From Deltaproteobacteria bacterium (GTDB lineage Bacteria > Desulfobacterota > BSN033 > UBA1163): DNA of 63,085 bases. The stretch spans positions 1 through 63,085 of the forward strand of contig JAGXTA010000150.1 in NCBI GenBank assembly GCA_018333535.1. Direction: 5' to 3'. Both the position numbers and the translations under genes were made by a program. Shown piece after piece: positions 1 through 63,085 of this stretch (positions within the stretch are counted from its first letter, which is position 1; every line of letters begins with the position of its first letter). A model generated the notes under the pieces. The model was not told where the DNA came from, searched no databases, and saw only the letters and a list, made by a program, of their open reading frames with translations.

Positions 1-115
1 CAAGGGCTACCACAAAAGCATCATAGGCTCTGACCGGGTTATTAGGGGCCACGTAGTCTTCAATGCTGGGTGGAAACAGGCCGAGTTGAAAACGATCTCC
101 ATATCGATAGGCCAT
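1..115 (-). CDS. IS1182-like transposase, N-terminal part (cut by window edge)
   Basis: Reading leftward from the ATG at 113-115, the translation begins MAYRYGDRFQLGLFPPSIED and continues open to the window edge. This matches the typical start of IS1182-family (DDE) transposases as I remember them. A strong ribosome-binding site (AGAGGAGG) lies just upstream. Only 38 residues are visible, so completeness cannot be judged and no catalytic residue is in view. A 14-bp inverted repeat brackets the start codon. Confidence 0.72.
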   Translation of the reverse strand, partial: MAYRYGDRFQLGLFPPSIEDYVAPNNPVRAYDAFVVAL

Positions 116-163
116 TGGGATTCCTCCTCTGTTGGGCTGCATTGTATCATATCGATATGGAGA
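96..163. repeat. 14-bp inverted repeat around the transposase start
   Basis: TCTCCATATCGATA (96-109) is repeated in inverted orientation at 150-163. The left copy lies inside the transposase coding sequence and the right copy in its upstream region. It may be an operator or part of the insertion-sequence end; the sequence alone does not decide. Confidence 0.55.
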
Positions 164-202
164 CAGGTAGAGTTTTTTCATTCGTTATGCTAAAAATTGT
201 TA

Positions 203-259
203 CCCCTCACCCTCCCCATTGTGACACAGTCTCAGTGGGGAGAGGGGAGGGTGAGGGGG
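203..259. repeat. G/C-rich hairpin repeat with GAGACTGTGTC-type loop
   Basis: Complementary arms CCCCTCACCCTCCCC and a GGGG-AGGGGAGGGTGAGGGG arm surround a loop holding TTGTGACACAGTCTC. The loop sequence is one terminal repeat of the longer elements at 13662 and 35278, and recurs in the hairpin at 36223. Rest of 116-512 holds no gene I can support. Confidence 0.75.
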
Positions 260-391
260 CCTATTGTCAAAAAAATAAACGCGTTTGTATTGACAAAAAT
301 TCTAACCCAGAAACGAGTCTAAATCCAATGGTATCTTTCATGGGGGGGTGTCACCCTCGAAGGATGAAACTACTATAGAGGACTGGGTTAG

Positions 392-500
392 GGTTACGGT
401 TACGAAGCCCGTTTCGGTTAGCGGTTATGGTTACGTGTAAAGGAATAAAAGACGATAAACGTAGCCTTCGATTAACGATACGGGCCTCGTTGCCGTTACC
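392..500. repeat. imperfect palindrome built of GGTTAC-like words
   Basis: A 21-nt left arm (392-412, GGTTACGGTTACGAAGCCCG...) pairs with the 21-nt right arm at 480-500 with about 17 matches. Between them are further degenerate GGTTA words. It lies downstream of the polyferredoxin gene on the opposite strand, so it may also act as a transcript end. Confidence 0.55.
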
Positions 501-512
501 TTTAGACTATGA

Positions 513-2135
513 TTATTGCAGGAATCCCTTTGGTTTTTGAGGCTGGGGGTTCTTTTCGTATTTCTTTCCGCTTTCGATCTTAAATCCGGATTCTTCGAGA
601 ATGAATTTGTCGTCGCCAGGGTCGGCCTTGAACTCGAGCTGGAGTTTCTTGGCCTCCTTGACATAAGACCCCTCTTTGAGACGAATCTCTCCGTCGGGCA
701 CGACGACGATGGCCGATTCTCCGAGGACAGGACATCTCTGCTCGCAAAACCCGCAGCCGTTGCACTTCGAAGCGATGACGACAGGCCGGCGATATCCCTC
801 GATAGGACGGAAAACGATCGCATTGTAAGGACAGATTTCGTCACAGATCAGGCAGATCTTGTTTTGAGCCCAGACCAAGCACTTTTCTTTGAGTAAGATG
901 GCGGTTCCCACTTTGGCATGATTCTTCTCCTCAAGGGAAACGGAGCGGATGGCCTGGGTGGGGCAGACCTTGCCGCAGACATTGCAATTCTGGTCGCAGG
1001 GAGCCAGGCGGAGGTCCATCTTCGGAGTCCAGAGTCCTGAAAAGCCCGATTCCCAGAGGCAGGGTTGAAGCGTGTTGGTCAGGCAGGATTTCATGCACTC
1101 TCCGCACCGGATGCAGGTTCGCAGAAATTCCGTTTCAGGGATTGCCCCCGGGGCGCGGAGAAGCTGAAATTTACTCTGCCTGAGGGTATAAGGAGTCTGG
1201 AGAGCAAGAAACCCGGCTCCCAGTCCACCGGCCATGGAATAGATAAATCCCCTGCGAGAAAAGTCTATCTTTGAATATTCTCCTCCAATGGAAAGAGTAG
1301 CCGGAAAGGTAACGGCGTTCTGCGGGCAGACCTGAACGCAGGTCCGACACTGGATGCATTCCCGTAATCGGGTCTTTGTTGGATCTTCTGGGATAGCTCC
1401 CATGGGACAATTCTTCTGGCATTTCATACATTCATTGCACTCCTCGCTTACCTTCCGTTTGAAAATTCCCAGCGGAGAAATAAGGCTGAGCATTGCTCCA
1501 AGGGGGCAGAGATAGCGGCACCAGAATCGTGGTGCGATCAGGTTAAGCGCTATAATTCCTCCGAAGATGAGGAGCGTGATAGCGGACATATAAAATACGG
1601 GTTGAAAATAGTGGAGATGAGAGAGGGAAACCCATCCGAGGGCTTTTGAGAGCGGACGCAGAACGTCCAAGAAGAGGTTGACCAGAGTGATCGACAGAGG
1701 ATAGAGGAAGAAGGTATAAAAACGGGTCAGGAGCGCGATGGGGTCCATAAAGAAGGCAAGCGACAGGCCGGCAAGGGCGGCGGTAATAAAGACGATCAGT
1801 AAAAAATATTTAACTTTCCGAAAACTTGATTCGGTTTTTAGGTTGCTTCTTTTTTTCTTTCTGAAGAAAAGGAGATGAAGGAAGTCAATCGAAGCGCCCA
1901 TGGGACAGACGTAAGCGCAGAAGAACCTGCCGATGAGGAGCGTCGCCCCGATCGTCACAAGACCCCAGAGAGCCCGGCCGATCATCTCCCTTGCAGCAAA
2001 GATGGCATTGAGGCCCAGGAGTGGGTCGAGGCGCAGGTAGATGTCTGCGGGAAACCAGTCCGGAAGTTTGTAGGTTGCAAAAAAGAGGAGAAGCGAAAAA
2101 AGAAGAAGGGAGAGGGCCTGGAGGATTGTCCTCAT
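513..2135 (-). CDS. NapH/NapG-like fused membrane polyferredoxin
   Basis: 540 residues. The N-terminal half resembles NapH: about five membrane segments (near 5-22, 55-75, 110-130, 140-158, 180-202) with two CxxxCP motifs (FCAYVCP, WCRYLCP), followed by two 4Fe-4S motifs at about 233-270. Residues 293-312 contain SRRGFIY and a hydrophobic stretch, a twin-arginine-like signal normally found at the start of NapG-type ferredoxins. The C-terminal half then carries at least four more cysteine clusters. Likely role: electron transfer between quinone pool and a partner at the membrane. It overlaps the upstream DUF362 gene by 4 nt (ATGA), so the two are translationally coupled. The partner oxidoreductase is not identified. 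Confidence 0.88.
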   Translation of the reverse strand: MRTILQALSLLLFSLLLFFATYKLPDWFPADIYLRLDPLLGLNAIFAAREMIGRALWGLVTIGATLLIGRFFCAYVCPMGASIDFLHLLFFRKKKRSNLKTESSFRKVKYFLLIVFITAALAGLSLAFFMDPIALLTRFYTFFLYPLSITLVNLFLDVLRPLSKALGWVSLSHLHYFQPVFYMSAITLLIFGGIIALNLIAPRFWCRYLCPLGAMLSLISPLGIFKRKVSEECNECMKCQKNCPMGAIPEDPTKTRLRECIQCRTCVQVCPQNAVTFPATLSIGGEYSKIDFSRRGFIYSMAGGLGAGFLALQTPYTLRQSKFQLLRAPGAIPETEFLRTCIRCGECMKSCLTNTLQPCLWESGFSGLWTPKMDLRLAPCDQNCNVCGKVCPTQAIRSVSLEEKNHAKVGTAILLKEKCLVWAQNKICLICDEICPYNAIVFRPIEGYRRPVVIASKCNGCGFCEQRCPVLGESAIVVVPDGEIRLKEGSYVKEAKKLQLEFKADPGDDKFILEESGFKIESGKKYEKNPQPQKPKGFLQ

Positions 2136-3061
2136 GTTGTTCCTTTATAAATTTTAAGCTGGTCCGTATCAATCTTTCCGAGGCCCCGCTGATGAGCGAT
2201 GAGCAGATGCTCTACCTGACGGCCCTTAAAGCTCCGGCCATACCAGGGGGTGATGGTGACCCCATAGGAGTCCACAGCTACGGGGTCTGTGCCGGCGATG
2301 ATGAGATTGAGTTTTTTAACCTCGCCCGGTCCTCCGGGACCGCCCGATGTGAGGGCTCGCGAGGCATCCAGGATCGTCAACTGGGGTTTGATCACGGTGG
2401 CAAGGTCGGCAAGAGCCTGATTGATGTTGAGCCGGGAATGGAAACTCTCCCGATCCCAGATCAAACCCATCAATCCCTTAATGCCCAGACTTACGCCTGT
2501 TGCGGAGTGAGATTTGGCAACGGGAATATTGATGAGGACGTCGCTTTCGAGAGCCTCCTGGATGACTTCAACCCGGTCCAATATCTTTCCCTGCGGGATT
2601 TTGATCTCTTTAAAGAACTTTCTTTCCTGGAAGGCAATAACATGGGCTCCGGAGATGTTCTTGCATGCCTCGCGAATTCCGCTTCTTTCAAGACAGAGCT
2701 CTGCCCGGTGCAGAGTATGATCCAGTATTAAAACTTGCCGGGCCCCTGCTTGAATGCAGGCCTCAGCCACAGTGGCGACGACCATGGGATGGGTGGTCGC
2801 GCCGAACTCAGGCGTTCTGGCAAAGGACATGTTGGGTTTTAGAACGATCCGGTGTCCCTTTTTCACAAAGCGGGAAATTCCTCCCAGTGTTTCCAGAGCT
2901 TTTTTTGTAGCGGCAGCAGGTTCTCCAGAGATCACGACAAGGTCATATTCTTCTTTTGCCTGCAAAAGGGGGGGATTCCCCGAAAGAGCCAACGTGGCTC
3001 CGGCCATCACCGTTTTCAAAAATGTTCGTCGTGTCATTTCCTTCTTACATTTGCTCATCAA
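2132..3061 (-). CDS. Tat-exported DUF362 protein
   Basis: 309 residues. The N-terminus has a twin-arginine motif (TRRTFLK, near residue 10) followed by a hydrophobic stretch, so export by Tat is expected. The remainder matches DUF362: LKPNMS, TTHPMVV, the NIPVAKSH segment and the SGGPGGPG / DPVAVDSYG segment. The family's reaction is not established to my knowledge; members are often paired with ferredoxins. Here it overlaps the start of a polyferredoxin gene by 4 nt, which suggests a shared electron-transfer role. The start at 3061 has an AAGGAAAGG ribosome-binding site; an internal ATG just before TRR is also possible. Confidence 0.85.
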   Translation of the reverse strand: MMSKCKKEMTRRTFLKTVMAGATLALSGNPPLLQAKEEYDLVVISGEPAAATKKALETLGGISRFVKKGHRIVLKPNMSFARTPEFGATTHPMVVATVAEACIQAGARQVLILDHTLHRAELCLERSGIREACKNISGAHVIAFQERKFFKEIKIPQGKILDRVEVIQEALESDVLINIPVAKSHSATGVSLGIKGLMGLIWDRESFHSRLNINQALADLATVIKPQLTILDASRALTSGGPGGPGEVKKLNLIIAGTDPVAVDSYGVTITPWYGRSFKGRQVEHLLIAHQRGLGKIDTDQLKIYKGTT

Positions 3062-3153
3062 CTTATTTCCTTTCCTTCAAATGCTTAGCGTCCAGTGAAT
3101 AGCACACAGCGTTTTTATTCCGCATTCCGCAATCCGAATTCCGAAATGTGTTC

Positions 3154-4359
3154 TTACCCAATAAACTCCGACGGAACATCTTTCAGCCGGGCCACATCTC
3201 GAATCTTCTTTGGAACGTTGAATCCAATCGAGCATTTCACCGGGCACGAGGAACAATCCTCGCAAACCCTGGAGGGAAGATTGAGCGACACGATCAAATC
3301 CTGAGCATGTGCAAGGCTTCGGTAGTCGTAAGTATACATATAGGCCCGCATCAGATCAGGGATGGAAAGTTTTTCCAGACATTGTCCTAAACATTGTCTG
3401 CAACCCTGGCAGTATAATCCGCGGATGGAGGCTTCCTTCTGCAACTCTAATTTTTCTGGTTCGGTGAGGGTCAGATCATCCATGATGGATAGGTCGATCT
3501 CTATATGTTCGAAGGCGGTAAACCCGGCAATAACCGTATGAACGTTCGGATCCTGAAGAATCCATTTGAAAGAAGCGGGGATATTCTTGACTGTCGGTGG
3601 TTGCTGGGAAATACCCCTGACTGCTTTCATCCCGACAATTCCAATACCAGACTGAGAGGCTCTGGCAATTGCTTTTCTCACTTCCTGATAATGTTTCTGT
3701 TTGAAGGTATAGGATGTAAGAATGACGTCATGGACTTTAGAATCGGTTACGGCATCGATGACCTCGGGCTCGTTTGAATGGGTGGAAACACCGGAGAATC
3801 GTATTTTCCCGTCTTTCTTTGCCTGTTCGAATGCTTTGAGAATTGGCTCATACATGACCGATTCTTTTCTGGATACCCCATGTTGACAGAGGATATCCAC
3901 GTAGTTGATGCCCAATCGCTTCAAACTGATGTCCAGTCTCTTGAGAAATTCTTCGGTTGTTGCTCCTTCTTGATAGAGCCCTGTCGTTCGATTCTGGGGG
4001 AGACTTATTTTGGTGGCAATATAGTATGAATCTCTGGGGCGCCCTTTAATTACCTCTCCGATCGTTTGCTCATTTCGGCCCTGCATATAGCCGTGAGCTG
4101 TGTCCAGAAGCAGGATTCCCGAATTCAGGGCCGTCCGGATGATGTTAGGATTATCGGTGAGCATGACCCCCATATTGATCACAGGGAGCTTCAGCCCTGT
4201 TTTCCCCAGAGTGCGGTAGACCATCTTCCTCTCTGTTCCTTTTGCCTCGACAACTCTTACGTCCTGTTTCATGTCGAGTGGGGGAAGGAAAAAGAGTCCG
4301 CCAAACCCCGCCAGCGATGACTTCATAAAATCTCTTCTGCCGATTAACTTTTTAGACAT
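3154..4359 (-). CDS. Tat-exported aldo/keto reductase with C-terminal Fe-S cysteines
   Basis: 401 residues from the ATG at 4357-4359, chosen because it follows GGTGAGAG and gives a proper twin-arginine start (GRRDFMK). The middle is an aldo/keto reductase barrel: YRTLGKTGLK, LLDTAHGY, and the catalytic-type Lys in IATK, with GKIRFSGVSTH further on. The C-terminal 100 residues carry CQGCRQCLGQC and CEDCSSCPVKC, i.e. ferredoxin-like clusters typical of the anaerobic 4Fe-4S aldo/keto reductase subgroup. Substrate unknown. It lies upstream of the DUF362-polyferredoxin pair in the same orientation and may belong to it. A decayed copy of the same C-terminus lies at 6046-6123. Confidence 0.9.
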   Translation of the reverse strand: MSKKLIGRRDFMKSSLAGFGGLFFLPPLDMKQDVRVVEAKGTERKMVYRTLGKTGLKLPVINMGVMLTDNPNIIRTALNSGILLLDTAHGYMQGRNEQTIGEVIKGRPRDSYYIATKISLPQNRTTGLYQEGATTEEFLKRLDISLKRLGINYVDILCQHGVSRKESVMYEPILKAFEQAKKDGKIRFSGVSTHSNEPEVIDAVTDSKVHDVILTSYTFKQKHYQEVRKAIARASQSGIGIVGMKAVRGISQQPPTVKNIPASFKWILQDPNVHTVIAGFTAFEHIEIDLSIMDDLTLTEPEKLELQKEASIRGLYCQGCRQCLGQCLEKLSIPDLMRAYMYTYDYRSLAHAQDLIVSLNLPSRVCEDCSSCPVKCSIGFNVPKKIRDVARLKDVPSEFIG

Positions 4360-4387
4360 AAGTTTTCTCTCACCTTTGTTAGAAATT

Positions 4388-4747
4388 TTACCCTCGATGT
4401 ACACGAAAGCCATCGTGCTCTAAAATAACAAGCCTTCCTTTGATGGATGCAAGGTCAAACTTCTCAAAGAAGTGTTCCAATGCCCTTTTGACGTCCTGAA
4501 GCAAAGGAGGGTGAATGCGAATTCTGATGATGCCATGATGGATAGAAGGCGGATAGAGTAAGATGTTGCTGAAGTGTTTATCAAAGGTCAACAACGCCCG
4601 TTCCTGTTCGGAGGCTAATTTGATGATCAAGGAGTCCGTGGCGGCGAAGAGGTTTGTCTCATGAACAGTTGTTACATCGAGACCTTTATCCCTGAGAAAA
4701 CCAACAATAGCAGGTGGAATGTTTTCATCCGCCAAAAATTTTATCAT
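4388..4747 (-). CDS. DUF5615 PIN-like toxin
   Basis: 119 residues of the DUF5615 (Mut7-C/PIN-like) family: starts IKFLADENIPPAIVGFLRDK, with conserved acidic residues in FLADEN and LLTFDKHF typical of this nuclease-like fold. The family is regularly paired with DUF433 proteins as a toxin-antitoxin module, and here the start overlaps the DUF433 stop by 4 nt. Predicted role is RNA cleavage, inferred from the fold only. The 3' end reaches close to the aldo/keto reductase start region. First of several such modules in a 7-kb stretch. Confidence 0.85.
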   Translation of the reverse strand: MIKFLADENIPPAIVGFLRDKGLDVTTVHETNLFAATDSLIIKLASEQERALLTFDKHFSNILLYPPSIHHGIIRIRIHPPLLQDVKRALEHFFEKFDLASIKGRLVILEHDGFRVHRG

Positions 4748-4989
4748 TGATGAGCTGTCTCAAATGGTATGTATTCTGTGTTCCGAATGAGGCTGGCGGC
4801 ATAGTGGAGACAGGCTTCGACATCTTGCTTTGTCAGTTGAGGATAATATTCTTGAATGATCCGTTCTGGGGGCATGCCTGTTTCAAGAAGCTCAAGGATC
4901 AGGTATACCATGATTCGAGTGTTCTTAATACAGGGCTGCCCGTGACAAATATTGGGATCAACTACGATTCGTTCTGTTAGGTTGCCCAT
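4744..4989 (-). CDS. DUF433 antitoxin
   Basis: 81 residues with the DUF433 signature: RIVVDPNICHGQPCIKNTRI, then the helix-turn-helix-like VYLILELLETGMPPERII and YYPQLTKQDVEACLHYA. DUF433 proteins are DNA-binding antitoxin-like partners of DUF5615. It is the first gene of a two-gene operon and overlaps the toxin start by 4 nt. Autorepression is typical for such modules but no operator can be shown. Confidence 0.87.
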   Translation of the reverse strand: MGNLTERIVVDPNICHGQPCIKNTRIMVYLILELLETGMPPERIIQEYYPQLTKQDVEACLHYAASLIRNTEYIPFETAHQ

Positions 4990-5076
4990 CGAATCACCTC
5001 AATCAAGATAATTAATCATACCATGAGGTCCAGGGTTAGTCAAACCGAGGAGTTTTATGAAGAGGTTTTATCCTCG

Positions 5077-5940
5077 TTAAGGTCTTTTTTCTAAGCTCAC
5101 CCCAAGTTTTTCAATATATTTAGACTTAAGGGCATGTTCCACATTTCCAATTATACCCCAGAGGTATCTTCCTCCCCACTGAAGATCAATTTCTCCGTGG
5201 TGAGGGTCGGAGAGGGCATAGCGGTCCTCTGTTACGTCCTTTCTTGGACTCTTGATCGTCTGGAGATACTTTTCAATCATGTCCCTGCACTCGTCCTTAT
5301 TTTTCCCCTCGATGACAAACAATTTGAACTTTTTGGCTTGAAGTTCATAATCGGCGGTAAAGCTGGAATGTAAGAAAGCATAGCCCAAAAAGTTTTTAGA
5401 GACGAACATCTCTGAATTCCCTTTTTTCCCCTCTGCGGGGAAAGAGGATAAGATAGAAGGGAAGGATCCCTTCTCCCCTAAATTTTGGGCTACCTTTTTA
5501 GCAAAGGCAACCAACACCTCCCGATCCTCTGGGCCGGTATTAATAGTGCTTATCTTTACATAGTAAGGACCTGTCAGAAAATTGAGGAATCCTTTCTCAT
5601 AATAGCCCTGTACCCCGATATCGAGAAAATTGGCCCCGGAAAGGCGCTCCTGGCTGTAAATTCCAAAAGCATAGAGGGGGGTTCTGTGGCGATAAACATC
5701 AACGGTCACTGAGGCCTTCTTTTCGTTCTGGTATTCAGCCACCTTCAATTCCTCAAAATCATAAATCAGATAGAGATCCGCCGCCCCATTGATATATTCG
5801 TAAAGATTTTTTGGAATAAAAGTCTCGATCTCCCCGGACTGCTTCCATCCAGTTATTTCTGGAAATGCGAAGTCCTTTGCCTCTGAAATTGAGTTCCATA
5901 AAATGATAATCGTGCTTAACACCAAACAAATGGTTTTCAT
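5077..5940 (-). CDS. exported DUF6599-like protein
   Basis: 287 residues with an N-terminal signal peptide (hydrophobic 3-18, then ISEAKDF). The rest resembles DUF6599: PKNLYEYINGAADLYLIYDF, YRHRTPLYAFGIYSQER, then LTGPYYVKIS. The family is common in anaerobes and of unknown function. It stands alone, with a perfect GGGGAGACGATCGTCTCCCC palindrome about 45 nt upstream of its start. Assignment rests on remembered family motifs. Confidence 0.75.
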   Translation of the reverse strand: MKTICLVLSTIIILWNSISEAKDFAFPEITGWKQSGEIETFIPKNLYEYINGAADLYLIYDFEELKVAEYQNEKKASVTVDVYRHRTPLYAFGIYSQERLSGANFLDIGVQGYYEKGFLNFLTGPYYVKISTINTGPEDREVLVAFAKKVAQNLGEKGSFPSILSSFPAEGKKGNSEMFVSKNFLGYAFLHSSFTADYELQAKKFKLFVIEGKNKDECRDMIEKYLQTIKSPRKDVTEDRYALSDPHHGEIDLQWGGRYLWGIIGNVEHALKSKYIEKLGVSLEKRP

Positions 5941-5984
5941 TGTCTTAAGTCCCTTCTGTTTCTCTAAAAGGGTGGCAGAAATAA

Positions 5985-6004
5985 GGGGAGACGATCGTCT
6001 CCCC
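5985..6004. promoter_or_regulatory. perfect 20-bp palindrome upstream of DUF6599 gene
   Basis: GGGGAGACGATCGTCTCCCC is self-complementary over its full length. It lies 45 nt from the start codon on the minus strand, so it could be an operator or an RNA hairpin in the leader; there is no T-tract that would make it a clear terminator. Confidence 0.5.
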
Positions 6005-6045
6005 CCTAAATAAAATTATAACCTTTTTTCTTAATAAAAAAAGAC

Positions 6046-6123
6046 TCACCCCGCAATAAACTCCGCCGGCACGTCTCTTAACCGCGCCACATCCCGGATC
6101 TTGCGCATCAAATTTAATCCAAC
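6046..6123 (-). pseudogene. C-terminal remnant of an aldo/keto reductase
   Basis: On the minus strand these 78 nt encode VGLNLMRKIRDVARLRDVP followed by AEFIAG and a stop. This closely matches the last residues of the intact reductase at 3154-4359 (GFNVPKKIRDVARLKDVPSEFIG). Nothing upstream continues the gene. It is therefore the tail of a lost paralogue, left beside a truncated hepT. Confidence 0.75.
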
Positions 6124-6204
6124 AATTATTTTGGCATCGGTAATTTACTATTAACTTGAGCGGCTTTTCTGAAAAAGGGTTTGGTCAAGAAAGGGGGAAA
6201 TACT

Positions 6205-6366
6205 TTATTGCGGCAGTCTGACCTCAAGAGTTTTTAACCCTTTCAATACCCAGGGGTCCTTGAGAAGCTCTGCATCAGAACTTCTCAATACTAATTCTTT
6301 GATCTCATGATGACGGGCTTTAATCTCCAGAAGATACCTCTGTATCTTTTCAGTATCAATCTTCAT
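6205..6366 (-). pseudogene. truncated HepT-like toxin
   Basis: 53 residues beginning MKIDTEKIQRYLLEIKARHH and reaching DPWVLKGLK, which matches the first ~45 residues of HepT/DUF86 toxins (normally 100-145 aa). It then ends in an unrelated TLEVRLPQ and stop. The RNase motif (R-x4-H), which lies in the C-terminal part of HepT, is absent, so it should be inactive. The start overlaps the mntA stop by 1 nt, the usual gene order. The deletion probably also removed the rest of the reductase gene next to it. Confidence 0.7.
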
Positions 6367-6779
6367 TACAGTGAAGCCTCAGCAAGAAGTCCGGCACATT
6401 CCCTGTATTTGAGGGAGACATGTTCTATGAGATCGGTTCTCAGGCCTGGATCAAGGTCAATAAGAAGTTTTCCTTCTTTAAAGATTCTATTCAGGAATGT
6501 GAATGGGGCATCATTGATTACCTTCACATCAAATTGATCAGCCGTTAGGTTGACTCCCTCTTCCCTGGAATAACGGGACAATTCAGTTCTCAGATCAGAG
6601 GTGATAACGAAAATATTTTCTTCGGGATTCTTGATATAGATTCCGATATCGATATCCCGGAACGCTTCTTCTTTCACGAAGGACCCATAGGCATAAGCAA
6701 AAATGGTCCTTCCATCTCGCGCAAGAGCCCCTTTGATTAAGTTGAGAATTCTCTCTCTTTTCATATTCGATACGCCCAT
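6366..6779 (-). CDS. MntA-like nucleotidyltransferase antitoxin
   Basis: 137 residues of the minimal nucleotidyltransferase family. The active-site motif GSFVKEEAFRDIDIGIY matches GSxxx(x)..DxDxxx of MNT proteins. In intact MntA/HepT modules this enzyme modifies HepT by adding AMP to a tyrosine and so neutralises it. Here the HepT partner is truncated, leaving an apparently intact antitoxin with no toxin. An internal ATG at 6764 (MKRERI) is an alternative start; neither has a convincing ribosome-binding site. Confidence 0.85.
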   Translation of the reverse strand: MGVSNMKRERILNLIKGALARDGRTIFAYAYGSFVKEEAFRDIDIGIYIKNPEENIFVITSDLRTELSRYSREEGVNLTADQFDVKVINDAPFTFLNRIFKEGKLLIDLDPGLRTDLIEHVSLKYRECAGLLAEASL

Positions 6780-6885
6780 TTGTTGTATTCGTTAAAAATA
6801 CTACCAGACTTTCAGAATTTACGCAATAAAAAATGAATACGCAGAACATAGAGACTTGCCAACCGGAGGCAGATTCCAACGTACT

Positions 6886-7146
6886 TTAACTTCCCAAAAC
6901 CTCTTGGTGGGTTCCGACGGCTGTAATGATGATACTGGATTCACTCCGAAAATAAGTTGCCCTATAATTCATGGTGATACTGAAGGCCCACTGGTTTGTA
7001 CCCGCCAGTTTTTCATTTCTCAAACCGGGATAGGAAGGATTCATAATGAGTCTTTCAACCTGCTCCCAAAATTTTATTCTTACCTCTTTTGGAAGGTCGT
7101 TCAGCCGCTTAATCACTGTATCCGAGAGGACGATCTTAGTCGCCAA
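6886..7146 (-). CDS. RelE/ParE-type toxin
   Basis: 86 residues with the RelE/ParE layout: IVLSDTVIKRLNDLPKEVR, then NPSYPGLRNEKLAG, then the beta strands WAFSITMNYRATYF and IIITAVGTH. RelE-like members cleave ribosome-bound mRNA; ParE-like members poison gyrase; the sequence does not separate these. It overlaps the AbrB-type antitoxin gene by 11 nt, so they are co-expressed from the promoter at 7453-7481. Confidence 0.82.
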   Translation of the reverse strand: MATKIVLSDTVIKRLNDLPKEVRIKFWEQVERLIMNPSYPGLRNEKLAGTNQWAFSITMNYRATYFRSESSIIITAVGTHQEVLGS

Positions 7147-7411
7147 GCTGTTTTCTCGCCTCTTTCACCGATTTGAAGGCTTTGACTTTTCCTTTTTCGA
7201 TGTCCTTCATTGATTGAGCAATCTGCTCTTGCCATTCTTTACTCCAGAACCACGCCTGACTTCGCGGGACTTCTAATACAGGCCGGATCACAATTTCTCC
7301 CTCCCGAACATCCACCTCCACCCGTTCCCCTATCTTTAATGGAATCTTATCCCTGACATCCTCCGGAATGGTGACTTGATACTTTTCTCTAACTTTAACT
7401 GTGGTTGCCAT
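7136..7411 (-). CDS. AbrB/MazE-type antitoxin
   Basis: 91 residues with a SpoVT/AbrB DNA-binding fold at the N-terminus (VREKYQVTIPEDVRDKIPLKIGERV split over residues 7-31), followed by a charged C-terminal tail (KDIEKGKVKAFKSVKEARK) that would wrap the toxin. It is the first gene of a two-gene operon with an AAAGGAG ribosome-binding site. A GTATTACTGTATTAC direct repeat at about 7427-7441 lies between promoter and start, where a self-binding operator would be expected. Confidence 0.85.
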   Translation of the reverse strand: MATTVKVREKYQVTIPEDVRDKIPLKIGERVEVDVREGEIVIRPVLEVPRSQAWFWSKEWQEQIAQSMKDIEKGKVKAFKSVKEARKQLGD

Positions 7412-7452
7412 ACCCGCTACTCCTTTTGTATTACTGTATTACTTTCATCATA

Positions 7453-7481
7453 ATCTTACATAGCCCATTCTTTTTTGTCAA
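7453..7481 (-). promoter_or_regulatory. sigma-70 promoter for abrB-relE module
   Basis: On the minus strand TTGACA (7476-7481) and TAAGAT (7453-7458) are separated by exactly 17 nt, and the start codon of the antitoxin follows 42 nt downstream. Confidence 0.75.
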
Positions 7482-7609
7482 CAAAATAAAATCCCCCTTT
7501 TTAAAAGAGGGGCGTCTTCTTGATTGGAGAATGAACTCCAGTCCACTGTGGATAGTGGGTTGTATGGCAGACATTCCTATATTTTCACTTCGCTGATCTG
7601 AATCGGGGG

Positions 7610-7870
7610 TTGGACGTCAGTGTAGTTGGGGATATCTCCCGTAATCGCTTTACCTCAATAAATTGCCATAAAATCAAACTCGACGAAAATATTTCGCGCC
7701 ATTTGAAGCCACACCTTCAGCAAGCAAGACATGATGTCTTCACTGCTGCGGACGGAGGCTTGACAGGAAAGTCCGATGTTGAAGCCGGAGCTTCCGCAAA
7801 ATCCGAAGGATTGATGCTTTTTACCCTTGACCTTGAATTTGCAGACCTTAACCTGGTCATCCTCGAATAA
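7610..7870 (+). pseudogene. decayed DUF5615 PIN-like toxin
   Basis: From 7670 the frame reads KIKLDENISRHLKPHLQQAR, HDVFTAADGGLTGKSD, and LMLFTLDLEFADLN, a clear DUF5615 match. The usual start (M at the KIKLDEN position) is missing, and the C-terminal PGxHPGI region is lost after FADLN, ending in LVILE and a stop. So both ends are damaged. No DUF433 partner is seen beside it. The rest of 7412-8022 contains only the promoters listed and a 28-codon open frame at about 7909 that I cannot assign. Confidence 0.65.
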
Positions 7871-7998
7871 TTCACCGATCCATTGGAACGCAAGGTTTAT
7901 CTCCGCATGACGATAAAATTCGGCTGGAGTAAATTCATGACTGATGAGCCAACAGATTGGGACATAAAGCGGAGAGTATTCTATTTCCAATAAATGGC

Positions 7999-8026
7999 TT
8001 GACAAACCATTCAGAAGAAATATAAT
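7999..8026 (+). promoter_or_regulatory. consensus sigma-70 promoter, originally of abiE, now cut off by the IS
   Basis: TTGACA (7999-8004), 16-nt spacer, TATAAT (8021-8026): perfect consensus on the plus strand. The IS1380 target duplication TAATA lies inside this -10 box. If the IS and one TAATA copy are removed, only six bases separate TATAAT from the abiEi ATG, so transcription would begin at about the start codon (leaderless). Confidence 0.8.
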
Positions 8027-9693
8027 ACCTGAATTTTGCATCAAAATAGCATTTTTAACCTCGAACAGCATTTTTCATGCAAAATATTTTTTGCATGGGT
8101 AGGTGTGATCCTTGATGCCAATAAACTGGACTGTTCAGTATTTCCGGGTGTTTGCGCAGTATATCGAGGTTGTGAATGAGACGATCCAACCGTTCTCTTC
8201 CGCTAAGGTGTGAAGAATAATGGATCTTGACCGTGTTGTTCCCGCTGACAATCTTTGCAGCAATAAACAACAATTTCAATCTCGACACATGAATCGTATT
8301 TTGTGTTTTGTGGTCTTGCTCCTTTTGGGTTTTCTGCTCCTGATCCTTCAAATCCGCAAAGCCGATCATATAACGCCATAAATTGTACGAGAGCATCACG
8401 ATCTGAAAGTACGCATAGTTGCTCTGAAACTTTTTACCCGGAATCGCTGCCAACCCCTCCCGCTTGGCCTCCCCAATCAGAGTCTCTGCCCCCGCTCTCC
8501 CATCATATTCTTCAATCACCTGGTGGGCTCTTTTGGTAAGACTCGTCACAAAAATCCGATATTTGTACCGGTCATCTTCAAAGAGCTCAAACTGAACCGG
8601 CTCCGAAGGAGCAGCCTCCCTCTCTTTCGGAATCCGTTGGGCCACAAACCGACACGCCTTCTTCCAACCCGAGGGCTGAAAGTAACAACTGTTATACTGA
8701 ATCCCTTTGTCTCGACCCACGCTATACCACCCCTTCGGATCAAACGGAGGACGCGTCCGCTTTGCCGAAATAATATAATCATATCCACGACGAAGACAGG
8801 CATTGACCGCCGCCCAACTATACATCTCCGAGTCTGCACGAACAATGACTCGTTTCACATAACCCGGAATCAACTTCCCAAAGGACAAAATCAACCGGGC
8901 CACCTCCTGCCCCGAAATCGTCTCCCCCCGACGAAACATCCCTGTTAGATATTCCCGTGTCTCGGCAATGAACGTCAACACCGGCCTCAGCCCCTTTTTC
9001 CCCCGATGCCCAGGATTATGCCCTCGCTTTGCCCCCTGGATCAATCCATACACCGTCTCTACCGTCGTATCGATATCGAGATGAATGCACTCCGGAACTA
9101 TCCCCAGACTCCTCCATGCCCTCTCCCTCAACACCCCCATCACCCGCAATAAACTCATCGACTGATGACGCCCAATCGATTGAAGATACCGCCAAAAGGT
9201 GCTCACAGCCGGTAACCGCTCCACCCCCAAAATCCCCAGCAACATCGGATCGTCGCAAATATAAACAAAATGATTCAACCGGCAAAACCCGATAAACAGT
9301 AGCAACAAAAGCCCCTTGATGAAAAACAGGCTCCCATATTGGGTCTCCCGAGTGGGCTCACAATAAAATGCGGAAAACTGAACGTCAAATCTTAACCCGT
9401 CCCATAACTTCACCAAGGGCAAAAGCCCTCCATACGGGCTTAAATGCTCATCAATATAACCCTGGCGCGTAGAAGCCTTGATTTTTCTGGCCTTTCGGCC
9501 ACCCTCTTTTTCCCCTTGTTTTATGCCCTTTTTTTGTTTATGCTGTTTCTCGGACTTAACCATTTGAGTTACCTCCCTGTTTATTCTTGGTTTCTTTGTT
9601 TCTCTCTCTAACCCAAGAATATAGAGGCTCTCAGATGGTTAGTCCACTATTTTTCACCGATACCGCATAAACTGACGCAAAATTCAGGTAATA
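8023..9693 (-). mobile_element. complete IS1380-family insertion sequence with target duplication
   Basis: The element proper is 8028-9688 (1661 bp). Its ends are inverted: CCTGAATTTTGCATCA on the left and TGACGCAAAATTCAGG on the right (one mismatch). It is flanked by 5-bp direct repeats TAATA (8023-8027 and 9689-9693). One full-length transposase gene is inside. The intact ends, gene and duplication suggest a recent insertion. Confidence 0.9.
8055..9563 (-). CDS. IS1380-family transposase
   Basis: 502 residues, full length for the family. Recognised by the DDE layout of IS1380: HLDIDTTVETVYG (first Asp region), VIVRADSEMYSW (second Asp), and a C-terminal acidic EEYDGRAGAETLIGEAKREG with the YNLWRYM segment. 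The start at 9563 has a GGAGGT ribosome-binding site 7 nt upstream. The basic N-terminus (KQKKGIKQGEKEGGRKARK) fits DNA binding. No frameshift is visible, so it is probably active. Confidence 0.92.
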   Translation of the reverse strand: MVKSEKQHKQKKGIKQGEKEGGRKARKIKASTRQGYIDEHLSPYGGLLPLVKLWDGLRFDVQFSAFYCEPTRETQYGSLFFIKGLLLLLFIGFCRLNHFVYICDDPMLLGILGVERLPAVSTFWRYLQSIGRHQSMSLLRVMGVLRERAWRSLGIVPECIHLDIDTTVETVYGLIQGAKRGHNPGHRGKKGLRPVLTFIAETREYLTGMFRRGETISGQEVARLILSFGKLIPGYVKRVIVRADSEMYSWAAVNACLRRGYDYIISAKRTRPPFDPKGWYSVGRDKGIQYNSCYFQPSGWKKACRFVAQRIPKEREAAPSEPVQFELFEDDRYKYRIFVTSLTKRAHQVIEEYDGRAGAETLIGEAKREGLAAIPGKKFQSNYAYFQIVMLSYNLWRYMIGFADLKDQEQKTQKEQDHKTQNTIHVSRLKLLFIAAKIVSGNNTVKIHYSSHLSGRERLDRLIHNLDILRKHPEILNSPVYWHQGSHLPMQKIFCMKNAVRG

Positions 9694-9698
9694 CATAC

Positions 9699-10499
9699 AT
9701 GAAAACAAAGCTGGGCCGTCAAGAAACGCAGATGCTTGCCTATCTGCAAATGCGAAAGCGACGCACCGTGCGGACAGGCGAATTGACCGGACCTTTGCAA
9801 CTCACCCGAGACCAGGAGCGGGAATTGTTTCGCCGGATGGCTCGCGGAAGGCTCATCGTACGGGTTCGTCCTGGCCTGTACCTTGTTCCGGCGCAATTGC
9901 CCCTCGGTGGATCGTGGAGCCCGGACGAAACCATGGCCCTCAATACCTTGATGGAAGACCGCGAAGGTCGTTACCAGATATGTGGTCCCAATGCGTTCAA
10001 TCGGTATGGGTTCGATGATCAGGTACCAACCCGGATCTACGCCTATAACAACCGGATTTCGGGCGAGCGAACCATAGGAACGATTACCCTGACGCTCATC
10101 AAAGTGGCGGACGACCGGCTTGGCGACACAGAGGATGTAGAAGTGGCGGAAGGACTCACCGCTGTGTATTCTTCGCGTGTGCGGACATTAGTGGACGCAG
10201 TGTATGACTGGGCAAGATTCAACAGCCTGCCTCGGGGGTACGTGTGGATTCGGGGCGAACTGGCGGCGAAACAGATCGATGCGGGGAACTTGGTGGCAGT
10301 CACGCTCCGTTACGGCGACAAGGGGACTATCAGGAGGATCGGTGTATTATTGGAAGGACAAGGCGTGAAGGAAGAGTTGCTTCGCAAGTTGGAGCGAGCC
10401 TTGAAACCTTCGACGAGTCTGATCCCGTGGAACCCCCTGAAGCCGAAACGGGGAACAATCAACCAACGCTGGGGAGTTGTGCTGAATGAGCAAACGTGA
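9699..10499 (+). CDS. abiEi: AbiEi-family antitoxin (type IV toxin-antitoxin)
   Basis: 266 residues. N-terminal winged helix (residues ~1-80, ending in RVRPGLYLVPAQLP) followed by the AbiEi domain with ICGPNAFNRYGFDDQVP and the RVRTLVDAVYDW segment. AbiEi represses its own operon and counters the AbiEii nucleotidyltransferase; AbiE modules give phage exclusion. It overlaps abiEii by 14 nt. Only 5 nt separate the IS1380 target duplication from the ATG, and no ribosome-binding site is present, consistent with an originally leaderless transcript now separated from its promoter. Confidence 0.85.
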   Translation: MKTKLGRQETQMLAYLQMRKRRTVRTGELTGPLQLTRDQERELFRRMARGRLIVRVRPGLYLVPAQLPLGGSWSPDETMALNTLMEDREGRYQICGPNAFNRYGFDDQVPTRIYAYNNRISGERTIGTITLTLIKVADDRLGDTEDVEVAEGLTAVYSSRVRTLVDAVYDWARFNSLPRGYVWIRGELAAKQIDAGNLVAVTLRYGDKGTIRRIGVLLEGQGVKEELLRKLERALKPSTSLIPWNPLKPKRGTINQRWGVVLNEQT

Positions 10500-11370
10500 G
10501 AACTCCTTCGTTGCCCATGTCCATGAGGATTCCGCTCTGTTTCGTGAAACTGTGAACTTCACAACGGCTGAGACCGCTTTTGCCTCACGTCTGATTGAAA
10601 AAGACTACTTCTGCACTGCATTATTAACCTACCTGACCGATGCGGACAACAGGCTGGTATTTAAAGGCGGGACGTGCATAACAAAAGTCCATGCGGATTT
10701 TTATCGACTCAGTGAGGATCTGGACTTCGTCATCCCTATACCAGTAACTTCAACTCGTTCCCAGCGAAGCAAGCTGGTGGCCGGAGCGAAAAAAGCCGTA
10801 GCGCAGTTGCCAGAGCGGCTTCCCGGTTTTCGCCTCGTCAATCCGTTACAAGGAGCGAACAACTCCACCCAGTATATTGCCGTCGTTGGTTATTCTTCAC
10901 TGGTCCGTCGGCAAGAGGAAACCATCAAAATAGAAATCGGCCTCCGAGAACCTTTGTTGACACCTGTAGTGAACGGCCTCGTACGAACGATCATACTTAA
11001 TCCAGTGTCCGGCAAGCCGCTCATGCCCCCGGTCTCCGTGAGGTGCATTTCGAAGACAGAAGCCTTGGCCGAGAAGTTTCGGGCCGCTCTGTCCCGGCGC
11101 GAGGTAGCCATCCGGGACTTCTTTGACATTGACTACGCTGTACGGAAATTGAATCTCAACGTACAGGACGCCGCTTTCATCCGGTTGATCCGCAGCAAGC
11201 TCGACGTGCCTGGAAACGATCCGGTTGACGTTTCTGGAGACCGTCTGAAAGTTCTTAGACTGCAACTTGAAGCGCGTTTAAAACCCGTATTGCGTGCCAG
11301 GGATTTCGCTGAATTTGACCTCGATCGTGCGTTCGAGATCGTAGCCTCAGTGGGAGCCATGGTGCGGTGA
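10486..11370 (+). CDS. abiEii: AbiEii-family nucleotidyltransferase toxin
   Basis: 294 residues of the AbiEii/AbiGii toxin family. Signature FKGGTCITKVHADFYRLSEDLDFVIPI gives the nucleotidyltransferase GG...S-EDLDF active site near residues 58-82; further family segments are KIEIGLREPLL and FRAALSRREVAIRDFFDIDY. These toxins transfer nucleotides to an RNA target (tRNA in studied members). Overlap with abiEi shows operon structure. Both genes look complete, so function now depends on whether the IS end supplies transcription. Confidence 0.88.
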   Translation: MSKRENSFVAHVHEDSALFRETVNFTTAETAFASRLIEKDYFCTALLTYLTDADNRLVFKGGTCITKVHADFYRLSEDLDFVIPIPVTSTRSQRSKLVAGAKKAVAQLPERLPGFRLVNPLQGANNSTQYIAVVGYSSLVRRQEETIKIEIGLREPLLTPVVNGLVRTIILNPVSGKPLMPPVSVRCISKTEALAEKFRAALSRREVAIRDFFDIDYAVRKLNLNVQDAAFIRLIRSKLDVPGNDPVDVSGDRLKVLRLQLEARLKPVLRARDFAEFDLDRAFEIVASVGAMVR

Positions 11371-11496
11371 AGAAGCAAGATCACCGATAGTCTTCAGAAC
11401 CCCCGGCGGATTTAAGTCATTTTAGGAACTTCCCTCCAAATCTTTTCACTGCCAATTGGAAGCTAAAACTGCAAAGGTTTGTTAAATTTTTTGCTC

Positions 11497-11525
11497 TTGA
11501 CAACTAAACAGATGTATAGTATTCT
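11497..11525 (+). promoter_or_regulatory. sigma-70 promoter of lexA
   Basis: TTGACA (11497-11502), 17-nt spacer, TATTCT (11520-11525), about 98 nt before the lexA start codon. Confidence 0.65.
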
Positions 11526-11532
11526 GAAAACC

Positions 11533-11583
11533 AGTTCGGAGTAATGAGTTCACCTGCCCCGATTCTATCGGGGGAGTTCGGAG
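11533..11583 (+). promoter_or_regulatory. candidate LexA operator repeats
   Basis: AGTTCGGAG occurs twice, at 11533-11541 and 11575-11583, on either side of a small CCCCGAT/ATCGGGG hairpin (11557-11573). Their position in the lexA leader fits autoregulation, but no known LexA box is matched exactly. Confidence 0.4.
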
Positions 11584-11623
11584 CGAAATCTTAAAACAGA
11601 ACCTTGAATTCAAAGGAGGAATT

Positions 11624-12247
11624 ATGGAGTTGACAGCTCGGCAGAGAGAAATCTTCGAGTTCATCCATGGGTTTATCAGGGAGAGGGGTTATCCTCCTTC
11701 TATAAGAGAGATTGGCGAACATTTCCATATTTACCCCAGGGCTGCCTTCGACCACCTCAAGGCGCTGGAGAGAAAGGGTTATTTGAAACGGCGAAGTTCA
11801 ATGTCCAGAGGTCTTGAGATACTTGTCTTTGAGGAAGATAGGCTCCGAAAGGGGAGCAGGCCATTGATTCGGGACATTCCTGTTTTAGGCAGGGTTGCGG
11901 CAGGGAAACCCACACTGGCCGTGGAGCATGTGGAGGAGACCCTCCCGCTTCCGACAGAATGGGTGAAAGGCAAGGAGGTCTTCCTTCTGAAGGTTAAGGG
12001 CGACAGCATGTCTCCGTATATCCTTCCGGGCGATTATGTGATTGTTCGGTCCCAGCCTTCGGCTGAGAACGGAGATGTGGTGGTGACCCTGATGGGTGAG
12101 GAGTCGACCGTGAAGCGGTTTTTCAAAAAGGGGAGAAAGATCGAACTGAAGCCGGATAACGAACACTGGGAAACGATCCGGATTGAAGAGGGAGCAGGAG
12201 AAGTTCAAATTCTTGGGAAAGTGATTGGGGTTTTCAGGAAATGCTAA
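11624..12247 (+). CDS. lexA: LexA repressor
   Basis: 207 residues. N-terminal winged helix with GYPPSIREIGEHF and a divergent recognition region (IYPRAAFDHLKALERKGYLKR). C-terminal S24-type self-cleavage domain: cleavage site Ala93-Gly94 in RVAAGKP, nucleophile Ser128 in KGDSMSP, general base Lys164 in STVKRFF. All catalytic residues are present, so RecA-stimulated autocleavage is expected. The AAAGGAGGAATT ribosome-binding site is strong. It heads a same-strand group with a RecA-like gene and a family-B polymerase, suggesting an SOS-controlled mutagenesis cassette. It may be the global LexA or a cassette-specific one. Confidence 0.93.
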   Translation: MELTARQREIFEFIHGFIRERGYPPSIREIGEHFHIYPRAAFDHLKALERKGYLKRRSSMSRGLEILVFEEDRLRKGSRPLIRDIPVLGRVAAGKPTLAVEHVEETLPLPTEWVKGKEVFLLKVKGDSMSPYILPGDYVIVRSQPSAENGDVVVTLMGEESTVKRFFKKGRKIELKPDNEHWETIRIEEGAGEVQILGKVIGVFRKC

Positions 12248-12255
12248 TTTCAAGA

Positions 12256-12386
12256 TTATCAGGTCATCAGGGAATCGGGAAGCAGGGTAACAGGAAACCA
12301 GGACATTAGGAAACCAAGCTTAAAACCTGATACCCTGATAAACTGATGCCCTGCAACCTGATATTCTGATTACCCGGTAACCTGAT
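12256..12386. repeat. imperfect palindrome of CAGG/CCTGAT words between lexA and RecA-like gene
   Basis: The left half (ATCAGG, ATCAGGG, CAGGGTAACAGG) is the approximate reverse complement of the right half (CCTGATACCCTGATA, CCTGCAACCTGAT, GGTAACCTGAT), with the centre at the AAGCTT near 12317. The design resembles the palindrome at 392-500. Confidence 0.55.
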
Positions 12387-12398
12387 TTGGGTAGAAAG

Positions 12399-13112
12399 AT
12401 GGATCAAGCGTTGATCGCTCTGTTCGATGAAGTCCTGTCGCAAGTTCAAACCGGCCTCCCGAAGAAGGTTCTTTTCCAGGGGGAAGGGACCGGAGGAATC
12501 GCATCCTATGCGGCGGGGTGGATGGCAGGCAAGGGGATGGATGTCATCGTCCTGGATGGTGCGAATTGTTTTAATCCTTATATAGCATCATCCTTCGCCA
12601 GAAAGGCGTTGATTTCTCCGGAAAGGATTCTTAAGAGGATTCGGATAGCAAGAGCCTTCACCTGCTACCAGATGGCAACCCTGATGGGAGAACAGTTGCC
12701 CTCTCTACTCAAGAAAGAGATGGCAACCGTACCAACAAAAAAGCCCTGGGTGATTCTCCTGGGGCCGCTTACCACCTTCATGGATGAGGATGTGCTGGAG
12801 ATGGAGGTCCGGCCTCTCTTCGAGAAAGCCCTGAGTAAGGTAGAGAAAATAGCTGCGGAGGGTGTGCCTTTCTTTCTGTTTCAGTCTCCTGTTTTCCCCG
12901 GTTCTAAAAGGGCATTTCTCATGAAAAGGCTCTCCCAATTTTCTGATCTGGCCTGGAGGATATCTCTGGAAGGTCAAGAGCCAAAGATGATTTTGGAAAA
13001 GAGATTGACGAAACACGAAATTCCCTGCCTACCGGCAGGCAGGCGAGCACCTGCCTTCGCCGAAGCGGCTTCGCGCAGGCAGGCCAATATCCAAATAACC
13101 AATATCCAATGA
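12399..13112 (+). CDS. RecA/RadA-like protein with degenerate P-loop (ImuA-like role?)
   Basis: 237 residues from the ATG at 12399; an in-frame TTG at 12387 lies inside the repeat and is less likely. The core has RecA-fold features: a Walker-A position reading GEGTGGIAS (no lysine), IVLDGANCFNPYIASSFARK, ILKRIRIARAFTCYQM as in RadB/Rad51-like proteins, and a Walker-B-like strand WVILLGPLTTF. Loss of the P-loop lysine argues against normal ATP hydrolysis; ImuA-type RecA relatives in mutagenesis cassettes are comparable. The last ~25 residues (after KHEIP) are encoded by a palindromic repeat, so the native C-terminus was probably shorter. Lies between lexA and polB. Confidence 0.65.
   Translation: MDQALIALFDEVLSQVQTGLPKKVLFQGEGTGGIASYAAGWMAGKGMDVIVLDGANCFNPYIASSFARKALISPERILKRIRIARAFTCYQMATLMGEQLPSLLKKEMATVPTKKPWVILLGPLTTFMDEDVLEMEVRPLFEKALSKVEKIAAEGVPFFLFQSPVFPGSKRAFLMKRLSQFSDLAWRISLEGQEPKMILEKRLTKHEIPCLPAGRRAPAFAEAASRRQANIQITNIQ
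13024..13085. repeat. palindromic CCTGCCTACCGGCAGGCAGG repeat at the end of the RecA-like gene
   Basis: Contains CCTGCC-T/A-CCGGCAGGCAGG followed by a second hairpin (CTTCGCCGAAGCGGCTTCGCGCAGG). It is read through in frame, giving the C-terminal PAGRRAPAFAEAASRRQA of the RecA-like protein. Confidence 0.65.
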
Positions 13113-13179
13113 CCGAATTCCCCAACACAAATTGATCAAGAAGTTTTGGTTATTTGAATAGTGGTAAACTTGTAAAAGC

Positions 13180-13310
13180 CGTCACTCCGGTGAAAACCAG
13201 AGTCCAGAGAATTCTTAACCAATTAAAAACACTGGATTCAGGCCTTCGCCGGAATGACGAAACTATGACCAAAGAGACTTTTTACGAGACCATCGGTTCA
13301 AATTTGCATT
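13180..13310. repeat. dispersed GTCA-TCCGG ... CCGGAATGAC element (one arm family of 32191)
   Basis: GTCACTCCGGTGAAAACCAGAGTCCAG and CTGGATTCAGGCCTTCGCCGGAATGAC form inverted arms; GACTTTTTACGAGACCATC at 13279-13297 is the outer end shared with 32191-32323 and 37335-37497. It lies just before the small helical gene. Confidence 0.65.
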
Positions 13311-13328
13311 TTGCATTGAGAGGTACTC

Positions 13329-13628
13329 ATGGGACGTACCGTTTTGCCTTTCAGTCAGGTTTTGGAACAGGAAGTCCAGGAGTGGCGAAAATTTCGAAGG
13401 GGCCTGCGTAAGGAGGATCAGCAGTTCCTCGACCGGCTCTTCGAAAAAGCAAGGCTTCATGTGCAGGCCGGAGTCTATGCCTCGAGGCCCTGGCCTTTTG
13501 AAACGATCCTGATCTCCATGCTTTTAGAGCACGAGAAGACATTGGTCGAATTGAAATCGAAGCTGAAGGCCTTAGAAACTGATACTACTCAGACAGGTAC
13601 CCCATCCCCCTCCTGGCCTCCCCCTTGA
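13329..13628 (+). CDS. small helical protein of the polB cassette
   Basis: 99 residues, not a family I recognise. Predicted almost entirely helical: VLEQEVQEWRKFRRGLRKEDQ, FLDRLFEKARLHVQAGVYAS, then ETILISMLLEHEKTLVELKSKLKALE with coiled-coil character. The proline-rich end (TPSPSWPPP) comes from a hairpin repeat. Its position between the RecA-like gene and polB, same strand, suggests an accessory subunit of the polymerase system. An ATG at 13329 follows GAGAGG. Confidence 0.65.
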   Translation: MGRTVLPFSQVLEQEVQEWRKFRRGLRKEDQQFLDRLFEKARLHVQAGVYASRPWPFETILISMLLEHEKTLVELKSKLKALETDTTQTGTPSPSWPPP

Positions 13629-13661
13629 AGGGGGAGGTAAAAAGGTTTCCATCCCCCTCCA

Positions 13662-13795
13662 GGAGACTGTGTCGTAATTCCGTTCATGGTTCGAGAGCCT
13701 CACCACGAACGGATAACGGCATGTTAAAAATCAATCACTTAGCCGTTCGTCCTGAGTGTGTCGAAGGGCGAATGGCTAATTACGACACAGTCTCC
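13662..13795. mobile_element. 134-bp MITE-like element with 18-bp terminal inverted repeats
   Basis: GGAGACTGTGTCGTAATT (13662-13679) is repeated in perfect inverted form at 13778-13795. The inside holds smaller palindromes (CCGTTCATGGTTCG...CGAACGG; GCCGTTCGTCCTGAG...). It lies in the loop of a CCCCCTCC...AGGGTGAGGG hairpin repeat. No protein is encoded, so movement would need a transposase elsewhere. A related copy is at 35278-35471. Confidence 0.8.
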
Positions 13796-13870
13796 AGGGT
13801 GAGGGTGCCCGCTGCGCCAGGCGCGATGCGCGGCGAGAGGGTGGGGCTAGGAGGGGAATTAGGCGAACCG

Positions 13871-16183
13871 ATGGAACTCCGTGGATGGCTTTTCGATCTC
13901 TACCCACTCGACTCCTCAATGATTCTCTGGATCAAAGGCGAGGATGGATTACTTCATCGATTTGAAGATCCTTTTCGACCTCGATTCTATGCGCAGGGGA
14001 ATCGGGGAGATCTTCTTGCTCTATTTGATTCTCTTCAGAAAGGCCGACAGGCTACCGGGTATCAATGGACTAAAAAAAGGGAGTTCTGGAGTGGAAAGGA
14101 AATCGAAGTGATGGAGATCGAAATGACCGATCCGGAGCATTACGCTCAACTCCTGAGGCTTCTTCCTTCATGGGAGGAGAGAATAACGTTCTATAACTGC
14201 GATATCCCATCCCCTCAGGCTTACCTTTACGAAAAGGGACTCTTTCCCACAGGTCGATGTGTCGCTGAAATCGAGGGAACTCGAATCTTCGGAATTGAGC
14301 CCGACAAATCCGAATCGTTGTGGATGGATGATGGAGACCTTCCTGATCTTCGGGTGATGGAACTGAACCATTACGGTTCAGGGTGGAGAAAGGCGCTTCT
14401 GCTGGAATGCGAAGGATACCAGGTTGAGATGGAGGACGTGGATATTGGGGAGGTCAGAAGGTTTATCAAACAGTTCGACCCCGATGTGATTCTGAGCGAT
14501 CACGGAGATGCTTCTCTTCTGCCTTTTCTCTTTTCATTAGAGAGGAGATGGAAGACCTCCATCCCCTGGGGCCGGGAACCTCATCCCATCACGAGGCAGA
14601 TTGATCCCAGAGGCCATTCCTACTTTTCTTATGGCCGGACCTACTACCGGGCTCCTGCCCATCTCTTTTGCGGAAGATGGCATATTGATCGGCGCAACTC
14701 CTTCATCTATGGGGAGTCGGGTATGGAAGGGGTGATCGAACTGGCGCGATTGGCCAAGATTCCGGTTCAGCGGATGGCCCGCACCTCTCCGGGAACAGCT
14801 ATCACCTCGATGCAGCTCGACCGGGCCTTTCAGGACGGCATTCTCATTCCCTGGAGAAAGGGGGAGCCTGAGCGATTCAAGACGGCCTGGGATCTACTCG
14901 TTGCTGACAAAGGCGGTCTTGTTTTTCAGCCGAAGCTGGGGATCTTCGAGGATGTGGCGGAGATCGACTTTGCTTCGATGTATCCAACGATCATGGCCAT
15001 TCACAATATCTCTCCCGAGACCGTGCTCTGCCAATGCTGTGCAAACCATCGGGTTCCGGAAGCAGGCTATACGATCTGCGAGAAGAGAGAAGGAATTGTT
15101 CCCAAAACCTTGAAGCCAATTTTGGAGAGAAGAGCGTGGCTGAAAAGAAAAGTCAAAGAGATGGAAGGGGGAACACCCCTCACCCCACCCCCTCCCCTCG
15201 GGGGAGAGGGAACAGCTCTTAACCCCTCTCCCCTGGCGGGAGAGGGTAAGGGTGAGGGGGAAAAGCGAGAGATCTACAATCGCAAGCAGACGGCGCTTAA
15301 GTGGATGCTTGTTACCTGTTTCGGATATTTGGGTTATCGGAATGCCCGCTTCGGAAGGATTGAAGCCCATGAAGCGGTCACTGCCTTTGGAAGGGAGAAG
15401 CTCCTTCAAGCCAAGGAGATCTGCGAGGAGGAAGGGTTTGAACTTCTCCATGCCATCACCGATTCCCTCTGGATTCGCAAAAAAGGATTGAAGGAAGGAG
15501 AGGTTCTTGAGCTTTGTCGGAAGATCGGTGAGGCTACCGGGATCACGATGAGTCTGGAGGGAGTTTACCGATGGGTGGCTTTTCTTCCTTCAAAGGGGAA
15601 TCGAGAAAGCCCTGTGGCCAATAGATATTTCGGTCTTTTTAAAAATGGGAAGATCAAAGCAAGGGGATTGGCATTCCGACGAAGCGATACGCCTCCTCTG
15701 ATTCAAGAGGCTCAGGTCCGGATGCTCGAGATTCTGAAAACAACAAAAGATTTAGATGATTTTCAATTCAAGATTCCGGAGATTTTGGATATTCTTCTCG
15801 AATACGGTCTGGTGTTGAAAAATGGCGAGATGAAGCAGGAGGATCTGGCCATTGCAAAGAGGATCTCTCGGGAACCGAATGCCTATAAGGTGGATAGTCT
15901 CACTGCTCTTGCCGCCCAGCAGTTGGAGGATACAGGAATTGCGATCCATCCCGGAGAGAAGGTGAAATATGTGATCAAAGATGCCCTCTCAAAAGACAAG
16001 TCTGAAAGGGTGAGACCTTTTCCACTGGTAGGACCTGACGACACATACGATGTAAAAAAATATCTGGATCTGCTCGTGAAGGCGACCGAGGAGATCTTGA
16101 TCCATTTTGGCTACGATGTGAAGCGCCTGGAAGAGCTAATCGATGTTTCGCTTCCCCCTCTCCTTTGTCGAAGATCCCGCTGA
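13871..16183 (+). CDS. family-B DNA polymerase, exonuclease motifs apparently lost
   Basis: 770 residues from the ATG at 13871; an open frame continues upstream to 13625 but that part is encoded by the MITE and hairpin repeat. Polymerase motif A is DFASMYPTI (Asp366), motif B is in KWMLVTCFGYLGY (~475), motif C is ITDSLW (Asp531; the first Asp of the usual DTDS is Ile, the essential second Asp is kept). The exonuclease region is present (residues ~145-320) but DxE (Exo I), NxxxFD (Exo II) and YxxxD (Exo III) are not recognisable: VMELNHYG, ILSDHGDASLL and FIYGESGMEG stand in their places. Prediction: active, non-proofreading polymerase for lesion bypass. Residues ~433-464 derive from an in-frame hairpin repeat between motifs A and B. 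Confidence 0.88.
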   Translation: MELRGWLFDLYPLDSSMILWIKGEDGLLHRFEDPFRPRFYAQGNRGDLLALFDSLQKGRQATGYQWTKKREFWSGKEIEVMEIEMTDPEHYAQLLRLLPSWEERITFYNCDIPSPQAYLYEKGLFPTGRCVAEIEGTRIFGIEPDKSESLWMDDGDLPDLRVMELNHYGSGWRKALLLECEGYQVEMEDVDIGEVRRFIKQFDPDVILSDHGDASLLPFLFSLERRWKTSIPWGREPHPITRQIDPRGHSYFSYGRTYYRAPAHLFCGRWHIDRRNSFIYGESGMEGVIELARLAKIPVQRMARTSPGTAITSMQLDRAFQDGILIPWRKGEPERFKTAWDLLVADKGGLVFQPKLGIFEDVAEIDFASMYPTIMAIHNISPETVLCQCCANHRVPEAGYTICEKREGIVPKTLKPILERRAWLKRKVKEMEGGTPLTPPPPLGGEGTALNPSPLAGEGKGEGEKREIYNRKQTALKWMLVTCFGYLGYRNARFGRIEAHEAVTAFGREKLLQAKEICEEEGFELLHAITDSLWIRKKGLKEGEVLELCRKIGEATGITMSLEGVYRWVAFLPSKGNRESPVANRYFGLFKNGKIKARGLAFRRSDTPPLIQEAQVRMLEILKTTKDLDDFQFKIPEILDILLEYGLVLKNGEMKQEDLAIAKRISREPNAYKVDSLTALAAQQLEDTGIAIHPGEKVKYVIKDALSKDKSERVRPFPLVGPDDTYDVKKYLDLLVKATEEILIHFGYDVKRLEELIDVSLPPLLCRRSR
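15171..15262. repeat. hairpin repeat inserted in frame in polB
   Basis: CACCCCTCACCCCACCCCCTCCCC...GGGGGAGAGGG and CCCCTCTCCCCTGGCGGGAGAGGGTAAGGGTGAGGGGG are two copies of the window's G/C-rich hairpin. They keep the polB frame and are translated as a Pro/Gly-rich segment (TPPPPLGGEG, NPSPLAGEGKGEGE). Confidence 0.85.
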
Positions 16184-16222
16184 ATTATAGCGGGAAGGGG
16201 AGAGGGCAAGGGTGAGGGTGTG
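16145..16222. repeat. hairpin repeat at the end of polB
   Basis: CCCCCTCTCCTTTGTCG... and GGGAAGGGGAGAGGGCAAGGGTGAGGG form a hairpin that encodes the last few residues of the polymerase (SLPPLLCRRSR) and could end transcription. Confidence 0.6.
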
Positions 16223-16297
16223 AAAACTGCTATAAAAAATGATGTTTTTATGCTATTATTACCGTTAAGTAATTCTTATTGAAGGAGGATACCTTAA

Positions 16298-16474
16298 ATG
16301 AGACAATATAAAATCATAGTAGAGAAACATCCCGATGGTTATGTAGCATACCCGTTGGGAGTAAAAGGGGTTGTTGTCGGCGAGGGTGATACATATGAGG
16401 AGGCACTTTCGGATGTAAAATCTGCGATCCGCTTTCATATCGATACGTTCGGGACAGATGCCTTGGGCAAATAG
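16298..16474 (+). CDS. orphan HicB-type antitoxin
   Basis: 58 residues: YKIIVEKHPDGYVAYPLGVK, then GEGDTYEEALSDVKSAIRFHI, the partial RNase-H-like HicB fold. The start has a GAAGGAGGA ribosome-binding site. HicB normally neutralises the HicA mRNA interferase encoded next to it; no hicA is visible on either side, so this is an orphan antitoxin or a small HicB-like protein with another role. It ends 43 nt before the methyltransferase gene. Confidence 0.75.
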   Translation: MRQYKIIVEKHPDGYVAYPLGVKGVVVGEGDTYEEALSDVKSAIRFHIDTFGTDALGK

Positions 16475-16517
16475 GGTCAGACTTGAGAATTAATCTACCA
16501 CCAATAGGAATAGTGCT

Positions 16518-17804
16518 ATGAAAACCCGTCATAAGATAATCATTGGGGATTCGAGGTGGATGAAAGAAGTTCCTGATGAATCAGTCCATCTCGTTATTAC
16601 TTCTCCCCCTTATTGGCAATTAAAAGACTATGGGAATGGGAAGCAAATAGGTTTTAATGACACTTACGAAGAATATATCAACAATCTTAATTTGGTCTGG
16701 AGTGAATGTCATCGGGTACTACACAAAGGTTGCCGCCTGTGTGTAAATATAGGGGATCAGTTTGCACGCTCTGTTTATTATGGGAGATATAAGGTTATCC
16801 CCATAAGGACAGAAATCATTAAATTTTGTGAAAATGTCGGTTTTGATTACATGGGTGCCATTATCTGGCAAAAAGTGACAACCTGCCATACTACTGGTGG
16901 GGCTACTGTGATGGGTTCCTATCCATACCCTCGGAGTGGAATTATCAAGTTAGATTACGAATTCATCCTGATTTTTAAAAAATATGGCGAATCACCGAAA
17001 GTTAATAAAGAAATTAAAGAACTTTCAAAATTAACTCAGGAAGAATGGAGCCAGTACTTCACCGGTCACTGGAATTTTGCGGGTGAAAAACAAGATAAAC
17101 ATCTCGCCATGTTTCCTGAAGAGTTACCGAAGCGGCTTATCAAGATGTTCAGTTTTGTTGATGATACTGTTCTTGATCCGTTCTTGGGCAGCGGTACTAC
17201 ATCTCTGGCAGCCAAAAACCTCGGTAGAAACTCTATCGGGTATGAAATAAATGGAGATTATTTGCCAATAATTAGAGAGAAACTCGGAATGAGACAGAAA
17301 GATATTTTTAAGGAAGCAATGGTAGAAATAATTAAACAAGAAGGAGTAACAATAAACTTTCTGGAAAGGATTAACGAACTTCCCTATATCTTTAGAGACC
17401 CTATAAAATTTGATAAGAAGGTTGACCCTAAAAAATTGAGATTCGGCTCAAAGATATCTGCCGACGTTGATTCTCAGAGAGAGAAATATTATTCGGTAAA
17501 AGAAATCATATCCCCAGAAGTTATGGTATTAAATAACGGGCTAAAAGTCAGGCTATTAGGAGTGAAGGAAAAGCCCGACAAGAACGGCGCAGCCGTTCAG
17601 TTTTTAAAAGAAAAGACACGCGGCCAGAAAGTATTCCTGAAGTTTGATACGGCCAAATATGATAAAGAGAATAATCTGCTTTGTTACCTTTATTTATGGA
17701 ATAAGACCTTTTTAAACGCCCACCTGATTAAGAATGAGTTAGTGGATGTGGATAACTCATTCGATTACAAATACAAATCTAAATTTTTGAGATTAAGAGG
17801 GTAA
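16518..17804 (+). CDS. DNA methyltransferase with C-terminal SNase-like domain
   Basis: 428 residues. Beta-class amino-methyltransferase: catalytic TSPPYW (residues ~29-34) precedes the AdoMet motif DPFLGSGTT (~216). TSPPY is typical of N4-cytosine methylases, so it should protect the site cut by the neighbouring MjaI-like nuclease. From residue ~335 a second domain follows: MVLNNGLKVRLLGVKE, FLKEKTRGQKVFLKFD, and LLCYLYLWNKTFLNAHLIKN, which looks like a staphylococcal-nuclease/OB fold. The catalytic Arg/Asp/Glu set of true SNases is not clear, so it may only bind DNA. AT-rich compared with neighbours, suggesting transfer. Confidence 0.85.
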   Translation: MKTRHKIIIGDSRWMKEVPDESVHLVITSPPYWQLKDYGNGKQIGFNDTYEEYINNLNLVWSECHRVLHKGCRLCVNIGDQFARSVYYGRYKVIPIRTEIIKFCENVGFDYMGAIIWQKVTTCHTTGGATVMGSYPYPRSGIIKLDYEFILIFKKYGESPKVNKEIKELSKLTQEEWSQYFTGHWNFAGEKQDKHLAMFPEELPKRLIKMFSFVDDTVLDPFLGSGTTSLAAKNLGRNSIGYEINGDYLPIIREKLGMRQKDIFKEAMVEIIKQEGVTINFLERINELPYIFRDPIKFDKKVDPKKLRFGSKISADVDSQREKYYSVKEIISPEVMVLNNGLKVRLLGVKEKPDKNGAAVQFLKEKTRGQKVFLKFDTAKYDKENNLLCYLYLWNKTFLNAHLIKNELVDVDNSFDYKYKSKFLRLRG

Positions 17805-17826
17805 TAGAACGCCAAAAGATTGGATA

Positions 17827-18513
17827 ATGGGCAGTGATGGGGAAAATCTTAAATTTAAAAGGGAAACCCTACTGAATTATGGAATGAATCGATGGGGGTT
17901 GAATAAAGCTCAGAGTGTGGGGAAGACCTCAGAATTGATTAGAAAATGTGCTCCAAACTCATTTGAGGAATGGAAATCCTATTACTTTAACAATGCGACT
18001 CAGAAGAAACGGAATGGAATCAAGATAACCAGAGAATTTATTAGAGATTTAGGTCAAAAGCTTTATGTGAAACTCTCTGATGTAGTCCAAAATGAATTGG
18101 GTTCCATTCAGGAGGAAGAATGTATAGATTATGCTTATAATCTTGTTTTGAATAGAACTTATGAGGGTTATAGATCAGAAATAGAAACAATTTATGGACA
18201 ATTGGAATCTATTTTGGGTGTTAAAGTTCAGCCAGCGCCTGATGAGTGGGATAGAACTTTTAATGTCGATTTTTATATTGAAGTTGGTGAGAAATTTATT
18301 GGGCTACAAATCAAACCTATATCTTCAGGTCAGGCATTGAACCAATATCAATGGATTAAAATGCACGAAGTCAACCATGAGAAATATAGAAATAAATTTG
18401 GCGGTCAGGTTTTCTTCATTTATTCTGTGAAGTCTGGTAAAAAGAAGAAAATATTTAACGTTGAGGTCATTGAAGAAATTAGAAAAGAAATCGAAACATT
18501 GAAAAAAGACTGA
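17827..18513 (+). CDS. MjaI-like type II restriction endonuclease
   Basis: 228 residues resembling the MjaI restriction endonuclease family: KITREFIRDLGQKLY, YAYNLVLNRTYEGY, then APDEWDRTFNVDFYIEVGEK and GLQIKPIS. The last part gives a PD-(D/E)xK-like centre (Asp in NVDFYI, QxK in LQIKP). MjaI itself cuts CTAG, so that is a reasonable guess for the target. It follows the methyltransferase by 22 nt on the same strand. The start at 17827 lacks a good ribosome-binding site; an ATG about 19 codons later is possible. Strongly AT-rich, as is its partner. Confidence 0.75.
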   Translation: MGSDGENLKFKRETLLNYGMNRWGLNKAQSVGKTSELIRKCAPNSFEEWKSYYFNNATQKKRNGIKITREFIRDLGQKLYVKLSDVVQNELGSIQEEECIDYAYNLVLNRTYEGYRSEIETIYGQLESILGVKVQPAPDEWDRTFNVDFYIEVGEKFIGLQIKPISSGQALNQYQWIKMHEVNHEKYRNKFGGQVFFIYSVKSGKKKKIFNVEVIEEIRKEIETLKKD

Positions 18514-18525
18514 AACCACTGCATC

Positions 18526-18594
18526 GCCTGGCACAGCACAAACGGCTAAAGTCTAAATTGCGTCGCAACTCCGTTTGTGCTGGAGACGTTGGGT
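18526..18594. other. attC-like imperfect hairpin after the restriction genes
   Basis: CAGCACAAACGG (18534-18545) pairs with CCGTTTGTGCTG (18571-18582), and the right side continues GGAGACGTTGGGT, whose GTTGGGT fits the integron R' consensus GTTRRRY. The matching left RYYYAAC is not clear. The position directly after a gene and before the next fits a cassette boundary, but the evidence is partial. Confidence 0.35.
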
Positions 18595-18627
18595 TTGAAT
18601 GTTTTTTATAAAAGAAGGGAATAATTA

Positions 18628-19077
18628 GTGGAAGGATTTTTATTCTGGCAAAGATGGTTGTTGATTGTTGGAGTTGTCATTTCCATTTTTGGAATGTTCA
18701 TGTCCTTTTTTAGTGGGACAGCGCTTTTTTATCTCTTTGACCGCAACATCAATTCGATTTTCTGGGAAACCGCTGATGTGGCTGATGGTGTGAAAGGGTT
18801 TCAAAGATGGATCTATGGCGCATGGGGGGCAACGGTAGCAGGTTGGGGAATATTTGTGACCTTTATTGCCCACTATCCGTTTCAAAGAAAAGAAAAATGG
18901 TCATGGAATTGTTTATTATCGGGAGTCCTTGTATGGTTCATGATCGATACTGGATTCTCTGCCTATTTTAATGTTTATATCAATGTTATTCTTAACACTA
19001 TTCTTTTAGTGGCCGTTATATTGCCAATTGTTTTTACAAGAAAATATTTTGTTGGATACAAAAAGGACCCGGGGTGA
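18628..19077 (+). CDS. small membrane protein, unknown
   Basis: 149 residues from a GTG at 18628 with GAAGGGA upstream. Four hydrophobic segments are visible (about 9-37, 64-86, 95-116, 121-143). I recognise no family motif. It follows the attC-like hairpin and its composition is AT-rich like the restriction genes, so it may have arrived with them. Function unknown. Confidence 0.65.
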   Translation: MEGFLFWQRWLLIVGVVISIFGMFMSFFSGTALFYLFDRNINSIFWETADVADGVKGFQRWIYGAWGATVAGWGIFVTFIAHYPFQRKEKWSWNCLLSGVLVWFMIDTGFSAYFNVYINVILNTILLVAVILPIVFTRKYFVGYKKDPG

Positions 19078-19123
19078 GGTTCATGCAGTTCACAAAACAA
19101 AAATCGAGGAAGGAGGGGTATTC

Positions 19124-19306
19124 ATGGATAAACAGGAAAAATTAAAGGAGTTAAAGGAGAAGCTTGAAGAATTAAAAGGAAGGGACCCTTCGCACTGTTC
19201 TGGGACAGAAGGGTTTGTTGGGCATACCGGACATTCGATGTCTCCGGAACTCTTCCAGCAGATCGAAGCCCTGGAAGAGGAGATTAGGAAATTGGAAAAA
19301 TCGTAA
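19124..19306 (+). CDS. 60-residue coiled-coil protein, unknown
   Basis: The ATG at 19124 is chosen because GAAGGAGG lies 8 nt upstream; an open frame further upstream has no such site. Residues 2-21 (KLKELKEKLEELK type) and 44-60 (FQQIEALEEEIRKLEKS) form heptad-like helices; the middle holds His and one Cys (HCSGTEG, GHTGHSM) that could bind metal. No family is recognised. Confidence 0.65.
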   Translation: MDKQEKLKELKEKLEELKGRDPSHCSGTEGFVGHTGHSMSPELFQQIEALEEEIRKLEKS

Positions 19307-19452
19307 TTGACATGTTCCCTCTATCATAGATTTTCCTCGATAAATCCAGATTACTACTTCTCCATTATCCCTCCATCGGATGTCTCTCTATTTTTGTGTC
19401 CGTTTTTTTCATTTGAAAGAAGGTAGGTTATAATGATTCACCTAACACAACC

Positions 19453-21012
19453 ATGAAAGTCCTTGACCTTCTCTTTATTCATGTTCCCAAGTTCTCCAGT
19501 TATTACCGGCCCTATGGCCAGTATATGACGGTCAACCTCATTCCCATGGGAACGATGGCCCTTGCTGATCTTGCCAGTCAGGCGGGGTATCGAACCGAGG
19601 TCTTGCATCTCGGGCTGGAATGGATCGAGAGAAGGGATTTTTCTCCTCTAACTTATATGAAGGGGAAAGAGGTTAAGGTTGCCGCCATCCCCCTTCATTT
19701 TCATCCACAGTCCTATGATGTGATGAAGATCGCCGGCGAGATAAAGGAAGAAAAAAAGGAGACCTTTGTCCTCTCGGGCGGATACACAGCCAGCCTCTTT
19801 CACAGAGAAATCTTGTCCTTCTTTCCTCAGATCGATGCGGTCATCCGCGGGGACGCAGAAGTTCCGCTCATTGCATTGATGAAGGCATTAGAAGAGAAGA
19901 GAGGGTTTGAGGAGATTCCCAACCTCGCATGGAGAAAAGGGGAAGAGATCAGAATAAACCCTCTCTCCTATGTGGCTTCGGAAAGCGACCTGGATCGATT
20001 CTCTTATTCCAACCTTTCACTGCTCAAGGATAAAGAAACCTATATCCACCATATGGGGATGCCTTTTGTCTGGGCCAAAGGTCTGTCGAAGAAGGAGAAT
20101 CGAAAACATTTTCATCTGGGGTATCCCATCTTTCCCCTCAACATCGGAAGAGGGTGTTCCGGAAACTGCACCTGGTGCGGAGGAGGAAGCCTTGCCCAGC
20201 AGGTCGTGAACGGGAGGAAGAGAGTGGTCTTCCGCTCTCCAGAGGCTGTGGTGAAAAGCATGGCTGAAGCAAAGGAGATGGGATACGAGATGTTTAACAT
20301 CGCCTTTGATCCTGGAAAGGAGGGGGAGAGATATTATGGAGAGCTATTTCCCCTGGTGAGAAAACAGAATCTGCGGACAAGGGTCTATTTTGAATCGTTC
20401 TCGCTTCCCACTAAGTCCTTCCTCGAGGAATTTGCCAATACCTTTATCCTCGACGGTTCTATCCTCGCCCTTTCGCCCGAATCCGGAGATGAAGGGGTGA
20501 GGCACAAGAACAAGGCGTTTTCTTATTCGAATGATGAATTGATGAAGGCGATCTCAGCGGCTGAACAATCAGGAATCAGGGTCGATCTCTTCTTCGCCAT
20601 GGGGATTCCGGGCGAGAAGTATAATGATTTATCAAAAACAGCTGCCCTTCGAAAGGAGGTTAAGCAAAGATTTAAGAGGATCGGAAGGATCTGGTCTTCC
20701 CCCATCTCTCTTGAGCCAGGCGCTCCCTGGCACCTCCACCCCGAGGAGTTTGGCATCGTCTCAACGAAAAAAACGTTTTTAGATTTCTATCGCGGAAGTT
20801 CTCCCGGAGGAGGCGGATTAGGCTATTTTATTCCTGACTATAAGGGAGATGGAAAAGAGTTGGATGAAAGAGGATTTGAGACGATCTTAAGAGAGGCAAA
20901 GTGCAGGGAGTTCTGTTCTCTTCATCCCAACCCGACAAAAGCAAGCGATCCCTTCTGGGGCAGACTTTTTTGCCGTTATATGAGCTGGCGATCGAAAGGC
21001 GGTCATGAGTAA
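19453..21012 (+). CDS. B12-binding radical SAM enzyme
   Basis: 519 residues. N-terminal cobalamin-binding-like domain (1-~150: PMGTMALADLASQAGYRTEV, VLSGGYTASLF, VIRGDAEVPL), then a radical SAM core with C235-x3-C239-x2-C242 in GRGCSGNCTWCGGG and downstream strands (FNIAFDPG, LALSPESGDEGVR, DLFFAMGIPGE). This architecture is used for methylations, ring rearrangements and other C-C chemistry; substrate unknown. A C-terminal CxxFC cysteine pair lies at ~485. It precedes the condensing-enzyme gene on the same strand and is the first candidate member of the LuxC/LuxE cluster. A TATAAT at 19429-19434 places the start of transcription close to the ATG. Confidence 0.88.
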   Translation: MKVLDLLFIHVPKFSSYYRPYGQYMTVNLIPMGTMALADLASQAGYRTEVLHLGLEWIERRDFSPLTYMKGKEVKVAAIPLHFHPQSYDVMKIAGEIKEEKKETFVLSGGYTASLFHREILSFFPQIDAVIRGDAEVPLIALMKALEEKRGFEEIPNLAWRKGEEIRINPLSYVASESDLDRFSYSNLSLLKDKETYIHHMGMPFVWAKGLSKKENRKHFHLGYPIFPLNIGRGCSGNCTWCGGGSLAQQVVNGRKRVVFRSPEAVVKSMAEAKEMGYEMFNIAFDPGKEGERYYGELFPLVRKQNLRTRVYFESFSLPTKSFLEEFANTFILDGSILALSPESGDEGVRHKNKAFSYSNDELMKAISAAEQSGIRVDLFFAMGIPGEKYNDLSKTAALRKEVKQRFKRIGRIWSSPISLEPGAPWHLHPEEFGIVSTKKTFLDFYRGSSPGGGGLGYFIPDYKGDGKELDERGFETILREAKCREFCSLHPNPTKASDPFWGRLFCRYMSWRSKGGHE

Positions 21013-21029
21013 TCCCGGAATTGCTAAGG

Positions 21030-21163
21030 AGTCCATAATTGATCCCGATTTAATCGGGATCAAAATCTCCCCTATCCCCTCTTTGCCAAAGAGGGGGATT
21101 CCTCCCTTTTGGAAAGGGAGGGAAGGAGGGATTTGGTCTTCAGTGTCTATATAATTATGGACT
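21030..21163. repeat. 134-bp element with 11-bp inverted ends
   Basis: AGTCCATAATT (21030-21040) and AATTATGGACT (21153-21163) are perfect inverted ends. Inside are a GATCCCGATTTAATCGGGATC hairpin (21041-21061) and the CTCCCCTATCCCCTCTTTGCCAAAGAGGGG repeat that recurs at 47305 and 47470. Confidence 0.7.
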
Positions 21164-21199
21164 GACTAATACGTCAGGAAGGCAGATAGGAATGTTTTT

Positions 21200-22420
21200 A
21201 TGACATCAGCGAATAGAATCTATATTGTGGATGGAACCCTGAGAGAAGGGGAACAGTCTCCCGGTGTTTACTTCACCCGGGGTGAGAAGGTTGAGATTGC
21301 AAGGATGCTGGATCAATTGGGAGTGCCCATTTTGGATGTGGGGATGCCATCCGTTTCAAGAGAAGAGAGGGAGACCATCTCTGCCATTGCCCATCAAGGC
21401 CTCAGGGCATCCATCGGAGTCTCCATCAGGCTGAAGAAGGAGGAGGTCGATCAGGCGATCCAATGCGATGCGAAAGAGGTCTTCATCATCTGCCCTGTGA
21501 GCTCCCTTCACCTCAGATTAAAACTCGGAACGGATGAAGAAGGAGTGAAGGAGTCTGCAAAAGAGGTGATTGGCTATGCCTCTCGAAAAGGGCTTCTGGT
21601 CAATCTGGTGGCAGAGGACGCTTCAAGGGCGGAAATTCGATTTATCAATGAAATCCTTTGCGATGCCTATGGATGGGGGGCCCGAAGAGCTTTTCTCTGT
21701 GACACCGTGGGAGTGATGGAGCCTTTCAGGATGAAGGAACTGGTGAAGAAGGTGAGAGACCAAATCCCTGCAGAGATGGGATTGGGTGTTCACTGCCACA
21801 ATGATTTGGGTCTTGCCACAGCCAATACCCTGGCGAGCATCGAGGCAGGGGCGGACTATCCCTCGGTGACGGTCAATGGGATCGGGGAGCGAGCAGGGAA
21901 TCCTCCTCTTCATGAAATTGTTTTAGCTCTGGAGAAGATCTTTCATCGGGAGCACGGGATTGACATGAAGAGGCTCTATCACCTCTCCCGCCTGGTTGAG
22001 CAATATTCCGGAATCTTTATCCCTCCCCATGCCCCTATCGTGGGCCTCAATGCTTTCCGCCACGAATCAGGCATCCATGTGGATGGAATTCTCAAAAATA
22101 GCCTGACCTATAAAGCCATTGACCCAAAAGAGGTCGGTAGAGAAGCCTCTTTTGTCTTAGGGAAGCATACGGGAACCCAGGCCATCCTCCACCTTTTGAA
22201 GCAAAGAGGATATGAAGCAAAAGAAGAGGAGTTGAGAGAGATCCTGCGAAGGGTGAAAGAGAGAAAGATGGCCGGAGGGAAAAGAGGAATCAGGAAGATG
22301 GCAGAGGAGATGGAGGGATATTATAAAGAAAGTCTCAATTTCCCGATGGAGGCCTTCTGGGAGATCGTGAAAGAGGTTTTGAGGAGAGATGGCTATGATG
22401 CCTCACGGAAGCGTGGGTGA
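21200..22420 (+). CDS. homocitrate/2-isopropylmalate synthase-like condensing enzyme
   Basis: 406 residues of the DRE-TIM metallolyase family. The DRE motif reads DGTLREGEQSPG (Asp11, Arg15, Glu16; the usual DTTLRDGEQ is altered at two positions). The metal-binding HxH is His198-x-His200 in GVHCHNDLGLATANT, followed by VNGIGERAGN. Length matches NifV/AksA-type homocitrate synthases without the LeuA regulatory domain. Reaction: acetyl-CoA plus a 2-oxo acid to a branched hydroxy-tricarboxylate or -dicarboxylate. Downstream LeuC/LeuD-like genes would isomerise the product. No nif genes are near, so a NifV role is not suggested. The ATG at 21200 is the only in-frame one nearby. Confidence 0.88.
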   Translation: MTSANRIYIVDGTLREGEQSPGVYFTRGEKVEIARMLDQLGVPILDVGMPSVSREERETISAIAHQGLRASIGVSIRLKKEEVDQAIQCDAKEVFIICPVSSLHLRLKLGTDEEGVKESAKEVIGYASRKGLLVNLVAEDASRAEIRFINEILCDAYGWGARRAFLCDTVGVMEPFRMKELVKKVRDQIPAEMGLGVHCHNDLGLATANTLASIEAGADYPSVTVNGIGERAGNPPLHEIVLALEKIFHREHGIDMKRLYHLSRLVEQYSGIFIPPHAPIVGLNAFRHESGIHVDGILKNSLTYKAIDPKEVGREASFVLGKHTGTQAILHLLKQRGYEAKEEELREILRRVKERKMAGGKRGIRKMAEEMEGYYKESLNFPMEAFWEIVKEVLRRDGYDASRKRG

Positions 22421-22421
22421 G

Positions 22422-22605
22422 GTCCGAGACCCGGCAGGAATTCCTCCGAAAATCTTATCAAGCGGATGGTTTATATTTTTAAGGGCAAAGGTAACATTGC
22501 CCATTGTAAAATAGTCCTTTTCATGCGGGATCATCCTTTTAGTTCATGGACAAGATGAGGTTTCCGCTATAAGATTTTCTCCGGAATCCCCACCGGATCT
22601 CGGGA
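22422..22605. repeat. long imperfect inverted repeat between condensing enzyme and LeuC-like gene
   Basis: ATTCCTCCGAAAATCTTAT (22440-22458) pairs with ATAAGATTTTCTCCGGAAT (22569-22587) except three central bases; flanking GTCCGAGACCCGG pairs with CCGGATCTCGGGA, and the inner side AGCGGA with TCCGCT. A GGGCAA/TTGCCC hairpin sits inside. It could be an RNA leader controlling the six downstream genes or a short mobile element. The right end lies ~29 nt before the leuC-like start. Confidence 0.6.
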
Positions 22606-22633
22606 AAATCCATGGAAGCGTGAGGCATTACAG

Positions 22634-23881
22634 ATGGCTAAAGGATACACGGGCGAGATCATTGAGGGACATGCAAATGGAAGAAGCGAGGGGGAATACC
22701 TCTCTGTAGAAGTGGATTTCGTCCTCTTGCATGACCCCACCTTTGCGCTTATCCTTCCGGAGTTAAAAAAATCCGGAGAAGAGATCTGGGACAGAGAAAA
22801 GGTCCTTCTGACGGTGGATCACTTTAGCCCTCCCTCCTCGATTGAGCGGGCCAATATAGTGAAGGAGGTGCTCTCCTTTGCGAGAGAGAAGAGATTGCCT
22901 CACCTCTCTGTCTATCAAGGAATCTGCCATCAACTCCTGGTAGAAGGGCCGTGGTTAAAACCGGGGATGCTGGTCCTTGGAGCCGATTCCCACACCGTAA
23001 CTGGGGGCGCTCTTGGGTGTCTGGCAACAGGGATGGGCTCTACGGATATCCTCTATGCCCTCATCACAGGCAGAACCTGGCTCAAGCCCCCTGAAGCAGT
23101 CCGAATCGATCTCAGGGAGAAACTTCCTCCCTATCTCATGGGAAAGGATGTCATTCTGGACCTCCTTGGAAGATACGGGGAGGGAGGATTCCTCTATCAG
23201 GCGCTGGAGTTTTATGACAAGGATGAAGCCATTCCCATGGATGACCGGTTTGCCATCTGCAATATGGTGGTTGAAGGAGGAGCAAAGAACGGACTCTTTC
23301 GGCCTGACAGAGTGACAGAGAATTATTTGATGGAAAGGGATGGCCATTTGGAAAAATCGAAAGACTGGCTCGAAGAAGGTTTCAAATATTCAAGAAAGAT
23401 TGAGATGGATCTTTCGTCACTGAAGCCTAAAATTGCCCTTCCTCACAGCCCTGCTCAGGTGATCGATGCGGAGGAGATCAAGGACGAAGCCATCGACCAG
23501 GTCTTCATCGGCTCCTGCACAGGGGGAAGGTTGAGGGACATTGAGTTGACAGCGAAACTTCTTAGGGGAAGAAAGGTTGCGCGGGGAGTAAGGCTTCTGG
23601 TCACCCCTGCCTCACAAAGGATTTACAAAATGGCCATAGAGAAAGGTTATATTTCGGCGATCATAGAGGCAGGAGGCGTGGTTCTCAATCCGAGTTGCGG
23701 TCCCTGCGGAGGCATTGATAAAGGAATTCTCGGAAGAGAGGAAAGGTGTCTGAGCGCCTCAAACAGAAATTTTAAGGGCAGGATGGGAGACCCCTCCTCA
23801 AAGGTCTTTCTCTCTTCTCCCCTTACAGCGGCTGCCTCTGCCCTTGCAGGCAGGATCATCGATCCGAGAGAGGTGATGTGA
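22634..23881 (+). CDS. LeuC/homoaconitase-like large subunit
   Basis: 415 residues, the length of archaeal-type LeuC/HacA/AksD. Conserved segments: LLTVDHFSPPSS, VLGADSHTVTGGALG, and the 4Fe-4S ligands Cys295 (FIGSCTGGRL), Cys355 and Cys358 (NPSCGPCGG). With the LeuD-like partner it should dehydrate and rehydrate a hydroxy-acid made by the condensing enzyme. Which 2-oxo-acid family it serves cannot be told from sequence here. The gene starts a block of six genes with overlaps or a 12-nt gap. Stop and next start share one base (TGATG). Confidence 0.9.
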   Translation: MAKGYTGEIIEGHANGRSEGEYLSVEVDFVLLHDPTFALILPELKKSGEEIWDREKVLLTVDHFSPPSSIERANIVKEVLSFAREKRLPHLSVYQGICHQLLVEGPWLKPGMLVLGADSHTVTGGALGCLATGMGSTDILYALITGRTWLKPPEAVRIDLREKLPPYLMGKDVILDLLGRYGEGGFLYQALEFYDKDEAIPMDDRFAICNMVVEGGAKNGLFRPDRVTENYLMERDGHLEKSKDWLEEGFKYSRKIEMDLSSLKPKIALPHSPAQVIDAEEIKDEAIDQVFIGSCTGGRLRDIELTAKLLRGRKVARGVRLLVTPASQRIYKMAIEKGYISAIIEAGGVVLNPSCGPCGGIDKGILGREERCLSASNRNFKGRMGDPSSKVFLSSPLTAAASALAGRIIDPREVM

Positions 23882-24396
23882 TGGCGCTTCCTGAAATCAT
23901 CTCCGGCCGTGTCTGGAAGTTGGGAGATCATGTGAATACGGACCTGCTCCATCCTCCCTCTCACTTCACTCCGGATGAGAAGAGGATGAAGGAAGGAATT
24001 GCGGAGGGGAGGGCGAGATTGGGCGCGGGGGCAAAGGGGGATTCATCGGAGGAGGGATGGATCATCGTGGCAGGAGAGAATTTCGGCTGTGGTTCAAGTC
24101 GAGAGACTTCGGTGAGGGGTCTCTCCGCTTTCGGAGTCAAAGGGGTTGTGGCTGTGTCCTTCGCAAGGATTTTTATGCGAAGCCTGGTCAACCTCGGCAT
24201 TCCTGTCTTTGAGTCAGGAGAAATTGAGGGATGGGTAAAGGATGGAGAAATGATCCGGATCTCTTTAAAAGAGGGATGGATTGAGCTTATGGACTCAAAC
24301 CGTTTTCATTTTTCAGAAATCGACCCCCATTTTAAAAAAATCCTCGAGGCAGGCGGCCTCCCTGCCTATCTCCGGAGTGAGAAACATGGGGTATGA
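23881..24396 (+). CDS. LeuD/homoaconitase-like small subunit
   Basis: 171 residues from the ATG at 23881 (a GTG directly before it is also possible). The swivel domain motif GENFGCGSSRE (residues ~64-74) is intact; the N-terminus GRVWKLGDHVNTDLLHP matches LeuD/AksE. The usual YLR-type specificity loop here reads LLHPPSHF (NTDLLHP), which might signal an unusual substrate. It overlaps the LeuC-like stop by one base and the FAD-enzyme start by 11 nt. Confidence 0.9.
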   Translation: MALPEIISGRVWKLGDHVNTDLLHPPSHFTPDEKRMKEGIAEGRARLGAGAKGDSSEEGWIIVAGENFGCGSSRETSVRGLSAFGVKGVVAVSFARIFMRSLVNLGIPVFESGEIEGWVKDGEMIRISLKEGWIELMDSNRFHFSEIDPHFKKILEAGGLPAYLRSEKHGV

Positions 24397-25600
24397 TTAC
24401 GATGTGATTGTGATCGGGGGAGGGCCGGCCGGACTCAATGCGGCCATCCGGGCCCGGTGGGTGAAGAGGTATAAAGCCATCCCGTGCAGTACCCTCCTCA
24501 TTGAAAACTCCTATCTGGGCGGGCTGGCATCCTGGCGGGGATGTCTCTTCACAGGCCCTTCGTGGAAGATGGAGGCAAAGGATATTGTTCGCCCCCTCCT
24601 GAAAGATGTGGAGGATCTGAAGATAGGGGTCCATCAAGGGAGAGTCAGCCGGATCAACCTTGAAGGCGAAGTCAAAGAGGTCTTCACCTCCGATGGAAAA
24701 GTCTTTCGCTGCCTGGCTGTGATCATTGCCGCCGGCATTAAGGTTCTTTTCAATGAGAGGGACTATCTTGGCCGCGGCATGGAAGTGACGAGCATGGGTT
24801 ATGAGTTTATCGTCTCCCATTTGAGAACGCTCCTCAGCAGAAGATGGAAGCCAAGGCTGGTGGTCGTGGGAAGCGAAAAACTCCGGAACCTTATCCCCTT
24901 GATCCGCGAACTGAACCAGGACCGCTCTCCCCTGCTGTTCGTCATAGAGGGAGATGGCGAAGGGGGTGAAGATGTCCTCAGGGGGTGGGTCGAAAAATAC
25001 TGGGGGGATGGCCGGCTTCAGGGGATAACGGTCAGGACAACGAAGGGGCTTCGCAAGATAAGATGCGGAAAGGTTCTTTTGGACTTTAACTCCTATGAGC
25101 TTTCGCCTGCCTGGAGGATGGAGATGGGAACTGAAGAATTCGGCTCTCCTTTCATCAAGGTCAATCAGGATATGGAGACATCGGTCCCCGGCGTCTTTGC
25201 GGCAGGTGATGTGACCTCAGGAGGGTACAACTCCTTTGCAAGGGCAGTGGCGCAGGGAATGGCGGCAGGTCTGAGCGCTTATCGGTATGTCTATCATAGA
25301 AAATTCGGAACCTATCCGTCCCTCTTCGCCTATCGTCCGACAGATTTTCCGATTCCATCAGATTTTGAGGAGCTTCCTCCTCTCGATGAGGACCTTCTTC
25401 CAAAGTCCCTGACAGATGGAAAAGAGATTGAGGCTTTATTGGGAAAGAAGTGGGCCGGGTTGTCGAAAAGTCTCAATGGAAAGTTTTCAATTGATGAGAT
25501 AGCCCAGAAGAGGAAACTTCCATCTGATGAACTAAAAAAAGTTTTGAAAATGTTGGTTGAAAGAAAGATAATCACCTTTCATATCAAGGTTCAACGATGA
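24386..25600 (+). CDS. FAD-dependent oxidoreductase, thioredoxin-reductase fold without CxxC
   Basis: 404 residues from the ATG at 24386 (MGYDYDVIVIGGGPAGLNAA), chosen because it starts the FAD-binding fold; the open frame extends 35 codons upstream inside leuD. FAD motifs: GGGPAGLNAA at ~10-19 and FAAGDVTSGGYNSFARA at ~270. A central Rossmann-like strand (LVVVGSEKLRNL) is present but its glycine motif is degenerate. The redox CxxC of thioredoxin reductases is absent; SWRGCLFTGP has one Cys. The last ~80 residues form an extra helical/winged-helix-like tail (FSIDEIAQKRKLPSDELKK). It probably oxidises or reduces a pathway intermediate. Overlaps both neighbours. Confidence 0.78.
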   Translation: MGYDYDVIVIGGGPAGLNAAIRARWVKRYKAIPCSTLLIENSYLGGLASWRGCLFTGPSWKMEAKDIVRPLLKDVEDLKIGVHQGRVSRINLEGEVKEVFTSDGKVFRCLAVIIAAGIKVLFNERDYLGRGMEVTSMGYEFIVSHLRTLLSRRWKPRLVVVGSEKLRNLIPLIRELNQDRSPLLFVIEGDGEGGEDVLRGWVEKYWGDGRLQGITVRTTKGLRKIRCGKVLLDFNSYELSPAWRMEMGTEEFGSPFIKVNQDMETSVPGVFAAGDVTSGGYNSFARAVAQGMAAGLSAYRYVYHRKFGTYPSLFAYRPTDFPIPSDFEELPPLDEDLLPKSLTDGKEIEALLGKKWAGLSKSLNGKFSIDEIAQKRKLPSDELKKVLKMLVERKIITFHIKVQR

Positions 25601-26721
25601 GCGAACTGCCGAAAGAGGCGCTGGACCTCGATCAAAAGATCATCGACTTCATCCGGAAAGGAACAAACCGCAAGGACAATGAAGGGTTCAACAGCCTTGC
25701 GCTCGAAGTCTTTGGGCTCCAGTTTAAATCGATTCCACTTTACAGGCGCTACTGTGAGAAGAGGGGGATCAAACCGGAGAAGATCTCCTCCTGGGAGGAG
25801 ATTCCGGCTCTTCCCACGGATGTCTTCAAGGTGACGGAACTCTCCATGTTTCCTTCGCTGACCATGAGGACCTTTATGACAAGCGGAACAACAATGCCTG
25901 AGGAGAGAGGAAAAGTCGGTTATGATGAAGGAGGACTGAGGCTCATGGATGCGACGATTGAGGAGGCGGCCTCTTCTTTTCTCTTCCCCGACGGAATGAA
26001 GACAAAGATCCTGATCATTGCTCCGTCTCCTGAGATGGCTCCCCATATGATCATGGCCTACGGGATGAACCGGCTGAAGGACTATTTCGGTCTTCCTCAG
26101 AGCCGCTTTCTTGTAGGAAGGGAGGGCTTTGAAGTGGAGACGCTCCTGAAGGAGCTCCGCTCTTCGGAAGAAGAAGATATCCCTGTGACGCTCTGCGGGG
26201 GTTCCTTCGGATTCGTCAATTTCTTCGACTATTGCCGTGAGAAAGAATTAAGGTTTAAGCTTCCCCCCGGTTCCCGCACACTCGATGCCGGCGGATTTAA
26301 AGGAAGAAGCAGGGAGGTAAAGCGGGAGGAGTTTGTAAGGGAATGCGGAGAGGCTCTTGGAATCAAGACAAATTATTCGGTCAATCTCCTGGGAATGACG
26401 GAGATCAGTTCGCAGTTTTATGACAGCACCTTGCGGAATTTTCATAAGGGGCTCCATGCCGAAGTGGCCAAGCTCAATCCTCCCTGGACAAAGACGGTTG
26501 TGGTCGATCCGGAGAGCCTGAAACCTCTTCCGGACGGTGAGACAGGCCTGCTCAAACACTACGACCTTGCCAACAGAGGCCACATCCTGGCCATTCAGAC
26601 CGATGATCTGGGTAGGATGAATCCGGAAGGATTCGAGGTCTTCGGAAGATCGAAAGAGGCAGAAGCAAAGGGTTGTTCCCTGACGATCGATGAGATGACC
26701 CGTATCGAAAAAGGAAGATGA
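25597..26721 (+). CDS. LuxE-like acyl-protein synthetase
   Basis: 374 residues of the LuxE family (adenylating enzymes that activate a carboxylic acid with ATP and hand the acyl group to a cysteine). Seen: phosphate-loop-like FMTSGTTMPEE at 94-104, GMTEISSQFYD at ~265, and the C-terminal KGCSLTIDE with Cys360 where LuxE carries its acylated cysteine. In bioluminescent bacteria LuxE passes the acyl group to LuxC; the LuxC-like gene directly follows with a 4-nt overlap. No luxAB or luxD is present, so light production is not suggested. The acid substrate is probably a product of the upstream LeuCD-like enzymes. Confidence 0.88.
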   Translation: MSELPKEALDLDQKIIDFIRKGTNRKDNEGFNSLALEVFGLQFKSIPLYRRYCEKRGIKPEKISSWEEIPALPTDVFKVTELSMFPSLTMRTFMTSGTTMPEERGKVGYDEGGLRLMDATIEEAASSFLFPDGMKTKILIIAPSPEMAPHMIMAYGMNRLKDYFGLPQSRFLVGREGFEVETLLKELRSSEEEDIPVTLCGGSFGFVNFFDYCREKELRFKLPPGSRTLDAGGFKGRSREVKREEFVRECGEALGIKTNYSVNLLGMTEISSQFYDSTLRNFHKGLHAEVAKLNPPWTKTVVVDPESLKPLPDGETGLLKHYDLANRGHILAIQTDDLGRMNPEGFEVFGRSKEAEAKGCSLTIDEMTRIEKGR

Positions 26722-28160
26722 TGGAGAATTTTGAGTTAGAGGCGTTTTATGTTCCCCCCGGGTTGAAAGACCGGGTGAAGCTAGCCAGAACCTTGGTCTA
26801 TGAAGATGGGTCGGCCCGCATTCTTTTAAAGATCCCTTCAATCGATCGAACCTTTATTCAATCCCTGATCCATCATCTGAGAGAGAAGAGAGGGAGCTAT
26901 CTTGCTGATCTTCCGATTGAGACGATTGTCCAGGTCCTGGACGAGGCTTCGCGGAGATGGCTGGACAAGAATTATCCCCTCAGGAAACTTGCCCTGAAGA
27001 CCATTCCCCTGATCACCGGTTTCTCTCCCGAGGTTGTGGAGGCAAGCATCGATGCGGAGATGAAGAGCTCTCTCAGGGAGGATATGTGGCGCGCCCTTTC
27101 TCTGGAGATCGGAAATCCTCTCTACTTAAATGATTTTCAATACTCCCCTCAATTAGGCGGATACAGTCGGGCCTTTGGCCCTGAACTGATTGTCTCCATC
27201 TTTTCGGAAAACATCCCGGCCCTTCCGCACCTTCTCTTCATGAGGTCTGCCCTTGTGAAGTCAGCCTGCCTCGGAAAAGTGGCAAGGGGCGAGCCCACCT
27301 TTGCTCCTCTCTACTTAAAGACGGTGGAAGAGATCGACCCGGAGATGGCGGAATGTATGGCTGTCCTTTACTGGCAGGGAGGAGAGGAGGAGATCGAACC
27401 TTTTCTCTTCGGGCAAGCGGATGCGGTTGTCCTCTTCGGAGGGGTGGAGACATGCAGGTCTCTCCTTGAGAAGATTCCCCGCAGGGTTAAGACGCTGGTT
27501 CATGGCCACCGATTGGGTTTCGGAGTGATCGGACGGCAAAGGATGAAGCGTCAAGAGCTGGAGAGGCTGGCTGAAGAGGTTGCGCTTGATTGCTCCATGT
27601 TCGATCAGCAAGCCTGCCTTGCCCCCCATGTCTACTATCTGGAAGAGGGCGGGGAGGTTTCTCCGAAAGAGTTCTGTCAGGCTGTTGCCGTGGCGATGGA
27701 AAGGCTGAATCAGAGGATGCCGAGGGGAAGAATTACTCCTCATGAGGCATCCACCATCCATCAGCTCAGAGCCGCATACGAATTCAGGGAGTTGAATGGA
27801 GAAGAGGTTCTCGTCCTGACCTCTCCATCCGGGACGGATTGGACTGTTGTTTATGAGAAGGATCCAGGAGCCTTCTCTCCATCTCCTTTGAACCGGTTCA
27901 TACGAATTTATGGCGTGGAGGATATTTTCAGGATTCTCTCATCCCTGAAACCGATTGGTCCCTTCCTGCAAAATGCAGCCGTAGCCATAGGAGATAAACG
28001 GGAAAAAGAGTTCATCGGGATGCTTGGGGAGCTGGGAGTGGCGAGAATCACATCACCCGGAAAGATGTCCATTCCCTCGATGATGTGGCATCATGATGGG
28101 ATATCGCCTCTGGCCTCTCTCCTTCGCTGGTGCGATGTGGAGAAAAAGGACGAGTTTTGA
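26718..28160 (+). CDS. LuxC-like acyl-CoA/acyl-protein reductase
   Basis: 480 residues of the LuxC family, an aldehyde-dehydrogenase-fold reductase using NADPH to turn an acyl thioester into an aldehyde. The catalytic cysteine is ~Cys300 in MFDQQACLAPHVYYLEE, matching the LuxC QQACxSP motif; a cofactor-binding region precedes it (VVLFGGVETCRSLL, KTLVHGHRLGFGVI). The typical N-terminal LuxC domain is present. Overlap with the luxE-like gene supports direct acyl transfer between the two proteins. Expected outcome: reduction of an activated carboxylate to an aldehyde in the pathway encoded here. Confidence 0.9.
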   Translation: MMENFELEAFYVPPGLKDRVKLARTLVYEDGSARILLKIPSIDRTFIQSLIHHLREKRGSYLADLPIETIVQVLDEASRRWLDKNYPLRKLALKTIPLITGFSPEVVEASIDAEMKSSLREDMWRALSLEIGNPLYLNDFQYSPQLGGYSRAFGPELIVSIFSENIPALPHLLFMRSALVKSACLGKVARGEPTFAPLYLKTVEEIDPEMAECMAVLYWQGGEEEIEPFLFGQADAVVLFGGVETCRSLLEKIPRRVKTLVHGHRLGFGVIGRQRMKRQELERLAEEVALDCSMFDQQACLAPHVYYLEEGGEVSPKEFCQAVAVAMERLNQRMPRGRITPHEASTIHQLRAAYEFRELNGEEVLVLTSPSGTDWTVVYEKDPGAFSPSPLNRFIRIYGVEDIFRILSSLKPIGPFLQNAAVAIGDKREKEFIGMLGELGVARITSPGKMSIPSMMWHHDGISPLASLLRWCDVEKKDEF

Positions 28161-28172
28161 AGGAGATATGAC

Positions 28173-29348
28173 ATGCGTTATTCGATTGCAACGAACTGGG
28201 ATTTGGGTCTGCTGGATAGACTGGAGGGAACCCCGGTTGAGGGTCTCTATGGGCAGATCTGGGGAGACCCTCTCGGAGGGGGGAGGATGGCTCTCTTCAT
28301 CCCCAAGGTGGGAAAGAAAGAAGCGGCCCATTTCATCTCAGAAACGAGAAAGAGGGGACTGGGATTTAACTACCTGATTAACGGGACCTGCTTCGACAAT
28401 CTGGAGTTTACGAAAAAAGCGTATCGGGAAATTGCAGAGCATATCGAATGGATCGCTTCGACCGGAGCCGATATGGTGACCGTGACCCTTCCTTTCCTCG
28501 TCGAAATGGTGAAGAAAGAGTTTTCCCATCTGAAGGTGGCGGCCTCTTCGTTTGCACGGGTTCAGAATGTCCATCTGGCGAACTTCTGGGAGGAGATGGG
28601 AGCGGATAAGATCATCCTGCCTGAATCAATCAGCAGGGACTTCCGGAGCCTCCATCTCATCCGGGATGCAGTCGATTGCGAGCTGGAGCTGATTGCCAAT
28701 CACTGCTGTCTCTTTCAGTGTTTTCTCGACCTTCATCACAGGAATATGGTCTCTCATGGTTCGCAGGCGGACCATGCCTGCGGCGGTTTTGCTCCGGACT
28801 ATTGCAAATTAGCCTGCCAAAGGCTGAAGATTCTAAAGCCGGTTGAGCTCATCAAGTCCACCTGGATCCGGCCGGAAGATGTCTCCCTTTACGAAGAGGT
28901 CGGGATCGACTGCTTAAAGCTTGTAGAGAGGTTCCGGGGGACGGAGAGTTTGCTTCAGATCGTTCATGCCTATGAGAAGAGAAATTACGATGGAAATTTA
29001 GTTGAACTTCTGACCTTGCCCCAGCAGGGGGTTTTCCTGACACCCAACCTGGAAATGATCGAACGAACCGACCTCATCGAACCCGAAAAGATGGGGGAGG
29101 TGATGGCTGTCCTCCGGGAGCCTTTTCCCGGGAAGGTTCATATCGATAACAGGAAGCTGGATGGTTTTCTCGAACATTTTAAGAAGGTGGACTGCCTTCG
29201 CATGGATTGCGGCCGGTGCGGATATTGCGAAAGCGTGGCAAACAGGGCGATCTCCATGGATGAGCAGTGGAGGAGAGAGATGGTTGGGAGGTTCGATCGG
29301 GCCCTGGAGATATTAACCACAGGTGAGATCGCAGGCTTCAAAGTTTGA
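28173..29348 (+). CDS. U32 peptidase-like Fe-S protein
   Basis: 391 residues related to the U32 family (RlhA, TrhP, UbiU/UbiV). Barrel-type segments: GLGFNYLINGTCFDN, ADMVTVTLPFLVEMVKKEF, KVAASSFARVQNVHLANF. A central cysteine set (ANHCCLFQCFLD, HACGGFAPDYCKLAC) resembles the Fe-S site of UbiU/V, and a second set CGRCGYCESVA lies near residue 350. Known relatives perform hydroxylations of tRNA, rRNA or ubiquinone precursors with prephenate or O2-independent donors. Here, at the end of a metabolic operon, an O2-independent hydroxylation or similar step on the pathway product is a reasonable guess. Starts 12 nt after the LuxC-like stop. Confidence 0.8.
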   Translation: MRYSIATNWDLGLLDRLEGTPVEGLYGQIWGDPLGGGRMALFIPKVGKKEAAHFISETRKRGLGFNYLINGTCFDNLEFTKKAYREIAEHIEWIASTGADMVTVTLPFLVEMVKKEFSHLKVAASSFARVQNVHLANFWEEMGADKIILPESISRDFRSLHLIRDAVDCELELIANHCCLFQCFLDLHHRNMVSHGSQADHACGGFAPDYCKLACQRLKILKPVELIKSTWIRPEDVSLYEEVGIDCLKLVERFRGTESLLQIVHAYEKRNYDGNLVELLTLPQQGVFLTPNLEMIERTDLIEPEKMGEVMAVLREPFPGKVHIDNRKLDGFLEHFKKVDCLRMDCGRCGYCESVANRAISMDEQWRREMVGRFDRALEILTTGEIAGFKV

Positions 29349-29415
29349 GCTTCAGAGTTTGAGCCTTGACGGAATATCCGTCCAGAGTTATGAATGATGG
29401 AATGATAAAAAGGGT

Positions 29416-29492
29416 GTCATTCCCGTGAAAACGGGAATCCAGGGAATATTAATCGTATGGCAATACTGGATTCCTGCTTGCGAAGGAATGAC
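29416..29492. repeat. GTCATTCCCG ... GGAATGAC dispersed repeat
   Basis: GTCATTCCCGTGAAAACGGGAATCCAG and CTGGATTCCTGCTTGCGAAGGAATGAC form inverted arms; AGACTTTTTATGAGACCATCG just downstream is the outer end shared with 32191. It separates the cluster from dedA. Confidence 0.75.
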
Positions 29493-29551
29493 AAAACCCT
29501 CCTTTTCAGACTTTTTATGAGACCATCGTGAATTAACATAAGGAGATTCTT

Positions 29552-30193
29552 TTGATTTCGGATATCACGCAATGGATTTTAGAGATGATGAGGGCCCATG
29601 GCCAGATATCGGTCTTCATCGGCGTGATGATCGAGCAGGTGATCGTCCCAATCCCTTCCCCGGTGATCATCATGGGCGCAGGAGCCATCCTCATCTCACC
29701 TGAGCTTTCCATTCTTCACGCCTTTCTACAAATTCTATGGATCATTGTCCTTCCCGGCACAATGGCTTCGACCCTTGGTTCCTATATCGGATATACCATC
29801 AGTTATTATGGGGGAAAGGCGCTGGTCATTCGTTTTCAACGGTTTTTAGATGTGGATTGGAATCAGATCGAAAGGTTGGAAAAGCGATTTCAGGGAAAGA
29901 AAGAGGCATGGAGCCTCTTTCTTGCGCGCGCCATTCCCGTCTTTCCCCTTTCCCTGGTTTCCATCTTTGCCGGTCTTTTACGCATACCCATCAGGCCCTT
30001 TACCCTCTATACCTTTTTAGGTTCGATCTTTCGCTGTCTTTTCCTCGGTTTTGTGGGTTGGTGGGCGGGCGCCACTTATGAAAGGGTGGCCGGTCATCTG
30101 GATTCATTGGAGACGATGATTTCGATTCTCATGCTGATTGCCATGGGAGGCATACTCTTATACCTCTACTATAAATTCAGGAAACAGGGCTGA
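29552..30193 (+). CDS. DedA family membrane protein
   Basis: 213 residues from a TTG at 29552 (AGGAG 7 nt upstream). DedA/VTT features: FIGVMIEQVIVPIPSPVII with the buried acidic and proline residues, GSYIGYTISYYGGKALV, then FLARAIPVFPLSLVSIFAGLLRI carrying the conserved Arg. About five membrane segments. The family acts in lipid-carrier or phospholipid flipping. It stands between the LuxC/LuxE cluster and a ferredoxin gene with gaps, so co-function is not implied. Confidence 0.87.
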   Translation: MISDITQWILEMMRAHGQISVFIGVMIEQVIVPIPSPVIIMGAGAILISPELSILHAFLQILWIIVLPGTMASTLGSYIGYTISYYGGKALVIRFQRFLDVDWNQIERLEKRFQGKKEAWSLFLARAIPVFPLSLVSIFAGLLRIPIRPFTLYTFLGSIFRCLFLGFVGWWAGATYERVAGHLDSLETMISILMLIAMGGILLYLYYKFRKQG

Positions 30194-30255
30194 ACCGGGG
30201 TTTGTTAAAGACAAGTCTTGATTCGGGGGGATTAAAAATCAAAGGAGACTGAAGC

Positions 30256-30444
30256 ATGAAGGTGACCGTGGATGAAGAAACCTGTATCGGGTGTGAGCTC
30301 TGTGTTGAAACCTGCCCAGAAGTGTTTGAAATGGCTGGTGACAAAGCCATTGCAAAAATGAGTGACGTTCCAAAAGATCTGCTGGAATCCTGCCGGGAGG
30401 CTGCTGAAAACTGTCCGGTAGAGGCGATTAAGTTAGAAGATTAA
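30256..30444 (+). CDS. single-cluster ferredoxin
   Basis: 62 residues. CIGCELCVETCPEVF provides three cysteine ligands and the distant Cys in ENCPVEAI the fourth, the pattern of small ferredoxins with one 4Fe-4S cluster; a further Cys (ESCREAAENC) is present as in Pyrococcus/Desulfovibrio-type ferredoxins. Acidic overall. Serves as a soluble electron carrier; partner unknown. Strong AAAGGAG ribosome-binding site, and a bidirectional terminator follows. Confidence 0.93.
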   Translation: MKVTVDEETCIGCELCVETCPEVFEMAGDKAIAKMSDVPKDLLESCREAAENCPVEAIKLED

Positions 30445-30456
30445 ATCCTCAAAAAA

Positions 30457-30486
30457 AAAGGCATCCCGAATATCCGGGATGCCTTT
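30457..30486. terminator. bidirectional intrinsic terminator
   Basis: AAAGGCATCCCG / CGGGATGCCTTT stem with a short loop, preceded by A9 and followed by T residues, located between the converging ferredoxin and sigma-factor genes. Confidence 0.85.
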
Positions 30487-30495
30487 CGTCCATGA

Positions 30496-31809
30496 TCAGT
30501 CGAAATATTCTTTGATCTCCCTATAGCGACCGGGATCGCGTAATCGCTCAAGGGCTTTGGCTTCGATCTGCCTGATCCTCTCACGGCTGAGACCAAACTG
30601 CCTCCCAATCTCTTCGAGAGTGCATTCACCGTCTTCTCCAATCCCGAAACGAAGCCTGAGAATCTTCTCCTCTCTCGGTGAAAGCCCGGATAGGAGCTTG
30701 CCGATCTGGTGGACCAGATCCTTCTCCAGGAGAGAATCGGAAGGAGAGAGGCTTTTATCATCGGGGATGAGGTCTTCGAGCGTGCTGTCCTCTTCACCGA
30801 TGGGCATATCGAGGGAGATCGGTTCCTCGATGAGATTGAGGATCTTCTCGACATCATTGAGCGGAATGCCGCTGTCTTTTGAGAGCTCCTGTGAAGTGGG
30901 TTCCCGGCCCAGCCTCTTCACCTGATCTTTAAAGGATTTCATCATCTTTCCTTTGATCTCAAAGAGGTAGTTCGGGATACGGATCGTTCTCGATTTTTCC
31001 GCAAAGGCCCTCAGAATGGCTGCCCTGATCCACCAGGAGGCGTAGGTGCTGAATTTATACCCCTTGGTATAATCGAATTTGGCCATGGCCTGCATGAGGC
31101 CAAGGTTTCCTTCCTGAATGAGGTCAAGAAAGGAGAGGCCCCGGTTGGCATAGCGTTTTGCGATGCTGACCACGAGACGGAGGTTGGCCTGGATCAGCGC
31201 ATTCTTCGCCTGCTGGGTATCGAGAATGGCTCGCTGATGCCGGTTTAACATCTCCTTATACTTTCGACTCTTCTCTCTTTTTTCGGAAAGAGTCGTTTTC
31301 AGTTTTTTCCCGTTCTTCCCTTTGGCCTTCTGGCCCTGCCGGGAATGTCCGTTCATCCGCTTCTTCCCATTCTTTTGATCAGAAGCGGAATAAAGCTGTG
31401 CCTTCAGACGGTTGGCCTTGATCTCAAGGTCTCTTACTTGTCCCTCCCCTTCCTTAATCCGCTTGGCCAGATCCACCTCTTGCTCAGGGGTTAGAAGGGA
31501 GATCTTTTCAAGGCTTTTCAAATATTCAAGAGTGATGTCATTAGGGAAAAAGTAGGGTTCATCCTGGAGCCCCGGGGTGGATTGCGCCTCCTCCTGTTCC
31601 TCAACGACAACCTCTTCTCCTGCCTGAAGCTCAAACTCTTCAAGAGTCGCCTCATCCAGTTCGCCCGCATTTAACATAGCGGGATCTACAGAAGACACGG
31701 AAGCCCCTGTCTCATCAATCACTGATGGAGGCGATGTCTCCTCGGTTGCGAGTCGTACCGACAGGGTTAATTCCTCTCTCTTTTTCCCATTGGGCCTACC
31801 CTGTTTCAC
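30496..31809 (-). CDS. rpoD: primary-type sigma-70 factor (RpoD/SigA)
   Basis: 437 residues from a GTG at 31809 with AAAGGAG upstream. Region 1.2 (DITLEYLKSLEKISLLTPEQEVDLAKRI split), region 2 (NLRLVVSIAKRYANRGLSFL, LIQEGNLGLMQA, KFDYTKGYKFSTYASWWIR), region 3 (GREPTSQELSKDSGIP) and region 4 (TLEEIGRQFGLSRERIRQIE) are complete. The acidic N-terminus (~1-80) and a Lys-rich insert (~125-175) before region 2 are lineage-specific. It is shorter than E. coli RpoD, so it could be the main sigma factor or a second RpoD-like one; there is no dnaG or rpsU beside it. Confidence 0.9.
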   Translation of the reverse strand: MKQGRPNGKKREELTLSVRLATEETSPPSVIDETGASVSSVDPAMLNAGELDEATLEEFELQAGEEVVVEEQEEAQSTPGLQDEPYFFPNDITLEYLKSLEKISLLTPEQEVDLAKRIKEGEGQVRDLEIKANRLKAQLYSASDQKNGKKRMNGHSRQGQKAKGKNGKKLKTTLSEKREKSRKYKEMLNRHQRAILDTQQAKNALIQANLRLVVSIAKRYANRGLSFLDLIQEGNLGLMQAMAKFDYTKGYKFSTYASWWIRAAILRAFAEKSRTIRIPNYLFEIKGKMMKSFKDQVKRLGREPTSQELSKDSGIPLNDVEKILNLIEEPISLDMPIGEEDSTLEDLIPDDKSLSPSDSLLEKDLVHQIGKLLSGLSPREEKILRLRFGIGEDGECTLEEIGRQFGLSRERIRQIEAKALERLRDPGRYREIKEYFD

Positions 31810-31978
31810 TTCAATCCAACTCCTTTCTTATCATAATAAAAAACCCCTTCCAATTCTCAATGACGTGGAAAGGGTGAACCACCCGCTTAATTATCTTTAA
31901 AGCTGTAAAAATCTATCCGACTGAGACGTCTTCTTTATATGTTAACACCTAAATCAGGTGATCCATCCTTTTAATTCT

Positions 31979-32007
31979 AATATATTCAAAAGGGGTCCAT
32001 TTGTCAA
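31979..32007 (-). promoter_or_regulatory. sigma-70 promoter of the sigma factor gene
   Basis: On the minus strand TTGACA (32002-32007), 17-nt spacer, TATATT (31979-31984). Transcript would have a ~160-nt leader containing a CCCCTTCCA/TGGAAAGGG hairpin near 31845-31875. The remainder of 31810-32190 holds no gene I can support. Confidence 0.7.
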
Positions 32008-32190
32008 GGATTATTTGTAGGCAATATTGTTAAATTAAAACATATGGTTGCAGAGTTTTTGCTAAAATATACTAATTTCAGATAGGATTTGTTACGAAAT
32101 TTTATCAAAAAGGGAAGGGATGTGACAAATTGGACTGATCTTGATTATCCAAAGGGTTGACTTTGGGAAGGCCTTCTTTTATATAAAGTT

Positions 32191-32323
32191 GATGGTTTCG
32201 TAAAAAGTCGTCACACCGGTGAAAACCGGTGTCCAGAGAATTGATAACTATTTGAAAGAACTGGATTCCGGCTTTCGCCGGAAGAACGAAAAAACGAGAA
32301 TCACGACTTTTTACGAATTCATC
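32191..32323. mobile_element. 133-bp MITE-like element upstream of PHP gene
   Basis: GATGGTTTCGTAAAAAGTCG (32191-32210) and CGACTTTTTACGAATTCATC (32304-32323) are inverted ends with two mismatches. Inside are CACCGGTGAAAACCGGTG and GGATTCCGGCTTTCGCCGG palindromes. The element opens a reading frame that runs into the PHP gene but is not part of it. Confidence 0.75.
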
Positions 32324-32410
32324 AAAGTTGAAATCGAAGAAATTTTTAGTTCTCTTCTCTTAAACCCAGATGAAGGCAGGGGCAAGGGAATTGATAAAGG
32401 AAAGGCCGAA

Positions 32411-33262
32411 ATGGGATATGTTGATCTCCATCTCCATACAACCGCATCGGACGGGGTTAAGAGCCCTTCTGAGATAGTGAGATATGCAAAATCCAAAGGG
32501 CTTCAAGCCATTGCCATTACCGATCACGATACGATCGGGGGCCTGGAGGAGGGTTTGGCAGAAGGGGATAAGATCGGGTTTGAAGTGATACCGGGCATTG
32601 AGATCAGCGCCGAACACTCACCCGGTTCCATGCACCTCCTTGGTTATTTTATCAACATTCACCATCCCCCCCTCAACGAGAAATTGACATATCTCCAGAG
32701 AGCAAGAGAAGAGAGAAATCCAAGGATGGTGGAGAGGCTCAATCGGCTGGGGGTTAAAATTTCCTACGAAGAGGTGGTTAGAGCTTCCGGGGGAGGACAG
32801 GTGGGACGACCCCATTTCGCCCAAGTCCTTATTGAAAAAGGATATGTCAGAAATTTTCAAGAGGCTTTCGACCGGTATCTGAAGAAGGGGGCTCCCGCCT
32901 ATGTTGATAAACTCAGATTTACACCGGGAAAAGCCATTCATTTTATCAGTGAAGCCAGCGGGGTGGCTGTGCTCGGTCATCCCAACACCCTCGGTTTGAA
33001 TGGATCCATTGAGCTGGAAAATCTCATTCTGGGCCTTCTCAAAGAGGGTCTGAAGGGGATAGAGGTCTATTATCCGGAACATTCTTCCTCAGAAATCGTC
33101 AAGTATAAGGCCCTGGCTGAAAAACATGGTCTCATCCCGACCGGAGGGACGGACTACCATGGAATTGATAAAGAAAGTTTAGATGTTGGAGTGGGAAGAG
33201 GGGAGATGAAGCTTCCCTATTCGATGGTAGAAGCGCTCAAAGCGGTTCGAAGTCGGCCTTAA
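32411..33262 (+). CDS. PHP-domain phosphoesterase (RNase AM/YciV-like)
   Basis: 283 residues from the ATG at 32411 (MGYVDLHLHTTASDG), where the PHP fold begins; the 64 codons upstream derive mostly from the repeat element. Metal ligands: HLHTTASDG (DxHxH-type start), AITDHDTIGG, PGIEIS, then LGHPNT, and TGGTDYHG at the end. The YciV branch removes phosphates from 3',5'-bisphosphate nucleotides and trims RNA 5' ends; this gene fits that length and motif set. It is followed by an EamA gene after 17 nt. Confidence 0.88.
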   Translation: MGYVDLHLHTTASDGVKSPSEIVRYAKSKGLQAIAITDHDTIGGLEEGLAEGDKIGFEVIPGIEISAEHSPGSMHLLGYFINIHHPPLNEKLTYLQRAREERNPRMVERLNRLGVKISYEEVVRASGGGQVGRPHFAQVLIEKGYVRNFQEAFDRYLKKGAPAYVDKLRFTPGKAIHFISEASGVAVLGHPNTLGLNGSIELENLILGLLKEGLKGIEVYYPEHSSSEIVKYKALAEKHGLIPTGGTDYHGIDKESLDVGVGRGEMKLPYSMVEALKAVRSRP

Positions 33263-33279
33263 AAACCAGGGAGGCAAAG

Positions 33280-33693
33280 GTGGTTGTCCTTCTGTTAACC
33301 ATAACTGCTCTATTATGGGGTGCGACGCCCATCCTTGAAAAGATGGGTTTGGCAAAAGTCGATCCTTTAATCGGCGTTACCGTCCGGAGCGCCGTTGTGA
33401 CAGCAGGCCTTTTGATTCTTACCTTCCTTTTGGGCAAGGGAAAGGCCCTTATGGAAGTGGATGGGAAGAGTTTTCTCATCTTTGGAGCAAGCGGCCTAAT
33501 GGCAGGCATTCTCGGGATGTGGACTTACTATATGGCACTAAAAATGGAAGCCACTTCCAAAGTAGTTCCCATTGCTGCCTGTTATCCTTTAGTCACCGCC
33601 CTTCTAAGTGTTCTGATCCTTAATGAAGGGTTGAGCGTTTCGAGAGTCATCGGGACAGCCTTAATTGTGTCAGGAATTTGGCTGGTCAAGTAA
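33280..33693 (+). CDS. half-size EamA/DMT transporter
   Basis: 137 residues from a GTG at 33280. Five hydrophobic segments, GATPILEKMGLAKVDPLIGV near the start and a C-terminal SVLILNEGLSVSRVIGTALIV that matches the EamA repeat (ILxExLS...G). Single-repeat members work as dimers to export metabolites. It directly follows the PHP gene, likely co-transcribed. Substrate unknown. Confidence 0.82.
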   Translation: MVVLLLTITALLWGATPILEKMGLAKVDPLIGVTVRSAVVTAGLLILTFLLGKGKALMEVDGKSFLIFGASGLMAGILGMWTYYMALKMEATSKVVPIAACYPLVTALLSVLILNEGLSVSRVIGTALIVSGIWLVK

Positions 33694-33825
33694 ATTAGTC
33701 GCATCGTCTCATAGTCACATAGTTGAATAGCCCTTAGTGAAATCATATTTTGACAATATGGAACTTTTCTGACTGTCGGACGACAAGATTAGAAGTCCAA
33801 TGAATAAAGCGGAGGAAAGTTAACA

Positions 33826-33930
33826 ATGAAGAAAAGAGGAAAAACGAATCGGTTGAAGGCGGCTTTGAAGAGAAAGAATGTGAGAAGTTCATTGAGAAAA
33901 TCGAAAGGTGAGCGGAAATTCCCCACCTGA
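33826..33930 (+). CDS. 34-residue strongly basic peptide, unknown
   Basis: ATG at 33826 with a GGAGGAAAG ribosome-binding site 7 nt upstream. The peptide contains KKRGKTNRLKAALKRKN and RSSLRKSKGERK; almost half of the residues are Lys or Arg. It resembles no family I know; nucleic-acid binding is possible. Support is only the start signal and composition. Confidence 0.45.
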   Translation: MKKRGKTNRLKAALKRKNVRSSLRKSKGERKFPT

Positions 33931-33965
33931 TCCTTTAGCTCCTCACCTGCCAATCCTGGTTTAAC

Positions 33966-35366
33966 GTGACAAAGTTTACATACCCCAGTCTTATCTTTTC
34001 CGGTCCCAATGGGAAAATCTTCGACCATCCTCGCCTGAAATTGACAGGTCGATCCGGGGAGCGATTGATCGTTCCTGACCCCTCGGAACTGGTTCCTCTC
34101 CCCAGAGGAAGCCAGCTTTTCACCCTTCCCGGGAGAAAACCTGTTGGATGGGATGTGGAAACAGAGACTTTTAATCCGATCAAAGAGACGAGGATAGGAA
34201 AAAGAGAGCGCCAGTTTAACGCTGTTGCTGCTTTTCTTCCACCCGGATATATACGAACCCTCCTTCCCGCGACTCAGATGAGGGGAGAAGCCCCTATTCT
34301 TCCCTTGTGGGCTTACAGTTCCGTCGGCTGGAAAGATGGAAAGTTCTGGGCCACGGGAGTGTTCATCGATCCCAATCCGCACTGGGATCCTAAATATTTC
34401 GGGAACGACCTGCTCTTAAAGAGAAAGGTGGCGCTCTCCCTGAAGAAAGAGTCGGGAAACAGGCTTCTTCAACAGCTTTCCCGGTGCGCCCTGGAGTATC
34501 ATTGTTTTGCGGCAAAGAATGTCTTCTACCGGAGATGGGAATGTCCCCTGCCCACTTCTCCCTCCTGCAATGCAGCCTGCATTGGTTGTATTTCACTTCA
34601 ACCCTCGGAATGCTGTCCGGCCTCGATGGAGAGGATTGGCTTCGTGCCAACTACAGAAGAGGTTGTGGGGGTTGCGCTGCCCCACTTGAAAGAAGCGGAG
34701 GATGCGATCGTCAGCTTTGGCCAGGGGTGCGAGGGAGAGCCATTGATGCAGTGGCAACTTCTGGAGAAATCAATCCGAAAGCTACGGGAAGAAACAAACC
34801 GGGGGACGATCAATCTCAATACGAACGGAAGTCTCCCCCGAAAGGTTGAAAGACTGTGTGAGGCAGGACTCAATAGCATTCGCGTCACTCTCAACAGCCC
34901 TCATCCGAAATATTATAACCGTTACCACAAACCCCGAAGGTACACTTTTAGAAAAGTGGTGGATTCCCTGCTCGTAGCAAAAGAGAAAGGAATCTATGCT
35001 TCGATTAACCTTCTCGTCTTTCCGGGATTTACCGACAGAGAGAAAGAGATTGAGGGACTGATCCGGTTGATCAGGAAGACGAACCTCGATCTCATCCAAA
35101 TGCGCAATCTAAATATTGATCCGGATCTCTATCTTCAAGCAATGGGAAAAGGGGAGGGGATAGGGATTTCTAAGATGATTGAAATCCTCAAAAAAGAATT
35201 TCCCTCTCTCCAATTGGGTTATTTCAACCGCACCAAGGAAAATTTTTATAAAAATCCCCCCTCTTCCCCCTTTATTAAGAGACTGTGTCGCAAGTCAGTT
35301 CATGGTTCGACAGAGCCTGTCCTGAGCGAACCGTTCACCCTTCGAGAACCTCAGGGCAAACGGTGA
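33966..35366 (+). CDS. radical SAM protein with repeat-derived C-terminus
   Basis: 466 residues from a GTG at 33966. Radical SAM signature C-x3-C-x2-C in SPSCNAACIGCISLQ (~197-204), followed by VSFGQGCEGEPLM, INLNTNGSLP and IRVTLNSPHPKYYNRYH, the usual core strands. The first ~190 residues are a family-specific domain. The natural protein probably ended near GYFNRTKENFYKN; after it the frame runs through a hairpin repeat and a MITE-like element, adding RLCRKSVHGSTEPVLSEPF and more. Substrate unknown; no clear operon partner. Confidence 0.8.
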   Translation: MTKFTYPSLIFSGPNGKIFDHPRLKLTGRSGERLIVPDPSELVPLPRGSQLFTLPGRKPVGWDVETETFNPIKETRIGKRERQFNAVAAFLPPGYIRTLLPATQMRGEAPILPLWAYSSVGWKDGKFWATGVFIDPNPHWDPKYFGNDLLLKRKVALSLKKESGNRLLQQLSRCALEYHCFAAKNVFYRRWECPLPTSPSCNAACIGCISLQPSECCPASMERIGFVPTTEEVVGVALPHLKEAEDAIVSFGQGCEGEPLMQWQLLEKSIRKLREETNRGTINLNTNGSLPRKVERLCEAGLNSIRVTLNSPHPKYYNRYHKPRRYTFRKVVDSLLVAKEKGIYASINLLVFPGFTDREKEIEGLIRLIRKTNLDLIQMRNLNIDPDLYLQAMGKGEGIGISKMIEILKKEFPSLQLGYFNRTKENFYKNPPSSPFIKRLCRKSVHGSTEPVLSEPFTLREPQGKR

Positions 35367-35471
35367 GTCGAAGGGCTCACCATGAACGGAAAAGGGCACA
35401 TTTAAATCCATTATTTAGCCGTTCGCCCTGAGCGTGTCGAAGGGTGAACGGCTAATCACGACACAGTTTCT
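35278..35471. mobile_element. 194-bp MITE-like element, GAGACTGTGTCG ends
   Basis: AGAGACTGTGTCG at the left and CGACACAGTTTCT at the right are inverted ends with one mismatch, related to 13662-13795. Internal palindromes include GTTCATGGTTCGAC, TGAGCGAACCGTTCACCC and GCCGTTCGCCCTGAGCGTG. It lies within a CCCCCTCTTCCCCC ... GAGGTTGAGGGGATTAGGGGG hairpin and supplies the stop codon of the radical SAM frame. Confidence 0.75.
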
Positions 35472-35512
35472 AAATGGAGAGGTTGAGGGGATTAGGGGGT
35501 CCTTATAAATTA

Positions 35513-36220
35513 ATGGATGGCAGAGAATTCAAAGACGGAGTCAAAGCTGCCTTGCCGATTGTCTTAGGGTACCTTCCTGTGGGAATGGCCTTTGGCGTTT
35601 TAGCACGGAACGCAGGGCTTACCACATGGGAGGCAGGTTCGATGAGCCTCCTTGTCTATGCAGGTGCGAGTCAGTTCATTGCCGTAGAGATGATCTCAAA
35701 GGGAATGGTCTGGTTTCCAATAGTCCTTACGGCTTTTCTTATTAACCTCAGACATCTCCTGATGAGTTCGACCCTCTCCCTTTATTTCAACGGAAATCGA
35801 ATTCAAACCCTTGGCCTCCTCTCCGCACAGTTGACCGATGAGTCCTTTGCCGTGGCGATGTCGAATACCTCGAAGATTGAGAATCGGCCAGGATATCTTT
35901 TCGGGCTTCAGATCACCTCTCATTTCGCATGGATCATGGGTTCGGTGGGAGGAGCGCTATTCGGAGGGCTGATCGATCACAAATCATATGGCATTCCTTT
36001 TGCTCTGCCGGCCCTTTTTATCTGCCTCCTTATCATCCAGGTCAGGAAGGTTCATCACTTTTATATCATGTTGGTAGCCGGAATATTCTCACTCTTTTTC
36101 AAATGGGCATTGCCTGGAAACTGGTATATCATCCTGACCGCCCTTCTCGCTTCAGGAATAGGGATATTGATAAATTCCAAAGTTCAAAGTTCAAAGGCAA
36201 AAGTCCAAAATTCCCCTTAA
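35513..36220 (+). CDS. azlC: AzlC-family branched-chain amino acid exporter, large subunit
   Basis: 235 residues from the ATG at 35513 (MDGREFKDG). AzlC signatures: ALPIVLGYLPVGMAFGVLAR, LLVYAGASQFIAVEM, FLINLRHLLMSSTLS. About seven membrane segments. With AzlD (36298) it forms the two-part exporter of branched-chain amino acids or analogues. The last residues (SSKAKVQNSP) come from a low-complexity repeat. A hairpin repeat lies between the two subunit genes. An in-frame start at 35474 inside the repeat is less likely. Confidence 0.88.
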   Translation: MDGREFKDGVKAALPIVLGYLPVGMAFGVLARNAGLTTWEAGSMSLLVYAGASQFIAVEMISKGMVWFPIVLTAFLINLRHLLMSSTLSLYFNGNRIQTLGLLSAQLTDESFAVAMSNTSKIENRPGYLFGLQITSHFAWIMGSVGGALFGGLIDHKSYGIPFALPALFICLLIIQVRKVHHFYIMLVAGIFSLFFKWALPGNWYIILTALLASGIGILINSKVQSSKAKVQNSP

Positions 36221-36222
36221 CA

Positions 36223-36268
36223 CACCCTCTCCCCTTTGAGACTGTGTCACAATGGGAAGGGTGAGGGG
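36223..36268. repeat. hairpin repeat with solo GAGACTGTGTCACAAT loop
   Basis: CACCCTCTCCCC and GGGAAGGGTGAGGGG arms enclose TTTGAGACTGTGTCACAAT, the same sequence (inverted) as the loop at 218-234, and close to one end of the MITE-like elements. Confidence 0.7.
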
Positions 36269-36297
36269 AGTAGTGATATTGGATTAAAGAGGAAAGC

Positions 36298-36615
36298 ATG
36301 AGACCTGAGATCCTTATTCTCATCTTGGGAATGGCGCTGGTCACCTTCCTTCCTCGGTTCCTTCCAATGGCTCTGCTTAGCCGTTGGGTGATTCCGGAAA
36401 AGGCTAAAAAGGGATTGGAATATTTTCCTATCTCCATTTTAAGCGCCATTGTCTTTCCCATTCTCTTCTTCAACGGAGAAGGAAGGATGGAGGTTCAGCC
36501 TCATTACCTTCTTTCTGCCATCCCTGTTTTTATCTTTGCCTGGAAAGTGAGGAGCCTCTGGGGATCTGTCATTTTGGGGATGGTGATTTATTGGGGGCTA
36601 GGGTTTGTGTTATAA
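36298..36615 (+). CDS. azlD: AzlD-family small subunit
   Basis: 105 residues, three to four membrane segments, starting LILILGMALVTFLPRFLPMA and containing GLEYFPISILSAIVFP, typical of AzlD. It partners AzlC encoded 77 nt upstream on the same strand. Confidence 0.87.
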   Translation: MRPEILILILGMALVTFLPRFLPMALLSRWVIPEKAKKGLEYFPISILSAIVFPILFFNGEGRMEVQPHYLLSAIPVFIFAWKVRSLWGSVILGMVIYWGLGFVL

Positions 36616-36688
36616 GGCGCAAAGAGAATAGCGCAGAGCACATAGAGCAAAATATTTTTAATGGAGTTTTGCGCTATACCCTATGCGC

Positions 36689-37294
36689 TTAGGCCTTTTC
36701 AGCAATGAGACTGGCCACGGCCTTTCTCCTCCCGCCCTCTTTAAAAATTCCCTCCCGGTAGAAGCGAACCCGGAAGTCTTTAAAGAGCCGGAGGAGTTCA
36801 TTGGGCTTCAAGAAATATCGTGCCTGTTTGGGGCCTTCGGTGCCGATCTTTCTTTGTTCGAGGATGTATGTCTCGAAGATCACTCTGCCACCTTTTTTAA
36901 GCCCCCTTTTTATCTTCGGGATGAGACTTCTTCTGAGAAAGTAGAAGTTTGCGATGAGATCATACTTCTCTTTTTCGATTTGAAAGAGGTTAAGGTCGGC
37001 AAGGAGCGTATTGATTGTCACTCCCACCTCTTTAGCCAATTTTTTGGCTTTCTTTAAACCGATCCGGGAGATATCCGCTGCATCAACCTCAAATCCATTC
37101 CGGGCTAAGAAGACTGCATTTCTTCCTTCACCCGCGGCAAGATCAAGGGCTTTTCCCTTGGGCAGGAGGCGGATATATTTTTTTAAAAAGGGGTTGGGTT
37201 CTTTGCCGAAGGCAAATCCTTTCCCCTTGAATCTTTCATTCCATCGTTTCTTGTCCGATTTCACTCTAGTGCTCCTTTTAATCAACACTACCAT
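36689..37294 (-). CDS. class I SAM methyltransferase (TehB-like)
   Basis: 201 residues. AdoMet-binding motif LDLAAGEGRNAVFLARNGFE (~50-69), acidic DAADIS after strand 2, and LIANFYFLRRSLIPKI / GGRVIFETY as later motifs. The N-terminus KKRWNERFKGKGFAFGKEPN is the pattern of TehB/tellurite-resistance-like methyltransferases; substrate not known. It converges with azlD; a GCGCTATG-rich repeat lies between. Confidence 0.85.
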   Translation of the reverse strand: MVVLIKRSTRVKSDKKRWNERFKGKGFAFGKEPNPFLKKYIRLLPKGKALDLAAGEGRNAVFLARNGFEVDAADISRIGLKKAKKLAKEVGVTINTLLADLNLFQIEKEKYDLIANFYFLRRSLIPKIKRGLKKGGRVIFETYILEQRKIGTEGPKQARYFLKPNELLRLFKDFRVRFYREGIFKEGGRRKAVASLIAEKA

Positions 37295-37334
37295 TTGAAT
37301 TTTCGGCTGTCAAATTTCGCTGAAAACCAAAGTT

Positions 37335-37497
37335 GATGGTCTCGTAAAAAGCCTGAAAAGCCCATTATCAGTCATTCCTTCGGAAGCAGGAATCCAGTGT
37401 TTTCAGTGGGTTAGAATTCTCTGGATTCCCGTTTTTCCACATGAGGCGGACCCGCTCTTCGGCGGGCACGGGAATGACGACTTTTTACGATTTCATC
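37335..37497. mobile_element. 163-bp MITE-like element related to 32191
   Basis: GATGGTCTCGTAAAAAG and CTTTTTACGATTTCATC form the outer inverted ends; inside are GTCATTCCTTCGGAAGCAGGAATCCAG and CTGGATTCCCG...CGGGAATGAC arms. The rest of 37498-37793 shows nothing but AT-rich sequence. Confidence 0.72.
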
Positions 37498-37793
37498 AAA
37501 GTTGTAGGTGATATTTTCTACACAAGGGTCATAAAATATACAAGCTGTAAATTTATTGAAATTATTATAGTTTTTCCATGTATTTTTATTATATTCGTCC
37601 ATGTTTGTCAATTTTTAAGCAAAAGATAATCATTTAGGAGTATTTACTTCTTACCTTACTTTCAATTACTTTCAGGAATTAAAAATTATGTTATTATTTC
37701 AAATAGTTAATCAATCAAGCGACCAATACAAATAAATTGAGTCTCATGGTATGAATTTTGCTATTCAAATCTGGAAGGGAGGTAAATAAAGCG

Positions 37794-38429
37794 ATGAAAA
37801 GAAGAATAATTGCAGTTTTTCTATTTGTTTTTGTATTTTCGGGATGCGCTGGGGTTGTAATCCATGATAATCTGAAGGTTCCGGTTGGCACAGTGGAGGG
37901 AAATCAATTTACAGGAATCCGTTATCCTTTTAAAATCAACGCCCCCCCACATTGGAAAATGGTTACGGAATTTCCCGAGTTTTTAAAAGAATTGGGATAT
38001 GATGGACCTGGTCCTTCTGATAAGGAGGTGACTGAACTCTATATTTTTAACCCTTCCACCCGAACAACCATTCAGATTGATTTTACTCCAGCGAGTTCAA
38101 AAGCTAAGTTTAGTCAAGAAAAGATGGAAGGTCTTGTCACGGCAGCAACAGGAGGTTTTAAACAGGAACTTGAGGAGGAACACGGCAAGGGAATCCAGGT
38201 GACGATTGGTCCGACAGAGCCCATCACGCTCAAGGGTGTTCAGTATGCGGCGAAGAAATATGGAGTCTATACCGCTAAAGGAATGAAAAGGGAGCAGGGC
38301 TGGATCTATGGGTTCACGGAACCTTATCAGCTCTTCATCCTCTATGTCATCGTAGACAAAGAAGGAAACAGGGACCGGGAAGATATGAAAAAGGTTTTGG
38401 AATCATTTGAGGTGTTTTCAAAAAAATAA
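37794..38429 (+). CDS. lipoprotein, unknown
   Basis: 211 residues from the ATG at 37794, chosen for its GGGAGG ribosome-binding site and because it begins a lipoprotein signal (KRRIIAVFLFVFVFSGCAG, lipidated Cys at ~18). The mature part contains YPFKINAPPHWKMVTEFPEF and QIDFTPAS, with a C-terminal strand EPYQLFILYVIVDKEG. This resembles periplasmic PsbP/DUF1795-like folds in outline, but I do not claim a family. Followed by a small zinc-ribbon gene after 20 nt. Confidence 0.75.
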   Translation: MKRRIIAVFLFVFVFSGCAGVVIHDNLKVPVGTVEGNQFTGIRYPFKINAPPHWKMVTEFPEFLKELGYDGPGPSDKEVTELYIFNPSTRTTIQIDFTPASSKAKFSQEKMEGLVTAATGGFKQELEEEHGKGIQVTIGPTEPITLKGVQYAAKKYGVYTAKGMKREQGWIYGFTEPYQLFILYVIVDKEGNRDREDMKKVLESFEVFSKK

Positions 38430-38449
38430 AAGAGAGAGGAGAACGTGAA

Positions 38450-38701
38450 ATGACTGAGAAAACCGGAGCAACCGTTTATAAATGCAAATCCTGTGGGATG
38501 GTTACTACAGAGAAGGGACATCTCTGCAGTCCTCAGGAGGTTAAAAAAGCCTATACCTGCGAGTACTGTGGGATTACAGTGAGCAATCCGAGACATGTCT
38601 GCAAGCCCAAGGTGGCGAAGTTGAATTATGTGTGTGATGGATGCGGCCGTGTGGCAGTGGCTCAGACGGAGCTGTGCCGGCCTGTCGAGATTAAGAAGTG
38701 A
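38450..38701 (+). CDS. triple zinc-ribbon protein
   Basis: 83 residues with three copies of a CxxC-x(10-12)-C unit: YKCKSCGMVTTEKGHLC, YTCEYCGITVSNPRHVC, YVCDGCGRVAVAQTELC. This suggests metal binding and perhaps nucleic-acid or protein binding. I do not recognise a named family. It has a GAGAGGAGAA ribosome-binding site and is followed by a terminator. Confidence 0.78.
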   Translation: MTEKTGATVYKCKSCGMVTTEKGHLCSPQEVKKAYTCEYCGITVSNPRHVCKPKVAKLNYVCDGCGRVAVAQTELCRPVEIKK

Positions 38702-38749
38702 GACGAAAGGGCGGCAAGTCGTCGGATATTGAATAGATTTTTTCCTCCT

Positions 38750-38784
38750 CCCATCAATTGTTGGGATTGATGGGATTTTTTTTG
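38750..38784 (+). terminator. intrinsic terminator after the zinc-ribbon gene
   Basis: CCCATCAAT / ATTGATGGG stem (38750-38758, 38766-38774) followed by a run of T to 38784. Confidence 0.88.
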
Positions 38785-38793
38785 TTGAAACAA

Positions 38794-38822
38794 TTGATTT
38801 TCGGGAAGACATTTCTTATTTT
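38794..38822 (+). promoter_or_regulatory. candidate promoter of fprA
   Basis: TTGATT (38794-38799), 17-nt spacer, TATTTT (38817-38822), between the upstream terminator and the flavodiiron gene. Confidence 0.5.
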
Positions 38823-38885
38823 AAAGGTGTTTATTTAGCTCGTCACCAAACAAAATGACGGGTCACATCAAATGGGGGGAGAACA

Positions 38886-40088
38886 ATGGAGATCGTAGAG
38901 TTAAAAAAGGGGATCTATTGGGTGGGGGCGATTGATTGGAATGTCAGAGATTTTCATGGATACTCTACTCCAACGGGGACTACTTACAATGCCTATCTGA
39001 TTCTGGATGAAAAGAATGTCCTTGTCGATACGGTCAAGGCACCCTTCTATCTGGAGATGCTGGGACGGATTTCGGAGATCGTCGATCCGACTAAAATCGA
39101 CATCATCGTATCGAATCATGTGGAGATGGATCACTCCAGCTCGCTTCCTCAGATTGTGGAACGAATCGGGAATCCGGTGGTGATCACTTCAGAAAGGGGA
39201 CGGAAGGGACTGGAGAAACATTATAAGAGGCCGATGAATTTTAGAGTGGTAAAAACAGGAGAAACTCACTCCATTGGCCGTCGCACCCTTGCTTTTGTGG
39301 AGGCTCCGATGCTTCACTGGCCGGACAGCATGTTTACCTATATTCCTGAAGACCGTGTCCTGCTGCCCAATGATGCCTTTGGCCAGCATATCGCTTCTTC
39401 CTACCGATTTGCAGATGAGGTTGGGGACGAGGTGATGAAGCATGCCGCAAAATATTATGCCAACATCCTCTGGCCACTGGCTCCCCTCATCCTCAAGAAG
39501 ATAGATGAGGTTGTAAAGATGGGAATCCCTATTGACGTGATCGGACCCAGCCATGGTCTCATCTGGAGAAAAGATCCAGGTCGAATCATTAATGCCTATG
39601 TGGAATGGAGCCAGGGGAAAGCTGGCAAGAAAATCCTCGTCGTCTATGATACGATGTGGGGAAGCACCGAAGCGTTGGCAAAAGCGATTTTGAAAGGATT
39701 GATCGAGGAAGGAGCGGAGGCAAAGCTTCTCCATCTTCGATCGAATCATCGCAGTGATATTATCGAGGAGATGCTCGAAGCCAAAGGAGTCCTGCTGGGT
39801 TCCCCAACTTTGAATAACGGGATGTTTCCCACGATGGGGGATTTCCTGACCTATATGAGAGGTCTGAGACCGAAGGGAAAATTCTTTGGCCTCTTCGGAT
39901 CGTATGGATGGGGAGGAGGGGCGGTCAAAGAGATGAGAAGAAGTCTCGAACAAGAGAAGTTCGACATCTGGGAGAAGGAACTTACTGCCCAGTATATTCC
40001 CGATCCGGAAGAAATTCAAAAAGCCATTGAGTTCGGGAAGGAGTTTGCAAAGAAAGTAGAATCGAATAGCACGAATGACAGCAAATGA
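38886..40088 (+). CDS. fprA: flavodiiron protein (A-type flavoprotein)
   Basis: 400 residues. N-terminal metallo-beta-lactamase domain with the di-iron ligands NHVEMDHSS (His78, Glu80, Asp82, His83), MLHWPDSMFTY and GPSHGLIW; C-terminal flavodoxin domain from ~250 (VVYDTMWGSTEALA, LLGSPTLNNGMFP, FGSYGWGGGAVKEM). It reduces O2 to water and/or NO to N2O with electrons from rubredoxin or similar, protecting an anaerobe from oxygen. No rubredoxin gene is adjacent, although the nearby zinc-ribbon protein has CxxC pairs. Confidence 0.95.
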   Translation: MEIVELKKGIYWVGAIDWNVRDFHGYSTPTGTTYNAYLILDEKNVLVDTVKAPFYLEMLGRISEIVDPTKIDIIVSNHVEMDHSSSLPQIVERIGNPVVITSERGRKGLEKHYKRPMNFRVVKTGETHSIGRRTLAFVEAPMLHWPDSMFTYIPEDRVLLPNDAFGQHIASSYRFADEVGDEVMKHAAKYYANILWPLAPLILKKIDEVVKMGIPIDVIGPSHGLIWRKDPGRIINAYVEWSQGKAGKKILVVYDTMWGSTEALAKAILKGLIEEGAEAKLLHLRSNHRSDIIEEMLEAKGVLLGSPTLNNGMFPTMGDFLTYMRGLRPKGKFFGLFGSYGWGGGAVKEMRRSLEQEKFDIWEKELTAQYIPDPEEIQKAIEFGKEFAKKVESNSTNDSK

Positions 40089-40184
40089 GTCGGAACGACT
40101 GTCGTACCGACACACGAATAGGTTTTATTCGTGTAATTCGTTATCATTCGTGTAATTCGCCATCTCACTTTAGGCACTTATGAA

Positions 40185-40619
40185 ATGAAAGAACCTACCG
40201 GCCCTTACAATCCAATTGTCATGGATCATTTCAACCATCCACGGAATATGGGGGAGATGGATAATCCCGACGGAGTGGGAGAAGCTCAGAATCCTGTCTG
40301 CGGGGATACGATGCGTCTCTTCATCAGGGTTGAGTCGAACCGGATTGTTGATGTCAAATTTCTCACCTTTGGGTGCGGTGCGGCCATCGCTTCATCAAGC
40401 CTTGCAACGGAGATGATCAAGGGAAAGACGATTGAAGAAGTCCTTAAGATTTCGGATGAGGATATCGTCAAAGAACTAGGAGGACTTCCACCCTCAAAAA
40501 TCCACTGCTCCATTCTTGCGGAGATGGTGATCAAAGCGGCTGTGGAGGATTACAGGAAGAAAGTAAATATAGGATCACCCCCACCCTCGCCCTCCCCCAT
40601 CGAGGGGGAGGGAATTTGA
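40185..40619 (+). CDS. IscU/NifU-like Fe-S scaffold
   Basis: 144 residues. YNPIVMDHFNHPRNMGEMDN at the N-terminus, Cys in NPVCGDTMRL, Cys in FLTFGCGAAIASSSLATEM, and Cys in PSKIHCSILAEMVI give the three cluster-holding cysteines of IscU. It should assemble Fe-S clusters; no cysteine desulfurase gene is next to it. The last ~12 residues (SPPPSPSPIEGEGI) come from a hairpin repeat, so the native end was probably after DYRKKV. Long gap (96 nt) of ATTCGTGTAATTCG repeats before it. Confidence 0.9.
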   Translation: MKEPTGPYNPIVMDHFNHPRNMGEMDNPDGVGEAQNPVCGDTMRLFIRVESNRIVDVKFLTFGCGAAIASSSLATEMIKGKTIEEVLKISDEDIVKELGGLPPSKIHCSILAEMVIKAAVEDYRKKVNIGSPPPSPSPIEGEGI

Positions 40620-40691
40620 ATTTTCGCTCTGCGATTTAATTGGAGAGGTCCACAATTATTACCCTCTCCCCTGGAGGGTTAGGGTGAGGGG
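40577..40691. repeat. two hairpin repeats after the iscU-like gene
   Basis: CACCCCCACCCTCGCCCTCCCCC/GGGGGAGGG and ACCCTCTCCCCTGG/AGGGTTAGGGTGAGGGGG. The first is read in frame at the 3' end of the scaffold gene. Confidence 0.8.
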
Positions 40692-40715
40692 GACAAAGAT
40701 GGAAGAAGGATGAGA

Positions 40716-42071
40716 ATGACCGGAAGAGAAACTTGTCTCCGCTTATTAAAAGATGTAGTTCGGGAATCTCCTGCTGATCAAACCGAGGTCCTCCTCCTGA
40801 CGGAGGATTCCTCTCTCACCCGTTTTGCCAAATCCTCGGTCCATCAACATGTGGCAGAGAAGAACAGGACATTGATCCTTCGGGTCGTTATAGACAAAAA
40901 AATCGCCGTATTGTCAACAAATCTCCTCGACCGTTCCTCAATCAGAGATTTAGTTAAAAAGGCCATTTCCATCGCCCGGATCCAACATCCCAATGAGGAC
41001 TTCGTTTCCCTACCCAACCCCAAACCCATTCCACAGATAGATACCTTCCATGAGAATATCAAATCCCTTACACCGGCTCGAAAGGTAAGGATCATCAAGG
41101 ATCTCTTTAAAATGGTGAGGGGAAAGGGTTTGGAGGCTTCGGGTTCCTTTTCGAATGGAGCGGTGGAGATGGCTGTGGCCAACTCTTTCGGAGTGGAAGC
41201 CTATCAGAACTATTCAGATCTTGTCTTTCATCTGATCGTTGAGAAGGATGGAGGGTCTGGATATGCCAGTTATGTGTCGAGGGATCCCGCTCAACTGGAT
41301 ATCGACTCCTTAGCCAAGGAGGCGATTGTAAAGGCCTTGAGAGGGGAACCGGCTCAGATTGAACCCGGAGAGTATGAGGTGATCCTGGAGCCCTATGCAG
41401 TGAGCGACCTCCTCTCCTTTCTGGGCTATCTGGGGTTTCATGCGCTGGCTATTCAGGAAGGAAGAAGCTTCTTCTGCAATGAGTTTGGCAGGAAGCTGGT
41501 CGATTCAAGGGTGACGATCTATGATGATGGCCTTGACCCTGAAGGATTGCAGATTCCTTTCGATTTTGAAGGGATTCCAAAACAAAGGGTAACCTTCCTT
41601 GAAGAAGGCGTGGCCAAAGGGGTGACCTATGATTCCTTTACGGGAAATCGTGAGGGAAAGAATTCCACCGGTCATGGTCTCATCGCACCCAATACCGAAG
41701 GTCCCATTCCTATCAATCTGTTTATGCAGGGAGGAGAATCCTCACTGGAGGAGATGGTCCGATCTGTTCGAAAAGGAATCTATGTCACACGTTTTCACTA
41801 CACCAATGTGGTTGAACCGATGAAAGCGGTTTTGACCGGGATGACCCGTGATGGGACCTTTTTGATTGAAGAAGGCGAGATCAAGAGGCCGATTAAGAAT
41901 CTGAGATTTACGGAATCCGTCCTCAGGGCGCTTTCCCGTGTCAGCGCTGTTTCGAGAGAGCGAAAAATCTGTTCCGAGGGAACGGTTTATTCGAGACGTT
42001 TCATCACAGGCGTGGTTGCCCCCGCGATTAAGGTGGATGGGTTTAATTTCTCGGGAGTCTCAGCGTTATAA
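40716..42071 (+). CDS. TldE/PmbA-like subunit
   Basis: 451 residues from the ATG at 40716 (another two codons upstream is too close to the ribosome-binding site). PmbA/TldE features: KSSVHQHVAEKNRTLILRV, EASGSFSNGAVEMAVANSFG, and a C-terminal TGVVAPAIKVDGFNFSG. It lacks the HExxH of the catalytic partner. With TldD, encoded at 42557, it forms a heterodimeric metalloprotease that degrades unfolded or modified peptides. The pair is interrupted by a repeat-embedded DUF559 gene. Confidence 0.88.
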   Translation: MTGRETCLRLLKDVVRESPADQTEVLLLTEDSSLTRFAKSSVHQHVAEKNRTLILRVVIDKKIAVLSTNLLDRSSIRDLVKKAISIARIQHPNEDFVSLPNPKPIPQIDTFHENIKSLTPARKVRIIKDLFKMVRGKGLEASGSFSNGAVEMAVANSFGVEAYQNYSDLVFHLIVEKDGGSGYASYVSRDPAQLDIDSLAKEAIVKALRGEPAQIEPGEYEVILEPYAVSDLLSFLGYLGFHALAIQEGRSFFCNEFGRKLVDSRVTIYDDGLDPEGLQIPFDFEGIPKQRVTFLEEGVAKGVTYDSFTGNREGKNSTGHGLIAPNTEGPIPINLFMQGGESSLEEMVRSVRKGIYVTRFHYTNVVEPMKAVLTGMTRDGTFLIEEGEIKRPIKNLRFTESVLRALSRVSAVSRERKICSEGTVYSRRFITGVVAPAIKVDGFNFSGVSAL

Positions 42072-42081
42072 CCCTTTTCCA

Positions 42082-42510
42082 TTGAACATTCCCTCTACCC
42101 TTTGGGGAGAGGGGAAGGGTGAGGGGCAAACCTTCAAGGGGAATAAAATTAAAAGAAAAAATATTGATAAATGTAAGAAGCTACGAAGAGATCAAACAGA
42201 AGCCGAAAAAAGACTCTGGTCAATATTGCGGAATCGTCAATTGGCTGGAGCAAAATTTAGGAGGCAATTTTCTGTAGGAAATTGCATATTAGATTTTTAC
42301 TCTCCTGAATATCGGCTTGGGATAGAGGCCGATGGCGGTCAGCATTATGAAGATAAAGGAAAGCAAGGCGACAAGGTTAGGGAAAAGGAACTGTATAAAT
42401 TGGGGATAGAAATATTAAGGTTTAACGATAATGAGATATTGAACAATATTGAAGGAGTTCTTGAAATAATTCAAAAGAACTTAAGAAGAAAAGAATCCCC
42501 CTCACCTTAA
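42082..42510 (+). CDS. DUF559 (Vsr-like) endonuclease embedded in a hairpin repeat
   Basis: 142 residues if started at the TTG at 42082; no ATG precedes the domain and the open frame further upstream is only a shadow of tldE, so the true start is uncertain. Domain: KLRRDQTEAEKRLWSILRNR, AGAKFRRQFSVGNCILDFYS, RLGIEADGGQHYED, then GIEILRFNDNEIL. This is the PD-(D/E)xK fold of very-short-patch-repair endonucleases. On both sides are halves of the G/C-rich hairpin: CCCTCTACCC...GGGGAGAGGGGAAGGGTGAGGGG before, CCCCCTCACCTTAATCCTCTCCCCC after. This suggests a rider on the repeat. Confidence 0.68.
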   Translation: MNIPSTLWGEGKGEGQTFKGNKIKRKNIDKCKKLRRDQTEAEKRLWSILRNRQLAGAKFRRQFSVGNCILDFYSPEYRLGIEADGGQHYEDKGKQGDKVREKELYKLGIEILRFNDNEILNNIEGVLEIIQKNLRRKESPSP

Positions 42511-42556
42511 TCCTCTCCCCCATGGGTAGAGGAGATAATAAGATGGAGTGGTTTAA

Positions 42557-43999
42557 TTGAGAAATCTGATCGAAAATATTCTTGACCTCGCTAAACTCAA
42601 AAAGGTGGATTACGCGGATATCCGGGTCGTCCATCGCCGGACCGAAGAGATCGGGGTGAAGAATGGAAATGTGGAAGCCTTTACCCATGATGAGGATTCT
42701 GGCTTCGGGATCAGGGTCCTTTTCCAAGGAGCCTGGGGATTTGCCTCCAGCTCTAAAATGACGAAAACGGAGATGGAGACCGTTTTTGCAAAGGCATTAA
42801 AGATATCCAGGGCAAGTTTAAAAGTTAGAGGAAATGGGGTCGTTTATCCCTCTGCTTCCCCAAAGGTGGATCAATACAGGACTTCCAATTCTATCGATCC
42901 CTTTAAAGTCCCCCCTGAAAAAAAACTGAATCTTCTCCTGGCCTCTGACGAGATGATGAGGAGAAATCGGAATGTAAAGATCTCAGAGGCCTTTATGGGA
43001 TCTTATAAAACAGAGAAGACCTTTGCCTCCACAGAAGGCTCCTATATTGAGCAGGAGATTGTGGAGTGCGGGGCAGGCATTTCAGCCACTGCGATTGACA
43101 GTGGAGAGATCCAGGTCCGTTCCTATCCCAACTCCTTCAGGGGAAATTTTGCCACAAAGGGATATGAATGGATTGAGGCGTTAGCGCTTAAGGATCATGC
43201 GGAGAAGATTGCGGAAGAGGTTGTGCAACTTCTTTACGCAAAACCCTTCCCATCAAAAGTCACAACCCTGATTCTTGATGGTTCTCAACTGGCGCTTCAG
43301 ATTCATGAGTCGATTGGCCATCCCATTGAGCTCGACCGGGTGCTCGGAACAGAGGCGAGTTATGCGGGGACCAGTTTTGTCAGACCGGAGATGGTGGGCT
43401 CTTTTAAGTATGGTGCGGAGATCGTCAATGTGGTGGCGGATGCGACCCATCCCGGAGGATTGGGGACTTTCGGATACGATGATGAGGGAATCCAGGCCCG
43501 GAGGGTTCCAATCATCTCGCAGGGGGTTCTGGTCAATCTTCTCACATCGAGAGAGACGGCCCATGTGCTCGGCAAAGAGAGCAACGGAACGATGAGGGCG
43601 GACGGGTGGAATCGAATTCCCCTTATCCGGATGACAAACATCAACCTGGAGCCCGGGGAATGGACATTGGAAAATATGATCTCCGATACGGAAGAGGGGG
43701 TTTTCTTAAGTACGAATCGGAGCTGGTCGATCGACGATAAGAGGATCAATTTTCAGTTTGGCACGGAGATCGGCTGGGAGATTAAGAACGGAAAAATCGG
43801 AGAGATGATCAAGAACCCCACCTATACGGGGATTACTCCCCAGTTCTGGAACTCCTGCGACGCCATTGCCAACAAGGACCACTGGCAGATGTGGGGGACA
43901 CCGAACTGTGGAAAGGGAGAGCCCGGGCAGGTGGCCCATGTGGGACACGGCGCTTCGCCGGCGCGATTCAGAAATGTTCAGGTGGGAGTGATGAAATAG
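42557..43999 (+). CDS. tldD: TldD-like metalloprotease subunit
   Basis: 480 residues from a TTG at 42557 with GGAG 8 nt upstream. The zinc motif is His250-Glu-Ser-Ile-Gly-His254 (LQIHESIGHPIELDR). Other TldD segments: ADIRVVHRRTEEIGVKNGN, DDEGIQARRVPIISQGVLVN, and the C-terminal TYTGITPQFWNSCDAIAN, MWGTPNCGKGEPGQ. Works with TldE (upstream). Complete at both ends. Confidence 0.92.
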   Translation: MRNLIENILDLAKLKKVDYADIRVVHRRTEEIGVKNGNVEAFTHDEDSGFGIRVLFQGAWGFASSSKMTKTEMETVFAKALKISRASLKVRGNGVVYPSASPKVDQYRTSNSIDPFKVPPEKKLNLLLASDEMMRRNRNVKISEAFMGSYKTEKTFASTEGSYIEQEIVECGAGISATAIDSGEIQVRSYPNSFRGNFATKGYEWIEALALKDHAEKIAEEVVQLLYAKPFPSKVTTLILDGSQLALQIHESIGHPIELDRVLGTEASYAGTSFVRPEMVGSFKYGAEIVNVVADATHPGGLGTFGYDDEGIQARRVPIISQGVLVNLLTSRETAHVLGKESNGTMRADGWNRIPLIRMTNINLEPGEWTLENMISDTEEGVFLSTNRSWSIDDKRINFQFGTEIGWEIKNGKIGEMIKNPTYTGITPQFWNSCDAIANKDHWQMWGTPNCGKGEPGQVAHVGHGASPARFRNVQVGVMK

Positions 44000-44038
44000 A
44001 ATGGGGAGATTGGGGGATAGGGTGTATAGGGAGAATTT

Positions 44039-44194
44039 TTATTCGTCTTTTTTGGTGACGTCTTTGGCGTAGCCTTCCCTAAAACCCTCCACCACTTCCT
44101 TGGACACTTTCTTTGTGGCCTCGAAGATCTTTTTCAAGCCTTCCTTAAAGAGTTCCTTTGCTTCCTCGAGTTCTTCTTCTTTCTCTTCTTTCAT
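44039..44194 (-). CDS. 51-residue charged helical protein, unknown
   Basis: Reads KEEKEEELEEAKELFKEGLK and IFEATKKVSKEVVEGFREGY, ending TKKDE. Long amphipathic helix with many Glu and Lys. The ribosome-binding site is weak. Codon use and length make it a plausible gene but I recognise no family. Confidence 0.5.
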   Translation of the reverse strand: MKEEKEEELEEAKELFKEGLKKIFEATKKVSKEVVEGFREGYAKDVTKKDE

Positions 44195-44300
44195 TGTTTC
44201 AACCGCATAGCGCAAAGCGCATAGGGCATAGCGGATTCAATTCTATCACTTTCAACTTTAAAATCTTGTTTTTTATTCCGCAATCCGCATTCCAAAATAT

Positions 44301-44888
44301 TTATTTTCCCATCTTCTTCATTCTCTCAATCTGTGCTCTTACCCGCTGGGCCTTTTCACTCTTTGAGTCAACCTTGAGATATTCCTCCCAGGCTTTGATG
44401 GCCCCCTGTATATCGTTTTTATCATGGAGAAGCACAATGCCGATATTATATCGGCTATTGACGTGTCTGGGGTCGGATTGGGCGGTTTTCCTAAACTCTT
44501 CAATGGCGCGGTCAAAGTCTCCCAGGGCCCTATACATAATCCCCATATCGGTCCTGACATTGGCATTTTCCGGCTTGATGGCGAGATACTGAGTGTATGC
44601 CTCAATGGACTCCTTAGGCTGTCCGGTATCAAAGTATAGATTGCCGAGCTCCTCAAGAGCCGACAGGTTTTTGGGGTCCTTTTTGACGATGTCCTTCAGG
44701 GTGTTGATCCTGAGGTTCATCGCTGTGAGGTCCGGTTCTTCCTGTGCCATTTGAGACACTTGAGGAGGGGGTCCTCCTGCCACCTTTTCTGCCCCTTTGG
44801 TTCCTCTCAGGATCGCTACGATTGCACCTGTGATAAACCCGACAAGAAAGGCGATTAAAATTGCCAAAATTGCCGTCTCTTTTTTCAT
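44301..44888 (-). CDS. membrane-anchored TPR protein
   Basis: 195 residues. N-terminal membrane anchor (ILAILIAFLVGFITGAIVAI), then tetratricopeptide repeats: LSALEELGNLYFDTGQPKES, ANVRTDMGIMYRALGDFDRA, HVNSRYNIGIVLLHDKND, and IKAWEEYLKVDSKSEKAQRV. The arrangement resembles cytochrome c biogenesis CcmH/NrfG-like TPR proteins, but no such genes are near, so only a scaffold role is stated. Good GGAGG ribosome-binding site. Confidence 0.87.
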   Translation of the reverse strand: MKKETAILAILIAFLVGFITGAIVAILRGTKGAEKVAGGPPPQVSQMAQEEPDLTAMNLRINTLKDIVKKDPKNLSALEELGNLYFDTGQPKESIEAYTQYLAIKPENANVRTDMGIMYRALGDFDRAIEEFRKTAQSDPRHVNSRYNIGIVLLHDKNDIQGAIKAWEEYLKVDSKSEKAQRVRAQIERMKKMGK

Positions 44889-45018
44889 TCTGCCTCCTTT
44901 TTAAAAATAATCATAACACGGAATGAAAGAAACGAAAAGTCGCATATTTCTTTTGATTTTTGGGGAACCAAATGGTAATAATAGATTATAGATCTCCATC
45001 GAAAAAGGAGGAATGATC

Positions 45019-45255
45019 ATGAAATGCTATATCTGTGCCAAACAGGGAGTGGATTCGGAGGCAGTGGCCATCTGCATTGTCTGCGGCATGGGGCTCTGTT
45101 TAGGCCATGCGATCAAAGAAGCCTTGGCCGTAAAAGATATTATTGACTGGGGATTCGGGAAAGAAGAATTTTCTTACCCCCATACGATCCCGCGTTTTAT
45201 CTGTGCCGAATGTAAACTGGCCATCGAGCAGAGAAAAAGGGTAGAAAGAAAATAA
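45019..45255 (+). CDS. DUF2180 zinc-finger protein
   Basis: 78 residues from the second ATG (45019); the first at 45013 is one nucleotide from the AAGGAGG site and so too close. Cys pattern MKCYICAKQG, AICIVCGMGLCLGHA and FICAECKLA matches DUF2180, a small cysteine-rich family of unknown function in anaerobes and archaea. Binds zinc presumably. Stands alone, followed by a dispersed repeat. Confidence 0.78.
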   Translation: MKCYICAKQGVDSEAVAICIVCGMGLCLGHAIKEALAVKDIIDWGFGKEEFSYPHTIPRFICAECKLAIEQRKRVERK

Positions 45256-45287
45256 ATATACATAATGAGATCAGTCTTAACCTGTTT

Positions 45288-45350
45288 GTCATTCCGGGCT
45301 TGACCCGGAATCCAGTGTTTCCCTGGATTCCCGCTTTCGCGGGAATGACG
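45288..45350. repeat. GTCATTCCGGG ... GGGAATGAC dispersed repeat
   Basis: GTCATTCCGGGCTTGACCCGG AATCCAG and CTGGATTCCCGCTTTCGCGGG AATGAC in inverted arms; same family as 29416 and the cores of 32191 and 37335. Confidence 0.78.
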
Positions 45351-45435
45351 GGTTCTATTGCGATTAATGACGTTTGTGTATAGTTCGGAGTAAAAAAAGA
45401 TTGTTTTTTGTGCTGAGATTGCCGATAATCTTTCT

Positions 45436-45801
45436 ATGAAAAAGATTCTAGTGGTAGAGGATGAAGAGGGTCTGAGGCTTCTCTATGAGGAGGAGCTGGA
45501 GGCGGAAGGCTATGAGGTCATCACCGCCCGAAACGGGAAAGAGGCCATCCAGAAATTGGAGGTAGAGAAGCCTGATCTGATCATCCTTGACATCGTCATG
45601 CCTGTGATGGATGGAATGGAGGCTCTCGGCCGGATCGTCGGAAAGGACAGGAAAATCCCCATCATTCTCAATAGTTCTTACTCCGGATATCGAGAGGACT
45701 TCATGAGCTGGGTGGCGGACGCCTATGTGACGAAGTCGAGCGATCTCGAAGAGCTGAAAGCGAAGGTGAAAGAGCTGCTGGAGAAAGGCAAAGCCAGATG
45801 A
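45436..45801 (+). CDS. single-domain response regulator
   Basis: 121 residues, receiver domain only. Acidic pair at ~8-9 (VVEDEEG), phosphorylated Asp in LIILDIVMPVMDG (~52), Ser/Thr in ILNSSYSG and Lys in VTKSSDLEELK. There is no output domain. It overlaps the glgC start by 4 nt (ATGA), an unusual coupling suggesting that it acts on glycogen synthesis or simply shares expression. No histidine kinase is nearby. Confidence 0.92.
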   Translation: MKKILVVEDEEGLRLLYEEELEAEGYEVITARNGKEAIQKLEVEKPDLIILDIVMPVMDGMEALGRIVGKDRKIPIILNSSYSGYREDFMSWVADAYVTKSSDLEELKAKVKELLEKGKAR

Positions 45802-47003
45802 AGAAGGTTGTCACCATGCTCCTGGCAGGGGGGCGAGGCGAGAGACTCTATCCCCTTACACGGGATCGAGCCAAACCGGCTGTCCCCTTTGGCGCCATCT
45901 ACCGGATCATCGATTTCACCCTTTCCAATTGTATCAACTCAGAGATCAGACACATCTATATCCTCACCCAATATAAATCGACCTCTTTGCATCGCCACAT
46001 TCAATTGGGCTGGAACATCCTTTCCACTGCCCTGGGGGAATTCATAGAGGTCATCCCGGCCCAACAGAGGATTGATGAGCATTGGTATCAGGGGACGGCT
46101 GATGCTATCTTTCAGAATATCTATACCTTACAGCACGAGAAACCCGACCTCGTCCTCATCCTATCCGGCGACCACATCTATAAGATGGACTACCGGAAGA
46201 TGATCGCCTATCACGTGGAGAAGGGGGCGGATTTAACCGTGGCCTCCATCCGGATGGATCGCAGTTTGTCAAAAGAGTTCGGCGTCATGGAAGTAGACCG
46301 GGAGGGGCGGATTGTGGGATTTCAGGAGAAACCTGAAGAACCCAGGACTATTCCCGGAGACCCGGAAGGTATCCTGGCATCGATGGGGATCTATATCTTC
46401 AATACGGAGATCCTGGTAAGACGATTGGTCGAAAATGCCCGGTCCGATTCAAGCCATGATTTTGGCAAAGATATCATTCCTGCGATGATTAAAAAGGATC
46501 GCGTCTTTAATTTCGATTTCAGACAGGGTGATTGCGGAGGGATGGGATACTGGAAGGATGTGGGAACGATCGATGCCTATTACGAAGCCAACATGGACCT
46601 GGTTGCTGTGATCCCTCAGCTCAACCTCTACGATCCGGAATGGCCCATTCTCGCCCATCAACAGCCCTATCCACCGGCCAAGACCGTCCTGCTGGAAGAA
46701 GGGAGGGTTGGCATGGCTCTCAACTCCATCCTCTCCCATGGCTCCATCATCAGCGGAGGCAGTGTGAAGCGATCGATCCTTTCGCCGAAAGTGATGGTCC
46801 ACAGTTACGCCGAGGTTAAAGATTCCATCCTCCTATCAGGGGTGGATGTGGGGAGGCATTCAAAAATCAGGAAGGCGATTATTGACAAGGACGTTCAAAT
46901 TCCCGAGAGGATGGAGATCGGTTACGATCTGGACGAAGATGCAAAACGATTCACAGTGACCGCCTCAGGGATTGTAGTGGTTCCCAAGTGGATCAAACTC
47001 TGA
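45798..47003 (+). CDS. glgC: glucose-1-phosphate adenylyltransferase
   Basis: 401 residues, full length. Pyrophosphorylase start MLLAGGRGERLYPLTRDRAK, FGAIYRIIDFTLSNC, LSGDHIYKMDYR, FQEKPEEP, and WKDVGTIDAYYEANMDL; C-terminal left-handed beta-helix (ILSHGSIISGGSVKRSILS, SYAEVKDSILLSGVDVGR). Makes ADP-glucose for glycogen. No glgA or glgB is adjacent. Coupled to the response regulator upstream. Confidence 0.95.
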   Translation: MKKVVTMLLAGGRGERLYPLTRDRAKPAVPFGAIYRIIDFTLSNCINSEIRHIYILTQYKSTSLHRHIQLGWNILSTALGEFIEVIPAQQRIDEHWYQGTADAIFQNIYTLQHEKPDLVLILSGDHIYKMDYRKMIAYHVEKGADLTVASIRMDRSLSKEFGVMEVDREGRIVGFQEKPEEPRTIPGDPEGILASMGIYIFNTEILVRRLVENARSDSSHDFGKDIIPAMIKKDRVFNFDFRQGDCGGMGYWKDVGTIDAYYEANMDLVAVIPQLNLYDPEWPILAHQQPYPPAKTVLLEEGRVGMALNSILSHGSIISGGSVKRSILSPKVMVHSYAEVKDSILLSGVDVGRHSKIRKAIIDKDVQIPERMEIGYDLDEDAKRFTVTASGIVVVPKWIKL

Positions 47004-47029
47004 ATCAAAAGAACGCGATGCGCATAGCG

Positions 47030-47218
47030 CTAAGCGCTTAGCGTTTTTAGATCAAGGATATCGGAAATGTTGATCTCGAGCATCTTCACTGAGGCGAGGA
47101 TCCGGCCTGCATTCCGGTCCACCGCCTGAATCCCGCCGGAAAACTCCTTCAATTCAAGAGCAGCCTTCTTAATCTTCTTGATTCGAGCATCCATCTGTTT
47201 TAGTTTCGCACGGCTCAT
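47030..47218 (-). CDS. 62-residue helical protein, unknown
   Basis: Begins SRAKLKQMDARIKKIKKAAL and continues LKEFSGGIQAVDRNAGRILA. Good AAAGGAGAG ribosome-binding site. The end runs into a GCGCTAAGCGC repeat. Seen in no family I can name. Confidence 0.6.
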   Translation of the reverse strand: MSRAKLKQMDARIKKIKKAALELKEFSGGIQAVDRNAGRILASVKMLEINISDILDLKTLSA

Positions 47219-47299
47219 CGTTTACTCTCCTTTTACGAATTACCCGAATGATAACGAATTGATCGAATAATGAGCAGTCTAGTAATTGAATTGATATAA

Positions 47300-47560
47300 G
47301 CATTGGAAAATCTCCCCTATCCCCTCTTTGCCAAAGAGGGGTAATCCCTCCCTTCCCCCATCATAAGGGGGAAGGAGATGAGATAAGAAACAGCCAGGTG
47401 AATATATAAAACCATTGTTGAACAACATCGCGACAAGAAATTGTAATACTCCAATCGAGTGAAAATATTTTGACAAAATCCCCTCTAACTCCCCTTTGCC
47501 AAAGGGGAGGACTTATTATTATCCCCCTTTGGAAAAGGGGGAATAAGGGGGATTTTAATA
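47300..47560. repeat. cluster of CCCCTCTTTGCC-type hairpin repeats and ATTCG words
   Basis: AAAATCTCCCCTATCCCCTCTTTGCCAAAGAGGGG (from 47309), a CCCTTCCCCCATCATAAGGGGGAAGG hairpin, and CAAAATCCCCTCTAACTCCCC...GGGGGAATAAGGGGGATTTT (47476-47559). ATTCG-type direct repeats occur at 47230-47275 and 47645-47672. No gene is supported in 47219-47673. Confidence 0.75.
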
Positions 47561-47673
47561 TAGGGTTTAACAAACCTTTAAATAGTCTCGCTATCAAGTT
47601 TGCAGCTCAATCAAGCAATAATTTTTCACTCAATTGGGGTGTTACATTCGTTGTCATTCGTGTTTCATTCGTT

Positions 47674-49017
47674 TTACTTTCTCAAATCCTTGAACCTTTT
47701 GGCTTTCACTTCATAGCGGGGCAGAGAATTGTATGGGTGAACCTCGATGTTGTAACCGAGGTTTGTTTTTAGTCGGAGCTGATCTCTTAATTGATTGAGG
47801 ATTGCTTCGCGATTTCCTTCTGCATCGGGCAACATTTCGATCTTTAATGTGATGTCGTCGAGATCGCCCTTCTTGATGACCACTGCCTCAAATTCATTGC
47901 TCAACCCCTTGATGGAACGAACGACCTCTTCGATGGCAGAAGGGGCAATAAGAACGCCTTTGATCTTGGTGATATCATCCGACCTTCCGACAACACCGCC
48001 CTTTATGATCCGGAACGTTCTTCCGCAGGGGCAGGGATCTTTTGACCATTCTGCCACATCCTTGGAATCGAACCGGATGCAAGGCTGAGCCATCCGGTCC
48101 AGCGCGGTGATGACGATCTTTCCCCTTCGGCCAGGTTCTTCGATGATCTCACCTGTTTCAATATCCTCCAGTTGAGTGAGGAAGAGGGCCTCATTGATAT
48201 GAAGACCGCCGGGCTGGGCAGTACATTCAAAACCCCATGCGCCGATTTCGGTAGCCCCCACATGGTCATAGACCTTTGCTCCCCACGCTTCCTCCATTCT
48301 CTGTTTGGTGGAAGGGATGCTTGCGCCAGGCTCGCCCGCACAAGTGATCTTCCGGATGGTGAGATCTTTTGCCGGATCGATCCCCAATTTCTTTCTTGCT
48401 GTATCGGCCATTCCAAGCACATAGGTGGGAGTGGCCATCATTGCTGTGGCCTTAAGCTCCTGGATCTTTAAAAGACGGGCCTCGGTATCGAGCACTCCTC
48501 CCGGGACGACTTCACAGCCGATCTTCTCCGCCGCATAGTGACCTGCCCAGAAGGCGACAAAGATGTTATAACCAAAGGGCAAAAAAACCCGATCCGTATT
48601 TCGATATCCCTGGGCATAAAGAAGGTAAGCCCAACATTCTGCCCACCATTCCCAGTCTTGCCAGGTATCGGGCTGATAGACAGGGGTTCCGGTTGTCCCG
48701 CTGGTCTGACGGAATTCGGTGACCTCTTCAAGTGGGACGCAGAGGGCATCCCCGTAAGGGAAAGGGTCTTTCCTCTGAATATCCCGCATCATCGACTTCT
48801 CCACCTTCGGAACCTTAGCCACATCTTCATAGGATTTTATATCCCCTGGCTCAAGGCCAGCCTCCTGATAGAGTTTCCGGTGAAACTTCGACCGCTCATA
48901 AGCCCACTGTACAATATTCTTAAATTTCTTTAGTTGGAGTTCTCTCATCTTCTCCATCGGAAGTGTTTCCACAATGGGATTCCAGTAATGTTCAGCCCCC
49001 CTTTTGTTCTTCTTCAT
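47674..49017 (-). CDS. phenylacetate-CoA ligase family protein
   Basis: 447 residues of the PaaK adenylate-forming family. ATP loop RQTSGTTGTPVYQPDT (~104), HVGATEIGAWGFECT (~243), RFDSKDVAEWS and VGRSDDITKIKGVLIAPSAI motifs, and the C-terminal Lys region YEVKAKRF. Forms an aryl- or fatty-acyl-CoA through an AMP intermediate; in anaerobes often for phenylacetate or similar aromatic acids. No ior genes are adjacent here. AAGGAG ribosome-binding site. Confidence 0.9.
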   Translation of the reverse strand: MKKNKRGAEHYWNPIVETLPMEKMRELQLKKFKNIVQWAYERSKFHRKLYQEAGLEPGDIKSYEDVAKVPKVEKSMMRDIQRKDPFPYGDALCVPLEEVTEFRQTSGTTGTPVYQPDTWQDWEWWAECWAYLLYAQGYRNTDRVFLPFGYNIFVAFWAGHYAAEKIGCEVVPGGVLDTEARLLKIQELKATAMMATPTYVLGMADTARKKLGIDPAKDLTIRKITCAGEPGASIPSTKQRMEEAWGAKVYDHVGATEIGAWGFECTAQPGGLHINEALFLTQLEDIETGEIIEEPGRRGKIVITALDRMAQPCIRFDSKDVAEWSKDPCPCGRTFRIIKGGVVGRSDDITKIKGVLIAPSAIEEVVRSIKGLSNEFEAVVIKKGDLDDITLKIEMLPDAEGNREAILNQLRDQLRLKTNLGYNIEVHPYNSLPRYEVKAKRFKDLRK

Positions 49018-49104
49018 TTTTCAACTCCTTTGATTGGTCAAAAATGATTTACGGCTGGCAGAATTTTAAGAAGGTACTGGTTCTTTGTCAACTCCAATTT
49101 CAGT

Positions 49105-49174
49105 GAGCTTTGAAAAACTATTTTTTGCTCTCTGATTTCAGAGATTTCAGGGCTTTCCCAGAAATCTCTTTCAG
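49105..49174. repeat. GAGCTTTGAAAAACTAT ... TTTCAG repeat, copy 1
   Basis: Shared with 53334-53405: a GAGCT-TG-AAAACTAT-TTTTGCTCT start followed by a TGATTTCAGAGATTTC / GAAATCTCTTTCA hairpin. This copy touches the stop codon of the histone-deacetylase-like gene. Confidence 0.7.
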
Positions 49175-49926
49175 TTAGCGAATCCTTCAAGAAATGCCCT
49201 CACGTTTCCTCCCAGGACCGAATGATTGTAGCCTCCCTCGAGGACTCCAAAGCGTCTTCCCTGGCAGTTTTCAAGGGAGAAATCTTTAGTCCACTTCCCA
49301 ATGGTATGATAATCTTCGGTCTTTAAGAGTCCTCCCCAGTCTTCTTCGTGGCGATCAAATCCGGCTGAGATGGCAATGATGTCATAATCTTTATCGCTTC
49401 CGAGGGTCTGCTGAATCGAATTGAGAAAGGTCTGCCGATTCGCTCCTTCAGGATGGAAATAGGTGACCGACTTGTCTCCACTGAATGTGTTGGCTGTTCC
49501 GTCTCCGTAATGGAGATCGAAATCGAGAATGAGCGCCCGGTTGATCTTCTCCTCGTGGAGGAGTTTTTTGATGGCGATGGCGATATTATTAAAGTAACAG
49601 AAGCCCCAGCAGGAATGGGGGCTGGCATGATGCCCAGGCGGTCGGATCAATCCAAAAGTTGGTTCACTCCCACAACCTAATTCCCCTGCAAGAATGGCTC
49701 CTCCTGCGGCAAGAAGTCCGATCTCATAGACCAAAGGGTCGCCTTTCACATTTTGAACATGAGACCTTCCATGAACCCTTTCCAGATCCCTTTCCGTGGC
49801 AGGTTGGGGCTCGATAAATTCAAATTCTTTCTCCAGGGCCTTCACGATGGCCTCCATCCTTCCCGGAGCCGATGCAGGATCGGAGGTATAGACTTCATAA
49901 AATCGTGGATGAAAAATGATCTTCAT
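49171..49926 (-). CDS. histone deacetylase/acetylpolyamine amidohydrolase family protein
   Basis: 251 residues, shorter than most members (~300-340). Catalytic motifs are present: RPPGHHASPH (His pair), LILDFDLHYGDGT (zinc Asp and His), and ISAGFDRHEED (second zinc Asp region), with LEGGYN near the end. Could deacetylate acetylpolyamines, acetoin-related AcuC targets or proteins; the sequence does not decide. GGAGGAAG ribosome-binding site. Confidence 0.88.
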   Translation of the reverse strand: MKIIFHPRFYEVYTSDPASAPGRMEAIVKALEKEFEFIEPQPATERDLERVHGRSHVQNVKGDPLVYEIGLLAAGGAILAGELGCGSEPTFGLIRPPGHHASPHSCWGFCYFNNIAIAIKKLLHEEKINRALILDFDLHYGDGTANTFSGDKSVTYFHPEGANRQTFLNSIQQTLGSDKDYDIIAISAGFDRHEEDWGGLLKTEDYHTIGKWTKDFSLENCQGRRFGVLEGGYNHSVLGGNVRAFLEGFAN

Positions 49927-50234
49927 GTTTTTCTTCCTCCTATAAAGAATGTTAATCCTATTTTACCACACTTTGTGTCATTGGTATATTGAGTTGACTC
50001 TGATAGAATAAAATTGACAATTCAAAATACAGATATACAATATATACAAGTGGTTATAGGTCCCGGAGATAAGGAGATGGGAACACGAATAATATTTTAA
50101 AAAATGAAATGAGTCAGTCGATCCTAGGCAAAAGATCGAAGTTAACCGCAAAAAATGAAGCACTGTGGAGTTGATGTGCAAATTCGTAATCTTTTTGTTA
50201 TCATAAAATAATACGGATATCAGGGAGGTCTAAA
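49927..50234. other. intergenic stretch, nothing firm
   Basis: About 300 bp of AT-rich sequence between the deacetylase-like gene and the VapBC-like pair. I see no gene and no convincing promoter hexamers. Confidence 0.5.
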
Positions 50235-50450
50235 ATGCCAAAAATTGTAGCTCAGATTCCGAATGACCTTTACGAAAACATTAATGAGGAGATAAAGCTT
50301 GGAATATTTTCTGATACGTCTGAGGCTGTTGTTTCAGCGCTTAAAAAAACCTATTCCCGTAAAAGCAGATCATTCCTAAGATGGCTGATGAAGAAAGAGG
50401 GTATATCAGAAGCCGACTTATTGGGAGAGCTTGGGAAAATACGCAAATGA
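50235..50450 (+). CDS. antitoxin of a PIN-toxin pair (ribbon-helix-helix-like)
   Basis: 71 residues. N-terminus KIVAQIPNDLYENINEEIKL and SDTSEAVVSALKKTY resembles ribbon-helix-helix antitoxins, followed by a short tail (RWLMKKEGISEADLLGELGK). It overlaps the PIN gene by 4 nt (ATGA), the classical VapB-VapC arrangement. GGGAGG ribosome-binding site. Confidence 0.8.
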   Translation: MPKIVAQIPNDLYENINEEIKLGIFSDTSEAVVSALKKTYSRKSRSFLRWLMKKEGISEADLLGELGKIRK

Positions 50451-50872
50451 AATACAAGGTCTTTGTTGATACAAACGTCCTACTCTCAGGTATCTTTTTT
50501 GAAGGGAACGAATCCACTGTTTTGGATATGGTTGAACTGGACCTCATCACGAGCGAGGATGCTGTTGAAGAATTACGAAGAGTGATCAGAAAGAAACTCA
50601 AATATTTAAAAGAAAGGACCTTTGAAATAGCTCTGGCTGAAACTGAAAAGGCTCTAAGCGATATTGCAGTTATTCCGAGGATAAAATATAACCATAAATT
50701 GAAAGATGCTGAATTTCTGATAAAACACAAAAAAGATATTCCAATTCTCGCGGCGGTTCTTTTTGTAAAACCCGACTATTTTTTAACCGGCGATGCTCAT
50801 TTCTTTAATGACCATATTAAAAGCATTGTGAATGTAGTGACCGCCAAGGATTTTTTTGCAAAAATAAAATGA
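50447..50872 (+). CDS. PIN-domain toxin
   Basis: 141 residues from the ATG at 50447, which overlaps the antitoxin stop; the open frame extends 22 codons upstream in the antitoxin. PIN fold: KVFVDTNVLLSGIFFEGN (first Asp), LITSEDAVEELRRV (Glu), HKLKDAEFLI and YFLTGDAHFF (later Asp). Expected Mg-dependent ribonuclease. Its stop overlaps the next ORF by 4 nt. Confidence 0.85.
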   Translation: MKYKVFVDTNVLLSGIFFEGNESTVLDMVELDLITSEDAVEELRRVIRKKLKYLKERTFEIALAETEKALSDIAVIPRIKYNHKLKDAEFLIKHKKDIPILAAVLFVKPDYFLTGDAHFFNDHIKSIVNVVTAKDFFAKIK

Positions 50873-51063
50873 TAATATATGAGCTCGGCATCAACCCCTC
50901 CCGTTTCACTTGTGAGCAAACCCCCAATCCCCTTCCTGATGGTAAGGCTCTGGATGATGTAGTGTTTGATATTTTAGGTTTAACGCAGGCAGAGCGGGAC
51001 AAGGTCTACTGGTCAGTCTCAGAGTTGGTCAAGAACCGAATTGAAAAGGTAAGATCAATTTAA
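50869..51063 (+). pseudogene. C-terminal fragment of an Eco57I/N6-type DNA methylase
   Basis: 64 residues. PDGKALDDVVFDILGLTQAE followed by RDKVYWSVSELVKNRIEKVRS is the usual extreme C-terminus of large type IIG or class I DNA N6-methyltransferases. Nothing upstream continues it; it begins right at the PIN stop. So it is a tail left after loss of a restriction gene, possibly translated from the ATG at 50869. Confidence 0.65.
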
Positions 51064-51067
51064 AATT

Positions 51068-51094
51068 GTAGGGGTAAGGCTTGCCCTTACCCTA
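51068..51094. repeat. REP palindrome upstream of RAYT
   Basis: GTAGGGGTAAGG-CTTG-CCCTTACCC: same head (GTAGGGG) and plan as the three REPs inside the adjacent transposase gene. Confidence 0.8.
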
Positions 51095-51101
51095 AAAGTT
51101 C

Positions 51102-51710
51102 ATGATGGAATATAATCCTGATATTTATCATCGCAAATCGATTAGGTTAAAAGGATATGATTATTCACGGGATGGAGGATATTTTGTAACGATTTGCACG
51201 CACAACAGAGAATTGTATTTCGAATTCTTTCCTGAATTAAAAGAGATTGTTAGCCGACAGTGGCATCAATTACCCGAGAGATTTTCCAATTTGATATTAG
51301 ATGAATTTATCGTCATGCCAAATCATATACATGGGATAATAATTGTAGGGGCAACCCTTGCGGTTGCCCCTCAGGGCGGGCGTAAAACCCGCCCCTACAG
51401 GGTTGTCCAAAATCAAAACGAAAATGCAATGCCCGGGGCAGGCGCAAGACCTGCCCCTACAATTGGGGAAATTATTGGGACATTTAAATCATTATGTATC
51501 AATGATTGGTTAATATGTCTCAAAGAACATAAAATTGATGCAATTGGTAAATTTTGGCAGCGCAATTATTATGAGCATATCATTCGAAACGAAAGGAAGT
51601 TGAACAAAATTAGAGAGTACATCCAAAATAATCCACTGAAATGGTCTTTCGATCAAGAAAATCCAGATAGAATTGAGGCAGATGTGTTGGAAGACAGTAT
51701 TTTTAAATAA
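51102..51710 (+). CDS. REP-associated tyrosine transposase (Y1/IS200-like)
   Basis: 202 residues. HUH motif in VMPNHIHGIIIVG (~70-80), N-terminal IRLKGYDYSRDGGYFVTICT, and catalytic tyrosine in WQRNYYEHIIRNE (~165). These single-strand transposases recognise REP palindromes. Between the HUH motif and the tyrosine, about 40 residues (ATLAVAPQGGRKTRPYR, PGAGARPAPTIG) are translated from three REP palindromes in frame. One more REP precedes the gene. The frame is intact, so activity is plausible. Confidence 0.85.
   Translation: MMEYNPDIYHRKSIRLKGYDYSRDGGYFVTICTHNRELYFEFFPELKEIVSRQWHQLPERFSNLILDEFIVMPNHIHGIIIVGATLAVAPQGGRKTRPYRVVQNQNENAMPGAGARPAPTIGEIIGTFKSLCINDWLICLKEHKIDAIGKFWQRNYYEHIIRNERKLNKIREYIQNNPLKWSFDQENPDRIEADVLEDSIFK
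51345..51460. repeat. three REP palindromes inside the RAYT gene
   Basis: GTAGGGGCAACC...GGTTGCCCCT (51345-51371), GGGCGGGCG...CGCCCCTAC (51374-51398) and CGGGGCAGGCG...CCTGCCCCTAC (51433-51460). Confidence 0.85.
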
Positions 51711-51749
51711 TTTTTTTGAATCCTTAAGGGTAATTCGAGAAGGTTTTCT

Positions 51750-52433
51750 ATGGGAACAATCATAAACGCCATCGCCATTATTATCGGAGGCGGACTGGGA
51801 TTATTGTTTCGAAAGGGGTTTCCGGAGAGGGTCGCCCAGACGACTCTTCAGGTTTTGGGCCTCTTTACGCTGGTGGTCGGAGTGAGCATGGCCATCCAGG
51901 GTCAGGAGTTCATTATGATTCTGATCAGCCTGGTGGTAGGAGCCATTCTGGGAGAATGGGCAGATATTGAAGGCCGTCTTGAAAGGTTTGGGGGCTGGTT
52001 GGAAAAACGGTTCCATGTCACAGAGGGTAGTCCTGCCAAAGGGTTTATCTATGCGAGTCTGCTCTTCTGCGTGGGATCGATGGCGATCGTTGGCAGCATT
52101 ACCGAGGGACTGAAGGGCGATCGTTCGATCCTCGTGACCAAAGCCGTGATGGACGGCATTATCTCCATTCCCTTTGCGGCGAGCATGGGGTTTGGCGTTC
52201 TGGGTTCTGCCCTACCTGTCCTAATTTATCAGGGTGGGATCACACTTCTTGCCTCGAAACTTCAATCACTCTTCACTCCGGAAATGATCCGTGAACTCAC
52301 CTCAGTTGGCGGGGTGATTGTGATGGGAATTGGAATCAATATTCTCGGTTTGCAAAAAATCAGGGTAGGCAATTTGATTCCCGCCCTCCTCCTGATCATT
52401 CTGCTTTTCTACGTGAAAGCCCTTCTCGGTTAG
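51750..52433 (+). CDS. DUF554 membrane protein
   Basis: 227 residues. DUF554 signature: GTIINAIAIIIGGGLGLLF, GVSMAIQGQEFIMILISLV, ASLLFCVGSMAIVGSITEGL, GVIVMGIGINILGL. Six to seven membrane segments. A putative transporter of unknown substrate. Convergent with the EamA gene 6 nt beyond its stop. Confidence 0.9.
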   Translation: MGTIINAIAIIIGGGLGLLFRKGFPERVAQTTLQVLGLFTLVVGVSMAIQGQEFIMILISLVVGAILGEWADIEGRLERFGGWLEKRFHVTEGSPAKGFIYASLLFCVGSMAIVGSITEGLKGDRSILVTKAVMDGIISIPFAASMGFGVLGSALPVLIYQGGITLLASKLQSLFTPEMIRELTSVGGVIVMGIGINILGLQKIRVGNLIPALLLIILLFYVKALLG

Positions 52434-52438
52434 ACTTA

Positions 52439-53344
52439 TTATCTTGCCAGACCGATGAGCACAAGCCCAAGGGTGAGGATGAGGGCTCCGGTGATCCGGG
52501 TTTTCCAGTCACTTTCCTTCAACAGGACGATTCCCATGACCGCGCCGAAGAGGGCTCCTGCCTGACGGAAGGCCACCACATAGCTCACCTTGCTCATCGT
52601 CATCGCCATCAGCACGAAGAGGTAGGCTGCATTCTGAAGAACTGCGATGATGAGGATTTCCTTTTTTGATTCATCCCAGACCTTCCAAAGAGAAACTTTT
52701 TTCCATAAAACCATATAAAAACTTGTGAAGATTGCCATGGAGAGATTGATCAACCAGAGGTAAAAAACGGGATGAATGATCTGAACCCCCGCTTTATCAA
52801 TGACGGAATAAATCGAACTGGCAATGGCTGCAGAGAAGGCCAGAAGATATGGCCGGGAGATAAGATGATGAGATGGCGAAAGTAAATCTTTTAAGTGGAA
52901 GCCTTTCAAAGAAAGGATATAGCTGCCGGCCATCACGAGGCCAATCCCCAGCGTCCCTCCGGGAAAGAGGATCTCTCCAAGAAAGACGATGGCCCAGATT
53001 TGGGTGAAAAGCGGGGCGGAACGGGAGATGGGATAGACCAGGGAGAGTTCTCCAACCCGATAAGCCTCTATCAGGCAGACGAAATAGATCGTTTCGAAAA
53101 AGCCTGACAGGATGACGATCCACCAGAGTTTCAGCGGAGGGTTGAGGAATAGGGAGGGAAAGACACCGAATCCAATGAAGAAAGGGATATAAAAAAGGAC
53201 TCCCCAGAAGAAAACCCAGAAGAAGAATTCCACAGGGAAGTTCCCCCTCTTGGTGAAAAAATTCCACGAGGAATGGATGAGGGCTGAAATCAGGACAAGA
53301 AGGATGCTGAGAGGAGTCAAGGTTTTTCCAAGAGAGCTCTGCAA
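52439..53344 (-). CDS. EamA-family transporter (full size)
   Basis: 301 residues, ten membrane segments in two EamA repeats: ALIHSSWNFFTKRGN and YPISRSAPLFTQIWAIVFLGE in the first, KVSYVVAFRQAGALFGAVMG and VLLKESDWKTRITGALIL in the second. Exporter of unknown metabolite. The first codons (TTG at 53344, QSSLGK) lie inside a dispersed repeat; a TTG at 53320 is an alternative start. Confidence 0.87.
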   Translation of the reverse strand: MQSSLGKTLTPLSILLVLISALIHSSWNFFTKRGNFPVEFFFWVFFWGVLFYIPFFIGFGVFPSLFLNPPLKLWWIVILSGFFETIYFVCLIEAYRVGELSLVYPISRSAPLFTQIWAIVFLGEILFPGGTLGIGLVMAGSYILSLKGFHLKDLLSPSHHLISRPYLLAFSAAIASSIYSVIDKAGVQIIHPVFYLWLINLSMAIFTSFYMVLWKKVSLWKVWDESKKEILIIAVLQNAAYLFVLMAMTMSKVSYVVAFRQAGALFGAVMGIVLLKESDWKTRITGALILTLGLVLIGLAR

Positions 53345-53405
53345 AACTATCTTTTGCTCTCGGATTTCAGAGATTTCTGGACTTTTTCAGAAATCTCTGA
53401 AATCC
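53334..53405. repeat. GAGCTCTGCAAAACTAT ... repeat, copy 2, with perfect hairpin
   Basis: Related to 49105-49174. Contains GGATTTCAGAGATTTCTG and its inverted copy CAGAAATCTCTGAAATCC. It lies between the EamA start and the NUDIX stop and covers both gene ends. Confidence 0.78.
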
Positions 53406-53945
53406 TTCCGACTGCCGGAGAAAATAATGGGTAAATGCTGTGATCACAATGGAATGGTCAATTTTCCCGTTCCGAATTAAATTCGGTATTTCGGAGAGGG
53501 GAACGAGGACGACTTCGATATCTTCCGTCTGATCGGGGTTGAGATCAGCGACCTTTCTGATATCTCGAGCTAAAAAAGTATAACAGCGATTTTGGAAGAG
53601 CGCCGGATTGGGATTAACGACCCCGATTTTTAACCATCTTTTTGCCTGATAACCTGTCTCCTCTAATAATTCCCGCGCCGCCGCTTTTTTAGGAGAATCC
53701 TCAGAATCCACCAGACCTCCGGGGATCTCGAGGGTCACCTTTCTGGAGCCATGGCGGTACTGTTTCACCATGACTACCCGGTGATCAGAGGTGAGAGGGA
53801 TGATATTGACCCAGTTGTTCGATTCGATGGTGTAAAAGTCGTGTTCGAGATTGGTCCGTGGCGAGCGAACAATATCCGTCCGTACGGCAAAGACACGATA
53901 GGACTGGTTGGATCGGGTTCGAATTTTCGGCCACGGCTTGATCAT
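53367..53945 (-). CDS. NUDIX hydrolase (ADP-ribose pyrophosphatase-like)
   Basis: 192 residues. NUDIX box GGLVDSEDSPKKAAARELLE ETGY (residues ~74-97) with the REXXEE core (RELLEE). The N-terminus VRSPRTNLEHDFYTIESNNW and VVMVKQYRHGSRKVTLEIPG resemble ADP-ribose pyrophosphatases. The last ~15 residues are encoded in the dispersed repeat. Upstream of it, divergent to the reductive-dehalogenase-like gene. Confidence 0.9.
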   Translation of the reverse strand: MIKPWPKIRTRSNQSYRVFAVRTDIVRSPRTNLEHDFYTIESNNWVNIIPLTSDHRVVMVKQYRHGSRKVTLEIPGGLVDSEDSPKKAAARELLEETGYQAKRWLKIGVVNPNPALFQNRCYTFLARDIRKVADLNPDQTEDIEVVLVPLSEIPNLIRNGKIDHSIVITAFTHYFLRQSEGFQRFLKKSRNL

Positions 53946-54019
53946 CTGGTGCTCCCCCCCAATACTCTTTTTTAGATGGTATTCTATGGGGGGTGGAGCA
54001 AATTTGTCAAATCGGATGG

Positions 54020-54047
54020 TTGAAATATTTGCAATTTATCTTAAGAT
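54020..54047 (+). promoter_or_regulatory. candidate promoter for the dehalogenase-like/TRAP genes
   Basis: TTGAAA (54020-54025), 16-nt spacer, TAAGAT (54042-54047), 43 nt before the start codon. Confidence 0.5.
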
Positions 54048-54090
54048 GTTTAGGGTTGAATAAAATCAGGTTTGAAAATAGGAGGCGAAG

Positions 54091-55233
54091 ATGAGCGGCT
54101 ATCATATACGCAAGCTTGATACTTTTCCTGTACACACCTTAAAAAGAGTGGACCGTCCGACCATTAAAATTCTGGACGATCAGGTCAAGAGAGTCGATGA
54201 GCGGGAGAGCGGATTTAACAAAGCCGTTCGGGGTGATTACGGCTCACATCTTCAGAAGGAGAGGATGCGATTCGTCCCGAAACACCCCATCTCCGGTGCC
54301 CTCTCCTGGATGACGGCTTATTTGAAGGATGTGGTGGATGGCCTGGTAGCAAAACAGAAAGCTCCCCTACCGGAGGATCCCGAACGGTTATCCAGGCACA
54401 TTAAAGAACTGGCCTACTTTCTCAGAGCGGATGCGGTTGGAATTTGCAAATTGCCTCCCTATGCCGTTTATACAAATAGCTTCCCTGATGGTCAACCGAT
54501 CGAGCTGAATCACCGATATGCAATAGGCATTCTGATTGACCAGGACTGGAGGACCGCAGAGGCATTTAATGGTCACGACTGGATCAGCAATGCCATGAGT
54601 TTTTTGGCCTATTCCACATCCGGTTTTATTGCTTGCATCATGGCAGAATATATCCGGAGGCTCGGTTATCCTGCGAGAGCCCATCACGCAAGAAATTATC
54701 AGGTCGCCTTGCCACCCATCCTCCTCTGGGCAGGATTAGGAGAGATGTGCCGGATCGGGGACTGCGTGCTTCACCCTTTTCTCGGTCCCCGTTTCAAAGC
54801 TGCTGTGGTGACCACAGACCTTCCCCTTGCCGTGAACAAACCCATTGATTTTGGATTGCAGGATTTATGCTCAAAATGTAAGAAGTGTGCCAGGGAGTGC
54901 CCTTCGGGAGCCCTCAGCGACGGGGGCAAGGTCATGTACAATGGCTATGAACACTGGCCTACGGATATTGAAAAATGCACTGCGATGCGGGTGGGAAATC
55001 CGAAAGGGTCCGGGTGCGGAACCTGTATCAAGGTCTGTCCGGCCAATAAACCCTATACACTTTTCCACCGGGCAGTCGGCTGGGCCGTAAGACACTCCTC
55101 CCTGGCAAGGAGTGTGGCTGTCAGGGCGGATGATCTTATGGGATACGAGAAGCCGACACCCGAAAAGAAGTGGTGGCTCGACCTGGAAGAGGTGGATGGA
55201 GTGCTGCGCATTCCATCGAATAAAGGGGATTGA
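54091..55233 (+). CDS. reductive-dehalogenase-like protein without Tat signal
   Basis: 380 residues. Similar to the C-terminal two thirds of RdhA: LAYFLRADAVGICKLPPYAV (cobalamin-domain start), HRYAIGILIDQDWRTAEAFN, IRRLGYPARAHHARNYQVA, LGEMCRIGDCVLHPFLGPRF, then two 4Fe-4S motifs CSKCKKCARECPSG and GSGCGTCIKVCPAN. There is no twin-arginine signal, so it should be cytoplasmic; no RdhB anchor gene follows. Related to QueG as well as RdhA. Cobalamin plus Fe-S clusters would allow reductive cleavage of a C-X or C-O bond. Followed by a TRAP transporter and a hydroxyacid dehydrogenase in the same direction, suggesting catabolism of an imported organic acid. Confidence 0.82.
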   Translation: MSGYHIRKLDTFPVHTLKRVDRPTIKILDDQVKRVDERESGFNKAVRGDYGSHLQKERMRFVPKHPISGALSWMTAYLKDVVDGLVAKQKAPLPEDPERLSRHIKELAYFLRADAVGICKLPPYAVYTNSFPDGQPIELNHRYAIGILIDQDWRTAEAFNGHDWISNAMSFLAYSTSGFIACIMAEYIRRLGYPARAHHARNYQVALPPILLWAGLGEMCRIGDCVLHPFLGPRFKAAVVTTDLPLAVNKPIDFGLQDLCSKCKKCARECPSGALSDGGKVMYNGYEHWPTDIEKCTAMRVGNPKGSGCGTCIKVCPANKPYTLFHRAVGWAVRHSSLARSVAVRADDLMGYEKPTPEKKWWLDLEEVDGVLRIPSNKGD

Positions 55234-55294
55234 GGATGAACCCCGTTTTCTTCAAAATATTTTTTAAACCATTAAACCAAAAGGAGGGAGATCA

Positions 55295-56326
55295 ATGAGA
55301 AAAGGATTTATTTTGCTGGCTATGGTGTTATGTTTCATCCTTATCGTTGCTGCAGGAAACTCTTCCGCCCAGACCGGAAAGCCCATTGAATTGAAATTGT
55401 CCCATTTCATGTCGCCCATGCATAATCTCCATGTGGATGTATTTGCTCCTTTTGCAAAGGAAGTTGAGGAACGAACCAAGGGAAGGGTGAAAGTCACTAT
55501 CTTTCCCGGTGAGGCCCTGGGGAAGGCCAAGGATCACTATGACATGACCATGCATGGGGTTACAGATATCGCTTTCGTCATCCACGGCTATACTGCCGGT
55601 CGTTTTCCATTGACCTCGGTGATGGAACTTCCCTTTCTTGTCCCTTCGGCCAAAATCGGAAGTCGGGTGGTCTGGGACCTTTATGAAAAAAAATATCTTG
55701 CGCCCGAATATCCCGGGATCAAGGTCCTCTCGTTTTGGGTCCACAGTCCCGGGCATATCCACATGACCAAAAAATCTGTCCGGACTTTAGATGACATCAA
55801 AGGATTAAGACTGAGGAGCCCCGGACCCCAGCAGACGCTGTTGCTCAAGGAATTCGGGGTCTCCCCCCTGACCATCCCCGTCCCCGAGCTTTACCAAGCA
55901 CTTCAGCGAGGCATGGCGGATGGTGCGATCATTCCTTTCTCTGCGATTGTTGATTTTAAGCTTTACGAACTGGTGAGGTTTCATACCCTTGCAGACCTCT
56001 ATGTCATGACCATGAGTCTCGTTATGAACCAGAAGGCATGGGAAGGGCTTCCACCGGATATCCAGAAAGCCATCGAGGAGATCGCCGGTTTTCGAACGTC
56101 AGAGATGGCGGGAGCCTCTTATGACAAGTATGATGTATTGGGGAAAGAGGCTGCTAAAAAGGTGGGGGCAGAAATCTACGCCCTTTCGCCAGATGAAAAG
56201 AAGAAATGGGCTGACCGGAGCAAACCCCTTGTTGATAAATGGATAACCGACACAGAAGCCAAGGGTCTTCCGGGAAGAAAGGTTTTTGAAGAGGCCACAC
56301 AACTTCTGGGGAAATATTCAAAATAG
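55295..56326 (+). CDS. dctP: TRAP transporter substrate-binding protein (DctP family)
   Basis: 343 residues. Signal peptide (ILLAMVLCFILIVAAGNSSA) then the DctP fold: ELKLSHFMSPMHNLHVDVF, FPGEALGKAKDHYDMT, the carboxylate-binding-arginine region GLRLRSPGPQQ, and VPELYQALQRGMADGAI. Binds an organic acid in the periplasm for the DctQM carrier downstream. GGAGG ribosome-binding site. Confidence 0.93.
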   Translation: MRKGFILLAMVLCFILIVAAGNSSAQTGKPIELKLSHFMSPMHNLHVDVFAPFAKEVEERTKGRVKVTIFPGEALGKAKDHYDMTMHGVTDIAFVIHGYTAGRFPLTSVMELPFLVPSAKIGSRVVWDLYEKKYLAPEYPGIKVLSFWVHSPGHIHMTKKSVRTLDDIKGLRLRSPGPQQTLLLKEFGVSPLTIPVPELYQALQRGMADGAIIPFSAIVDFKLYELVRFHTLADLYVMTMSLVMNQKAWEGLPPDIQKAIEEIAGFRTSEMAGASYDKYDVLGKEAAKKVGAEIYALSPDEKKKWADRSKPLVDKWITDTEAKGLPGRKVFEEATQLLGKYSK

Positions 56327-56398
56327 ATCCCGTAACACTGACCTTCCTTTCCCCCTTGGTCTGAAGGGGGGAAGGGAGAGAATAAAAAAGGTGAATCC

Positions 56399-56881
56399 AT
56401 GGGAAAGACATTTTCCATCGTCAGAGGCCTGAGTCGCCTGATGTACTGGGTTGCTGCACTGGCCCTTGTCTCTATCCTCTTTCTTACTGTCTCCGATGTC
56501 ATCCTAAGAAGATTCAAGATGCCGATTGATTGGGCTTACGAAGTGGTTGTTTTGCTCGGAGCCATCGTCATCGGATTCTCCCTTCCCCAGACCACCCTGG
56601 AGAAAGGGCACGTCCTGATGGATTTTCTTACGGGAAAACTTCCCCCACATTGGAAGAGAGCGTTCAGCGTCATCACCCGTTGTCTGGGGATCGGTCTGTT
56701 TGCCATCTTCGGCTGGAGGATGGTTTTGCTGGGACGAAATGTATGGAAGTCGGGTCAGGTTTCTCCCGTTCTCCAGATGGCAGAATATCCTGTTGCCTAC
56801 GGCATCGGGGTTTGCTGTTTCATCGTCTGTGCGGTTCTGTTCTATGATCTTACGGAGAAAAGGAAGGGGGTAAAACCTTGA
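56399..56881 (+). CDS. dctQ: TRAP transporter small membrane subunit (DctQ)
   Basis: 160 residues, four membrane segments; contains SDVILRRFKMPIDWAYEVV typical of DctQ and MAEYPVAYGIGVCCFIVC. Forms the membrane carrier with DctM; its TGA overlaps the DctM TTG start. Confidence 0.92.
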   Translation: MGKTFSIVRGLSRLMYWVAALALVSILFLTVSDVILRRFKMPIDWAYEVVVLLGAIVIGFSLPQTTLEKGHVLMDFLTGKLPPHWKRAFSVITRCLGIGLFAIFGWRMVLLGRNVWKSGQVSPVLQMAEYPVAYGIGVCCFIVCAVLFYDLTEKRKGVKP

Positions 56882-58182
56882 GCATCGCCACCATTGCAGC
56901 GCTGACCATTCTTCTGCTCTTCGTCCTATTCCTCATGGGGCTGGAGATCGGGTTTTCCATGGCACTGGCCGGTTTTATCGGGTATGCGGCCATTGTGAAC
57001 CTTGAGGCCGCCTTAAATCTTGTAGCCCTGGACATCTTCAGCGTCTTTTCGTCCTATGGCTTTATTGTTATTCCTCTCTTCGTCCTGATGGGCCAGATCG
57101 GGGCCAGTGCCGGGATCTCGAGAAATCTATACGATTCTGCTTATAGATTTATCGGTCATGTTCCCGGAGGGCTTGCTATCGGAACGGTTATTGCGGCCAC
57201 AGCCTTCAAGGCCATCTGCGGCTCCTCCCCTGCAACAGCCGCCACCTTTGCCACGATCGCTGTCCCGGAGATGGACCGGTATGGTTATGACAAGAGACTC
57301 TCCTGTGGAACAGTGGCCACGGTTGGAACGCTTGGAGTGATCATTCCTCCGAGCGTCGTGCTCATCATCTACGGGATCCTTACAGAGACGTCCATCGGTA
57401 AACTCTTTTTAGCCGGGATCATTCCGGGTCTGATGGTTGCCCTTTCTTTTGCAGTGACCCTTTTCGGCTGGTGCAAGATCAACCCCGAAATGGGTCCCAA
57501 GGGAGAGAGGTCGTCATGGAAGGAACGGCTCTCATCCCTTCCCTCTGTGGCATGGGTGATCGCGGTGTTTCTTCTTGTCGAGGGCGGCTTGATGGAAGGT
57601 TTCTTTTCACCCACTGAGGCAGGAAGCATGGGCACTTTTGCCGTGCTCGTCCTGGTGGTCCTTAAAAGGGACCTCACTTTTAAAGCCTTTATCAAATCGG
57701 TCATGGACTCCCTGCGGATCGCCTGCATGGTCCTCACCCTTATTCTGGGAGCTACGATCCTTGGCCGTTTTTTTGCGGTCACCAAAACCCCCTATCTCGT
57801 CTCGGAATGGCTGAGCAGCCTTCCGGTGGATCCAAGCATCATCATCATCGTCATTATCATCTTTGTCTATCTGATCGGAGGTTCCTTCATCGAGGATCTG
57901 GCCTTCCTCATTCTTGCCACTCCCATCTTTTTGCCACTCATCCTGAAATTGGGGTATGATTCGGTCTGGTTTGGCGTGATCGTCTGTGTCACGAGCATGA
58001 TCGGGATCATCCTGCCTCCCATGGCCATCAATGTTTTTGTTGTCTCGGGGATCACAAAAGTTCCTATCGGAACGGTTTATAAAGGAATCTATCCCTTTTT
58101 GGTCGGCATGACGATCTGTTTGCTCCTCCTCCTCTTCTTTCCCGGAATTTCACTTTGGCTTCCAAATATGCTAATGAAATGA
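56878..58182 (+). CDS. dctM: TRAP transporter large permease (DctM)
   Basis: 434 residues from a TTG overlapping the dctQ stop (TTGA). Twelve or so membrane segments; GVIIPPSVVLIIYGI, EGFFSPTEAGSMGTF and GIILPPMAINVFVVSGI are conserved DctM segments. Na+-driven uptake of an organic acid expected. Complete. Confidence 0.94.
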   Translation: MSIATIAALTILLLFVLFLMGLEIGFSMALAGFIGYAAIVNLEAALNLVALDIFSVFSSYGFIVIPLFVLMGQIGASAGISRNLYDSAYRFIGHVPGGLAIGTVIAATAFKAICGSSPATAATFATIAVPEMDRYGYDKRLSCGTVATVGTLGVIIPPSVVLIIYGILTETSIGKLFLAGIIPGLMVALSFAVTLFGWCKINPEMGPKGERSSWKERLSSLPSVAWVIAVFLLVEGGLMEGFFSPTEAGSMGTFAVLVLVVLKRDLTFKAFIKSVMDSLRIACMVLTLILGATILGRFFAVTKTPYLVSEWLSSLPVDPSIIIIVIIIFVYLIGGSFIEDLAFLILATPIFLPLILKLGYDSVWFGVIVCVTSMIGIILPPMAINVFVVSGITKVPIGTVYKGIYPFLVGMTICLLLLLFFPGISLWLPNMLMK

Positions 58183-58192
58183 CTAGAAACCT

Positions 58193-59137
58193 ATGGAATC
58201 CAGAGACAACCATCCGCTTCTCATCTACCATACCAATGCCAAACTCTATGGAGAAATCCTTTCAAAAAGACTGCCAAAACTTGAAATCTGCTCTGCTTCT
58301 CAACCAGAGGAAGCAATCGATTTGATCGAAGAGGCAGAAATCATCCTTACCTGGAAAATTCCGGACGAGCTGCTGAAGAAAGCAAAGAATTTGAAGTGGT
58401 TCGCCTCTCTCGGAGCAGGAAATGAGCATCTCATTCATAACCCTTTTATTCCTGAATATGTTCTCTTCACCAAGGTCACCGTATATGGCGAGATGATGGC
58501 CGAATATGTTTTTGCCTATCTGCTCTACTTTTGCAGAGATCTACAAAAATATTTTTTGGATCAGCGGCATAAGATTTGGGAACAGAGACGACCGGAGCGC
58601 CTGAGGGGGAAGGTGTTGGGCATCCTGGGGCTTGGCTCGGTTGGCAAAGAGATTGCCAAACGGGGAAGACAGTTCGGAATGGATGTCCTCGGCCTGAAGC
58701 GGACTCCTGAATCAGTTGAGAATGTTGATCAGGTTTTTGGCCCCCAAGACCTTAAGAAGATGATCCCCCTGGTCAATTATCTTATTGTTGCTCTTCCCCT
58801 TACTCCCGAGACGAATCACTTCATTGGAGAGAGAGAACTCAGCTTGCTGAAAGAAGGGACGACTCTCATCAACATTGGCCGGGGAAAGACAATTGATGAG
58901 AGGGCCCTGAGCAAAATACTTAGGACGAAAAGGATCAAGGCGGTGATCGATGTCTTTGAGGAAGAACCCCTGCCACCCGAAAGTGAACTCTGGGATATGG
59001 AGAATGTCATCATCACTCCGCATGTCTCGGGAATAAACCTCCCGGAGGAGATTTGCGAAGAGTTCGTCAAGAATTATGAACACTGGGTGAGAAAAGAACC
59101 CCTGCTTACCCTTGTGGACCGAGAAAAGGGGTATTAA
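58193..59137 (+). CDS. D-2-hydroxyacid dehydrogenase family protein
   Basis: 314 residues. NAD(P)-binding GKVLGILGLGSVGKEIAKRG, catalytic Arg in INIGRGKTIDE, Glu in VFEEEPLPPES and His in ITPHVSG are all present. Oxidises a 2-hydroxyacid or reduces a 2-oxo acid. It starts 10 nt after dctM, so it probably handles the imported substrate, together with the dehalogenase-like protein. Confidence 0.9.
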   Translation: MESRDNHPLLIYHTNAKLYGEILSKRLPKLEICSASQPEEAIDLIEEAEIILTWKIPDELLKKAKNLKWFASLGAGNEHLIHNPFIPEYVLFTKVTVYGEMMAEYVFAYLLYFCRDLQKYFLDQRHKIWEQRRPERLRGKVLGILGLGSVGKEIAKRGRQFGMDVLGLKRTPESVENVDQVFGPQDLKKMIPLVNYLIVALPLTPETNHFIGERELSLLKEGTTLINIGRGKTIDERALSKILRTKRIKAVIDVFEEEPLPPESELWDMENVIITPHVSGINLPEEICEEFVKNYEHWVRKEPLLTLVDREKGY

Positions 59138-59146
59138 TATTATGGA

Positions 59147-59272
59147 TAAATCCGAAATTCGAATATCGAAGCGCTAAACGAATTCAAATATCAAGTAACC
59201 AAAGTTCGAACCCGGTTTAGAATATTTGAATTTTGGAATTGTTTCGGATTTCGAAATTTGTGCTTCGGATTT
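59147..59272. repeat. imperfect inverted repeat of ATTCGAATATCGAAGC words
   Basis: AAATCCGAAATTCGAATATCG near the left end and GGATTTCGAAATTTG...CTTCGGATTT near the right end are imperfect inverted arms; AATTCAAATAT / ATATTTGAATT also pair. It fills the gap before the next gene. Confidence 0.65.
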
Positions 59273-59294
59273 CATCCGAACGAAGGAGGATGTT

Positions 59295-60389
59295 ATGGGT
59301 CATCTTGCGTCGAAAGAAGAAATTTTAAGACAGTTGCAGAAGAGGCTTCATCAGAATCCGGTCGGACTGCCTGAACATGCCTCAGTTTATGAAATTTTAT
59401 CGATTCTGTTCAACGATAAAGAGGCTGAGGTGGGGACTAAATTTCCATTTGGTCTTGTGACCATCGAAGAGCTCCAGAAGGTGACAGGGATTGAGAGCGT
59501 AGAATTAGAGGGTATCTTAAAGGGAATGCTGAAGAAAGGTCTGGTCGTCTCTTCGGAAAAGGACGGAAAAGTTCGATACCTGCTTTCCCCAGGGTTGACA
59601 GGTTTTTTTGAGTTCACTTTTATGCGGACCGACGGTTCACTTCCCCTAAAACGACTGGCGGAATTGATGCACACCTATCGGAATACACCGGAATTTATCC
59701 AGGAATTTGCGTCACCCGGAACGAGCAGGGGGAAGGCCTACGTTTATAGCGGTGTCCTTCCGAAAGTGAAGAGTGAAGTCCTACGATTCGATGAGGCGGC
59801 AGAGCATATCAAGAATGCCGGACGGGGGAGTCTGGGGAAATGCTACTGCAGACATGAGGCATGGCATCTTGGTAAGAATTGCTCCGCCCCCATCGATGAT
59901 ATCTGCATGAGCCTTGGCGCTGCCTCTGATTTCTTGGTCGAACAGGGATTTGCGAGAAGGGCATCGGTTGATGAACTCCTGGGTGCTCTGAAGAAGGCAG
60001 AAGATCTGGGGTTGGTCCATATCGGAGACAATGTCCAGGACCAAACGACCTTTATCTGTAACTGTTGCGGGTGTTGTTGCGGATTCCTCGAAGGGATCAC
60101 CAAACATCACCTCAAACATGCCGTGACCACCACGAATTACATTGCCCGGCTGGAACAGGAAGATTGCAATGGTTGCGAAGTATGTGTAGATCATTGCCAG
60201 ATCAAAGCCATCAAGATGGGTGGAGATTATCCTGTTGTGGATGGGGAATTCTGCATCGGATGCGGTGTCTGTGCCAACTTCTGTCCGACCGAGGCGATGA
60301 AGATGGTGGAAAGGGAGAAGAAGGTTATTCCGCCCAAAACCTACAAAGAGTTAATGGTCCGCTTGATGAAAGAAAAAGGAAGGATGTAA
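59295..60389 (+). CDS. 4Fe-4S protein with N-terminal winged-helix region
   Basis: 364 residues from the ATG at 59295 (GAAGGAGG upstream); the open frame further upstream lies in the repeat. Residues ~40-100 look like a winged helix (TIEELQKVTGIESVELEGIL, LKKGLVVSSEKDGKVRYLL). A Cys-rich centre CNCCGCCCGF (~255) is followed by two ferredoxin motifs, CNGCEVCVDHCQIKA and CIGCGVCANFCPTEA. This type is common in anaerobic Deltaproteobacteria; the role is probably electron transfer or redox sensing, not proven. C of CYCRHEAWHLG adds further ligands. Confidence 0.83.
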   Translation: MGHLASKEEILRQLQKRLHQNPVGLPEHASVYEILSILFNDKEAEVGTKFPFGLVTIEELQKVTGIESVELEGILKGMLKKGLVVSSEKDGKVRYLLSPGLTGFFEFTFMRTDGSLPLKRLAELMHTYRNTPEFIQEFASPGTSRGKAYVYSGVLPKVKSEVLRFDEAAEHIKNAGRGSLGKCYCRHEAWHLGKNCSAPIDDICMSLGAASDFLVEQGFARRASVDELLGALKKAEDLGLVHIGDNVQDQTTFICNCCGCCCGFLEGITKHHLKHAVTTTNYIARLEQEDCNGCEVCVDHCQIKAIKMGGDYPVVDGEFCIGCGVCANFCPTEAMKMVEREKKVIPPKTYKELMVRLMKEKGRM

Positions 60390-60401
60390 GAGATCATGGG
60401 A

Positions 60402-61259
60402 TTATAAAGTGCAGAAAGATAAAATCATTTCCCTTAGAATTACGGAAGCGGTGACGGAGGAGATTTGAGTCGGATCGTAATCCGGCGTGAGTTCTACCAT
60501 GTCGAATCCAATCACATGAAGGGGCTGAAAGACTTTTAAAAGGGAGATCAGTTCCTGGAAGGTTAGACCGCCGGGTTCGGGTGTCCCCACTCCAGGAAGA
60601 AGACTGGGATCAACCACATCGAGATCGAGAGAAATATAAACAGGTTGGTTTTTGAGGCGCTTTGCCAGGGATTTTAAAGAAACCTGTTCCGGGGATATGA
60701 TCGACTTCATCTTTCTCGCCAGTTTAAACTCCTCTTCTGTCCCGGACCGGATTCCAATTTGAAACAATCTTCCCTTACCCAAACGCTCAACCACTTTCCT
60801 CATGACGGTGCTATGGGAGAGGGTCTCGCCGAGGTAATCCCCTCTCAAATCCGTATGGGCATCGATGTGAATGAGATGGAGGTCGGGATGGATTCTCACA
60901 ATTTCCTCGATGACGGGAAGAGTGATGAGATGGTCGCCCCCGAGCAGGATCGGGAACTTCCCAGCAGAAAGGATCATTCTCAGAGCCTTCCGGATCAAAT
61001 CGAGTGAGATCTTCTTTTCCCCGAGAGGGAGTTCAAGGTCTCCCATATCGTGAATCGATAAACGGGTGAGGTCCTTGTTTAAATAGGGGCTATAGGTTTC
61101 AATTCCCCAGGAGGCTTTTCGAATGGTAGAAGGCCCGAAGCGGGCTCCCGGGCGAAAGGAAGCTGAACCATCATAGGGGCAACCGAGAATCACTGCCTTT
61201 GCTGCCTTGAAAGAAGTTGAGGCTGATATGAAGGACTGTTCTATGAAGGGAAGGCTCAT
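60402..61259 (-). CDS. speB: agmatinase
   Basis: 285 residues of the ureohydrolase family. Mn ligands: LGGDHLIT (His), HIDAHTDLRG (Asp, His, Asp) and SLDLDVVDPS (two Asp), all present. N-terminal GCPYDGSASFRPGARFGPST is typical of SpeB. Hydrolyses agmatine to putrescine and urea. Next to arginine decarboxylase, completing the arginine to putrescine route. Confidence 0.93.
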   Translation of the reverse strand: MSLPFIEQSFISASTSFKAAKAVILGCPYDGSASFRPGARFGPSTIRKASWGIETYSPYLNKDLTRLSIHDMGDLELPLGEKKISLDLIRKALRMILSAGKFPILLGGDHLITLPVIEEIVRIHPDLHLIHIDAHTDLRGDYLGETLSHSTVMRKVVERLGKGRLFQIGIRSGTEEEFKLARKMKSIISPEQVSLKSLAKRLKNQPVYISLDLDVVDPSLLPGVGTPEPGGLTFQELISLLKVFQPLHVIGFDMVELTPDYDPTQISSVTASVILREMILSFCTL

Positions 61260-61361
61260 GCCAAGTATTCCTTGATGATGCTTAAAAAGGAATAAGTATT
61301 CTCCGGTGGGAAATATAGTGTCATCCCCCAGGGGTTTCCCTGGTTGATCCCTTGTCTTCTC

Positions 61362-61844
61362 CTACTCGGTTTCCTCTTTCTCCCAGAGGACGACAGCCGC
61401 CAGGGTGGCGCCGACCTTCTTTACCCTGTGCTCAACGGCTATGGAATTAAGATCCTTGATCACCCGTCCCCGCAATTTCATTCCCTCAATCGCCATTTGC
61501 CGGACCGTCTCTTCAATCTCTGTCTTTGACCCACGGGAAGAGTATTCCATGATCAGTCCCGGATAATCCGGATTCTCCGGAAGGGCAACGGCAACGGCAG
61601 AGGCGATGATTTCACCGGGGACATCGCTGGTGACGGATGCATAAGCCGTCGGGATCAAGGCGCCCGCAGGAAGGGAAACAGGAGAAATGAGCTGGCAATG
61701 AGGCGGCACGATGCTGCTCATCTTGACCAGGTTCGTGTCTCCGATTCCGGCACAGAGCAGGGCTCCGTCGAAAGCATTCAGAAGGGTGAAGCCTTCTGAA
61801 TCTCCTGAAACCAGAAAATAATGAGTCGGGGTTTTAATGATCAC
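61362..61844 (-). CDS. pdaD: pyruvoyl-dependent arginine decarboxylase
   Basis: 160 residues from a GTG at 61844 with GGAGG upstream. The self-cleavage site is in [12 protein letters not shown], giving a pyruvoyl group from the serine; [10 protein letters not shown] ends the protein as in archaeal PdaD. Converts arginine to agmatine. Agmatinase follows 102 nt downstream on the same strand. In bacteria this archaeal-type enzyme is less common than SpeA. Confidence 0.92.
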
Positions 61845-61920
61845 AGATCGCCTCCTTTCTCTCTTGCCTGTCTAAGACCTATAGGATTGATGTCCGCTTC
61901 CTCCCAAAATCAACAACCTA

Positions 61921-62457
61921 TTAAAACGAAGGGGGAGAACTGATCCACAGGATCACCGCTTCCTTCGAGCCGCTGTTATGGAGCCAATGCTCCTTTTCTG
62001 CTGAGAGATAAAAACATTCACCCCTTTTTAACTTCAGAATCTCCCTTCCGAAACGGAGGTTGATTCTTCCCCGAAGAACCAGACCAAACTCCTCTCCTTC
62101 GTGAGGTTTCTCTTTCGGTGTGGATTCCCCTTTCTGGAGGGTCAGGAGAATGGGCTCCAAACGCCGGTTTGTCGAACCCGGAACCAGAAGCTCAAATTTC
62201 TCAATCTTTTCTTTCTCAATCGCTACACGGTCCCTACTACGGTAGACAATCTTCTCCTGCGAGGCCTCCTTAAAAAAATCGGAGATGTTCTCATCCAGGG
62301 CTTCAAGAATCTGGTTCAGGCTGTCCAGGGAGATGGACGTCAGATCGCGTTCGATCTGGGAGATGAACCCTTTGGTCAGGTTGGCTCGCTCCGCAAGCTC
62401 TTCCTGAGTCAGGTTGCTCGATTGCCTCAAATTCTTAATGCGTTCTCCGATTTTCAT
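61921..62457 (-). CDS. XRE-cupin transcription regulator of polyamine genes
   Basis: 178 residues. N-terminal helix-turn-helix (LRQSSNLTQEELAERANLTK, residues ~10-60) and C-terminal cupin (residues ~100-175: HEGEEFGLVLRGRINLRFG, LHNSGSKEAVILW). PuuR-type regulators have this plan and sense polyamines. It lies 77 nt upstream of pdaD on the same strand and has direct repeats in front of it, consistent with control of itself and of pdaD-speB. Confidence 0.88.
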   Translation of the reverse strand: MKIGERIKNLRQSSNLTQEELAERANLTKGFISQIERDLTSISLDSLNQILEALDENISDFFKEASQEKIVYRSRDRVAIEKEKIEKFELLVPGSTNRRLEPILLTLQKGESTPKEKPHEGEEFGLVLRGRINLRFGREILKLKRGECFYLSAEKEHWLHNSGSKEAVILWISSPPSF

Positions 62458-62469
62458 AAGGCCAGGAGC

Positions 62470-62540
62470 ACAGTATACAAAGAAATTAGTTTAGTAATGT
62501 GTAAGACAGTATAGAAAGAAATTAGTTTAGCAAACTAAAC
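62470..62540 (-). promoter_or_regulatory. operator/promoter repeats before the XRE-cupin gene
   Basis: ACAGTATA(C/G)AAAGAAATTAGTTTAG occurs twice (62470-62494, 62506-62530), 36 nt apart. The second copy is followed by CTAAAC so that GTTTAG-CAAA-CTAAAC forms an inverted repeat (62525-62540). On the minus strand each copy includes a -10-like TATACT. Likely the autoregulatory site. Confidence 0.6.
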
Positions 62541-62883
62541 TGCCAAAATTATAACTTCATTTTTTAATTTGTCAAGATATTTTTTTGTTTCAAAAAAAGT
62601 ATTTTATGACCTTTACGCTTCACATATATTTTGTTGAGGAAAGGGAAGAAAATAACAAACAAAAAGGACGATCATCGAACGTCCCTATGTTGAGGGAAGA
62701 TTATCATCCAGGACGTACTAAACATAGCAAGATGCCTGATGACCCCATAAAAGATGTTTCCGGAAGCATGGCTAAAAGGGGATAAAAAAACCGTAATGCG
62801 TCACTGGAGCGGGGGGGAATCCCCTATTTTGAAGAATTAAAAAAGTGCTTGCGTTCCAATCTTCCTTGTGTTAAAGAGAGGGC
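62541..62883. other. intergenic stretch, nothing firm
   Basis: About 340 bp. A 32-codon open frame from the ATG at 62688 and a longer one from 62585 lack start signals and family resemblance. No promoter or repeat is called. Confidence 0.5.
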
Positions 62884-63085
62884 ATGGAAGAATGGATCAG
62901 ATACCGTGGCAAGAATTATACCTTTAGAGAGATCAATGAAATTAGAGAAATTCTTATAGCCTATCGAGACCGAAGCCGGAGGTTCATTTCTCAAGAGATA
63001 TGTCGGCGGTGGGGATGGAGACAACCGAACGGCGTTCTCAAGGATATGATCTGCCGGGGCCTTTTATTGCAGTTAGAGGTTCAAG
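62884..63085 (+). CDS. DUF4338/DruA-like protein, N-terminal part (cut by window edge)
   Basis: 67 residues visible: IRYRGKNYTFREINEIREIL, then RRFISQEICRRWGWRQPNGVLKDMICRGLL. The segment CRRWGWRQPNGxLKDMxCRxLL is the N-terminal signature of DUF4338, which includes DruA of the Druantia anti-phage system but also many stand-alone, mobile-element-linked genes. No other Druantia gene is in view. An AAGAGAGG ribosome-binding site precedes the ATG. Confidence 0.7.
   Translation, partial: MEEWIRYRGKNYTFREINEIREILIAYRDRSRRFISQEICRRWGWRQPNGVLKDMICRGLLLQLEVQ

Follow-up and report, generated by a model that had tools for sequence, protein, structure and literature searches.

In lexA-imuA-imuB-dnaE2 cassettes, LexA comes first, a RecA-like protein second and the polymerase last. 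A LexA-led set of genes with a family-B polymerase has also been described: in Leptospirillum ferriphilum, LFML04_0990-0993 encode LexA, an inactivated RadA, a homologue of arCOG07300 and an inactivated PolB2, for which Makarova, Krupovic & Koonin 2014 (PMC4104785) predicts one bacterial operon and proposes a role in DNA damage. Timinskas et al. 2025 (PMC11791011) named the PolB2-iRadA-PPB2 mutasome and modelled it as a heteropentameric complex with three PPB2 subunits, in which a D(K/R) motif is placed against PPB2; lexA is enriched nearby, and a beta-clamp motif is found in iRadA or the PolB2 C-terminus of some members only. According to published work, this three-part polymerase is of archaeal origin and reached bacteria by a single transfer, and a 2026 survey of bacterial polymerases (PMC12926913) treats PolB2 as group G2. 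Archaeal PolB2 lacks exonuclease; it copies intact templates accurately and, at lesions, extends ends that are mispaired (PMC8764526). Dpo2 of Sulfolobus islandicus is reported to be needed for damage-induced mutagenesis (PMC7390963; also PMC11791011, PMC8764526). The published assays that we found all concern archaeal PolB2, and none concerns a bacterial PolB2 of the kind described here.

Gene content, order and recurrence of the cassette

The window (the whole analysed stretch of 63,085 nucleotides) carries, in this order on the forward strand, lexA, a RecA/RadA-like gene, a gene for a 99-aa protein and a family-B polymerase gene (Table 1). Together they form a bacterial PolB2 (“G2”) mutasome operon, lexA-iRadA-PPB2-polB2, with iRadA, PPB2 and PolB2 ordered on one strand as expected of such a mutasome. 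All four reading frames are open, pairwise dN/dS is well below 1 for each gene, and the cassette is real and looks functional. It very probably joins a LexA DNA-damage switch to a three-part damage-tolerance polymerase, that is, PolB2 with two helper proteins.

Table 1 Features of the cassette and its surroundings (positions in the window)
Feature	Position	Strand	Basis or remark
lexA promoter with predicted LexA operator	11497..11527	+	conserved ahead of cassette lexA, 15 loci
lexA, cassette LexA repressor, 207 aa	11624..12247	+	TIGR00498 2.3e-63 and Pfam matches
iRadA, RadA/Rad51-like pseudo-ATPase	12399..13112	+	profile match RadA 1.9e-10
PPB2 (arCOG07300 homologue), 99-aa helical partner	13329..13628	+	N-terminus MGRTV
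Intergenic repeat block, nested palindromes	13625..13870	+	mis-read as polymerase N-terminus
polB2, PolB2/G2 family-B DNA polymerase, 770 aa	13871..16183	+	NCBIfam and Pfam family-B matches, alignments, model
Dispersed palindromic repeat inside polB2	15167..15262	+	51 further BLAST matches in genome

The sequence-only reading singled out this bacterial arrangement for a direct look, but the arrangement is not new. The same four genes form one predicted operon in Makarova 2014 (PMC4104785), and the complex is that of Timinskas 2025 (PMC11791011); the four-gene arrangement is thus already published, and the present locus is a well-preserved further example. The accessible part of the L. ferriphilum description, which concerns another species, reports neither an operator nor repeat-derived inserts, whereas the window has a predicted operator and such inserts. 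With the mutasome of Timinskas et al. the window shares the bacterial order iRadA-PPB2-PolB2, the MGRT arm, the D(K/R) motif, the lost exonuclease site, the lost DxD, a RadA without ATPase site and a lexA nearby; it differs in that no clamp-binding motif was found in its iRadA or PolB2, in the predicted LexA operator and in a repeat-derived filler at the fingers tip. As far as we have found, two things are new: the predicted operator and, in this bacterial family, the occupation of the PolB2 fingers tip by repeats.

Co-occurrence in other genomes, on which the idea of a cassette had been staked, is found far above chance: LexA, iRadA, PPB2 and PolB2 stand in this order at 23 of the 26 loci of the phylum with sufficient upstream sequence. 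The polymerase has a match in 70 of 395 genomes of the phylum sample, a count whose weak matches include other family-B polymerases. Among named genome contigs with sufficient upstream sequence, 46 of 49 have iRadA-PPB2-PolB2, and 20 of these 46 have a lexA upstream in the same direction; the contigs were chosen by similarity to the window polymerase, so these frequencies are not unbiased. Their titles name Desulfobacterota-type lineages, Nitrospirae, Chloroflexi, Bacteroidetes, Acidobacteria, Sumerlaeota and others. One congener (G192) retains lexA and roughly the first 40% of iRadA and lacks the rest of the cassette, and this natural loss shows the mutasome module to be dispensable and accessory.

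LexA, the helper proteins and the polymerase

The cassette LexA has Ala93-Gly94 at the cleavage site and Ser128 and Lys164 at the positions of the Ser/Lys dyad, and with the Pfam and TIGR00498 matches this bears out the earlier statement that all its catalytic residues are present. The RecA-like protein has no N-terminal RadA domain, and a search for Walker A residues found no GKT in it. Its profile and its fold (AF2 model with pLDDT 93.5, top PDB match RadA) are those of RadA/Rad51, and on these grounds it is iRadA. The relationship to RecA and RadA that had been read from the sequence was therefore correct, and the protein itself is a RadA pseudo-ATPase without Walker A, not ImuA or RecA. 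Its conserved part covers aa 1-204, and the final ~33 aa are repeat-derived. The third protein, small and helical as anticipated and with 99 aa near the ~90 aa expected of PPB2, begins MGRTVLPF, and GRTV is kept in all aligned PPB2 copies of the phylum with V to I as the sole change seen, which identifies it as PPB2. An MGRT start is also present in archaeal plasmid and Leptospira phage copies.

With LexA first, a RecA-like protein second and the polymerase last, the locus resembles lexA-imuA-imuB-dnaE2, and it could be imagined as a cassette of the ImuA-ImuB-DnaE2 type into which a Pol II-like polymerase has been swapped. Both are LexA-led and pair a specialised polymerase with an accessory protein of RecA fold; in the window, however, the polymerase is of family B and not C, and iRadA and PPB2 take the places of ImuA and ImuB, with no DnaE2/ImuB. 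Such a swap is highly improbable: the RecA-like protein belongs with RadA/Rad51 by its matches, PPB2 stands where ImuB would, and the polymerase has no exonuclease site, with a profile match to archaeal PolB (5.9e-95) far stronger than that to E. coli Pol II (5.6e-22). DnaE2 and ImuB were sought in the whole genome (97% complete), and because it has one DnaE-type polymerase and one Y-family polymerase, the latter beside a second lexA, it holds no DnaE2/ImuB pair; it has one RecA. Membership of the ImuA-ImuB-DnaE2 group was rejected on the lack of that pair, the RadA-type partner and PPB2 in third place. E. coli Pol II, which like the window PolB2 is of family B and, as is predicted for the latter, SOS-associated and extender-like, is a single subunit with an active exonuclease and a profile match much weaker than that of archaeal PolB. 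Membership of the Pol II group was likewise rejected, since active exonuclease residues and a DTD motif C are absent and the profile match is the weaker one.

The polB2 gene starts at ATG 13871, behind GGAGGGG, where the sequence common to its relatives also begins. A start at TTG 13625 was rejected, as the ~80 residues that it adds are nested palindromic repeat and the conserved protein runs from ATG 13871. Among PDB structures, the AF2 model (pLDDT 87.3) matches archaeal PolB best. A profile alignment to Pyrococcus abyssi PolB extends across the exonuclease domain, in which the polymerase has not kept the ExoI Asp/Glu, the ExoII Asn/Asp or the ExoIII residues; DxE, NxxxFD and YxxxD were sought in this structure profile alignment and in a 35-sequence alignment and not found, and the motifs are lost in all 35 aligned relatives. 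The earlier observation that no exonuclease motifs are recognisable thus stands, and that of intact synthesis motifs stands in part. Motif A is intact (DFASMYP), whereas motif B is KWMLVTCFGYLGY, i.e. CFGYLGY, against the canonical NSxYG, and motif C is HAITDS, in which ITD replaces DTD and the first metal-binding Asp is therefore gone. This Asp is absent in every relative of the 35-sequence alignment that covers the motif, and ITD matches known bacterial PolB2. Ahead of the palm, the HIDR motif (D273-R274) corresponds to the D(K/R) motif of Timinskas 2025, and its Asp is invariant. A simple pattern found no beta-clamp motif near the C-termini of the window iRadA and PolB2, and the motif is present in 5 of 98 iRadA and 9 of 121 PolB2 sequences of the set.

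The missing Asp of motif C and the altered motif B would also suit a catalytically dead polymerase in a LexA-induced complex with a structural or regulatory task, for example at stalled forks or in replication initiation; Makarova 2014 (PMC4104785) takes PolB2 as inactivated and proposes such roles. However, S. islandicus Dpo2 with a similar loss in motif C is robustly active and needed for damage-induced mutagenesis (PMC8764526, PMC7390963), and in the cassette strong conservation and purifying selection mark both motif A and the palm/fingers core. The pairwise dN/dS of 0.05-0.23 for PolB2 argues for a functional gene, and we consider a dead polymerase unlikely. Dpo2 belongs to the orthologous polymerase group, shares the losses in the exonuclease site and in motif C, and is a damage-inducible extender; it is archaeal, and the regulator tied to archaeal operons is of the Orc1/Cdc6 type, in contrast to LexA in the window. 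Counted against a LexA-controlled, primer-extending mutasome are the loss of one catalytic Asp from motif C, activity despite such loss having been shown by archaeal enzymes only, the search near the C-termini of the window iRadA and PolB2 that found no clamp motif, the fingers-tip filler, which might impair the enzyme, and the dispensability of the module in G192.

The predicted LexA operator and its reach

The region upstream of lexA reads TTGACA-ACTAAACAGATGTATAG-TATTCT. The -35 element TTGACA lies at 11497-11502, ACTAAACAGATGTATAGT follows at 11503-11520, and then comes the -10 element TATTCT, so that the palindrome ACTA-N-ACA-NN-TGT-N-TAGT fills the spacer of the promoter. Such a palindromic footprint within the promoter is expected of a LexA regulon, and we predict from the sequence that ACTAAACAGATGTATAGT is a LexA operator. 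In the family and its sister lineage, every one of the 15 loci with a readable region upstream of the cassette lexA has the predicted operator there, 14 with an exact copy and one with a single mismatch. Its distance to the LexA domain ranges from 51 to 447 bp, and it persists at loci where repeats have entered this interval; the flanking sequence diverges. A search of 17 genomes found the site in 15, usually exactly once, and a reversed control gave few. Within the window, a search allowing three mismatches gave one match against 0.72 expected by chance; the weight of the candidate operator lies in its exact match, position and conservation, and not in this count. Diverged versions occur in other clades (L059, L060, L063 and L068).

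The genome has one exact operator site, that at the cassette promoter. A site with one mismatch on another contig (C159) has no obvious SOS gene among the ORFs listed there, and inspection of the recA locus by eye found no operator of the cassette type. A wider regulon for the cassette LexA was considered; against it stand the single perfect site in the genome and these observations at C159 and the recA locus. The genome also encodes a second, different LexA on contig C123, next to a dinB-like gene, with a recognition helix that differs from that of the cassette LexA. We infer that the cassette LexA is a dedicated switch. A single target is not an absolute rule, since one relative (G395) has a second perfect operator directly upstream of a ParB-like gene.

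Palindromic repeats and the proposed mechanism

In-frame palindromic elements similar to those at this locus are known in Rickettsia. Repeats are found at four places in and around the operon, namely in the iRadA tail, ahead of polB2, at the fingers tip and beyond the stop codon of polB2. The intergenic block contains a 30-nt inverted repeat (13650-13679/13778-13807). The repeat inside polB2 is translated in frame as an insert of ~32 aa at the fingers tip (aa 433-464), and pLDDT falls below 50 at aa 435-459 of the model. This filler differs in each family member and is not present outside the family. The four sites of insertion, and the loss of most of the operon in G192, might be taken to mean that the locus is a decaying remnant, its operon and coding sequences broken up by invading repeats. 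However, the inserts are in frame and confined to loops and tails, the operator and the conserved residues are kept, and open frames and low dN/dS extend to all four genes, which leaves decay extremely improbable. For the bacterial family as a whole, we consider the following picture somewhat more likely than not. The cassette LexA would be a dedicated, largely single-target repressor whose operator is normally found once in each genome, at the promoter of its own gene, and the mutasome would thereby form an SOS unit of its own, separate from the LexA next to the dinB-like gene. The PolB2 fingers tip would be a permissive site that has been filled again and again, each time in frame, by different dispersed palindromic repeats.

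A bacterial PolB2 mutasome operon that is controlled by LexA and extends primers past lesions is, in our judgement, the best explanation of the locus, and we hold it with high confidence. The genes, motifs, folds, order, operator footprint and purifying selection come from this analysis, and the complex architecture (modelled) and the extender activity (of the archaeal enzyme) come from the published papers; what we infer for the deltaproteobacterial host is that LexA binds, that the operon is induced and that lesions are bypassed. LexA would sit on ACTA-N-ACA-NN-TGT-N-TAGT in its own promoter and keep the whole lexA-iRadA-PPB2-polB2 unit off. Upon DNA damage, RecA filaments would stimulate LexA self-cleavage, and the operon would be derepressed. 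PolB2, with no proofreading and without the first Asp of motif C, would then assemble with iRadA, a RadA without ATPase, and with PPB2 as a trimer, the MGRT arm of PPB2 pointing toward the active site. The complex may extend mispaired primer ends left at lesions by other polymerases, and survival and mutation would both increase. The proposal of the sequence-only reading that a B-family polymerase takes the ImuB/DnaE2 role under LexA fits all the evidence, including the operator in the promoter, the lack of a second DnaE and a sole Y-family polymerase of DinB type. Of the two outcomes named there as refuting it, restored exonuclease residues and a lack of co-occurrence of the four genes, both were looked for and neither emerged. 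Its label “error-prone” needs care, as archaeal PolB2 copies undamaged DNA accurately and serves to extend mispaired ends (PMC8764526).

With this locus, a well-conserved family joins the bacterial PolB2 mutasomes, which have been little studied, and there is now a specific, testable operator prediction that was not found in the accessible parts of earlier work on them. With a single DnaE-type and a single Y-family polymerase besides the cassette, such a genome offers a clean setting in which to ask whether a B-family complex works where other bacteria use DnaE2/ImuB.

Genes flanking the cassette

The cassette (lexA-iRadA-PPB2-polB2) lies between the window genes listed in the table. The DUF6088-like gene and the AbiEii-type nucleotidyltransferase gene just upstream of it possibly form a type IV toxin–antitoxin pair. 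The C-terminal stretch of the downstream DNA methyltransferase gives a weak SNase-like match, below the cut-off.

Features around the window cassette and in Leptospira phage LE1-type record KF114879.1
Sequence	Feature	Position	Remarks
Window	Transposase, DDE_Tnp_1_4 type	8055-9563	
Window	Gene with weak DUF6088 match and AbiEii-type nucleotidyltransferase	9699-11370	Just 5' of cassette
Window	Small ORF	16299-16475	Between polB2 and methyltransferase; HicB-type antitoxin likeness by eye (MRQYKIIVEKHPDGYVAYPLG...)
Window	DNA methyltransferase, then MjaI-type restriction endonuclease	16518-18513	Directly 3' of cassette
KF114879.1	iRadA	about 3180-3779	Annotated hypothetical
KF114879.1	PPB2	within 3670-4005	Annotated hypothetical
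KF114879.1	polB2	3992-6445	

The PolB2 fingers-tip loop

The fingers-tip loop of PolB2 carries an in-frame filler that varies between species of the window's family (L037-L049). The window copy (15167-15262) is a dispersed palindromic repeat, and among the PolB2 relatives compared the filler was not found in lineages outside this family.

Loss, rearrangement and possible mobility

In the congener G192 (locus L181, C68:28000-38000), lexA and the operator are retained, and the segment from mid-iRadA through polB2, together with the restriction–modification genes, is missing (window equivalent about 12665-18602). This gap is a natural deletion. The PolB2 genes of L071, L062, L094, L107 and L134, near which iRadA and PPB2 were not detected, are orphan or rearranged versions; in L071, polB2 is adjoined by lexA.

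The phage record contains a full iRadA-PPB2-PolB2 set, and no lexA was detected in this stretch (L183). In the relative G395, the cassette operator occurs a second time without mismatch, on contig C12 (L170) at about 1501-1518. A ParB-like gene stands directly downstream of this site, which is perhaps part of a mobile element.
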